This document shows positions 1-33,487 of a stretch of DNA of 33,487 nt, piece by piece (position 1 is the first letter of the stretch; each line of letters begins with the position of its first letter). A program made the position numbers and the translations under genes. Source of the DNA: Candidatus Siliceabacter maunaloa (lineage in GTDB: Bacteria > Actinomycetota > Thermoleophilia > Solirubrobacterales > Solirubrobacteraceae); the NCBI GenBank assembly GCA_024330185.1, contig JANDLV010000041.1:1-33487 (forward strand). The letters are read 5' to 3'. The notes below the pieces were generated by a model that worked only from the letters and a program-made list of their open reading frames with translations, did not search any database and was not told the DNA's origin.

Positions 1-28
1 CCGGGCGCTGGCCGCCACCGGGGCTCCC

Positions 29-592
29 GTGGCCGCCGCCGGGGCGACCCCGCTGGCGCCCGCCCCGGCCGTCGTGGCCAAGCGCGTGGTGGCGGCCGCC
101 GCCCCGGCGCCCGCCGCGCGGCCCGCGGGCACCGCCACCACGCGCCGCGAGGCACGCGAGTCCGCGCAGACTGCGCAGCGGTCCAAGCGCCCCTCGCGCA
201 CCCCCGAGGAGCGTCAGGCTGAGCGCGTCGAGGTCCGCCGCGCGAAGGCGGCCGCGCGCAGCCGGCGCCGCGGTCAGGAGCGCGAGAAGGCCCGGGCCGG
301 GCGCACCGAGGTCCCGCCGACCCCGCCGGCCACCCCGCCGAGCCCCGGCGCGCCGAAGCTGCGCGCGGGCCGTGTGGTCTCCGACAAGGCCGACAAGACC
401 ATCACCGTGCGCATCGAGAGCGCCAAGCGCCACCGCCGTTACGAGAAGGTCGTGCGCTCGAGCGCCACGCTGCACGCCCACGACGAGAGCAACGACGCCA
501 ACGAGGGCGACCTCGTCCGCGTGATCGAGAGCCGGCCCACGTCGCGCACCAAGCGCTGGCGCCTGGTCGAGGTCCTGGAGAGGGCTGAGTAG
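29..592 (+). CDS. rpsQ: 30S ribosomal protein S17 with long N-terminal extension (5' end uncertain)
   Basis: S17 is a primary 16S rRNA-binding protein of the small subunit. The conserved OB-fold core occupies about residues 111-187 (from LRAGRVVSDKADKTITV to the end), the usual size of an entire S17. Ahead of it lie about 110 residues rich in Ala, Pro and Arg/Lys, with no family match I recognise and probably disordered. The GTG at 29 is only the first available start: the frame stays open to the window edge, so the true start may lie upstream. The stop is 3 bp before rplN, as expected in the spc operon (rpmC-rpsQ-rplN). The core identity is certain; the extension's start and role are not. 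It could be a lineage-specific rRNA-binding tail or a fusion with sequence outside the window. Confidence 0.9.
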   Translation: MAAAGATPLAPAPAVVAKRVVAAAAPAPAARPAGTATTRREARESAQTAQRSKRPSRTPEERQAERVEVRRAKAAARSRRRGQEREKARAGRTEVPPTPPATPPSPGAPKLRAGRVVSDKADKTITVRIESAKRHRRYEKVVRSSATLHAHDESNDANEGDLVRVIESRPTSRTKRWRLVEVLERAE

Positions 593-595
593 CCC

Positions 596-964
596 GTGAT
601 CCAGAACGAGACCCGCCTCAAGGTCGCCGACAACACGGGCGCCCGTGAGATCCTCTGCATCCGCGTGCAGGGCGGCTCGCGGCGGCGCTACGCGGGCATC
701 GGCGATGTCATCACCGCCACGGTCAAGCAGGCCACGCCCAACGGCACGGTCAAGAAGGGCGAGGTCGTCAAGGCCGTCGTCGTGCGCACCCGCAAGGAGT
801 TCGGCCGCGACGACGGCACCTACATCGGTTTCGACGAGAACGCCGCGGTGATCATCGATGCCGTCAACGCCCCCCGTGGCACCCGCATCTTCGGCCCCGT
901 GGCCCGCGAGCTGCGCGACCGCAACTTCATGCGCATCGTCTCCCTCGCCCCGGAGGTGCTCTAG
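596..964 (+). CDS. rplN: 50S ribosomal protein L14
   Basis: L14 binds 23S rRNA and forms intersubunit bridge B8. The 122-aa product has the family's standard length and the typical opening [16 protein letters not shown], the mid-region [11 protein letters not shown], and the C-terminal [14 protein letters not shown] block. The start is GTG at 596, three bases after the rpsQ stop, so translation is probably coupled. It is followed two bases later by rplX. Nothing is unusual apart from the GTG start. Confidence 0.98.
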
Positions 965-966
965 CC

Positions 967-1281
967 ATGCCAGCACGCATACGTCGCGACGACGAGGTCG
1001 TGCTGCTGGCCGGCAAGGACCGCGGGCGCACCGGCAAGGTGCTGCGCGTCGTCTCGGCCACCGACAAGGTCGTCGTCGAGGGCTGCAACATGATCAAGCG
1101 CCACCAGCGCCCGCGCCCCGGCACCAACGACGTCGGTGGCATCATCGAGCGCGAGGCGCCGGTGCACTCGTCCAACGTCGCGCTGGTCGACCCCACGGAC
1201 AACCGCCCGACCCGGATCCGCTTCGAGGAGCAGGACGGGGTGCGCGTGCGCGTCTCTGTGCGCAGCGGGGAGCGGGTGTGA
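967..1281 (+). CDS. rplX: 50S ribosomal protein L24
   Basis: L24 is an early 23S rRNA assembly-initiator protein. The 104-aa product carries the KOW motif near its start ([20 protein letters not shown]) and the conserved NMIKRHQRP stretch. It begins with ATG two bases after the rplN stop. Its TGA overlaps the rplE start by one base (TGATG), indicating coupled translation. Size and position match the family and the spc operon. Confidence 0.98.
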
Positions 1282-1835
1282 TGGCCGCTCGTCTCAAGGA
1301 GCGCTACGAGGGCGAGATCCGCCCCGCGCTGATCGAGCGCTTCGGCTACACGACGCCCATGCAGGCCCCGCGCATCGAGAAGATCACGCTCAACATGGGC
1401 GTGGGCGAGGCCAAGACGGACGCCAAGATGCTCGACAACGCCTCGGAGCAGTTGGGGACCATCGCCGGGCAGAAGCCCAACGTCCGCCGTGCGCGCAAGT
1501 CGATCGCCGCGTTCAAGCTGCGCGACGGCATGCCCGTCGGCGTATCGGTGACCCTGCGTGGCGAGCGCGCCTACGAGTTCCTGGACCGCCTCACCTCGGT
1601 GGCCATCCCACGCATCCGGGACTTCCGCGGCCTGCGGCGCACGTCGTTCGACGGGCGGGGCAACTACTCCATGGGTGTGCGCGAGCAGATCATCTTTCCC
1701 GAGATCGACTACGACGCCATCGACCAGGTCCGCGGCCTGGACATCACCATCACCACGAGCGCCAAGACCGACCCGGAGGCCGCGGCCCTCCTCGAGGCCT
1801 TCGGCATGCCCTTCACGAGGGAGGACCGCCAGTGA
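1281..1835 (+). CDS. rplE: 50S ribosomal protein L5
   Basis: L5 anchors 5S rRNA in the large subunit. The 184-aa product contains the signature [14 protein letters not shown] near residues 35-48, the [17 protein letters not shown] block, and the C-terminal [14 protein letters not shown] region. The reading frame is open far upstream, but the ATG at 1281 gives the family's normal N-terminus and overlaps the rplX stop by one base. An in-frame upstream extension over rplX is an artefact of high GC. Confidence 0.97.
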
Positions 1836-1862
1836 CCACCCATCGAAGAGGAAAGTTCTAGG

Positions 1863-2048
1863 ATGGCCAAGACGTCCCAGCGGGTGCGCCAGGCGCGTCC
1901 CGCGAAGTACAAGACCCGGGAGTACACCCGGTGTCGCCGGTGCGGCCGGTCGCGCTCCGTCTTCAAGCGATTCGGCATGTGCCGCATCTGCCTGCGAGAG
2001 CTGGCCCACGAGGGGTACGTACCCGGCATGACCAAGTCCTCCTGGTAG
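1863..2048 (+). CDS. rpsN: 30S ribosomal protein S14, zinc-binding (short) type
   Basis: S14 helps assemble the 30S head. The 61-aa product is the short zinc-containing form: Cys24, Cys27, Cys40 and Cys43 form two CxxC pairs (CRRC and CRIC). A purine-rich ribosome-binding site (GAGGAAAG) lies just upstream of the ATG. It sits between L5 and S8, as in other Gram-positive spc operons. The zinc-independent form used under zinc limitation is not in this window. Confidence 0.97.
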
Positions 2049-2076
2049 GGCCACCCCGAGACCGACTGACAGAACC

Positions 2077-2487
2077 TTGAGCGCCACCACCGACCCCATC
2101 GCAGACTTCCTGACCCGGATCCGCAACGCGATCCAGGCCGCTCACGAGATCGTGGACATCCCGGCCTCGAGGCTCAAGCGCGACTGCGCGCGGATCCTGA
2201 CCGAGGAGGGCTACATCGACGGGTTCGACGTCGAGGCGCCCACTCCCGACCACCCCGGCGAGTTGATCCGCGTCCGTCTCAAGTACACGTCCGACCGCCG
2301 CTCGGCCATCGCCGGCCTGCGCCGCGCCTCGCGTCCGGGACGCCGCCGCTACGCGTCGGCCAGCGCGCTGCCAAAGGTGCAGGGCGGTATGGGCACCGTG
2401 ATCATGTCCACCTCCAGCGGCGTCATGACAGGCCACCAGGCCCGTCGGGCCGGCGTCGGTGGCGAGGTCGTCGCAGAGGTCTGGTGA
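2077..2487 (+). CDS. rpsH: 30S ribosomal protein S8
   Basis: S8 binds the central domain of 16S rRNA, and in E. coli represses the spc operon. The 136-aa product opens with [14 protein letters not shown] and ends with the hallmark [22 protein letters not shown]. The start is TTG at 2077, chosen because it gives the standard N-terminus and no ATG/GTG is available nearby; the ribosome-binding site is weak. The weak TTG start suggests translation depends on coupling or is deliberately low. Confidence 0.97.
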
Positions 2488-2494
2488 GCATCCG

Positions 2495-3028
2495 ATGAGT
2501 CGCATCGGCCGCAAGCCCATCCCCGTCCCCGACGGGGTCAGCGTGAGCATCGAGCCCGGCGTCGTCCGCGTAGCGGGCCCGCGCGGGGACCTGTCCGAGG
2601 TCGTGCCGCGCGACATCACGATCGCCCAGGAGGACGGCCGGCTCGTCGTCACCCGCCCCACCGACCGTGGCGAGCATCGCGCCCTGCACGGGCTGACCCG
2701 CTCGCTGGTGGCCAACATGGTCGAGGGCGTGACGAGCGGCTTCACCCGCTCGCTGGAGATCCAGGGCGTCGGCTACCGCGCGCAGCTGCGCGGCAGCGAC
2801 CTGGAGCTCGCGCTGGGCTACTCGCACCCCGTCTCCGTCAAGGCTCCGCAGGGCATCGAGTTCGAGGTGCCCCAGCCCACGCGCATCGTGGTCAAGGGCA
2901 ACTCCAAGCAGGCCGTGGGGCAGATCGCCGCCAACATCCGCGAGCAGCGTCCGCCCGAGCCCTACAAGGGCAAGGGCATCCGCTACGAGGGCGAGCACGT
3001 CGCCCGCAAGGTGGGCAAGCGCGCATGA
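2495..3028 (+). CDS. rplF: 50S ribosomal protein L6
   Basis: L6 lies near the factor-binding site of the 50S subunit. The 177-aa product begins [12 protein letters not shown] and carries the C-terminal L6 signature [14 protein letters not shown]. The ATG at 2495 is preferred to an in-frame GTG at 2459, which would overlap rpsH and add 12 non-conserved residues. The stop overlaps the rplR start (ATGA). Confidence 0.98.
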
Positions 3029-3378
3029 CCCTCGCCACGAAGCCTCAGCAGCGCCTGCGCCGCCGCCGCCGTGTGCGCGCCAAGGTCAGCGGCACCGCGC
3101 AGCGTCCCCGCATCTCGGTCTTCCGCTCCAACCGCGGCATCTCCGCCCAGCTCGTCGACGACGTGGAGGGCCGCACGCTGGCCTCCGTGTCGTGGACCGA
3201 GGGGGCCCTGCGCGACCTCAAGCCGACCGAGCAGGCGGGCGAGGCCGGGAAGCTCCTGGCCCAGCGCGCGCAGGCGGCCGGCGTCCGGGGCGCGGTGTTC
3301 GACCGGGGCGGCTACCAGTACCACGGGCGCGTCAAGGCTCTCGCCGAGGGTGCGCGCGAAGGAGGTCTCGCCATATGA
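3025..3378 (+). CDS. rplR: 50S ribosomal protein L18
   Basis: L18 binds 5S rRNA together with L5. The 117-aa product shows the basic N-terminus, [20 protein letters not shown], and the C-terminal [24 protein letters not shown] typical of L18. The ATG at 3025 overlaps the rplF stop by 4 bases, and its own stop overlaps the rpsE start by 4 bases. Confidence 0.97.
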
Positions 3379-4010
3379 GCATCGATATCCCGGTCGACAG
3401 ATCGGTCAGCCAGAGCGGGCTGGACCTGCAGGAGCGCGTGGTGGAGATCAACCGCGTGGCCAAGGTCGTCAAGGGCGGTCGTCGCTTCTCGTTCACCGCG
3501 CTGGTCGTGGTCGGCGACGAGAACGACGTCGTCGGCGTGGGCTACGGCAAGGCCAACGAGGTGCCCCTGGCCATCCAGAAGGGCGTCGAGCAGGCCAAGA
3601 AGAACCTCTTTCGCGTGCCCAAGCACGGGTCGACGATCACCCACAGGTCGCTGGGCGTCTTCGGGTCGGGCCGCGTGCTGCTCAAGCCCGCCTCGGCCGG
3701 TACCGGCGTCATCGCCGGTGGCGGCGTGCGCGCGGTGCTCGAGCTGGCCGGCATCCACGACATCCTCAGCAAGTCGCTGGGCTCACAGAACCCGATCAAC
3801 CTCGTGAAGGCGACGGTCGCCGGCCTGCAGGGCTTGCGCCGCCCCGAGGAGGTCGCCCAGCTGCGCGGCCTGTCCATCGACCGGGTGCTCGGCCTCGGCG
3901 GCGAGGAAGCGCCCGGCGAGACGATCGAGGGCGCCCAGCCCGAGACGGGCGACGAGGACGCCACGCCCGACGGCACCACGCCCGAGGCCGCCGAGGAGGT
4001 CACCGCATGA
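3375..4010 (+). CDS. rpsE: 30S ribosomal protein S5 with acidic C-terminal tail
   Basis: S5 lies at the mRNA entry side and affects decoding fidelity. The 211-aa product has the dsRBD-like N-domain ([19 protein letters not shown]), the [20 protein letters not shown] loop and the [14 protein letters not shown] segment. The ATG at 3375 overlaps the rplR stop and has a strong GGAGGT ribosome-binding site 8 nt upstream. After about residue 175 there is an acidic Glu/Asp/Thr/Pro-rich tail that typical S5 proteins lack, probably flexible. rpmD starts 4 bases inside the stop. Confidence 0.97.
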
Positions 4011-4180
4011 AGGTGACCCAGGTCAAGTCCACCAACGGCGCCGACAAGAGCCAGCTCGCGACCATGCGCTCGCTCGGCCTGCGCCGGATCGGCCACACGG
4101 TCGAGGTCAAGGAGACGCCGCAGAGCAGGGGCATGCTGCACAAGATCCGTCATCTGGTGATGGTGAAGACCGATGGCTGA
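4007..4180 (+). CDS. rpmD: 50S ribosomal protein L30
   Basis: L30 is a small 50S protein. The 57-aa product matches the family in length and in the central motif [19 protein letters not shown]. The start codon is the ATG at 4007 overlapping the rpsE stop (ATGA). The frame is open for a long way upstream, but that part is a shadow over rplR/rpsE. The 3' end overlaps rplO by 8 bp. Confidence 0.96.
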
Positions 4181-4670
4181 GCGCGACGACGAGCGCATCG
4201 GCCTGCACAACCTGCAGCCCGCTCCCGGCTCGCGCAAGGCGCGCAAGCGCGTCGGGCGCGGCGAGGGCTCGGGCACGGGCAAGACCTCCGGCCGCGGCCA
4301 CAAGGGTGCCGGCTCGCGCTCGGGTTCCAAGAGCCGGCCCGGCTTCGAGGGTGGGCAGATGCCCATCCACATGCGGATGCGCAAGCTGCGCGGCCCGCAC
4401 ATGAAGAAGTCGATGCCCTTCGAGCCCTTCCGCACCCGCACCCAGCCGGTCAGCCTCGACGATCTCGAGGCGCGCTTCGACGCCGGGGCGCAGGTGACGC
4501 CGCAGACGCTGGCCGCCCGCGGGCTGGCCAAGCGCAAGAACGTCGCGGTCAAGATCCTGGGCGGCGGCGAGCTGACGAAGGCGCTGACGGTGCACGCGCA
4601 CGGGTTCTCCAAGTCCGCCCGCGAGGCCATCGAGGCCGCGGGCGGCACCGCGCAGACGATCGCTCCCTAA
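4173..4670 (+). CDS. rplO: 50S ribosomal protein L15
   Basis: L15 is a late-assembly 50S protein. The 165-aa product begins with the typical IGLHNLQPAPGSRKARKRVGRG, continues with the Gly/Lys-rich GSGTGKTSGRGHKG segment, and ends with the conserved KALTVHAHGFSKSAREAIEAAGG block. The ATG lies 8 bp inside rpmD. A 50-bp gap follows before secY, the first sizeable gap of the operon, and contains a -10-like box. Confidence 0.97.
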   Translation: MAERDDERIGLHNLQPAPGSRKARKRVGRGEGSGTGKTSGRGHKGAGSRSGSKSRPGFEGGQMPIHMRMRKLRGPHMKKSMPFEPFRTRTQPVSLDDLEARFDAGAQVTPQTLAARGLAKRKNVAVKILGGGELTKALTVHAHGFSKSAREAIEAAGGTAQTIAP

Positions 4671-4697
4671 GTGGCCGTCACCTCCGGCGACGACCAC

Positions 4698-4703
4698 TAG
4701 GCT
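4698..4703 (+). promoter_or_regulatory. Candidate -10 box upstream of secY
   Basis: TAGGCT fits the actinobacterial TANNNT -10 pattern and lies 17 nt before the secY ATG, in the first real gap of the operon. No convincing -35 is visible at 17 bp. The same hexamer occurs just before map and before rpmJ, which supports an internal promoter, but this is inference. Confidence 0.35.
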
Positions 4704-4720
4704 GGGCGGAACTCCCGCCG

Positions 4721-5992
4721 ATGCTCTCCACGATCCTCAGCGCCTTCACCGTCGCGGAGATCCGCAAGAAGCTGCTGTTCACGGCAGCCATGCTCGCGAT
4801 CTACCGCCTCGGCGCCCAGGTGCCCGCGCCCGGCGTCAACCCGGAGGCCATCGAGGCCGTCCAGGACCAGTTCGCCGGCGGCAACATCCTGGGCTTCCTC
4901 AACCTCTTCTCGGGTGGCGGCCTGTCCCAGCTCGCGATCTTCGCGCTGGGGATCATGCCCTACATCACCGCCTCGATCATCCTGCAGCTCCTGACGGTCG
5001 TGGTGCCGTCGCTGGAGAAGCTGCAGAAGGAGGGCGAGGTCGGGCAGGCGCGCATCACGCAGTACACGCGCTACCTCACCGTCGGCCTGGCCTTCGCGCA
5101 GGCCATCGGCTACGTCTTCCTGTTCCGCTCCTTCTCGGCCGACTCGGGCACGGCGCTGATCGACAACTTCAACGCGGCGACGGTCTTCCTCATCGTCACC
5201 GTGCTCACCGCGGGCTGCGTGCTCATCATGTGGATGGGCGAGCTGATCACCCAGCGGGGCATCGGCAACGGCATCTCGCTGATGATCTTCGCCTCCATCG
5301 TGGCGGCCCTGCCCTCGGGCCTCCAGGCGTGGTGGACGAGCCCCGACCCGGTCTTCAAGGTGATGATGCCCTTCCTGGCCCTGGGGGTCATCGCAGCCAT
5401 CGTCTTCGTGCAGGAGGGCCAGCGGCGCATCCCGATCCAGTACGCCAAGCGGGTCATAGGGCGGCGCATGACCTCCGGCGGCCAGACCTACCTGCCCCTG
5501 CGCGTGAACATGGCCGGCGTCATCCCGGTCATCTTCGCCGCGTCGATCATGGCCTTCCCGCCCACCATCGGCCAGCTCGTGCAGAACGACACCGGCGCGG
5601 GCATCGCCGCCTTCTTCTCGCCCGACGGCTGGGCCTACCTGGTCGGCCAGACCATCTTCATCATGCTCTTCACGTACTTCTACACCGCGGTGACGTTCAA
5701 CCCGGTCGACCAGGCCGACAACCTCAAGAAGTACGGGGGCTTCGTGCCCGGGGTGCGCCCGGGGCGGCCCACGGCGGAGTTCCTGGACCGCATCCTCGCG
5801 CGCCTGACCTTCCCCGGCGCGATCTACCTGGCCGCTGTCGCAGCGTTCCCGACCATCCTCATCAACCAGACCGCGGCCAACTTCTACTTCGGCGGCACCT
5901 CGTTGCTGATCGTCGTCGGCGTGGCGCTGGACACCATGAAGCAGCTCGAGGCGCAGCTCATGATGCGCAACTACGAGGGCTTCCTGAAGTAG
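4721..5992 (+). CDS. secY: Preprotein translocase subunit SecY
   Basis: SecY is the channel subunit of the SecYEG translocon in the cytoplasmic membrane. The 423-aa product has the family's length and about ten hydrophobic segments. Recognisable blocks include LFTAAMLAIYRLGAQVPAPG at the N-terminus, ALGIMPYITASIILQLL in TM2, GELITQRGIGNGISLMIF, and the cytosolic RRIPIQYAKRVIGRR loop that contacts SecA and the ribosome. The C-terminus has the conserved QLEAQLMMRNYEGFLK. Its stop overlaps a possible upstream adk start. The position after rplO is canonical. Confidence 0.98.
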   Translation: MLSTILSAFTVAEIRKKLLFTAAMLAIYRLGAQVPAPGVNPEAIEAVQDQFAGGNILGFLNLFSGGGLSQLAIFALGIMPYITASIILQLLTVVVPSLEKLQKEGEVGQARITQYTRYLTVGLAFAQAIGYVFLFRSFSADSGTALIDNFNAATVFLIVTVLTAGCVLIMWMGELITQRGIGNGISLMIFASIVAALPSGLQAWWTSPDPVFKVMMPFLALGVIAAIVFVQEGQRRIPIQYAKRVIGRRMTSGGQTYLPLRVNMAGVIPVIFAASIMAFPPTIGQLVQNDTGAGIAAFFSPDGWAYLVGQTIFIMLFTYFYTAVTFNPVDQADNLKKYGGFVPGVRPGRPTAEFLDRILARLTFPGAIYLAAVAAFPTILINQTAANFYFGGTSLLIVVGVALDTMKQLEAQLMMRNYEGFLK

Positions 5993-6030
5993 TGTCCGCC
6001 ACCGCGCGCGGGGCGACCGCGAGAAAGACC

Positions 6031-6705
6031 GTGGCGGAACTCAACCTCATTCTCCTGGGCCCTCCGGGGGCAGGCAAGGGCACGCAGGCCGAGCGCCTGC
6101 AGGAAGACTTCCATCTACCCTACGTCGCCACGGGCGACATCCTGCGCGAAGCTGTGCGCGAGGAGGCCGAGCTGGGGCGCAAGGCCAAGCGCTACATGGA
6201 CGCCGGCGACCTCGTCCCCGACGACTTGATCATCGCCGTCGTGCTCGAGCGGATCGGCGCCGACGAGGCCCGGGACGGCTTCCTCCTCGATGGCTTTCCC
6301 CGCAACCGCGAGCAGGGCGAGGCGCTGGACGGCGCGATCGACCGCCTCGGGCGGCGCCTGACCGCCGCGCTGCTCATCGAGGTGCCCGACGACGAGGTCG
6401 TCCGCCGCCTCTCGGGCCGGCGGGTCTCGGTCAAGAGCGGCCGCGTCTACCACGTCGAGCTCGACCCGCCCAAGCACGAGGGGCGCTGCGACATCGACGG
6501 CTCGCGGCTCGTCCAGCGCGACGACGACAGGCCCGAGACGGTGCGCCACCGCCTGCAGGTCTACCACGAGAACACCAAGCCGCTGATCGACTACTACGAG
6601 CGCCAGGGTGTCCTACGGCGCTTCAACGGCGCGCGGTCGCCCACCGAGGTGCACGACCACATCAGGGCGACGATCGCCACGCTGCGCCTCGAGGACGAGC
6701 TCTGA
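6031..6705 (+). CDS. adk: Adenylate kinase
   Basis: Adenylate kinase catalyses ATP + AMP = 2 ADP in the cytosol. The 224-aa product has the P-loop GPPGAGKGT at residues 10-18, the AMP-binding ATGDILREAV, the DGFPRN motif, and a LID domain of the long type (VYHVELDPPKHEGRCDIDG). The LID lacks the four-cysteine zinc set: only one Cys is seen. The GTG at 6031 gives the usual N-terminus; an in-frame GTG at 5992 overlapping the secY stop would add 13 non-conserved residues. Part of the secY-adk-map unit. Confidence 0.96.
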   Translation: MAELNLILLGPPGAGKGTQAERLQEDFHLPYVATGDILREAVREEAELGRKAKRYMDAGDLVPDDLIIAVVLERIGADEARDGFLLDGFPRNREQGEALDGAIDRLGRRLTAALLIEVPDDEVVRRLSGRRVSVKSGRVYHVELDPPKHEGRCDIDGSRLVQRDDDRPETVRHRLQVYHENTKPLIDYYERQGVLRRFNGARSPTEVHDHIRATIATLRLEDEL

Positions 6706-6749
6706 GAGTCCGTTCACCGGCGACGGCACGTGTATTCCCCGGGACCACC

Positions 6750-6755
6750 TAGGCT
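6750..6755 (+). promoter_or_regulatory. Candidate -10 box giving a leaderless map transcript
   Basis: TAGGCT ends 7 nt before the map ATG at 6763, so a transcript starting at the normal distance would begin at or next to the start codon. No ribosome-binding site is visible ahead of map, which fits leaderless translation. No clear -35 was found. Confidence 0.45.
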
Positions 6756-6762
6756 GAGTCCA

Positions 6763-7536
6763 ATGGCCATCAAGCGCAAGTCGCCACGGGATCTGGAGAA
6801 GATGGCGGCGGCCGGCGCCATCCTCGTGGAGGTCCACGAGCTGCTGGCCTCGATGGTCCGTCCCGGGGTGACCACGAAGGAGCTCGACACGGCAGCCGAG
6901 GAGCTCATCCGCTCACACCGGGCCAAGCCCACCTTCAAGGGCTACAAGGGCTTTCCGGCCACCCTGTGCACCTCCCCCAACGCCATGGTCGTGCACGGCA
7001 TCCCCGGTCCCGATCCGCTGCTCGAGGGCGACATCATCTCCATCGACTGCGGCGTGACCAAGAACGGCTGGGTGGCCGACGCTGCCATCACCCATCCCGT
7101 GGGTGAGATCGGCGCGGTGGCCGCCAAGCTGCTGGAGGTCACCGAGGCCTCTCTGCACGACGCCGTCGAGCAATGCCGGGTGGGCCGGCGCCTGGGCGAC
7201 GTCTCCCATGCCGTGCAGGCCCGCGTCGAGGCCAACGGCCTGTCGGTGGTGCAGTCGCTGGTCGGCCACGGCGTCGGGCGCGAGATGCACGAGGACCCCC
7301 AGATCCCCAACCACGGCACCCCTGGCACAGGCCCGATCCTGGCCGAGGGGATGGTCTTCGCGGTCGAGCCGATGGTCACGGCGGGCCGCGAGGCGGTGCG
7401 CATGGGCGGCGACCACTGGGCCATCTACGCCCAGGACGGCTCCCTGTCGGCCCACTTCGAGTTCACCGTCGCCATCACCGCCGACGGCCCCCGCATCCTC
7501 ACGCCCTGGCACGAGCGCCTGCGCGTCGCGGCCTGA
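6763..7536 (+). CDS. map: Methionine aminopeptidase, type I
   Basis: MetAP removes the initiator Met from nascent proteins and uses a dinuclear metal centre. In the 257-aa product all five metal ligands can be placed: Asp95, Asp106, His169, Glu202 and Glu233; His78 in VVHGIPG is the substrate-side histidine. It is the short type I form without an SH3-binding extension. The ATG at 6763 is chosen over an in-frame GTG at 6730 because it gives the family N-terminus and follows a -10 box directly. It is followed by a hairpin and a 169-bp gap in which infA is absent. Confidence 0.96.
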
Positions 7537-7596
7537 GCTCCGTGGCGGAGTCCCAACGCCTCCCGGGCCGGCCCACGCGATCCTTCCCTGGTCATG

Positions 7597-7613
7597 TGCG
7601 GGCGCAGCCCGCA
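7597..7613 (+). terminator. Hairpin downstream of map (possible terminator)
   Basis: A perfect 7-bp GC-rich stem (TGCGGGC / GCCCGCA) with a 3-nt loop lies 60 bp after the map stop and 20 bp before the next -10 box. There is no T-tract, common for hairpins in very high-GC genomes, so termination is only a possibility. Confidence 0.35.
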
Positions 7614-7633
7614 GCCGGGTCAACCGCAGTGCT

Positions 7634-7639
7634 AGGCTC
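7634..7639 (+). promoter_or_regulatory. Candidate -10 box for rpmJ-rpsM-rpsK-rpsD
   Basis: TAGGCT lies about 66 nt upstream of rpmJ, after the post-map hairpin, and would start a separate alpha-type transcript with a leader of roughly 60 nt. The -35 is not obvious. Confidence 0.35.
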
Positions 7640-7705
7640 CGTCGTCGCGCTCGGAGCGGCCTTTCACGTCGTGCCCGCCCCGATATCTCCTCCTCGAAAG
7701 GCTCT

Positions 7706-7819
7706 ATGAAGGTACGACCGTCGGTCAAGCCGATGTGCGAGAAGTGCAAGATCATCCGCCGCCACGGTGCGGTCCTGGTGATCTGCTCCAACCCCCGGCA
7801 CAAGCAGCGGCAGGGGTGA
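7706..7819 (+). CDS. rpmJ: 50S ribosomal protein L36, zinc-binding type
   Basis: L36 is the smallest 50S protein. The 37-aa product [20 protein letters not shown]... has the standard length and the zinc ligands Cys11, Cys14, Cys27 and His32. The ATG at 7706 has a GAAAGG ribosome-binding site just upstream. The stop is 4 bp before rpsM. Confidence 0.96.
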
Positions 7820-7823
7820 GCTG

Positions 7824-8204
7824 ATGGCACGCATCGCCGGCATCAACATCCCCCTGAACAAGCGCGCCGAGGTCGGCATGACCTACGTCTACGGCATCGG
7901 GCGGTCGACGTCCAACAAGCTCCTGTCCGGTGCGGGCATCGCGCCCGACACCTATGTGCGTGACCTGACCGACGACGAGGTCGCGCGCCTGCGCGCGGCC
8001 GTCGACGACCTCGACGTCGAGGGTGATCTGCGCCGTGAGCGCAACCAGAACGTCAAGCGCCTGATGGAGATCGGCTGCTACCGCGGCCTGCGCCACCGCC
8101 GCAACCTGCCCGTGCGGGGCCAGAACACCAAGACCAACGCCCGCTCGCGCAAGGGTCCCAAGCGGATGTCCGTGGCCGGCAAGAAGAAGGCGGTCAAGAA
8201 ATGA
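7824..8204 (+). CDS. rpsM: 30S ribosomal protein S13
   Basis: S13 sits in the 30S head and contacts P-site tRNA and the 50S subunit. The 126-aa product shows [14 protein letters not shown], the helix-two-turn-helix region, and the C-terminal [26 protein letters not shown] signature followed by a Lys-rich tail. It starts 4 bp after rpmJ. An 80-bp gap with a hairpin separates it from rpsK. Confidence 0.98.
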
Positions 8205-8254
8205 GCGCAGCGAATGTCCACGCGAGACGTGACGTCGAGAGTCGCCATCAGAGC

Positions 8255-8273
8255 GCGGGGCCGGATGCCCCGC
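8255..8273 (+). promoter_or_regulatory. Hairpin abutting the rpsK ribosome-binding site
   Basis: A perfect 7-bp stem GCGGGGC / GCCCCGC with a 5-nt loop ends at 8273; the GGAGG ribosome-binding site of rpsK starts at 8274 and its ATG is at 8285. A structure this close could tune access to the site. It could also be a chance GC-rich fold. Confidence 0.4.
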
Positions 8274-8284
8274 GGAGGTAGCCC

Positions 8285-8680
8285 ATGCCCGCCCCCCGGC
8301 GTCCCCAGCGCGGCCGGCGCAAGCCCCGCAAGAACATCCCGATCGGCCAGGCCCACATCAAGACCTCGTTCAACAACACGATCGTGTCGCTCACCGACCG
8401 CGAGGGCAACGTGATCGCGTGGGAGTCCGCCGGCGGCGCCGGCTTCAAGGGCTCGCGCAAGTCGACGCCCTTCGCCGCGCAGGTCACCGCCGACGCCGCC
8501 GCACGCAAGGGCATGGAGCAGGGCCTGACCCGCGTCGAGGTCTTCGTCAAGGGCTCGGGCTCGGGCCGCGAGACCGCCATCCGCTCTCTGCAGGCGGCCG
8601 GTCTGGAGGTCAGCGGCGTGCGCGACGTCACCCCGCAGGCCCACAACGGCTGCCGCCCCCGCAAGCGGCGGAGGGTGTAG
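8285..8680 (+). CDS. rpsK: 30S ribosomal protein S11
   Basis: S11 lies in the 30S platform near the mRNA exit. The 131-aa product contains [18 protein letters not shown], the [19 protein letters not shown] block and the terminal [15 protein letters not shown] motif. The ATG is at 8285 with a GGAGG site 6 nt upstream. It is 3 bp before rpsD. Confidence 0.98.
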
Positions 8681-8683
8681 CTC

Positions 8684-9304
8684 ATGGCCCGCGACACCGG
8701 CCCCCAGTGCAAGCAGTGCCGCCGCGAGGGGCAGAAGCTGTTCCTCAAGGGAGAGCGCTGCCTGACCGACAAGTGCGGCGTCGAGCGCCGTGCCTATCCG
8801 CCGGGCGACCACGGCCGCGGGCGCCAGAAGCAGAGCGAGTACCGCGTCCAGCTTCGCGAGAAGCAGAAGGCGCGCCGCTACTACGGCGTGCTCGAGAGCC
8901 AGTTCCGCCGGTACTACGAGAAGGCCTCCAACCAGCCCGGCATCACGGGCGAGAACCTGCTCACGATGCTCGAGTGCCGCCTGGACAACGTCCTGGTGCG
9001 CCTGGGCTTCGCCGCGTCGCGCCGACAGTCGCGCCAGCTCGTGCGTCACGGCCACTGGACGGTCAATGGCCGTCGCGTGGACATCCCGAGCTACCAGGTG
9101 CGCGAGGGCGACGTCATCGCGGTAAAGGCCGGCACGCCGGTCGAGACCACGATCCGCGACGCCACCGAGCTGACGGCGCAGGTGCCGGCGTGGTTGCAGG
9201 CCGACCACGACGCCCTCACGGCGAAGGTGCTGCGCCGGCCCGAGCGCCGCGAGGTCACGGCGCCGGTGCAGGAGCAGCTCATCGTCGAGCTGTACTCCAA
9301 GTAG
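8684..9304 (+). CDS. rpsD: 30S ribosomal protein S4, cysteine (zinc) type
   Basis: S4 nucleates 30S assembly and in many bacteria autoregulates the alpha operon. The 206-aa product has Cys9, Cys12, Cys26 and Cys31 near the N-terminus, the zinc-binding form. The S4 RNA-binding domain spans about residues 95-160 ([31 protein letters not shown]). It is followed by a 65-bp gap before rpoA with a -10-like box. Confidence 0.98.
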
Positions 9305-9354
9305 GCCAGAGATTCCGGCCCGCCTGCGGGCGAGCCCTGCCCGAGACGACGACA

Positions 9355-9360
9355 TACGTT
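9355..9360 (+). promoter_or_regulatory. Candidate -10 box upstream of rpoA
   Basis: TACGTT lies 9 nt before the rpoA ATG and fits TANNNT. It could give rpoA its own near-leaderless transcript. No -35 is evident, and no Shine-Dalgarno sequence precedes rpoA. Confidence 0.3.
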
Positions 9361-9369
9361 AGGACCCTG

Positions 9370-10362
9370 ATGCTCGACTTCCAGATCCCCCGGATCACCA
9401 GCGAAAGCGTGGAGCGCAATCGCGGCTCATTCTCGATCGAGCCGCTGGACCCGGGCTTCGGTTACACGTTCGGCAACTCGCTGCGCCGTGTGCTGCTGTC
9501 CTCGCTCGAGGGCGCAGCGGTCACCAGCGTGCGCATCGAGGGGGTGGCGCACGAGTTCTCGACCATCCCGGGCGTCAAGGAGGACGTGACCGACATCGTC
9601 CTCAACCTCAAGGGCATCGTGTGCCGCATGCATTCCGACGCCAGCGAGATCGAGGCCCCGCTGGTGGTCAGCGGCCCCGCCGACATCACCGCCGCGGACA
9701 TCGACCTGCCCGCGGGCGTGGAGATCCTCGAGCCCGGGTCGGTGCACATCGCCACGCTGGAGAAGGACACCAAGCTGGAGCTCTACCTCACGATCGGGCG
9801 CGGGCGCGGCTACCGCCCGGCCGAGGAGAACAAGTCGGCCGATCAGCCCATCGGCGTGATCCCGATCGACTCGATCTTCTCGCCCGTGCGCCGCGTGGCC
9901 TACGCCGTGGAGCCCGCGCGCGTCGGCCAGCGCACCGACTACGACAAGCTGGCGATGGACATCCAGACCGACGGCTCAAAGGAGCCCTCCGAGGTGCTGC
10001 GCGAAGCCTCCGAGCGCCTGATCGAGCTACTGGCCATCTTCACCGATCCCGAGCGCCTCGAGGAGCTGCGCGCCGGCCCCGGCGGCGTCCTGGGCGAGGG
10101 CGCCAACGGCGCCGTGGCCACCGGCCCCGGCGTGGGCGGCGGCGGCGGAGCCGGCGGCCCCATGGCCGACATCCTCATCGAGGAGCTCGAGCTGGGTGTG
10201 CGCTCCTACAACTGCCTCAAGCGGGCGGGCATCCAGACCGTGGGCGACCTCGTCTCCAAGTCCGAGGGCGAGCTCAACGCGATCCCCAACTTCGGCAAGA
10301 AGTCCATCGACGAGGTCATCGAGACCCTGCACGCCCGCGGGCTGGGCCTGCGCGAGGAGTAG
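9370..10362 (+). CDS. rpoA: DNA-directed RNA polymerase alpha subunit
   Basis: Alpha dimerises to start RNA polymerase assembly, and its C-terminal domain contacts UP elements and activators. The 330-aa product has the N-terminal domain ([38 protein letters not shown]) and the helix-hairpin-helix C-terminal domain ([19 protein letters not shown] ... [10 protein letters not shown]) with the DNA-contacting Arg and Asn-Cys-Leu-Lys retained. The linker at about residues 237-262 is unusually Gly/Ala-rich. The ATG at 9370 gives the usual start; the long open frame upstream is a shadow over rpsK/rpsD. Confidence 0.98.
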
Positions 10363-10528
10363 CTGTGGTCCCTCCGACAGGTTCCGCACCGCTTCGCCGG
10401 ACGACAACCTTCGCATCGCGGCGTCCTCAGTCGGGGCCAGGCCTCCGGCCTTGTCCCCTCCCTGCGTCCTTGCCCTGCTCGGTTCTCGCCTCGGCGAACC
10501 GGCACGCGACCCGCCGGAGGAATCACTA
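10363..10528 (+). promoter_or_regulatory. Structured rpoA-rplQ intergenic leader
   Basis: This 166-bp gap is long for rpoA-rplQ, usually nearly adjacent. It contains two imperfect hairpins: 10433-10458 (GGGG..AGGCC / GGCCT..CCCC, loop TCC) and 10480-10501 (CGGTT..CGCC / GGCGAACCG). A GGAGGA ribosome-binding site at 10516-10521 serves rplQ. No convincing -10 box was seen. It may be a processing or attenuation region; the function is unknown. Confidence 0.35.
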
Positions 10529-10882
10529 ATGCGCCATCGCAAGCAGCGCGGCAAGCTCAGCCGCAGCGCCGCGCATCGCAAGGCGCTGATGCGCAACCTC
10601 TGCAAGGAGGTCATCGAGCACGAGCGCATCAAGACCACCGAGGCCAAGGCCAAGGCGCTGCGCCCCGAGCTCGAGCAGCTCATCACGCTGGCCAAGCGCG
10701 GCGACCTGCACGCCCGCCGCCAGGCGCTGAGCACCCTCGGGCAGGACAAGTTCGCCGTGTACAAGCTCTTCGAGGACGTCGCGCCCCGCTACGCCGAGCG
10801 CCCGGGCGGGTACACGCGCATCCTCAAGCTCGGGCCGCGTCGCAGCGACAGCACCGAGATGGTCTTCATCGAGTTGGTTTGA
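10529..10882 (+). CDS. rplQ: 50S ribosomal protein L17
   Basis: L17 is a 50S protein near the exit tunnel. The 117-aa product opens [24 protein letters not shown] and ends [25 protein letters not shown], both family signatures. The ATG at 10529 has GGAGGA 7 nt upstream. The stop overlaps a TTG start of the following lipoprotein gene. truA, which often follows rplQ, is about 5 kb away on the other strand. Confidence 0.98.
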
Positions 10883-11373
10883 GCCCTCCGTCGGCCCCGC
10901 TCGTCGCCCTGGTTGCTGCCGTGGCAATGCTGGGCGTCCTCGCCGGGTGCGGCGAGGAGGAGGAGCAGCAGGCCGCACCGCCGCCCGACGTCCTGGACGA
11001 GCCGCTGCTGCGCACCGAGGTCGACCGGGAGACCGGGCTGGTCTTCCAGGTGCGCACGCCGACGCTCACCGGACGCGAGACCACGCTGGCCGTGGCCTTC
11101 AGCGAGCGCACCCCGGCCAACGTGCGCACGCAGTTGTCCGACGCGGAGGTCGCCGCGAGCTGTGAGCTGCCCGGCGTGCCCCTGCAGTTCCAGCCCGGCC
11201 CGTGGAACCTCAGTGAGCCCTTCATCACGCCGCTGGTCCCCGAGCGGCCCATCAACGTGGCGCAGTTCGTGGGCACGTGCATGCTGGTCATCGGCGGGTC
11301 ATCCGAGGAGCAGCGCGGCTTCACCGAGTTCTCCGAGGACCCCGACGACGCCCTCGCGGTCGTGGAGTTCTAG
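10879..11373 (+). CDS. Putative lipoprotein of unknown function
   Basis: The 164-aa product has a hydrophobic N-terminus ending in a lipobox LAGC, with the lipidated Cys at position 24, followed by an acidic linker (GEEEEQQ). The mature part has two more cysteines that could form a disulfide and no domain I recognise. The signal has no Arg/Lys before the hydrophobic stretch, which is unusual, so the exact start is uncertain; the TTG at 10879 overlaps the rplQ stop. It was probably co-transcribed with rplQ and is convergent with ligA. Confidence 0.75.
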
Positions 11374-11416
11374 CCGGTCTCGCCGCCGACGCGGAGCGTG
11401 ACGCCCGCCGCCGGGG

Positions 11417-13441
11417 TCAGTCCTCCGGATCCAGGAGCGCAAGCAGCCCGGGCTCGTCGAGGACCGCGACCTCGAGGCGCTCCGCCTTCTCGAGCTTGGA
11501 GCCCGGCGACGCGCCGGCCACGACGTAGTCGGTCTTCTTCGACACGCCCGAGGTCACCCGACCACCAGCGGCCAGGATGCGCTGCGTGGCCTCCTCGCGG
11601 GTGAGCTCGGGGAGACTGCCGGTGAGCACGAACGTCCTGTCGACCAGTGGGCCCGCGCCCGGCGCGGGACCCTCGAGCTCGAAGCGCACGCCCTGCTCGC
11701 GCAGGTCGGCGATCAGGGCGCGCATCTGCTCGTCCGCGAGCTGCTGCGCGATCCGCTGCGCCATCTTGGGTCCGACGCCGGGAGTGGCCTCGATCTCCTC
11801 GGGCGTCGCGGCCAGGAGGGCGTCGATGGTGCGAAAGCGCGCGGCCAGGTTGCGCCCCGTGACCTCGCCGACCTCCTCGAGCCCGACGGCGAACAGCACC
11901 CGGCCGAAGGGCCGCTCGCGCGAGGCGTCGATGGCCGCCAGCGTGTTGCGCGCCGAGATCTCCCCGTAGCCCTCGAGCTCGGTGAGCTGCTCCTCGGTGA
12001 GGCGGTAGAGGTCGGCAGCGGTGGCGATCAGGCCCCGCCGGGCCAGCGCCGCGACCTGCTTCTCGCCGAGCCCGTCGATGTCCATGGCCCCGCGGCTGAC
12101 GAAGTGCTTGAGCAGTTGCCACTGACGGTCGGGGCACAGGCGGTTGGGGCAGCAGGTGAAGACCGACTCAGCGGGCTTCACGGTCGGCGTTTCGCAGGAG
12201 GGGCAGCGTGCCGGCGGGCGGGGCGGGTCGGCCCGATCGGGGCGCTCGACCGCATGGGGCGCGGGGGAGAGGACCTGGGGGATCACGTCGCCCGCGCGCA
12301 GGACGATGACCTCGTCTCCCACGCGCAGGTCCTTGCGCAACAGATCCTCCTCGTTGTGCAAGGTGGCCAGCTTGACCGTGACGCCGCCGACGTGGACGGG
12401 CTCGAGCACGGCGAAGGGATGCAGGTCGCCGAACTTGCCGACGTTCCAGAGCACGTCAAGCAGGGTCGTGACCTTCGTGGTGGGCGGGAACTTCCAGGCC
12501 ACCGCCCAGCGCGGGTCGCGGCCCACCGCGCCCAGGCGGCGCTGCAGCTCGCGGTCGGAGACCTTGACCACCACGCCGTCGATCTCGAAGTCCAGCGCGC
12601 CGCGGCGCTCCTGCCAGGCCAGGCACTGGGCCACCACCTCGTCCTCGCTGGTGAGGAGCGTCACGTCGGCGTTGACGCGGAAGCCGTGCTCGCGCAGCCA
12701 CTCCAACGAGTCCCAGTGCGAGGAGAACGTCAGACCATCGGTGACGCCCACGCCGTAGCACCACATGGACAGCGGCCGCTCGCGGGCCAGGCGCGGGTCG
12801 AGCTGGCGCACCGTGCCCGCGGCGGCGTTGCGCGGGTTCATGAACGTGGACAGGCCGTCCTGCGCGCGGCGCTCGTTGAGCGCGGCGAAGTCGGTCAGCG
12901 ACATGTAGACCTCGCCGCGCACCTCGAGCACGGGGGGCGCGCCCTGCACCGTGAGGGGGATGGTGGGCATCGTGCGCAGGTTGTGGGTGACGTCCTCGCC
13001 GACCTCGCCGTTGCCGCGGGTCGCGCCGCGGACGAGCACGCCGTCCTCGTAGCGCAGCGCGATGGCCAGGCCGTCGATCTTGGGCTCGGCCACGTAGGTG
13101 AAGTCGGGGTCCTCGATGCCCTCGCGGGCGAGGTGGCTGCTCATGCGCTCGATCCACGCACGCAGCTCCTCGGGCGAGCGCGCGTTGGCCAGCGAGAGCA
13201 TGGGCAGCTCGTGGGTGACCTTGGCCAGCGAGGAGACCGGCTCGCCGCCCACGCGCCGGGTGGGGGAGTCGGACGTGACCAGCTCGGGGTGCGCAGCCTC
13301 CAGCCCGCGCAGCTCGTCCAGCAGGGCGTCGTACTCGTCGTCGCCGATCTCGGGGTCGTCGAGGACGTAGTAGCGGTGGCCGTGGTGGTGCAGCGCGGCG
13401 CGCAGCTCCGCCGCGCGTCGCTGCACCTCGCTCACCGCCAC
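11417..13441 (-). CDS. ligA: NAD-dependent DNA ligase LigA
   Basis: LigA seals nicks using NAD+ in replication and repair. The 674-aa product has the full domain order: Ia region (YYVLDDPEIGDDEYDALL), adenylation domain with the catalytic Lys121 in EPKIDGLAI, OB fold, a Cys4 zinc finger (CPSC ... CCPNRLCP, about 408-433), helix-hairpin-helix repeats, and a C-terminal BRCT domain (about 595-670). The start is GTG at 13441 or GTG at 13435; the choice is unclear because the start region lies in a near-tandem 32-bp duplication. surE lies 54 bp upstream on the same strand. Confidence 0.97.
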   Translation of the reverse strand: MAVSEVQRRAAELRAALHHHGHRYYVLDDPEIGDDEYDALLDELRGLEAAHPELVTSDSPTRRVGGEPVSSLAKVTHELPMLSLANARSPEELRAWIERMSSHLAREGIEDPDFTYVAEPKIDGLAIALRYEDGVLVRGATRGNGEVGEDVTHNLRTMPTIPLTVQGAPPVLEVRGEVYMSLTDFAALNERRAQDGLSTFMNPRNAAAGTVRQLDPRLARERPLSMWCYGVGVTDGLTFSSHWDSLEWLREHGFRVNADVTLLTSEDEVVAQCLAWQERRGALDFEIDGVVVKVSDRELQRRLGAVGRDPRWAVAWKFPPTTKVTTLLDVLWNVGKFGDLHPFAVLEPVHVGGVTVKLATLHNEEDLLRKDLRVGDEVIVLRAGDVIPQVLSPAPHAVERPDRADPPRPPARCPSCETPTVKPAESVFTCCPNRLCPDRQWQLLKHFVSRGAMDIDGLGEKQVAALARRGLIATAADLYRLTEEQLTELEGYGEISARNTLAAIDASRERPFGRVLFAVGLEEVGEVTGRNLAARFRTIDALLAATPEEIEATPGVGPKMAQRIAQQLADEQMRALIADLREQGVRFELEGPAPGAGPLVDRTFVLTGSLPELTREEATQRILAAGGRVTSGVSKKTDYVVAGASPGSKLEKAERLEVAVLDEPGLLALLDPED

Positions 13442-13476
13442 ACCGCGCGCCGCTGCATCTCGCTCCTCACCGCCAC
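13411..13476 (-). repeat. Imperfect tandem duplication at the ligA start
   Basis: A unit of about 32 bp beginning CCGCGCG(T/C)CGCTGCA on the + strand occurs at 13411-13442 and again at 13443-13476 with two substitutions and a 2-bp insertion. The first copy encodes the LigA N-terminus; the second lies immediately upstream of the start. Confidence 0.7.
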
Positions 13477-13495
13477 CCCGCCACCCGCCGGGCGC

Positions 13496-14311
13496 TCACT
13501 CCACTTCGCGGGCCGCCGGTGCGAGCAGGCGCGCGAGGCCGTGGCGCTCCAGCGCGTCCATGCCCGAGGTGTCGGTCAGATCGAAGTGGAGGGGGGTCAC
13601 CGCGATGCGCCCGGCGGCGACCGCGGCCAGGTCGGTGCCCTGCTCGTCCTCGAAGCCCGGGTCGGCGCCGTAGATCCAGTAGCGGCGGCGGTCGTCCTGC
13701 TCGTCGGTGAGCTTGAGCTGGTCGCGGTAGATGCGCTTGCCCAGGCGCGTGACCTCGACGCCGTCGGCGTCGCCCGCGGGGCAGTTGACGTTGAGCAGCG
13801 TTCCCGGGGCCATCGGGAAGTCGTCGATCTCCTCGACCACCCGGGCGACGAAGCGCGCGCCCTCCGCGAAGTCGAACCGGTCGCCCAGGCGGAAGTCCAT
13901 CTCCCGGGCCGCCGACTGCTGGGACACCGCGATGGCCGGCAGGCCCAGCACCACGCCCTCCAGGGCGGCGGCCACGGTGCCCGAGTAGGTGATGTCGTCG
14001 CCCAGGTTGGCGCCGTGGTTGATGCCCGAGACGATGAGCTGCGCCTCGAAGCCGTCGATGAGGCCCAGGCGCGCCAGGCGCACGCAGTCGACCGGGGTGC
14101 CGTCGGTGGCGTAGCCGTGCGTGCCGTCGCCGAAGTCGACCTCCTGGACCCACAGGGGCCGGCGGGTGGTGATGGAGCGGGCCATGGCCGAGCGGTTGCC
14201 GTCGGGCGCGATGACCGCCAGCTCCACATCGGGGATCTCAAGCAGGGCGCGGCGCAGCGCCTGCAGGCCGTCGGCCTCGATGCCGTCGTCGTTGGTCAGC
14301 AGGACCTTCAT
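13496..14311 (-). CDS. surE: 5'/3'-nucleotidase SurE
   Basis: SurE is a metal-dependent phosphatase acting on nucleoside monophosphates and survival-related substrates. The 271-aa product starts MKVLLTNDDGIEADGL with the metal-binding Asp-Asp pair at residues 8-9, has APDGNRSAMARS, and the SGINHGANLGDDITYSGTVAAA signature. It lies upstream of ligA on the same strand and probably shares its transcript. A -10-like TAGACT ends 9 nt before the ATG and no Shine-Dalgarno sequence is visible. Confidence 0.96.
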   Translation of the reverse strand: MKVLLTNDDGIEADGLQALRRALLEIPDVELAVIAPDGNRSAMARSITTRRPLWVQEVDFGDGTHGYATDGTPVDCVRLARLGLIDGFEAQLIVSGINHGANLGDDITYSGTVAAALEGVVLGLPAIAVSQQSAAREMDFRLGDRFDFAEGARFVARVVEEIDDFPMAPGTLLNVNCPAGDADGVEVTRLGKRIYRDQLKLTDEQDDRRRYWIYGADPGFEDEQGTDLAAVAAGRIAVTPLHFDLTDTSGMDALERHGLARLLAPAAREVE

Positions 14312-14320
14312 CGGACCCCG

Positions 14321-14326
14321 AGTCTA
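14321..14326 (-). promoter_or_regulatory. Candidate -10 box for surE
   Basis: On the minus strand TAGACT is followed by 9 nt and then the surE ATG, giving a near-leaderless transcript. Confidence 0.4.
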
Positions 14327-14484
14327 GGTGCCCGAGGGGTGCCGACGGCCGTCCGCTGTCTGCGGGAGGCAGGACCCCGGGTGGTCTCGGGTGTGAGAAC
14401 CGTCCACCTTGGTGCGCCCACACGAGGCCTTGCGTGGCCCATCCTGCTGTTCACCCAGTACGACCGGACAAGGAGACGTCCACC

Positions 14485-15438
14485 ATGCGCAGCAGGACCA
14501 TCATCACCGCCCTCACCACCGCCGCCACGCTTGGCCTCGCCGGCCCGGCCGCGGCGCAGACCGTGCTCTCCGAGCAGTCCCGGCCGTTCAGCGTCGATGC
14601 GACACCGGGCGTCATCGTGTTCAGCCAGTACCAAGCGGACATCGACGCCTACCGCCTCGTCGCCCGCGAGGACGGCGAGGAGCGCACGCTGAACGTCGAG
14701 CCCTCGCCCGAGCCCTTCGATGTCGACGTGGGTACGAGCTCGACCGGCAGGCTGGTCGCCGTCTACTCCCGCTCGGTCTCCGACGAGGAGGTCGACCTCT
14801 TCCGCTACAGCTTCGCCAGCGACAGCGAGACCCACCTGACCAGCCTGAGCATCGAAGACGCCGTCGAGCGCGACCCGTCCGTGCACCGCGGGCAGATCGC
14901 CTTCGTGCGCGCCACCCGCGAGGGTTCGCGCCTCATGATCGCCAACACCGGCGCCAACGGGGCGCCGCGCACGCTGGTCACCCGCCGCGGCAGCGTCGGC
15001 CCGATCCGCGACCCCGACCTCAGCAGCCTGCGCGTGGCCTACACCACCGTGGGCCAGGACGGCGACCGTCGCTTCCAGGCCATGCACGTGCGCAACCTGC
15101 GCGACGGCAAGGACCGCACCGTGAAGGTCGTGGCCAACGGGCAGCTCAGCTTCGCCGCCCTCACCGGCGCGTCGTTCAGCCACACCGGCAGGGCGCTGTA
15201 CTTCGCGAGCACCGCCGTCGGCTCGGGCACGGGCAACCGCTACCTGCGCTGGAGCGCCACGCAGGGCCTGTCCGAGACCCGCGGCACCAGCCAGGCCATC
15301 GACACAGCGTGGTCCGGCGGCTCACTCGGGCTGCTCGTCGTGCGCAACCCGGGCCCCGACGGCACGTGCAGCCGCGACTCGACGAAGGGCACCTGCGACC
15401 TGATCGCGACGGGCCCGCTGAGGTTCACCAGGCGGTGA
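14485..15438 (+). CDS. Secreted TolB/beta-propeller-like protein
   Basis: The 317-aa product begins with a typical Sec signal peptide (MRSRTIITALTTAATLGLAGPAAAQ, cleavage predicted after the AAA-Q region). The mature protein consists of repeated short blocks such as GVIVFSQYQADIDAYRLVAREDG and GQIAFVRATREGSRLMIANTG, which resemble the WD40-like beta-propeller repeats of TolB-type proteins. No enzyme motif was seen. The ATG at 14485 has an AAGGAGACG ribosome-binding site 6 nt upstream and is preferred to an in-frame GTG at 14434, which would put 17 residues ahead of the signal peptide. It is convergent with truA and ends 8 bp before a repeat array. Confidence 0.75.
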   Translation: MRSRTIITALTTAATLGLAGPAAAQTVLSEQSRPFSVDATPGVIVFSQYQADIDAYRLVAREDGEERTLNVEPSPEPFDVDVGTSSTGRLVAVYSRSVSDEEVDLFRYSFASDSETHLTSLSIEDAVERDPSVHRGQIAFVRATREGSRLMIANTGANGAPRTLVTRRGSVGPIRDPDLSSLRVAYTTVGQDGDRRFQAMHVRNLRDGKDRTVKVVANGQLSFAALTGASFSHTGRALYFASTAVGSGTGNRYLRWSATQGLSETRGTSQAIDTAWSGGSLGLLVVRNPGPDGTCSRDSTKGTCDLIATGPLRFTRR

Positions 15439-15446
15439 ACCGGTTT

Positions 15447-15566
15447 CGCCTTCGGTCCTCTCAAGTTCGGACCTGCGGCGACGTCACGCCTTCGGTCCTC
15501 TCAAGTTCGGACCTGCGGCGACGTCACGCCTTCGGTCCTCTCAAGTTCGGACCTGCGGCGACGTCA
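15447..15566 (+). repeat. Three perfect 40-bp tandem repeats at the 3' end of truA
   Basis: Units at 15447-15486, 15487-15526 and 15527-15566 are identical over 40 bp. Each begins CGCCTTCGGTCC and ends GGCGACGTCA, with the core GGTCCTCTCAAGTTCGGACC, itself an inverted repeat (GGTCC / GGACC around a 10-nt loop). There are no spacers, so this is not CRISPR. The third unit lies inside truA and the second supplies the truA stop. The core recurs in the second array at 16314-16421. Confidence 0.95.
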
Positions 15567-16291
15567 GAAGCGTCCTCGAAGGCCACCGAGGCCAGGGCCA
15601 GGCCGTGGGGCGGTGCGGTGGCCCCGGCCGCGCTGCGTGGCGCCCCCTCCAGCAGCGCGGCGAAGGCCTCGACGGTGTGCGCGTCGCGCGCGGCCTCGAG
15701 CATGGTGCCGACGAGCACCCGGTTCATGTGGCGCATGAAGGTGTCGGCCTCGATCCAGAAGGTCAGCACGTCGCCGTCGCGCTCCCAGCGCGCGGCCAGC
15801 ACCTCGCGGGTGAAGCGCGTGTGCCGTGTGTCGCTCGGGGTGAAGGCGGTGAAGTCGCGCGTCCCGACCAGGTGGGCCGCGCACGCGTGCAGCGCGGCCT
15901 CGTCCAGGCGGCCGGGGACCCACAGCGCGGTGGTGCGCTCGCGCACGGGGCGCGCACGACGGCACACGATGCGATAGCAGTAGGTGCGCGAGCGGGCGTC
16001 GCGCCGGGCGTCGAAGCCCGGTGGGGCGGGCGTGCTCTCCAGCACCGCCATGTCGTTGGGCAGCAGCACGTTGAGGCGCCCCGGGTCCAGCGCCTCGGCG
16101 GGGTAGGAGCACACCTGGCCCCAGGCGTGCACCCCGCGGTCGGTGCGCCCGGCCACGGTGACCGGCACGTCCTCGCGCAGGACGGTCGCGATGGCGTGCT
16201 CCAGCTCGGCCTGGACGGTGCGCTGCCCGGGCTGGCGCGCCCAGCCGGCGAAGTCGGTTCCGTCGTACTCCAGCACCACCTGTGTGGTCAT
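15524..16291 (-). CDS. truA: tRNA pseudouridine(38-40) synthase TruA
   Basis: TruA isomerises uridines 38-40 in the anticodon arm of tRNAs. The 255-aa product has the catalytic Asp51 in GRTDRGVHAWGQ, the N-terminal VVLEYDGTDFAGWARQPGQRTVQ, and RMVNRVLVG-like MRHMNRVLVGTMLE near the C-terminus. The conserved part ends around PHGLALASVAF. The last 13 residues (DVAAGPNLRGPKA) are encoded exactly by one 40-bp repeat unit, and the stop codon comes from the neighbouring unit. Repeat arrays lie on both sides. The start is ATG at 16291. It is downstream of dacB on the same strand. Confidence 0.96.
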   Translation of the reverse strand: MTTQVVLEYDGTDFAGWARQPGQRTVQAELEHAIATVLREDVPVTVAGRTDRGVHAWGQVCSYPAEALDPGRLNVLLPNDMAVLESTPAPPGFDARRDARSRTYCYRIVCRRARPVRERTTALWVPGRLDEAALHACAAHLVGTRDFTAFTPSDTRHTRFTREVLAARWERDGDVLTFWIEADTFMRHMNRVLVGTMLEAARDAHTVEAFAALLEGAPRSAAGATAPPHGLALASVAFEDASDVAAGPNLRGPKA

Positions 16292-16313
16292 GCGGCTGGT
16301 GGTATCAGACGGA

Positions 16314-16421
16314 GATCGGGTTTTGCCTCCGGTCCTCTCAAGTTCGGAAGATCGGGTTTCGCCTCCGGTCCTCTCAAGTTCGGAAGATCGGGTTTCGCCT
16401 CCGGTCCTCTCAAGTTCGGAC
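16314..16421 (+). repeat. Three 36-bp tandem repeats between dacB and truA
   Basis: Units at 16314-16349, 16350-16385 and 16386-16421 each begin GATCGGGTTT and contain CCTCCGGTCCTCTCAAG followed by TTCGGA. The first differs from the others by one base (T for C), and the third diverges in its last two bases, where it continues as CCTCCGGCGACGTTACC, resembling the end of the 40-bp unit. The shared core GGTCCTCTCAAGTTCGG and the orientation are the same as in the array at 15447-15566, but the period differs. Confidence 0.95.
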
Positions 16422-16438
16422 CTCCGGCGACGTTACCG

Positions 16439-17638
16439 TTACTCGTCCACGCGCGCGATCGACGCCGCCATGCGATCCTCGATGCGCTTGGCCGATGTGG
16501 TGTTCACGCCGTTGAGCAGGAACGCGAAGGCCACGTCGTCGCCCGCGTCGGTCACGCAGATGCCCGCGAGCGCGCTCACCCCGCGTAGTGTCCCCGTCTT
16601 GGCCGAGCAGCTGCCCTCGGCGGGGGTGTCACGCATGCGCTCGCGCAGGGTGCCCGTGCGCCCGGCGACCGCGAGCGAGGCGCGCAGGTCGGCGGCGATG
16701 CCCGTTTCGACGGCCTTCTCGAACAGGCGCACGACCTGGCGCGGAGTGGTGCGATTGGTGCGCGAGAGGCCGGAGCCGTCGCTGACCTTGAGATCAAGGC
16801 CCAGCTTCCTCATCTGTCCCCGGACCGCCGACTGACCGGCGCGGTGGGTGCCTGACCCCGCGAGCCGGGCTCCCATCGCCTTGAACAGCATCTCGGCGTA
16901 GAAATTGTCCGACGGCCGGTTGGTCACGTGGATGAGCGCCCGCACGGTCGGTGAGGCGATCCGGGCGAGCTCCCGGGCGCCCGCCGGCGCCATGCGCTCG
17001 GTGCCCCCACGCTGCACGTCGACCCCCGCGATGTCCAGCCATGCCGCGAAGCGGTCGGCGGCGTCGGCGGGCGGGGAGAGCCGGTCGTCGAAGCCGCGGC
17101 GGTAGGCCACGGCGCTGAGCACGCCGCCCATGAAGCCGTCGAAGCGCCCGGCGGTGCGCGTGCCGCCGCGGCGATCGTCGAACAGCGACTCGTCGCCGTA
17201 GACACGCCCGGTGACGCTCTTCACCCCCTGCGAGGCGAGGAGCCGCGCGAGGCGCTCGAGGCCGTCGCCGCTCAGGCTCGGGTCGCCGCCGCCCACCAGG
17301 TAGAGATCGCCGCGCAGCACGCCGTCGGGGCCGAGGGCTCCGTCGGTCAGCGCACGCGTGTCCAGCGTGGCGACCGGACCGAGGCGCAGCAGCGCGGTGG
17401 ACGTCGTGAAGAGCTTCTGCACGGAGGCGGGCACCCGCCGCACGTCGGCCCGGCGCTCGTAGAGGGTGGCACCGCTGTCGAGGTCGCGCACGAGCGCACC
17501 CGAGCTGCCGCCGGCCAGGCGCATCTCGCGGCTGAGCTTCGCGCGCAGGTCGTCGACGTCGTAGGCCTGCGCGGCGGTGGCGGGGCCGGCGCCCAGGAGG
17601 GCGGGCCCGAGCACGATGGCGAGAAGGGCTCGGCGCAT
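16439..17638 (-). CDS. dacB: D-alanyl-D-alanine carboxypeptidase/endopeptidase (PBP4, S13 family)
   Basis: This class C penicillin-binding protein trims peptidoglycan cross-links outside the membrane. The 399-aa product has a signal peptide (MRRALLAIVLGPALLGAGPATAAQ) and all three active-site motifs: SVQK at residues 72-75, SDN at 243-245 and KTG at 347-349. The ATG at 17638 is preferred because it begins the signal peptide; a TTG at 17683 would add 15 residues. The gene is divergent from the patatin-like gene and upstream of truA. Its stop lies 18 bp from the repeat array, so the array falls in the dacB 3' region. Confidence 0.93.
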   Translation of the reverse strand: MRRALLAIVLGPALLGAGPATAAQAYDVDDLRAKLSREMRLAGGSSGALVRDLDSGATLYERRADVRRVPASVQKLFTTSTALLRLGPVATLDTRALTDGALGPDGVLRGDLYLVGGGDPSLSGDGLERLARLLASQGVKSVTGRVYGDESLFDDRRGGTRTAGRFDGFMGGVLSAVAYRRGFDDRLSPPADAADRFAAWLDIAGVDVQRGGTERMAPAGARELARIASPTVRALIHVTNRPSDNFYAEMLFKAMGARLAGSGTHRAGQSAVRGQMRKLGLDLKVSDGSGLSRTNRTTPRQVVRLFEKAVETGIAADLRASLAVAGRTGTLRERMRDTPAEGSCSAKTGTLRGVSALAGICVTDAGDDVAFAFLLNGVNTTSAKRIEDRMAASIARVDE

Positions 17639-17702
17639 ACGCGGGTACAGGACACCGCGCCGGATCGAGCGATGCGGCGCCAAACATCAAGCGTCCGTAC
17701 GC

Positions 17703-17757
17703 TGACGTAAGCGCGAGGATGACGATTACGATTGCGTTCTCTCGTAGGATTACGTCA
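17703..17757 (+). promoter_or_regulatory. Inverted repeat TGACGTAA / TTACGTCA and -10 box in the dacB-patatin intergenic region
   Basis: TGACGTAA (17703-17710) and its perfect inverse TTACGTCA (17750-17757) are 39 bp apart. The second half-site overlaps the end of a -10 box TAGGAT (17745-17750) and the first base of the patatin ATG. GATTACG also occurs twice (17724-17730 and 17748-17754). The TAGGAT lies 6 nt before the ATG, indicating a leaderless transcript. An operator for a repressor is plausible but unproven. Confidence 0.4.
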
Positions 17758-18971
17758 TGGGAACGCTGCATCCGCTCGAGGACCGCAGGCGGCGCAGTTC
17801 GCGAACCGCGCTGGTCCTCGGCGGCGGCGGCTTCACGGGCGGGGTGTACGAGATCGGCGCCATGCGTGCGCTGGACCTTCTGGCCGTCAACCGCACGGTC
17901 AACGAGTTCGACGTCTACGTGGGCACGAGCGCGGGCGCCTTCGTCGCCGCGCTGGCCGCCAACGGCGTGACCCCCGAGCAGATGATGCGCGTGGTCGACC
18001 GCCAGGCGGGTGCGCCCTTCCGCGACCTCGCCCTGGGCACGCTGCTGCGCCCCAACATCGGCGCGTGGGTGCGCCGCGGGGCGCTGCTGCCCCTGCGCGC
18101 CGCAGGCGTCGCGCGCGAGCTGGTCGCCGCCCCGGGGCAGGTCTCGGCGCTGGACCTGGTGCTGGGCCTGGCCGACGGGCTGCCCTCCGGCCTGTACTCG
18201 GGCCAGGGCCTTGAGACCTACCTGCGCGACCTGCTCACCGAGCCGGGGCGCAGCGACGACTTCCGCCACGTGCGCCGCACGCTGTATCTCACCGCGACCG
18301 ACCTCGACACCTGTGAGCGCATCGTCTTCGGTGGGGAGGGCTGGACGGACGTGCCCATCTCCCGCGCCGTGCGCGCCTCGACGGCGCTGCCCGTGGTCTA
18401 CGAGGCGGTGCCCGTGCGCGACCGCGAGCTGGTCGACGGCGGCCTGGTGTCCACCACCAACCTCGACGTGGCCGTGGAGGCCGGCGCCCACCTGGTGGTG
18501 GTGATCAATCCCCTGGTGCCCTTCGTCGCCCCGACGGCCGCCGAAGGCGAGCGCCCGCAGCGCATCAGCGATCGCGGGCTGGCCCACATCGCCTACCAGT
18601 CCTTCAAGCTCATGGCCCACCGCCGCCTGCACGAGGTCGCGCGTCAGTGGGAGTCGCGCTACCCGGGCGTGGACATCGTGCTCATCGAGCCCGAGCTCGA
18701 CGACGAGCTCATGTTCCGCACCTCGATCATGAACTTCGCCTCGCGCACCCACGTGGCCCGCCACGGCTTCACCTCGGTCACCCAGCGCCTGGCCGACGAC
18801 TTCGAGGCCTACCGGGTGATCTGCGAGCGCCACGGGCTGGAGATCTCCGCCAGCCGGGTGCGCAGGATCGTCGAGCACGCGGCCGCGCAGGAGCCCGAGC
18901 CCACCCGGGCCTGGCGGCGCATCCTCGAGCAGACCACCGGCGCGCTGTTGCGCCAGTCGGCCGCGGACTGA
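17757..18971 (+). CDS. Patatin-like phospholipase
   Basis: Patatin-family enzymes are Ser-Asp dyad lipid acyl hydrolases. The 404-aa product has the oxyanion-hole loop LGGGGFTGGVYEIG (about 21-34), the nucleophile elbow GTSAG with Ser58, and the catalytic Asp227 in VDGGL. There is no signal peptide, so it is probably cytosolic or membrane-associated. The C-terminal half (about 290-404) is helical and without a recognised domain. The ATG at 17757 follows a -10 box directly. A weak hairpin follows the stop; the next gene is convergent. Confidence 0.9.
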   Translation: MGTLHPLEDRRRRSSRTALVLGGGGFTGGVYEIGAMRALDLLAVNRTVNEFDVYVGTSAGAFVAALAANGVTPEQMMRVVDRQAGAPFRDLALGTLLRPNIGAWVRRGALLPLRAAGVARELVAAPGQVSALDLVLGLADGLPSGLYSGQGLETYLRDLLTEPGRSDDFRHVRRTLYLTATDLDTCERIVFGGEGWTDVPISRAVRASTALPVVYEAVPVRDRELVDGGLVSTTNLDVAVEAGAHLVVVINPLVPFVAPTAAEGERPQRISDRGLAHIAYQSFKLMAHRRLHEVARQWESRYPGVDIVLIEPELDDELMFRTSIMNFASRTHVARHGFTSVTQRLADDFEAYRVICERHGLEISASRVRRIVEHAAAQEPEPTRAWRRILEQTTGALLRQSAAD

Positions 18972-18974
18972 GCT

Positions 18975-18994
18975 CGCGGCCCTACTGGCCCGCG
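18975..18994. terminator. Hairpin between convergent genes
   Basis: CGCGGCC and GGCCCGCG pair with a one-base bulge around a 5-nt loop, just after the patatin stop and between two convergent genes. There is no T-tract. It is a possible bidirectional terminator. Confidence 0.3.
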
Positions 18995-19049
18995 GCTCGG
19001 TCCTCAGGGCTGTGATCGGACGCGGGTTCCCGCGCGCTGTCGGGCAGGC

Positions 19050-19226
19050 CTACACCCGAGCCGTCTGCGGCTGCTCCTCCTCGGCGCGGACGTTGGCGAT
19101 GAACAGGGACTTGTCGATCCGCCCCTGGAAGATCGGCACCCCGAGCTCCATGCACTTGAGGATCACCTCCTGCCGCTCCATGCCTGCCTCGTGCGCGAGC
19201 TCCGTGGGGGTGAGATGGTTGGCCAT
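19050..19226 (-). CDS. Small conserved-looking helical protein (58 aa), unknown function
   Basis: The 58-aa product begins MANHLTPTELAHEAGMERQ and continues with EVILKCMELGVPIFQGRID. The pattern TPTELAHEAGM...EVILKCMELGV resembles a small helix-turn-helix or IF2-N-like module (compare ELAKELGV..KELLEKLKELGI), so nucleic-acid binding is possible, but I cannot assign a family. The ATG at 19226 has a strong GAGGAGG ribosome-binding site upstream, and a TATAAG box lies at 19269-19264 on the minus strand. An in-frame extension to 19292 would run through that site and is rejected. Confidence 0.75.
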   Translation of the reverse strand: MANHLTPTELAHEAGMERQEVILKCMELGVPIFQGRIDKSLFIANVRAEEEQPQTARV

Positions 19227-19263
19227 AGGGGGTGGCCTCCTCTGCGGTAGCGGACGATGCTCA

Positions 19264-19269
19264 CTTATA
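19264..19269 (-). promoter_or_regulatory. Candidate -10 box for the 58-aa protein gene
   Basis: On the minus strand TATAAG, one base from the TATAAT consensus, lies 37 nt before the ATG with GAGGAGG in between. This is the best -10 match in the window and predicts a short leader with a normal ribosome-binding site. Confidence 0.45.
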
Positions 19270-19298
19270 CCCCTCCGCACGGATGGCCTCAAGGGGAG

Positions 19299-20069
19299 TT
19301 AGATCGGGTTGGGGATGTCCACCCACACGTGACGCACGCCGAAGCGCGCCTCGAGCAACTCGCCCAGGCGGCGCACGCCGAAGGTCTCGGTCGCGTAGTG
19401 GCCGGCAGCGAGGAAGTGCACGCCGGCCTCGCGCGCCGTGTGCATCGCCCGCTCGATGGGCTCGCCGGTGAGGAAGGCGTCATGCCCCGCGGCGATGGAG
19501 GCGGGCAGGTAGTCGGCGCCCGCGCCGCTGACGATGCCCAGCGTGCGGATACGCGCCGGCCCGCCGTCGAGGAAGGAAAGCGGCTGCTGCCCGCACAGCG
19601 CCGTCACGCGCTCGGCCAGCTCGCCGGGCTCGATGCCCTTGCCGGGAAGGTGCGCGGCGACGCCGATGGCCTCACCCTCGTGATGTGCGAAGGGCTCCCG
19701 GCGCTGCGCGCCCAGGCCGGCGGCCAGCAGCGCGTTGTTGCCGTGCTCGGGATGGCCGTCGAGCGGCAGGTGGTAGGCCAGCAGGCTGATGTCGCCGGCG
19801 AGGAGCAGCTTCAGGCGTCGCGCCGCGGGCCGGTCGAGCGCCAGCGGCGCGCCGCGCCAGAACAGCCCGTGGTGAACCAGCACCGCGTCGGCCCCCTCCT
19901 CCCGCGCGCGCTCGAACAGCGCGCGCTGGGCGCTCACGCCGGTCACCACCGTGGCGACCTCCTCGCGCCCGGGCACCTGCACGCCGTTGGGCCCGAAGTC
20001 GCGGAACGCGGGCGCGCGCAACAGCTCGTCGAGGTGGGCGGCGATCTCGGTCAGCGTGGCCACGTCCAC
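19299..20069 (-). CDS. Nif3-like dinuclear metal-centre protein
   Basis: The family (Nif3/DUF34, sometimes annotated as GTP cyclohydrolase 1 type 2) forms hexamers with a dimetal site; its physiological role is debated. The 256-aa product carries the metal-ligand blocks VHHGLFW, YHLPLDGHPEHGNN and AAGHYATET, and the RDFGPNGVQVPG start of the family. It is the short single-domain form. The start is GTG at 20069; there is no clear Shine-Dalgarno. It is divergent from the sigma factor gene with 71 bp between. Confidence 0.92.
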   Translation of the reverse strand: MDVATLTEIAAHLDELLRAPAFRDFGPNGVQVPGREEVATVVTGVSAQRALFERAREEGADAVLVHHGLFWRGAPLALDRPAARRLKLLLAGDISLLAYHLPLDGHPEHGNNALLAAGLGAQRREPFAHHEGEAIGVAAHLPGKGIEPGELAERVTALCGQQPLSFLDGGPARIRTLGIVSGAGADYLPASIAAGHDAFLTGEPIERAMHTAREAGVHFLAAGHYATETFGVRRLGELLEARFGVRHVWVDIPNPI

Positions 20070-20108
20070 ATCGTGGCACGAGCGCTTGGAGTCCGGCGCT
20101 CGGCCCGC

Positions 20109-20114
20109 TAGAGT
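20109..20114 (+). promoter_or_regulatory. Candidate -10 box for the sigma factor fusion gene
   Basis: TAGAGT lies 26 nt before the ATG at 20141, with a G-rich stretch (GGGGGCG) between them that could act as the ribosome-binding site. No obvious ECF-type -35 was identified, so autoregulation cannot be inferred. Confidence 0.35.
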
Positions 20115-20140
20115 GACCTGCGTATTGGACGGGGGCGTTC

Positions 20141-22390
20141 ATGCAAGCCCCCGGGGAGAAGGGAACGCCGATCTCAGCTCTGGCAGCACCGCTGGCGCCA
20201 CCGCCCGCCACGCAACGCACGGACGAGGAGTTGGTCGCCTCAGTGCGCCGCGGGGACGACGCGGCCTTCGGGGTGCTCTTCGAGCGCTACCGCCCCCGCC
20301 TGATCGCATTCGCTGCGGGCATGGTCGGCGACCACGGGCGCGCGGAGGACGTCACCCAGGAGGTGTTCATCTCCGCCCTGCGCCGGCTGCGGGCCACCGA
20401 CGCGCCGATCGCCTTCAAGCCGTGGATCTACGAGATCGCGCGCAATGCGTGCATCGACACCTTCCGCCGCTCCCGCCGTACCGACGAGGTGTCGCTGGAC
20501 GTCGAGGAGGGTCCGGTGGCCGGCATCGTCGCGCGCCTGGCCAACACGGCGCCGGGGCCGGTCACCGCGCTGGACGACAAGGAGCGGCTGACCGACCTGC
20601 GCGGCGCCTTCGGCGGCCTGTCGGACGCCGAGCGCGACGCTCTGGTCCTGCGCGAGCTCGAGGGCCGCTCCTACCGGGAGATCGGCGAGCGACTGGAGAT
20701 GGCGCGCCCGGCGGTCGAGTCCACGCTGTTCCGCGCACGGCGCAAGCTGGAGTTCGAGTACGGCGAGCTGCGCAGCGGAGAGCGCTGCCGGCGCGTGCAG
20801 GGCATCGTGGTCGCGATGGTTGCGGCAGGAGGCGAGGCCGGCGACGTGGGCGAGCCGGTCACCCGCGACGCCCGGCGTCTGGCGCGCCACGTGAGCCACT
20901 GCCAGCCCTGCCGCCGTGCGGCGCTGGCCGTCGGCGTGGCCGTCGACCCGGCGGAGGGCCGCCCGCTGCGCTCGCGGGTCGCGGGCCTGCTGCCGCTGCC
21001 CGCCTTCCTGCGCCAGGAGGGCGGAGCCCTGGCCTCACTCGCCGGTCACGCCGAGCCCGCCCTGGCCTGGGCCAAGGCGGTGGCCGCCGCGGCGACGGTC
21101 ACCGCGGTCGGCCTGGGCGCGGGCGTGACGGTCGAGGAGGGCGCCGGCGTGACCCTCGGGGCCGGCGGCGCTCAGCCGCTGGTCGAGACCGTATCCGGGG
21201 AGGGGCCCGGGGAGCCGTGGTGGGCCGGCGACGCGCAGGCCGCGGCGACCGGCGCCCGTGTTTCCGCCATGGCGCCGGCGCAGGGCCGTGAGGGTGCCGC
21301 GCTCGGCGCGGGCCGCGAGCCCGCCGGGCTGCTGACCGGCGGGAAGCTCACCCCGCCGTTGCGGCCGGACTCGGGGGACGACGCGCCCCCCGGCGGCCTC
21401 GCAGGCTCGTTGCTGCCCCGGCTCTTTCCCCAGCATCCCGAAGCACGGCGCGAGCTCGGCCACCCGATGGGCTCCGACCCTGGAGGCGCTCCCGATCCCT
21501 TCGGGGGTAAGTTGCGCGGAGATGCCACCGGCGGCCCGCAGGCTTCGGTCCCCACGGCGTCGCCGACGGCCATCGTGCAAGGTGCCAGCGACACTCTGCA
21601 CGCCAACGCGACGGGTGCGAGCCCCCTCGTCGCCGAGCTGCCGCTGCCGTCTCATGCGCCCCCGCTTGACGCCTCCACCCGGGCTCGCAGCGCGCAGCCG
21701 CTGATCGAGCTCGTGACCGGCGAGGGGCCGGGGGGGCCATGGAGGCCCCGCGGCGCGCAGGCCGCGGCCGCGGCGATCGGCTCCGATGGTGCTGCCATGG
21801 CGCCGCCGCCGCAGGGCCGTGACGGGTCGGGCCGCGACGGCGCCGGGAGGCGCGCTGCGCCCGGCGACCCGGCGCTCCGCGCGGGCCCGGGTGACGCGGG
21901 CACCGCGCCCGCAGCGCCTGGCCCCGGGAATGTCGCCGGCCGCGGTGGTGACGGGGCCGGCCCGCTGACCGGCGAGGGGCTCGCCCCCGCGCCCACCGAC
22001 TCGGGTGGGGCTGCGCCGACCGACTTGGGTGGGGCCGGGCCGACCCGTCTGGGTGGGGCGGCGCCCACCGACGGCATCGAGGACCCGGCGCTCGACGGGG
22101 TTCTCTTTCCGCCTTTCGCTTCGCAGCCCGAGGGCGTGCCTGAGGTGCCGCGCGAGCTCGGCGACGCGACGGGCTCCGACGGCGTCGGCGCCTCCGACCC
22201 TGGCGTAAGGGGTACAGTGACCGGTGGCGACGTGACCGGCGGCCCGCAGCAGGCCTCGGTCCACGCGGCGTCGCCGACGGTCACCGTGGAAAGCGCCAGC
22301 GACACCCAGCAGGCCACCGCGACGGGCGCGGGCGCGCCGGTCGCCGAGCTGCCGTCGTATGCGCCCGCGCCCGACGCCCCCACCTCCTAG
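20141..22390 (+). CDS. ECF sigma factor fused to a zinc-finger anti-sigma-like segment with long repetitive tail
   Basis: The 749-aa product combines normally separate parts. Residues about 31-115 are sigma region 2 (LVASVRRGDDAAFGVLFERY ... AEDVTQEVFISALR); about 150-207 are region 4 (LSDAERDALVLRELEGRSYREIGERL). Cys216 and H250-x3-C254-x2-C257 match the ZAS/zf-HC2 zinc motif of anti-sigma factors. A hydrophobic stretch at about 306-328 is a probable transmembrane helix. Residues about 343-749 are Gly/Ala/Pro-rich low complexity with a large internal duplication and three 8-residue repeats near residue 620. If the helix inserts, the tail would be extracellular and the sigma domain tethered at the membrane. 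The whole is one uninterrupted frame. Related fused sigma factors may exist in this class; function and trigger are unknown. Confidence 0.88.
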   Translation: MQAPGEKGTPISALAAPLAPPPATQRTDEELVASVRRGDDAAFGVLFERYRPRLIAFAAGMVGDHGRAEDVTQEVFISALRRLRATDAPIAFKPWIYEIARNACIDTFRRSRRTDEVSLDVEEGPVAGIVARLANTAPGPVTALDDKERLTDLRGAFGGLSDAERDALVLRELEGRSYREIGERLEMARPAVESTLFRARRKLEFEYGELRSGERCRRVQGIVVAMVAAGGEAGDVGEPVTRDARRLARHVSHCQPCRRAALAVGVAVDPAEGRPLRSRVAGLLPLPAFLRQEGGALASLAGHAEPALAWAKAVAAAATVTAVGLGAGVTVEEGAGVTLGAGGAQPLVETVSGEGPGEPWWAGDAQAAATGARVSAMAPAQGREGAALGAGREPAGLLTGGKLTPPLRPDSGDDAPPGGLAGSLLPRLFPQHPEARRELGHPMGSDPGGAPDPFGGKLRGDATGGPQASVPTASPTAIVQGASDTLHANATGASPLVAELPLPSHAPPLDASTRARSAQPLIELVTGEGPGGPWRPRGAQAAAAAIGSDGAAMAPPPQGRDGSGRDGAGRRAAPGDPALRAGPGDAGTAPAAPGPGNVAGRGGDGAGPLTGEGLAPAPTDSGGAAPTDLGGAGPTRLGGAAPTDGIEDPALDGVLFPPFASQPEGVPEVPRELGDATGSDGVGASDPGVRGTVTGGDVTGGPQQASVHAASPTVTVESASDTQQATATGAGAPVAELPSYAPAPDAPTS
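21169..22387 (+). repeat. Imperfect internal duplication within the sigma-factor tail
   Basis: Copy A (about 21169-21690) and copy B (about 21692-22387) encode the same ordered blocks: AQPLVETVSGEGPG and AQPLIELVTGEGPG; LFPQ..RRELG..GSD and LFPP..PRELG..GSD; GPQASVPTASPT and GPQQASVHAASPT; GASDTLHANATGA and SASDTQQATATGA; VAELPLPSHAP and VAELPSYAP. Copy B is longer through a Gly/Pro insertion. Confidence 0.8.
21998..22069 (+). repeat. Three 24-bp tandem repeats encoding an 8-residue unit
   Basis: Units at 21998-22021, 22022-22045 and 22046-22069 encode DSGGAAPT, DLGGAGPT and RLGGAAPT inside copy B of the sigma-factor tail. Confidence 0.85.
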
Positions 22391-22393
22391 CCG

Positions 22394-22648
22394 GTGGCTG
22401 GCCCGCCGCTTGAGGGCGACGCGCCGCTCGAGCCGTTCACCGACACCAGCCTCTACTCGCTGGGCGCCTACTTCGCCGACCGCCACCCCGAGCTCATCGA
22501 CGACGTGATCGCCCAGGCCCAGACCATCGAGCAGGCAGGCCTCACCCGCTACGCCGAGGCCGAGGACGTCAGCCTGGAGAGCGCCTTCCAGACCCTCATC
22601 ACCGGCCTCGCCGTGCGCTACTACAAGGCGGTCGCGGGCTCGGAGTGA
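22394..22648 (+). CDS. Small hypothetical protein (84 aa) downstream of the sigma factor
   Basis: The 84-aa acidic, probably helical product (SLYSLGAYFADRHPELIDDV ... SAFQTLITGLAVRYYKAVAG) has normal high-GC codon bias with G/C at most third positions and no recognised domain. It starts at GTG 22394, three bases after the sigma factor stop, without a ribosome-binding site, so translational coupling is likely. It may be a partner of the sigma factor or simply a neighbour. tRNA-Pro follows 16 bp after its stop. Confidence 0.65.
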   Translation: MAGPPLEGDAPLEPFTDTSLYSLGAYFADRHPELIDDVIAQAQTIEQAGLTRYAEAEDVSLESAFQTLITGLAVRYYKAVAGSE

Positions 22649-22649
22649 C

Positions 22650-22655
22650 TACGCT
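22650..22655 (+). promoter_or_regulatory. Candidate -10 box for tRNA-Pro
   Basis: TACGCT ends 9 nt before the tRNA 5' end and overlaps the end of the preceding coding region, a suitable position for a tRNA promoter. Confidence 0.35.
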
Positions 22656-22664
22656 CACGTCCTT

Positions 22665-22738
22665 CGGGGCGTGGCGCAGCCTGGTAGCGCGCACCGTTCG
22701 GGTCGGTGAGGTCCCCAGTTCGAATCTGGGCGCCCCGA
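22665..22738 (+). tRNA. tRNA-Pro, anticodon CGG
   Basis: The 74-nt sequence folds into a full cloverleaf: acceptor CGGGGCG/CGCCCCG, D arm GCGC/GCGC with AGCCTGGTA loop, anticodon stem CACCG/CGGTG with loop TTCGGGT (anticodon CGG at 22699-22701, reading CCG), T arm CCCAG/CTGGG with loop TTCGAAT, and discriminator A73. The C1-G72 pair and A73 fit bacterial tRNA-Pro. The 3' CCA is not encoded. The next genes on the 3' side look accessory, so it may serve as an integration site, though no second att copy was found. Confidence 0.97.
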
Positions 22739-23073
22739 TGACATAGATCCGCTCGTACGCCGCCACCACGGCGAGCCCGCGATCGATCACCAGGGGCACC
22801 GGCGCGCGCGAGGACGCGTCGGGCGTCGGCTTGAGCGTTTCGCCCTCCCGATCGCGAGGGGTTCGTCATCGGCCACGGCCGCCATGCCGAGATCCCTGAA
22901 GGGGGCACCCGCGGCGCGCTCCAGTCCAAAGGAGCGGGAGGTCGGCGGCGCAAGCGACCCGGATCATGCCCGATCGTGCACCTGAGGGGGACCGCGGGTC
23001 CTCGGAGACCGAGCATCCTCGAAAGCAGGAGCGCCGTCGCGCTCGTAGCCCTCGTCGCGGTCGACGACTAGAA
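22739..23073. other. Gene-poor stretch between tRNA-Pro and the DNA methyltransferase
   Basis: No intact gene is visible in these 335 bp. On the minus strand, 22742-22840 could encode a short protein-like fragment (ending PVPLVIDRGLAVVAAYERIYVI) reminiscent of a kelch or propeller strand that runs into the tRNA and is cut off; it has no start or domain. A small GC hairpin (GGACC-GCG-GGTCC, 22989-23001) could act as a weak terminator for the methyltransferase. The stretch is best read as decayed or junction sequence. Confidence 0.4.
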
Positions 23074-23958
23074 CTAGAGCAGCGCGCCGACGGCATCCGG
23101 CTCGCCCGTCGCCTCCACGGACCCGATACCCGTGCTGTTGATGTCGGCCAAGCGACGCGTCGCGATCTCGACCGCCTCGGGGCTCTCGTCGATGAGGACG
23201 TAGCCCCGGCCGTTCTTCGCCGCGACCGCGCCCAGTGTGCCGCTGCCTGCGAAGAAGTCGAGGCAGATGTCGCCCGGGCGAGACGAGGCGACGACCATAC
23301 GCCGAACGATCCCTTCGGGCTTCTGGGTGGGGTACCCGGTCTTCTCGCGGCCGTTGGTCGGCACGATCGTGTGCCACCAGACGTCGGTGGGAAGCTTCCC
23401 CAGCGCCACCTTCTCCGGAGTCACCAGACCGGGAGCCATGTACGGCTCACGATCGACCTCGGCGCAGTCGAAGTAGCACCGCTCTAAGTCCTTGGCGTAG
23501 ACGAGGATCGTGTCGTGCTTGGCCGGCCACCGCTTCTTCGAGCGTGCGCCGTAGTCGTAGACCCAGATGATCTCGTTGAGGAAGTTCTCCCGACCAAAGA
23601 CCTCGTCGAGGAGGAGCTTGCAGTAGTGCGCCTCGCGGTAGTCGATGTGGAAGTAGAGCGTTCCGGTTGTCGCGAGGACACGCCGAGCCTCAACCAGGCG
23701 CGGCTCAAGAAAGGCGAGGTAGTCCGCGAATTCATCAACGTAGGACGATTCCGCGAGCAGACGGCTCGCGTAGCGTCGCCCGCCAAATCCGACTCGATCG
23801 CCGGTCTCGTTGGCCTCGGTCCTGAGCGTCTTCCGAGTCTGCTTCTTCCCGGTGTTGAAGGGAGGGTCGATGTAGACCATCTGGAACGCCTCGTCCGAGA
23901 GCGTAAGGAGAACCTGCATGTTGTCGCCGAGGACGATGCGGTTCGCGACGCGTCTCAT
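23074..23958 (-). CDS. Site-specific DNA methyltransferase (N4-cytosine/N6-adenine type, beta class), orphan
   Basis: The 294-aa product transfers a methyl group from SAM to an amino group in DNA. The catalytic motif IV is DPPFN at residues 31-35, and the SAM-binding motif I is DFFAGSGT at 234-241. This order (IV before I) is the beta class seen in many orphan and type II/III enzymes. The target-recognition region lies between. No restriction endonuclease gene is adjacent. Base composition is visibly less GC-rich and third positions more mixed than in the flanking genes, suggesting recent transfer, next to a tRNA. The ATG at 23958 lies 7 nt after a TACCGT box, indicating a leaderless transcript. 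Confidence 0.92.
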   Translation of the reverse strand: MRRVANRIVLGDNMQVLLTLSDEAFQMVYIDPPFNTGKKQTRKTLRTEANETGDRVGFGGRRYASRLLAESSYVDEFADYLAFLEPRLVEARRVLATTGTLYFHIDYREAHYCKLLLDEVFGRENFLNEIIWVYDYGARSKKRWPAKHDTILVYAKDLERCYFDCAEVDREPYMAPGLVTPEKVALGKLPTDVWWHTIVPTNGREKTGYPTQKPEGIVRRMVVASSRPGDICLDFFAGSGTLGAVAAKNGRGYVLIDESPEAVEIATRRLADINSTGIGSVEATGEPDAVGALL

Positions 23959-23965
23959 ACTCTGA

Positions 23966-23971
23966 ACGGTA
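23966..23971 (-). promoter_or_regulatory. Candidate -10 box for the DNA methyltransferase
   Basis: On the minus strand TACCGT is followed by 7 nt and the ATG of the methyltransferase, with no Shine-Dalgarno sequence. Confidence 0.4.
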
Positions 23972-24040
23972 CGGACCGCACCGGCGGACCCTTGTCTCGG
24001 TAGTCCGACCGTTGCGGATACGAGGCCTTGCGCGACAGCA

Positions 24041-24349
24041 GACGGCGATCGCGCGAGTCTGACCGCGCTGGCCGGCCAGCGCGGGGTGCCGAACGGCGCC
24101 TTCCAGGTGCTCGACGGCTGCTCGGACGCGACGGCACGACGCGCGCGGGAGGCGGCGTCGCGACTGCCCGGCCTGGTCCTGCACCTGGTGGAGCGCGAGC
24201 CCGGCGGCGTCGGAGTGGCCCGCCGCGCCGGTACGGACCTGGCCTGCGACCGCCTGCTGAGTGTGGGCCGCCCGGAGGAGTTCGACCGGATCGCTGCCGT
24301 GACCGGACAGCCGACGCGGTGGCTCGCGCCGCGCGGATCGCTGCGCTGA
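24041..24349 (+). pseudogene. Decayed family-2 glycosyltransferase fragment
   Basis: The frame reads ..SLTALAGQRGVPNGAFQVLDGCSDATARRA.. and ..GGVGVARRAGTDLACDRLL.., which resembles the N-terminal part of GT2 glycosyltransferases (usual pattern: LxALAAQxGVPxxAFEVLLVLDGCTDAT ... GxGxARRxGMDLA). The usual VPARDEE start, three or so residues of the beta-strand before LDGC, and the downstream DxD and acceptor region are missing, and no plausible start codon with a ribosome-binding site exists. This is a remnant. The match is from family patterns remembered, not a search. The methyltransferase region borders its broken end. Confidence 0.5.
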
Positions 24350-24368
24350 CCGGACCGCTCTGACCCGG

Positions 24369-25841
24369 TCAGCCGGCCGGGCGCACCAGCGCCTGCGCCG
24401 TGCGCACGTCCGGCGCGATGCCCAGGCGGACATTGTCGCCCTCGCACGCGATGACCGCCTCCTGGCGGGGGCCGTCGAAGGTGTTGTCTCGGCGGCGGGC
24501 GTCGGGGAAGGCGGCGGCGTACCAGTCGGTCATGGACTGACACAGCCTTTCGCCCTCGCCGGAGCGTGCGGCGAGGGAGACGCCGACGGCGGTGCGCTCG
24601 TCCGCGCCCCAGATGGTCATCTCGCTGCCGGCCCAGGGCGCGACGGCGGCCATGGGGTCCTCCAGCGCGCGCTCGGGGTCGCCGCCGGGGGCCTCGAAGA
24701 GCCACAGGAGCTGGGCGGCCCCCAGGGTGGTGCGCTGCTCGCCCCGCCAGGGGCCGCCCAGTTCGCCGGGGCTCGGCGGCTCGACCGGCTGGGTCTCGCC
24801 GTAACGCTGCGGGAAGAGGATCTGGGCGGTGGCCGTGGGCGGGCGCTCGTAGGCCGCGTCGACGGCGTCCCAGCCTCCCTCCTCGTAGAGGCCGCACACG
24901 AACTCCAGACCGGCGGCGTAGGGGAACAGCAGCTCGTTGCGCAGGTAGGGCGGCAGCGCGGCGAGCTGGCGCTGGGAGTCGACCACCGAGCCGAGGTCGC
25001 CCAGGGTCGACAGCGCGTCGAGGGGGCCGATGTGCCGCGCGCCGTACACCGCGGTGGCCACCGTGGCGTCGCCCTCGACGACGGCCAATCCGGCGAGGTC
25101 GGCGTCCGCGCGTGCAGGATCGGGGTCGTCGGGGACGGGCAGCTCGAGCGTCTGGTCGGCCAGGGCGTGCTCGAGCTCGTGGGCCAGCGTCAGCTCCTCC
25201 AGGGCGCCCGGGTCGTCTCCCGACTCCACGAGCAGGGTCTCGCTCGACGGCTCGTAGAGGCCGACGACCTGGCCGGCCAGCAGCTCCTCGGCCAGCGCGT
25301 AGAGGTCTGCGTCGGGCGGTATTGCGCCCAGGGCCTTGAGCACGCGGCCGTCGCGGTCGGCCTCCTCACGGGAGTAGTCCTCCTCCAGGAGCTCGCGCAC
25401 GCGCTCGCGCAGCTCGCGGTCGTCGAGGAACTCCGGGTCGACCGGCTCGTCGAACTCCAGCTCGCGCAGCTCCTCCATGCGGTCGGCCACGACATCGGCG
25501 AGCTCCTCCTGGTTCTCGGGCCCCTCCTCGGTCAACCCCTCCAGCAGGCCCTCCAGGCCCCCGCCGCCCTCCTGCTCGCCGACCGCCGCGGGGCACCCGC
25601 CGCCCAGCTCGCCGAGCAGATCCTGGAGCCCGCCGTCACCGCCTTCGGGCTCCTCCTGCGGACGCGGCTCCCGGGGTCGTGGCGTCATCGCGCGCAGCTC
25701 CTCACGCAGCTCGGCCAGTTGCTGGCGCGTGCGCTCGAGCTCGGTCTGCGTGTCGCCGCGCTCCTGGTACTGCGTGACAGCGATCGCGATCGCCAGGGCC
25801 AGGACCCCGAGGACGGCCAGAGCGGCGAGCACACTGCGCAT
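24369..25841 (-). CDS. Membrane-anchored HExxH-type metallopeptidase-like protein
   Basis: The 490-aa product has an N-terminal membrane anchor (residues 4-22), a short coiled coil (TELERTRQQLAELREEL, about 32-50), and a Gly/Glu/Pro-rich spacer. A zinc-protease motif HELEH lies at 221-225 (LTLAHELEHALADQ), with Glu256 in VVEGDATVA as a plausible third ligand (gluzincin arrangement). The catalytic domain probably faces outward. I do not recognise a named family. The ATG at 25841 is chosen because the anchor starts there and it sits 6 nt after TACGGT; an in-frame extension to 25910 overlaps the divergent gene's start. Confidence 0.8.
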   Translation of the reverse strand: MRSVLAALAVLGVLALAIAIAVTQYQERGDTQTELERTRQQLAELREELRAMTPRPREPRPQEEPEGGDGGLQDLLGELGGGCPAAVGEQEGGGGLEGLLEGLTEEGPENQEELADVVADRMEELRELEFDEPVDPEFLDDRELRERVRELLEEDYSREEADRDGRVLKALGAIPPDADLYALAEELLAGQVVGLYEPSSETLLVESGDDPGALEELTLAHELEHALADQTLELPVPDDPDPARADADLAGLAVVEGDATVATAVYGARHIGPLDALSTLGDLGSVVDSQRQLAALPPYLRNELLFPYAAGLEFVCGLYEEGGWDAVDAAYERPPTATAQILFPQRYGETQPVEPPSPGELGGPWRGEQRTTLGAAQLLWLFEAPGGDPERALEDPMAAVAPWAGSEMTIWGADERTAVGVSLAARSGEGERLCQSMTDWYAAAFPDARRRDNTFDGPRQEAVIACEGDNVRLGIAPDVRTAQALVRPAG

Positions 25842-25847
25842 TCGTCC

Positions 25848-25894
25848 ACCGTACCCGCCGAGGCGGGTCGTCAGCGGCGCTTGCCGGGTACGGT
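25848..25894. promoter_or_regulatory. Divergent leaderless promoter pair (two TACGGT boxes)
   Basis: The minus-strand TACGGT (25853-25848) lies 6 nt before the metallopeptidase ATG, and the plus-strand TACGGT (25889-25894) lies 6 nt before the phosphatase ATG. The arrangement is symmetrical, with identical hexamers 35 bp apart, so any -35 elements must overlap. Confidence 0.5.
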
Positions 25895-25900
25895 CCGCAG

Positions 25901-27589
25901 ATGCCCGCACTCATCCTTGGCCCCATGCTGCGCCACGTCGACTGCACCGAGGCGACGGTGTGGGTGGAGACCGACGTCCCCTGTGAGGTGGGCGTGCTGG
26001 ACCGGACCGCGCCCACCTTCTGCGTCGCGGGGCATCACTACGCGCTGATCGAGCTGACCGGCCTCGAGCCCGGCGCCACCCTGCCCTACACCGTGCAGCT
26101 CGACGGCGAGCACGCCTGGCCGCCTGTCGGCGACCGCTTTCCGACACCGGTGATCCGCACCACCCAGGCGAACAGCGAGGTGCGCGTCGTGTTCGGCTCG
26201 TGTCGCATGTCGCGCCCCCATGAGCCGCCGTGGACGCTGGACCCCTCCGAGGACAAGCAGGGACAGGGCATCGACGCGCTGCGCACGCTCGCCCTGGAGC
26301 TCGCCCGGGGAGGACCCGACGACCTGCCCGAGTGCCTGCTGATGCTCGGCGACCAGGTCTACGCCGACGACCTCTCGCCCGCGATGCTCGAGTTCATCAG
26401 GTCGCGCCGGGACGCCATCGGCGTGCCCGACGACGAGTTGGGCGACTTCGAGGAGTTCGCCGCCGCCTACCACGAGGCGTGGGGAGGGCCGGTGATCCGC
26501 TGGCTGCTGTCCACGGTGCCCACCGCCATGATCTTCGACGACCACGAGATCCACGCACAGTGGAAGATCTCCCGGGCCTGGATGGACAAGCTGTGGGCCC
26601 ACGACTGGTTCGAAGGGCACATCGCCGAGGGCCTGATGGCCTACTGGGTCTACCAGCACCTGGGCAACCTGTCGTGCGAGGAGCTGCACGCGAGCGACCT
26701 CTACGACCACGCGCGCACCCACGCCGACGCGGAGGCCTTCCTGTGCGAGCGCATGCGCGACGCCCACCGCCAGCCCGGACACAGCCGCTGGAGCTTCTCG
26801 CGCGACCTGGGCACCGCCCGCCTGGTGGTCATCGACTCGCGGGCCGGCCGGGTGCTTGACCACGGCGACCGCCAGATGGTCGACGACGGCGAGTGGGAGT
26901 GGATCACCGAGCGCTGCAGCGGCGGCCACGAGCACCTGCTGCTGGGCAGCTCGGTCCCGTTCTTCCTCACCCGGGGCCTGCACCACCTGGAGGCCTGGGA
27001 CGAGGCGGTGGCCGACGGGAACGCCTGGGGCCCCCGCGCCGCGCGGGCGGCCGAGAAGCTGCGCCAGACGGGCGTGATGGACCACTGGGCGTCCTTCAAC
27101 CGCTCCTTCGAGCGCCTCACCGAGCTGCTGCGCGAGCTCGCCACCGGCGTCCACGGCGATCCGCCGGCGTCGATCGTGATGCTCTCCGGCGACGTGCACC
27201 ACTGCTACCTCGTTCAGGTCGGCTTCCCGCGCGGCACGGGGGCGCGCACCGCCGTGTGGCAGGCGGTGTGCTCCGCCTACCGCAAGAGCCTGCCGCCGCG
27301 CGAGCGCCTGGTGATGCGCTTCGGCAACTCGCGGGTGGCCGGCGCGCTCGCGCGAGCGCTGGCCCGAACCGCCGGGGTGAAGCCGCCCGACGTCAGTTGG
27401 CGCCTGGTCGAGGACCCCTGCTACGACAACCAGGTGGGCATGCTGGAGCTCGGGCCGGGCCGCGCACTGGTCCGGGTCCGGACCACGGAGGGCTCGGACT
27501 GGCGCGAACCGCGCCTGCGCACGGTCTTCGAGCACGAGCTGGCGGCCGCGCCCGCACCCGCTGAGCCGCCCACAGCTGCCGTGCGGTGA
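25901..27589 (+). CDS. PhoD-like metallophosphatase/phosphodiesterase
   Basis: PhoD-family enzymes hydrolyse phosphate mono- or diesters with a metal cluster. The 562-aa product has an N-terminal fibronectin-like domain (about 5-88), then FGSCR (98-102), GDQVYADD (150-157), DDHE (213-216) and SGDVHH (429-434), the ligand set of the family. There is no signal peptide or Tat motif, unlike secreted PhoD, so it may act in the cytosol. It starts with ATG directly after a -10 box and overlaps the VOC gene by 4 bases (GTGA). Confidence 0.9.
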   Translation: MPALILGPMLRHVDCTEATVWVETDVPCEVGVLDRTAPTFCVAGHHYALIELTGLEPGATLPYTVQLDGEHAWPPVGDRFPTPVIRTTQANSEVRVVFGSCRMSRPHEPPWTLDPSEDKQGQGIDALRTLALELARGGPDDLPECLLMLGDQVYADDLSPAMLEFIRSRRDAIGVPDDELGDFEEFAAAYHEAWGGPVIRWLLSTVPTAMIFDDHEIHAQWKISRAWMDKLWAHDWFEGHIAEGLMAYWVYQHLGNLSCEELHASDLYDHARTHADAEAFLCERMRDAHRQPGHSRWSFSRDLGTARLVVIDSRAGRVLDHGDRQMVDDGEWEWITERCSGGHEHLLLGSSVPFFLTRGLHHLEAWDEAVADGNAWGPRAARAAEKLRQTGVMDHWASFNRSFERLTELLRELATGVHGDPPASIVMLSGDVHHCYLVQVGFPRGTGARTAVWQAVCSAYRKSLPPRERLVMRFGNSRVAGALARALARTAGVKPPDVSWRLVEDPCYDNQVGMLELGPGRALVRVRTTEGSDWREPRLRTVFEHELAAAPAPAEPPTAAVR

Positions 27590-28455
27590 GCCACCCGGCG
27601 GCGTTGACGACCCTCCCGGCCACCCTGCGCCTGGGCGCCGTCCACCTGACCGTCGCCGACGCGGACCGCGCCGTCACGTTCTACGAGGACGCGCTTGGCC
27701 TCCGGGTCCACGGCCGCGAGGCCCGGGTCGTGTCGTTGGGCGCTGGGGCCAGCGATCTCGTCGTGCTCCACGAGGAGCCCGGCGCCCGGCCCGCGGGCCG
27801 CCACGCGGGCCTGTTCCACGTCGCGCTCCTGCATCCCTCGCGCGAGGAGCTGGCCCGGGCGCTGGCCCGCCTGTCCGACGCCGGCGCGCGGCTGCAGGGC
27901 GCTGCGGACCACGGCGTGTCCGAGGCGCTCTACCTCGCCGACCCCGACGGCAACGGCTTGGAGCTCTACGTGGATCGCCCCCGCGAGGACTGGCCGGCCG
28001 GCAGCGGCGGCTCGCGTGTCGGCATGTTCACGGCGCCGCTGGACCTGCACGCGCTGCTGGAGACGGTGCGCCGGCAGGAACACCGGCCACGGTCGAGCGC
28101 GGGCCTGGTGGTGGGCCACGTGCACCTCCACGTGGGCGACCTCGCCCGGGCGCTGGCCTTCTACGGCGATGCGCTGGGCCTGGAGCGCATGACCAGCCTC
28201 CCGAGCGCCGAGTTCCTGGCCGCCGGCGGCTACCACCACCACCTCGCCGTCAACACCTGGGCCGGCGAGGGCGTCGGGCCCGCGCCGCCGGGCACCGTCG
28301 GCCTGCGCCGCTGGACCGTCGTCCTCGAGGACGCCGATCAGCTCGACGCCGTGGCGCGGCGGCTGGCCGAGGCGGGCGTCGAGACGCAGCGCAGCGACGG
28401 CGCGCTCCACGCTCGCGACCCATGGGGCATCGCCCTCAGCGTGGTCGTCCCGTAG
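27586..28455 (+). CDS. Two-domain VOC-family protein (glyoxalase/extradiol dioxygenase-like)
   Basis: VOC proteins use a divalent metal in paired beta-alpha-beta modules. The 289-aa product has two VOC units: HLTVADADRAVTFYEDALGL ... ADPDGNGLELYVDRP (about 20-130) and GHVHLHVGDLARALAFYGDALGLE ... (about 175-289). It is similar in layout to CatE-type catechol 2,3-dioxygenases, but the substrate cannot be read from sequence. The GTG at 27586 overlaps the phosphatase stop, so the two genes form an operon. A strong palindrome follows the stop. Confidence 0.9.
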   Translation: MSHPAALTTLPATLRLGAVHLTVADADRAVTFYEDALGLRVHGREARVVSLGAGASDLVVLHEEPGARPAGRHAGLFHVALLHPSREELARALARLSDAGARLQGAADHGVSEALYLADPDGNGLELYVDRPREDWPAGSGGSRVGMFTAPLDLHALLETVRRQEHRPRSSAGLVVGHVHLHVGDLARALAFYGDALGLERMTSLPSAEFLAAGGYHHHLAVNTWAGEGVGPAPPGTVGLRRWTVVLEDADQLDAVARRLAEAGVETQRSDGALHARDPWGIALSVVVP

Positions 28456-28479
28456 GCCTGAGCCCGTCTTCGTCTAACT

Positions 28480-28518
28480 GTCCTGCCCTGCTGTTGTACC
28501 GCAACAGTCAGGCAGGAC
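28480..28518. terminator. Strong palindrome downstream of the VOC gene
   Basis: GTCCTGCC / GGCAGGAC (8 bp) and CTGTTG / CAACAG (6 bp) form a long stem with a 3x3 internal loop and a 5-nt terminal loop (TACCG), 25 nt after the stop. It is much more AT-balanced than its surroundings. A bidirectional terminator is the simplest reading; a protein-binding palindrome is possible. Confidence 0.5.
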
Positions 28519-28572
28519 GGTTGCTCGCCGTCAGGCGCAGGAAGTCGAACGAGGCGGCCAGGGCCACCACGG

Positions 28573-28823
28573 CTCGATCAGCTCGCGGCGCACGCCGACG
28601 CCCGCCTTGGCCATCCCGTTGGCGCGGGTCAGCATCATGGCCCGAACGACGGGCACCGGCAGCGGACGGCCGTAGGAGCCCGTCTGGCCAGGACCTGCTC
28701 GACCACCTCGCGTGCGCGCACGACGCGGTGCAGCGCCGCCTCGGCGATCGTGACCCGCCTGCGCGACCGCGCGACCTCCTCGACCGCGTCGACCGTGAGG
28801 TCGTCGCCCGTGAGCTCCAGCGG
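28573..28823 (-). pseudogene. Decayed histidine/aromatic ammonia-lyase fragment
   Basis: Two pieces in different frames match the N-terminal pattern of histidine ammonia-lyase. The first (28686-28823) reads LELTGDDLTVDAVEEVAR then VVRAREVVEQVLA. The second (28573-28680) reads RPLPVPVVRAMMLTRANGMAK then AGVGVRRELIE. The segment that should lie between (containing YGVNTGFG) is missing, as is everything after, including the ASGDLAP MIO site. A frameshift plus deletions make it non-functional. The rest of 28456-28834 holds the palindrome at 28480-28518 and no other gene. Confidence 0.6.
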
Positions 28824-28834
28824 GCCCGAGGGCT

Positions 28835-29569
28835 CTAGACCGATTGCCAGAAGTTCAGGCCCAGCCGGTCGAGGGCCTGCTGGATCTCGATGTTGATGAG
28901 GAAGAGCTGGTCGGTGAGCACCAGGACGCCCATGGCGATCAGCAGAACGCCGGCCGCGGCCTGCACGCCGAGGCGGTGGCGGCGCAGCCAGGCGAAACGC
29001 TCGGTGCCCGCGCTGGCGGCCAGCGCGGTGAGCAGGAACGGGACGCCGAGGCCCAGGGAGTAGATGGCCAGGAGCATCCCGCCCTGGGCCACGCTGGCCT
29101 GGGTGGCCGCCAGGGTGAGGATGGCGCCGATGGTGGGGCCGAAGCACGGCGTCCACGCGATGGCGAACGCGGCGCCGACCAGCACCGGGCCGCCGGTGCC
29201 CGCGCGCTCGATCAGGCCGCGCGGGCGCCACTCGGCGTTGAGCCGGGTGAAGAACAGGGCGCCGACGAACAGCAGCCCCATCGCGATGATCACCACGCCG
29301 GCCACGGTGGTCAGCGTCTCCTGGCTGTCGAACAGCAGCGAGCCGGCGGCCGTGGCGGTCAGCCCGAGGAGGATGAAGATCAGCGAGAAGGTGGCCACGA
29401 AGGCCAGCGCGCGGCCCATGACCCGCCGGTCGGCGCGGCCCGTGCGCTGGTCGGGGGCCACCCCGGTCACCGCGGCCAGGTAGCCGGGCACCAGTGGCAG
29501 GCAGCAGGGCGAGACGAAGGAGACCAGGCCCGCGGCGAAGGCCAGCGCGAGGCCGGGCGCGTCGACCAT
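28835..29569 (-). CDS. ccdA: CcdA-like thiol-disulfide transporter (cytochrome c biogenesis)
   Basis: CcdA passes reducing equivalents across the membrane to extracytoplasmic thioredoxin-like proteins. The 244-aa product has about six transmembrane segments and the family motifs SPCCLPLVPGYL (Cys22/Cys23) and WTPCFGP (Cys142). One cysteine in TM1 and Cys142 would be the redox pair. The ATG is at 29569, 26 bp after the SCO1 stop, so the two are probably co-transcribed; a TlpA-like partner is encoded divergently next to SCO1. Confidence 0.93.
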   Translation of the reverse strand: MVDAPGLALAFAAGLVSFVSPCCLPLVPGYLAAVTGVAPDQRTGRADRRVMGRALAFVATFSLIFILLGLTATAAGSLLFDSQETLTTVAGVVIIAMGLLFVGALFFTRLNAEWRPRGLIERAGTGGPVLVGAAFAIAWTPCFGPTIGAILTLAATQASVAQGGMLLAIYSLGLGVPFLLTALAASAGTERFAWLRRHRLGVQAAAGVLLIAMGVLVLTDQLFLINIEIQQALDRLGLNFWQSV

Positions 29570-29595
29570 CGGTCAGTCCACCCCCCGGCCCACCA

Positions 29596-30255
29596 CTACG
29601 CCGCCTCCTCGAGCAGCACGCGCAGGTCGTGCGCGATGTCCGCGGGCGGCACGGGGATGCCGCCGGAGAACTTGGAGCGCAGGCGCCCCTGCGCGTCGAC
29701 CAGCCACATGCTGGCCGAGTGGGCGCTCACGTCGCGGTCGTCGGGCTGGGGCGCGGCGTAGTAGGCGTCCCACACCGGGCGCAGATCCTCCTCCGCGCCG
29801 ATCACGTAGCGGAAGCTGTCGGGCAGGTCGCGCTGCGCGAACCAGCGGCGCACGGCGACCTCGGTGTCGCCCTCGGGGTCGGCGCTCACGGCGATGACCG
29901 GGACGTCGCGGCCCAGCCCCTCCAGCGCCTCGTCCAGCTCGGTGGCGATGAGGGGGCAGACGTCGACGCACTCGGTGTAGAGGAAGGTGATCACGTAGGG
30001 CTGCCCGCGCAGGGCGCGGGTGTCGATGCGCTCGTCCTCGCGCGCGTCGCGCAGGGCGAAGTCGGTGGCCTGCCTGCCGTCCAGGCCCTCGGGCAGCGGG
30101 CCGCCCAGCAGCGGCCCGTCGGAGGGCGCGCCGGCTACCGGCACCGCTGGGGCGGCCGGCTCGCGCTGCAGGGCGACCACCACGAGCAGGCCGACCCAGG
30201 CGGCCAGCACGCCGATCGTGGCGGCGAGAAGGAGGCGCTTGCGCTGAGGACTCAC
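29596..30255 (-). CDS. SCO1/SenC family protein
   Basis: SCO1 proteins deliver copper to, or reduce, the CuA site of cytochrome oxidase outside the membrane. The 219-aa product has an N-terminal anchor (about 7-29), the CxxxC motif TECVDVCP (Cys96, Cys100) and the conserved His179 (SAHSASMW), the three copper ligands. The GTG at 30255 is preferred: it directly precedes the anchor and lies 7 nt after TAGAGT. The longer frame to 30390 would overlap the divergent gene. It is upstream of ccdA. Confidence 0.92.
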   Translation of the reverse strand: MSPQRKRLLLAATIGVLAAWVGLLVVVALQREPAAPAVPVAGAPSDGPLLGGPLPEGLDGRQATDFALRDAREDERIDTRALRGQPYVITFLYTECVDVCPLIATELDEALEGLGRDVPVIAVSADPEGDTEVAVRRWFAQRDLPDSFRYVIGAEEDLRPVWDAYYAAPQPDDRDVSAHSASMWLVDAQGRLRSKFSGGIPVPPADIAHDLRVLLEEAA

Positions 30256-30262
30256 CGCGGCC

Positions 30263-30300
30263 ACTCTAGCCGTGGCGGCGCGGGGAGGGGGGCCTACACT
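30263..30300. promoter_or_regulatory. Divergent leaderless promoter pair between SCO1 and thioredoxin-like genes
   Basis: The minus-strand TAGAGT (30268-30263) lies 7 nt before the SCO1 GTG, and the plus-strand TACACT (30295-30300) lies 7 nt before the thioredoxin-like GTG at 30308. The whole intergenic region is only 52 bp, so -35 contacts must overlap and the two genes are probably co-regulated or mutually exclusive. Confidence 0.5.
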
Positions 30301-30307
30301 GCTCGCC

Positions 30308-30970
30308 GTGGCCGTGTGCACCGAGGAGCCGGAGCCTTCCGCGGCCGACGAGCCGCAGCACTCGCGCGGGGTGCTGCGCGGGCTGGCCATCGGCGCGGCG
30401 ATCGCGCTGCTGGCGCTGCTGACCTACGGCGTGCTCACCCAGCCTGCCGACACGACGATCGACGACGCCATCGCGCGCGGGGAGCCGGTCGCGGCGCCGA
30501 AGTTCGAGCTCGAGGTGCTGACACCGCCCCAGGGCGCAGAGGGTCCGGCCGTGCAGGCCTTCGCTCAGGCCGCTGGCGATGGGCGCGTGGGCATCGAGGA
30601 ACTGCGCGGCACGCCCGTGGTGCTCAACTTCTGGGCCTCGTGGTGCGAGCCGTGCCGCGAGGAGGCCCCGCTGCTGCAGTCGGCCTGGGAGCGTGCGGGG
30701 ACCGAAGGCGTGCTGGTCCTGGGTCTCGACATGGAGGACGCAAGGCCCGACGCGCGGGCCTTCGTCGAGGAGTTCGGCCTGTCCTATCCGAACGTCCGCG
30801 AGCCCGGGGGAGACGTCTCACGCAGCTTCGGGATGACCGGCCTGCCCGAGACCTTCTTCATCAGCGCGCAGGGCGACGTGGTCGCCCACGCCCGCGGCGC
30901 GGTCGACGCGGCGCAGCTCGAGCAGGGCATGGCCGCCGCTGTGGCCGGCGAGCCGGCCGTCCTGCGCTGA
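30308..30970 (+). CDS. Membrane-anchored TlpA/ResA-like thioredoxin
   Basis: These proteins reduce disulfides of apocytochromes or the CuA site outside the membrane, using electrons from CcdA. The 220-aa product has one transmembrane anchor (about 22-43), the active site WASWCEPCR (Cys113, Cys116) and the cis-Pro loop GLPETFFI. The GTG at 30308 follows TACACT by 7 nt and is preferred to an in-frame GTG at 30272 that lies ahead of the promoter. With SCO1 and CcdA it forms a redox group. Confidence 0.92.
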   Translation: MAVCTEEPEPSAADEPQHSRGVLRGLAIGAAIALLALLTYGVLTQPADTTIDDAIARGEPVAAPKFELEVLTPPQGAEGPAVQAFAQAAGDGRVGIEELRGTPVVLNFWASWCEPCREEAPLLQSAWERAGTEGVLVLGLDMEDARPDARAFVEEFGLSYPNVREPGGDVSRSFGMTGLPETFFISAQGDVVAHARGAVDAAQLEQGMAAAVAGEPAVLR

Positions 30971-31038
30971 CGGAGGGCCGTCGGGCGACGTTCGAGGCAT
31001 CGTCCCCCTGAGCGGTGGCGATCCTTCGATCTCGGCGC

Positions 31039-33135
31039 TCAGTTGGCCGTCGCCAGCGCCAGCGGGAGGACGGCGTCCGCGCCGGCGCGGCGCAGCTGGC
31101 CGCCGACCATGGCCAGCGTCCATCCCGAGAAGCGGCGGTCGTCGAGCAGCAGCCCGGTTGCCGGAGGGGGCCGGCCGGCGATGGCGAACGCGCCGCGGAC
31201 GTTCGCCGTCTGCTGGACGGCGTTGGCCATCTCGCGCTGGGGCGGGCGCTCCTCGGTGCGCACCACGAGCGCGACGTGCGGGACGGCGAGCTCGCGCGCG
31301 AGGCGCTGCGCGGCATCGCTGCACAGGTCGCCCAGGCGCGCGGAGGGCACGCTGGTCACCCAGCCGACCGGGATGCCCGCGCCGCGCACGACGTCCGCCA
31401 GCGCGACCACGATCTCGTCGTCCAGCCGCCCGCCGCGTAGCCCGCGCTCGACGGCCGGCCACCAGCCACCGTCGCCGATGCGGGCCAGGGCCCAGCCAGG
31501 CTCGGTCAGCGCGTCGGCGGGGATCTTGCGCATCGTCCCGGTCGCGTCGGGGGCCATCTTGCGCACCTCTAGCTCGAGGGGGCGCGAGCGCAGGTGGCGC
31601 TGGGCCAGCTCGACCAGGTGAGGGTCGGGCGGCTGGGCGAAGCGCGGCTGCGTGCAGACCGAGCAGCGTCCGCAGTCCTGCGGCGCCGGGTCGTCGAGCT
31701 GCTCCTGCAGCGTGCGCATCAGACAGCGCCCGTCGGTCCCGAAGGCGGCCATCGCCTCCTGCTCGGCGCGGCGCAGCGCCGTGACCTGCGCATAGCGCTG
31801 GGCGTCGTAGACCCAGTCGGCGCCCGGGACCTCGTGCCAGCGCGAGCCCTCGCGGCGCACCGCGCCCTCGACGTCGAGGACCTTGAGCATCGCGTCGATG
31901 CGCCCCGCGCCCAGGTTGACCACGGGCATGAGCTCGCGCGTCGTGCGGCCCTCGTCGCCCGCTGCGGTCAGCTCGGCGAGCACGGCGTTGACGCGCTCCT
32001 GCGCCGGGAAGGCCTGCTCGATGAAGAAGTCCTGGATGGCGCGGTCCTCGCCGCCGCGCAGCAGGACGACGTCGGCGTGGTCGACGCCGCGACCGGCGCG
32101 GCCGACCTGCTGGTAGTAGGAGACGGCGGAGCCGGGCGCCTGGAAGTGGACGACGAAGGTCAGGTCGGCCTTGTCGTAGCCCATTCCCAGCGCGCTGGTG
32201 GCGACGACGGCCTTGAGCTCGTTGCGCAGCAGGCGCTCCTCGATGGCGACGCGCTCCCCGGTCTCCTGCTCCCCGCTGTAGGCGGCGGCGGCGATCCCCC
32301 GGGCCATCAGGAACGACGCGACCTGCTCGGCGTCGCGCCTGGTCAGCGTGTAGACGATGCCCGAGCCCGGGAGCGAGGGCAGGTGCTCCACCAGCCACGC
32401 CAGGCGCTGGGCCGGGCGCGGCAGCTCGAGCGCCTCGAGGCGCAGGCTCGTGCGCGCCAGCGCGCCCCGGTAGGAGCGCAGCGGCTCGGGCCGGCCGCCG
32501 GCGAGCTGCTCGAGGACGTCCTGGACGACGCGGTCGTTGGCCGTCGCCGTCGTGCCCAGCACGGCAACCTGCTCGGGCAGGGCGTCGAGCATGTCCTTGA
32601 CCCGCCTGTAGTCGGGGCGGAAGTCGTGGCCCCAGTCGGAGATGCAGTGGGCCTCGTCGATCACCAGCAGGCCGACCGAGGCTGCGAACAGGGGCAGCAT
32701 GTCGTCGCGGAAGCGCGGGTTGTTCAGCCGCTCGGGGCTGATGAGCAGCAGGTCGATGGCGCCCGCCGCCAGGTCGCGACGGACCTCGTCCCACTCGTCG
32801 CGGTTGGTGGAGTTGATCGTGCGCGCCCGCAGCCCCAGACGCTGTGCTGCGGCGATCTGGTTGCGCATCAGCGCCAGCAGCGGGCTGATGATCAGCGTCG
32901 GCCCGGCGCCCGCCTCGCGCAGCAGCGCCGTCGCGACGAAGTACACGGCCGACTTGCCCCAGCCGGTGCGCTGGACGCAGAGCACCCGGGCCCGGTCGGC
33001 GACAAGGTCGGCGATCGCCTCGCGCTGGTCGGGCCGAAACGCGGCCTGCGGGTCGGCGGTCAGCGCCCGGAGACGCTCCACCGCGGCCGCGGAGGGCTCT
33101 TCAGGCGGGGTGGGCGTCGGTGGTCGGGCCTCCAT
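31039..33135 (-). CDS. recQ: RecQ-family DNA helicase with C-terminal ComF-like phosphoribosyltransferase domain
   Basis: The 698-aa product is a 3'-5' DExH helicase for repair and recombination. Walker A is QRTGWGKS (55-62), motif II is DEAHCISDWGHDFRPDYRR (DEAH at 160-163), followed by the second RecA domain (ALGMGYDKADLTFVVHFQAPGS; QQVGRAGRG) and a Cys-rich zinc segment (CGRCSVC, about 485). Instead of a classical HRDC domain, residues about 590-698 resemble a ComF-type phosphoribosyltransferase: RPPQREM..ANVRGAF and LLLDDRRFSGWTL..LRRAGADAVLPLALA. The ATG is at 33135. It is convergent with the thioredoxin-like gene. Confidence 0.93.
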   Translation of the reverse strand: MEARPPTPTPPEEPSAAAVERLRALTADPQAAFRPDQREAIADLVADRARVLCVQRTGWGKSAVYFVATALLREAGAGPTLIISPLLALMRNQIAAAQRLGLRARTINSTNRDEWDEVRRDLAAGAIDLLLISPERLNNPRFRDDMLPLFAASVGLLVIDEAHCISDWGHDFRPDYRRVKDMLDALPEQVAVLGTTATANDRVVQDVLEQLAGGRPEPLRSYRGALARTSLRLEALELPRPAQRLAWLVEHLPSLPGSGIVYTLTRRDAEQVASFLMARGIAAAAYSGEQETGERVAIEERLLRNELKAVVATSALGMGYDKADLTFVVHFQAPGSAVSYYQQVGRAGRGVDHADVVLLRGGEDRAIQDFFIEQAFPAQERVNAVLAELTAAGDEGRTTRELMPVVNLGAGRIDAMLKVLDVEGAVRREGSRWHEVPGADWVYDAQRYAQVTALRRAEQEAMAAFGTDGRCLMRTLQEQLDDPAPQDCGRCSVCTQPRFAQPPDPHLVELAQRHLRSRPLELEVRKMAPDATGTMRKIPADALTEPGWALARIGDGGWWPAVERGLRGGRLDDEIVVALADVVRGAGIPVGWVTSVPSARLGDLCSDAAQRLARELAVPHVALVVRTEERPPQREMANAVQQTANVRGAFAIAGRPPPATGLLLDDRRFSGWTLAMVGGQLRRAGADAVLPLALATAN

Positions 33136-33238
33136 CGCGCGGTGGCGTCAGCGTGGCGCACGGCCCGGACGTCTCAGGGCCTGGGCGACCTCCGCAGGAA
33201 GACGTCGAGCAGATCGGCATCGGCATCACCCGATGAGG

Positions 33239-33487
33239 TCAGGCCCTGGTCGTGGACATCCTCGTCCTGAGCCCGCCCCCCAGCAGAAGCATGACCATGC
33301 CTGCGAGGGCCAGGATGCCGACGTCCAGCCCGGTGAAGGGAAGGGCCTGCTCCGGGCCTGATCCGTCGTTCCCTGTGCTCGGGCCCCCCTTGCCGCCACC
33401 GCCGGTCGTCGTCGTGTCGCCGCCGCCGAAGGTGACGGTGGTCGTGTCGCCGGTGCCGGTGCCGGTGCCGGTGCCGGTGCCTGTCCC
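33239..33487 (-). CDS. C-terminus of an LPFTG cell-wall-anchored surface protein (partial)
   Basis: The frame enters from the right edge and gives 82 residues. It begins with (Gly-Thr) repeats, continues with a Gly/Thr-rich spacer, and ends with a sortase sorting signal: LPFTG, a hydrophobic segment (LDVGILALAGMVMLLLGG) and a short basic tail (RTRMSTTRA). A sortase would cleave between Thr and Gly and attach the protein to the cell wall. The start and the functional domain lie outside the window. No sortase gene is in the window. Confidence 0.75.
   Translation of the reverse strand, partial: GTGTGTGTGTGTGDTTTVTFGGGDTTTTGGGGKGGPSTGNDGSGPEQALPFTGLDVGILALAGMVMLLLGGGLRTRMSTTRA
33451..33480 (+). 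repeat. CGGTGC hexanucleotide microsatellite
   Basis: Five perfect CGGTGC units encode alternating Gly-Thr on the minus strand in the spacer of the LPFTG protein. Such a tract can change length by slippage without shifting the frame. Confidence 0.8.

What the first reader, a model, noticed from the sequence alone, without database searches (positions are those of the whole stretch)
15447..16421. Two tandem-repeat arrays with a shared core flank truA
Three 40-bp units (15447-15566) and three 36-bp units (16314-16421) share the core GGTCCTCTCAAGTTCGG in the same orientation, with different periods. They bracket truA almost exactly. Copies within each array are (near-)identical, so expansion is recent or sequence is conserved by gene conversion. 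The core contains a GGTCC/GGACC inverted repeat. Possible roles: an REP-like family, protein-binding arrays, or transcription-end elements. TCAAGT resembles the -35 of flagellar sigma-28 promoters, but a GCCGATA -10 is lacking, so I weight that low.
Basis: partly seen in the sequence, partly recalled or inferred. Interest (0 to 1): 0.65.

Follow-up and report, generated by a model that had tools for sequence, protein, structure and literature searches.

The report
Stop-codon-anchored mobile palindromic repeat family
The two repeat arrays beside truA are copies of a roughly 50-base hairpin-forming repeat scattered through this bacterium and its relatives, which sits directly behind the stop codons of genes, usually supplies the stop codon itself, and then multiplies in tandem on the spot.

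Summary
In detail: six exact copies of the 17-mer lie in the window (0.08 expected). It is not local. The genome holds 75 copies (63 exact) in 35 clusters of 1-5 tandem units. Read on the other strand, the unit is a hairpin: GTRA|CGTCG(X)CC-GNA-GGTCC-loop-GGACC-GNA-GG(X')CGAAA. At 22 own-genome genes the in-frame stop codon is exactly the TRA of the element; most others sit 4-7 nt behind a native stop. Stops at these sites are TAA in 9/22, against 8/175 elsewhere (p=7e-6), so the element supplies the stop. In a same-genus genome, 16 of 17 tested gene ends lack it, with the stop at the same codon in 7 and one codon away in 5. The stems keep pairing through compensatory changes. Relatives carry the same scaffold with other tips, in 30 of 232 genomes of the order. 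Arrays have many periods (36-47 bp) and identical units, so each grew locally. Best reading: a non-autonomous mobile palindromic repeat, REP/MIRU-like, at stop codons, at little cost to the host. No Y1/RAYT transposase is found; what mobilises it is unknown. The sigma-28 and terminator readings are not supported. "Bracketing truA" reflects two separate insertions.

The parts
15439..15566 (-). Array 1: three 40-bp units of the element at the 3' end of truA; its far end abuts the stop of the convergent gene 14434-15438
15524..15526 (-). truA stop codon TGA, supplied by the second unit; truA reads through one unit (adds DVAAGPNLRGPKA)
15564..15566 (-). TRA (TGA) at the left end of the truA-proximal unit, out of frame for truA
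16313..16435 (-). Array 2: three units (36-bp period) behind the D-Ala-D-Ala carboxypeptidase gene
16433..16435 (-). Element-borne TAA, 6 nt behind the native carboxypeptidase stop (TAA, 16439-16441)
15454..15470 (+). Core copy 1 of array 1 (sense strand: CCGAACTTGAGAGGACC, apical hairpin)
15494..15510 (+). Core copy 2 of array 1
15534..15550 (+). Core copy 3 of array 1
16331..16347 (+). Core copy 1 of array 2
16367..16383 (+). Core copy 2 of array 2
16403..16419 (+). Core copy 3 of array 2
15524..16291 (-). truA (tRNA pseudouridine synthase), host gene of array 1
   Evidence: PF01416
16439..17683 (-). D-Ala-D-Ala carboxypeptidase S13, host gene of array 2
   Evidence: PF02113
14434..15438 (+). 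Convergent gene of unknown family, ends at the far edge of array 1

Best explanation
The arrays are two insertions of a dispersed, non-autonomous palindromic repeat of about 50 bp. Its functional strand is the mRNA-sense strand: (G)TRA|CGTCG(X)CC-GNA-GGTCC-loop-GGACC-GNA-GG(X')CGAAA, a two-stem hairpin with a symmetrical GNA/GNA internal loop and mostly a CTTG or GGTTCC tip. It lodges immediately behind the stop codon of a gene, so its own TRA becomes the stop codon (or sits a few nt behind the native one), leaving the protein intact to within about one codon. After insertion, units duplicate in tandem at that site with locus-specific periods. Shown: dispersion, stop-codon register, element-supplied stops, empty sites in a relative, compensatory stem changes, local array growth. 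Inferred: mobility by an unknown trans-acting enzyme acting on the hairpin, and purifying selection plus a TRA-containing target as the reason for the stop-codon register.
For: 75 copies in 35 clusters on both strands, reversed-pattern control 0; they share the outer scaffold. The element lies behind an upstream gene in sense orientation at 29 of 32 scorable clusters; 14:1 among co-directional pairs. In-frame stop exactly at TRA for 22 own genes; stop usage TAA 9/22 vs 8/175 (p=7e-6), TAG 1/22 vs 55/175 (p=0.006). In 40 further loci from nine genomes, 13 have offset 0 and 14 more have the native stop 3-10 nt upstream. In same-genus G001, 16 of 17 orthologous gene ends lack it; stop at the same codon in 7, one codon off in 5. 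93.7% of cells paired, 4 pairs with two-sided changes, 0/500 shuffles as high on percentage paired, two-sided changes and covariation score; sliding the partner destroys pairing. The family is in 30/232 genomes of the order, patchy and multicopy. Spacings 36-47 bp, near-identical units within arrays.
Against: No mobilising enzyme identified; Y1/RAYT absent from the own genome. No target-site duplication seen. Right end is ragged. Genes were called by a home-made codon-usage caller. Polarity rests mainly on one relative. Pair 10-41 is non-standard (mostly A.G) in 12 of 21 sequences. The order-wide model contains the GTRA columns, so hits are biased to carry it (the reading frame is not). About a third of the 40 further loci are not close behind a called stop.
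Confidence: 0.72

Rival explanations
1. A functional 3'-UTR element (mRNA stabiliser, processing or termination hairpin) that selection keeps behind stop codons; copies spread but are retained for function.
For: Sense-strand location at 29/32 sites; sense-strand GNA/GNA loops and compensatory changes; 15 convergent pairs among 32 sites against 41 of 251 adjacent pairs in the fetched regions.
Against: Empty at 16 of 17 orthologous gene ends in a same-genus genome and absent from most relatives; no U-tract terminator; host genes look unrelated (own reading).
Confidence: 0.2
2. Arrays of sigma-28-like promoters (TCAA-N15-GACGTYAC).
For: TCAAGT with a 15-nt spacing to GACGTYAC can be read on the + strand.
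Against: Direction is into the 3' end of a gene, antisense; the -10-like box is a stop-codon complement that changes between TCA, TTA and CTA; inner units of most arrays lack it; no sigma-70-type site.
Confidence: 0.02
3. A local duplication without wider meaning.
For: Units within one array are (near-)identical.
Against: 75 copies at 35 places in the genome and the same scaffold in 30 genomes.
Confidence: 0.01
4. Insertion is steered to stop codons by a translation- or RNA-level process (for example an RNA intermediate joined at a stop codon), not by DNA target preference plus selection.
For: Only TGA/TAA/TAG occur in front of CGTCG at nearly all sites; stop position kept to within one codon in 12 of 16 upstream genes compared.
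Against: No reverse transcriptase was looked for; compact intergenic regions make the stop one of the few tolerated TRA sites; TAA/TGA bias shows the element brings its own TRA; some copies lie inside antisense ORFs.
Confidence: 0.05

Closest known systems
Mycobacterial interspersed repetitive units (MIRUs)
   Same: Short dispersed repeats that appear mobile, insert at gene junctions with little effect on the genes, and form tandem arrays of varying copy number (PMC12548453 for mobility and start-codon insertion; array behaviour from own knowledge).
   Different: No conserved coupled ORF: TAA versions give GTAA, which lacks the start codon, and about half the sites are convergent gene pairs with no downstream gene to couple to. 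A conserved hairpin is the core here.
REP / BIME elements with RAYT (Y1) transposases
   Same: Small palindromic hairpin, dozens of copies, 3' of genes, subfamilies that differ in hairpin sequence.
   Different: No Y1_Tnp gene in the own genome or in several copy-rich relatives; no general GTAG foot; fixed register to the stop codon and same-orientation tandem arrays.
Rickettsia palindromic elements (own knowledge)
   Same: Palindromic repeats that can be read in frame inside genes; some copies here sit inside antisense ORFs or extend proteins (truA).
   Different: The main niche here is directly behind stop codons, not inside genes.
IS200/IS605-type palindrome-associated elements (own knowledge)
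   Same: Hairpin end plus a fixed short left-flank sequence, no target duplication.
   Different: No transposase linked to the element; not shown that GTRA is a cleavage site.

Membership tests
REP/RAYT | Dispersed short palindrome in extragenic space, many copies | tested here: met
   75 copies, 35 clusters; gene-end location
REP/RAYT | RAYT / Y1 transposase in the genome | tested here: not met
   PF01797: none in G000 (95% complete), G001, G010, G018, G030, G035, G050, G053
REP/RAYT | Conserved GTAG-type tetranucleotide at the hairpin foot | tested here: not met
   Left end is GTRA followed by CGTCG; GTAG in a few copies only
MIRU | Insertion at stop/start codon junctions | tested here: inconclusive
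   Stop codon register met; start-codon overlap only in some copies such as L195, L201, L217
[quoted passage not shown]
   TAA-type left ends give GTAA or CTAA, no start codon (9 of 22); 15 convergent sites
MIRU | Sequence relation to mycobacterial MIRU | not tested
   no MIRU sequence was fetched
Intrinsic terminator | G+C-rich stem followed by a T run | tested here: not met
   0 sites in 15300-16600
sigma-28 promoter | -35 TAAA and -10 GCCGATAA with 15-nt spacing, pointing at a gene start | tested here: not met
   -10 lacking; orientation antisense to the preceding gene
Rfam RNA families | Match to a described RNA family | tested here: not met
   no gathering-level hit in the window, only chance-level hits in five loci at E up to 5

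The most novel reading that the evidence does not exclude
A bacterial mobile repeat whose insertion is truly directed to stop codons, carrying its own stop triplet as a built-in safe-landing device, possibly through an RNA- or translation-level step.
Probability: 0.07. Interest if true: 0.85.

Novelty: new variant of a known kind. Interest (0 to 1): 0.55.

Why it matters
It offers a clear, countable case of how a small mobile repeat can spread through a compact, gene-dense genome: it brings a stop codon, lands where the host's stop codon was, and keeps the protein length. That makes the question of targeting versus selection directly testable. It also explains short C-terminal extensions (truA) and arrays that may vary in copy number and could serve as strain markers, and it could be mistaken for coding sequence or promoters in routine annotation.

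Tried and rejected
Local duplication (refuted). Sigma-28 or sigma-70 promoter. Intrinsic terminator. Known RNA family. RAYT-driven REP. Viral origin: exact core in 0 viral contigs. Integron attC site: AAC..GTT ends can be read in TAAC copies but not in TGAC copies, and copies are scattered in both orientations. Covariation of the central N of the two GNA loops: none apparent. Truncation by random in-frame insertion as the reason for the stop register: most stops lie at or within one codon of the relative's stop. An autonomous longer version with the same ends: none noticed among the fetched own loci. Papers on REP-type repeats that also mention Solirubrobacter: none found.

Full report
Observation. 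Tandem Repeats Finder returns the two arrays as described (15447-15566, period 40, 100%; 16313-16420, period 36, 98%). The 17-mer occurs six times in the window without mismatch, all on the + strand, against 0.08 expected. Outside the arrays the window has no further copy.

Genome-wide. In the window's own genome (3.79 Mb, 120 contigs) the 17-mer occurs 75 times with up to two mismatches, 63 exactly, 40 forward and 35 reverse; the reversed control pattern gives none. These form 35 clusters: 13 single copies, 9 pairs, 9 triplets, 3 of four and 1 of five, with spacings of 36, 37, 38, 40, 42, 43, 44, 45 and 47 bp, plus two of 63 and 75. They share an outer scaffold. The N positions vary between loci but are usually the same between units of one array. 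In most arrays only the first unit after the stop codon has the TRACGTCG end. The many different periods and near-identical units mean that each array arose by duplication at its own site.

Position. A codon-usage gene caller shows that the element follows an upstream gene on the sense strand at 29 of 32 scorable clusters: 15 convergent pairs and 14 co-directional pairs in sense, one co-directional in antisense, two divergent. At 22 own-genome genes (main and other tip types) the in-frame stop codon is exactly the TRA in front of CGTCG; most others have the native stop 4, 6 or 7 nt upstream. Stop usage at the 22 sites is TGA 12, TAA 9, TAG 1, against TGA 112, TAG 55, TAA 8 at genes without an element nearby (TAA p=7e-6, TAG p=0.006). 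The element therefore usually provides the stop. Exceptions have a read-through tail: truA in this window passes through one unit and ends in the next, gaining DVAAGPNLRGPKA.

Relatives. The same-genus genome G001 was compared at 17 gene ends. At 16 the element is absent; at one (L072/L120) G001 has its own version, with a different tip and in the opposite orientation. The stop codon lies at the same codon in 7 (L060, L061, L066, L071, L072, L075, L089) and one codon away in 5 (L051, L052, L057, L073, L081). The own-lineage tip GAACTTGAGA, against GAGCTTGCGA or GCCGGTTCCGGC in relatives, suggests that the own copies spread within this lineage; a single copy with the GAGCTTGCGA tip and intermediates remain in the own genome.

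Family. The scaffold with other tips occurs in the own genome (L077-L090), G001 (L091-L096) and other genera (L097-L116). A gapless alignment of 21 elements gives 93.7% standard pairs, four pairs with changes on both sides, and none of 500 shuffles as high on those measures and on the covariation score; sliding the partner by one column drops pairing to 39-45%. Pair 10-41 takes three Watson-Crick forms (C-G, U-A, G-C) but is non-standard in 12 sequences. A covariance model finds the family in 30 of 232 genomes of the order, 29 of them in the window's family, in 13 genera, with up to 35 matches, often in one species and not in its congener. In a class-wide sample of 299 the only hit outside that family was one weak match. 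A named record with the full element, including a CGCTC/GAGCG compensated stem, is a Solirubrobacterales MAG (L045), so the host is probably in Solirubrobacterales (inference).

Independent check. Forty further loci from nine genomes, none used to build the model, were examined. Thirteen have the in-frame stop exactly at TRA, and 14 more have the native stop 3-10 nt upstream. In some operons the element follows an ATGA or GTGA stop/start overlap (L195, L201, L217). Several G053 and G080 copies lie inside long antisense ORFs; the antisense strand of the element has no stop codon in the frames I read by eye. The model includes the GTRA columns, so the presence of GTRA in these hits is not independent evidence, but the reading-frame relation is.

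Which strand is structured. The symmetrical GNA/GNA internal loop can form sheared G.A pairs on the sense strand only; on the other strand it is TNC/TNC (general RNA structure knowledge; inference). Single units fold at -16.2 kcal/mol on the sense and -14.3 on the other strand, and the whole array 1 has z = -3.5 on the sense and -0.9 on the other strand. Single units of the own type are not remarkable against shuffles (z about -0.95); a GCCGGTTCCGGC unit is (z = -4.4).

Mechanism. Shown: dispersion, register, stop supply, absence in a relative, local array growth, conserved pairing. Inferred: mobility by an enzyme acting in trans on the hairpin; survival mainly at stop codons because an element that carries its own TRA and lands there leaves the protein nearly unchanged. 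A Y1/RAYT transposase is absent from the own genome and from several copy-rich relatives, so the standard REP engine is not the driver as far as tested. No reverse transcriptase or other recombinase was searched.

Comparison. MIRUs of mycobacteria are the nearest analogue in behaviour: mobile short repeats that insert at gene junctions (PMC12548453), and that form variable tandem arrays (own knowledge). The defining coupled ORF is not met here. REP elements are the nearest in structure, but their transposase and foot motif are not met. I therefore file it as a new variant of the known kind 'small dispersed palindromic repeats', not as a MIRU or REP.

Limits. One draft genome of 95% completeness; a home-made gene caller; one close relative for polarity; no expression data; literature library limited to open-access papers.

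Noticed in passing
L129, L131, L133 (genome G001): G001 has another repeat around gene ends, ..GTGTCGCTATCGCGACCTGGGGACCCGCCTGCGG..GGCCACATGGCCGCC.., also starting near stop codons.
   Followed up: no
L196, L199, L203 (G053); L230 (G001); L232, L233 (G080): Element copies inside long antisense ORFs, suggesting in-frame insertion into coding sequence.
   Followed up: partly
L195, L201, L215, L217: Element directly behind stop codons that overlap or adjoin the next gene's start (ATGA/GTGA in L195, L201, L217), so the downstream protein may carry an element-encoded N-terminal stretch.
   Followed up: no
L103 and L106; L220 and L109: Different species carry the element behind the same gene (..PGPKRKHGNIPL*; ..EMLFIK*) with different offset, tip or stem letters: shared ancestry or repeated insertion at one stop codon.
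   Followed up: no
own contig ends C46, C49, C31, C40: Several contigs end inside or next to arrays, so true copy numbers may be higher and arrays break the assembly.
   Followed up: no
window 33449-33481: Perfect hexamer repeat GCCGGT x 5.5 near the end of the window.
   Followed up: no
window 20141-22390: Large ORF with N-terminal sigma-70 region 2 and region 4 domains (ECF-like) and a long C-terminal part without a Pfam match.
   Followed up: no
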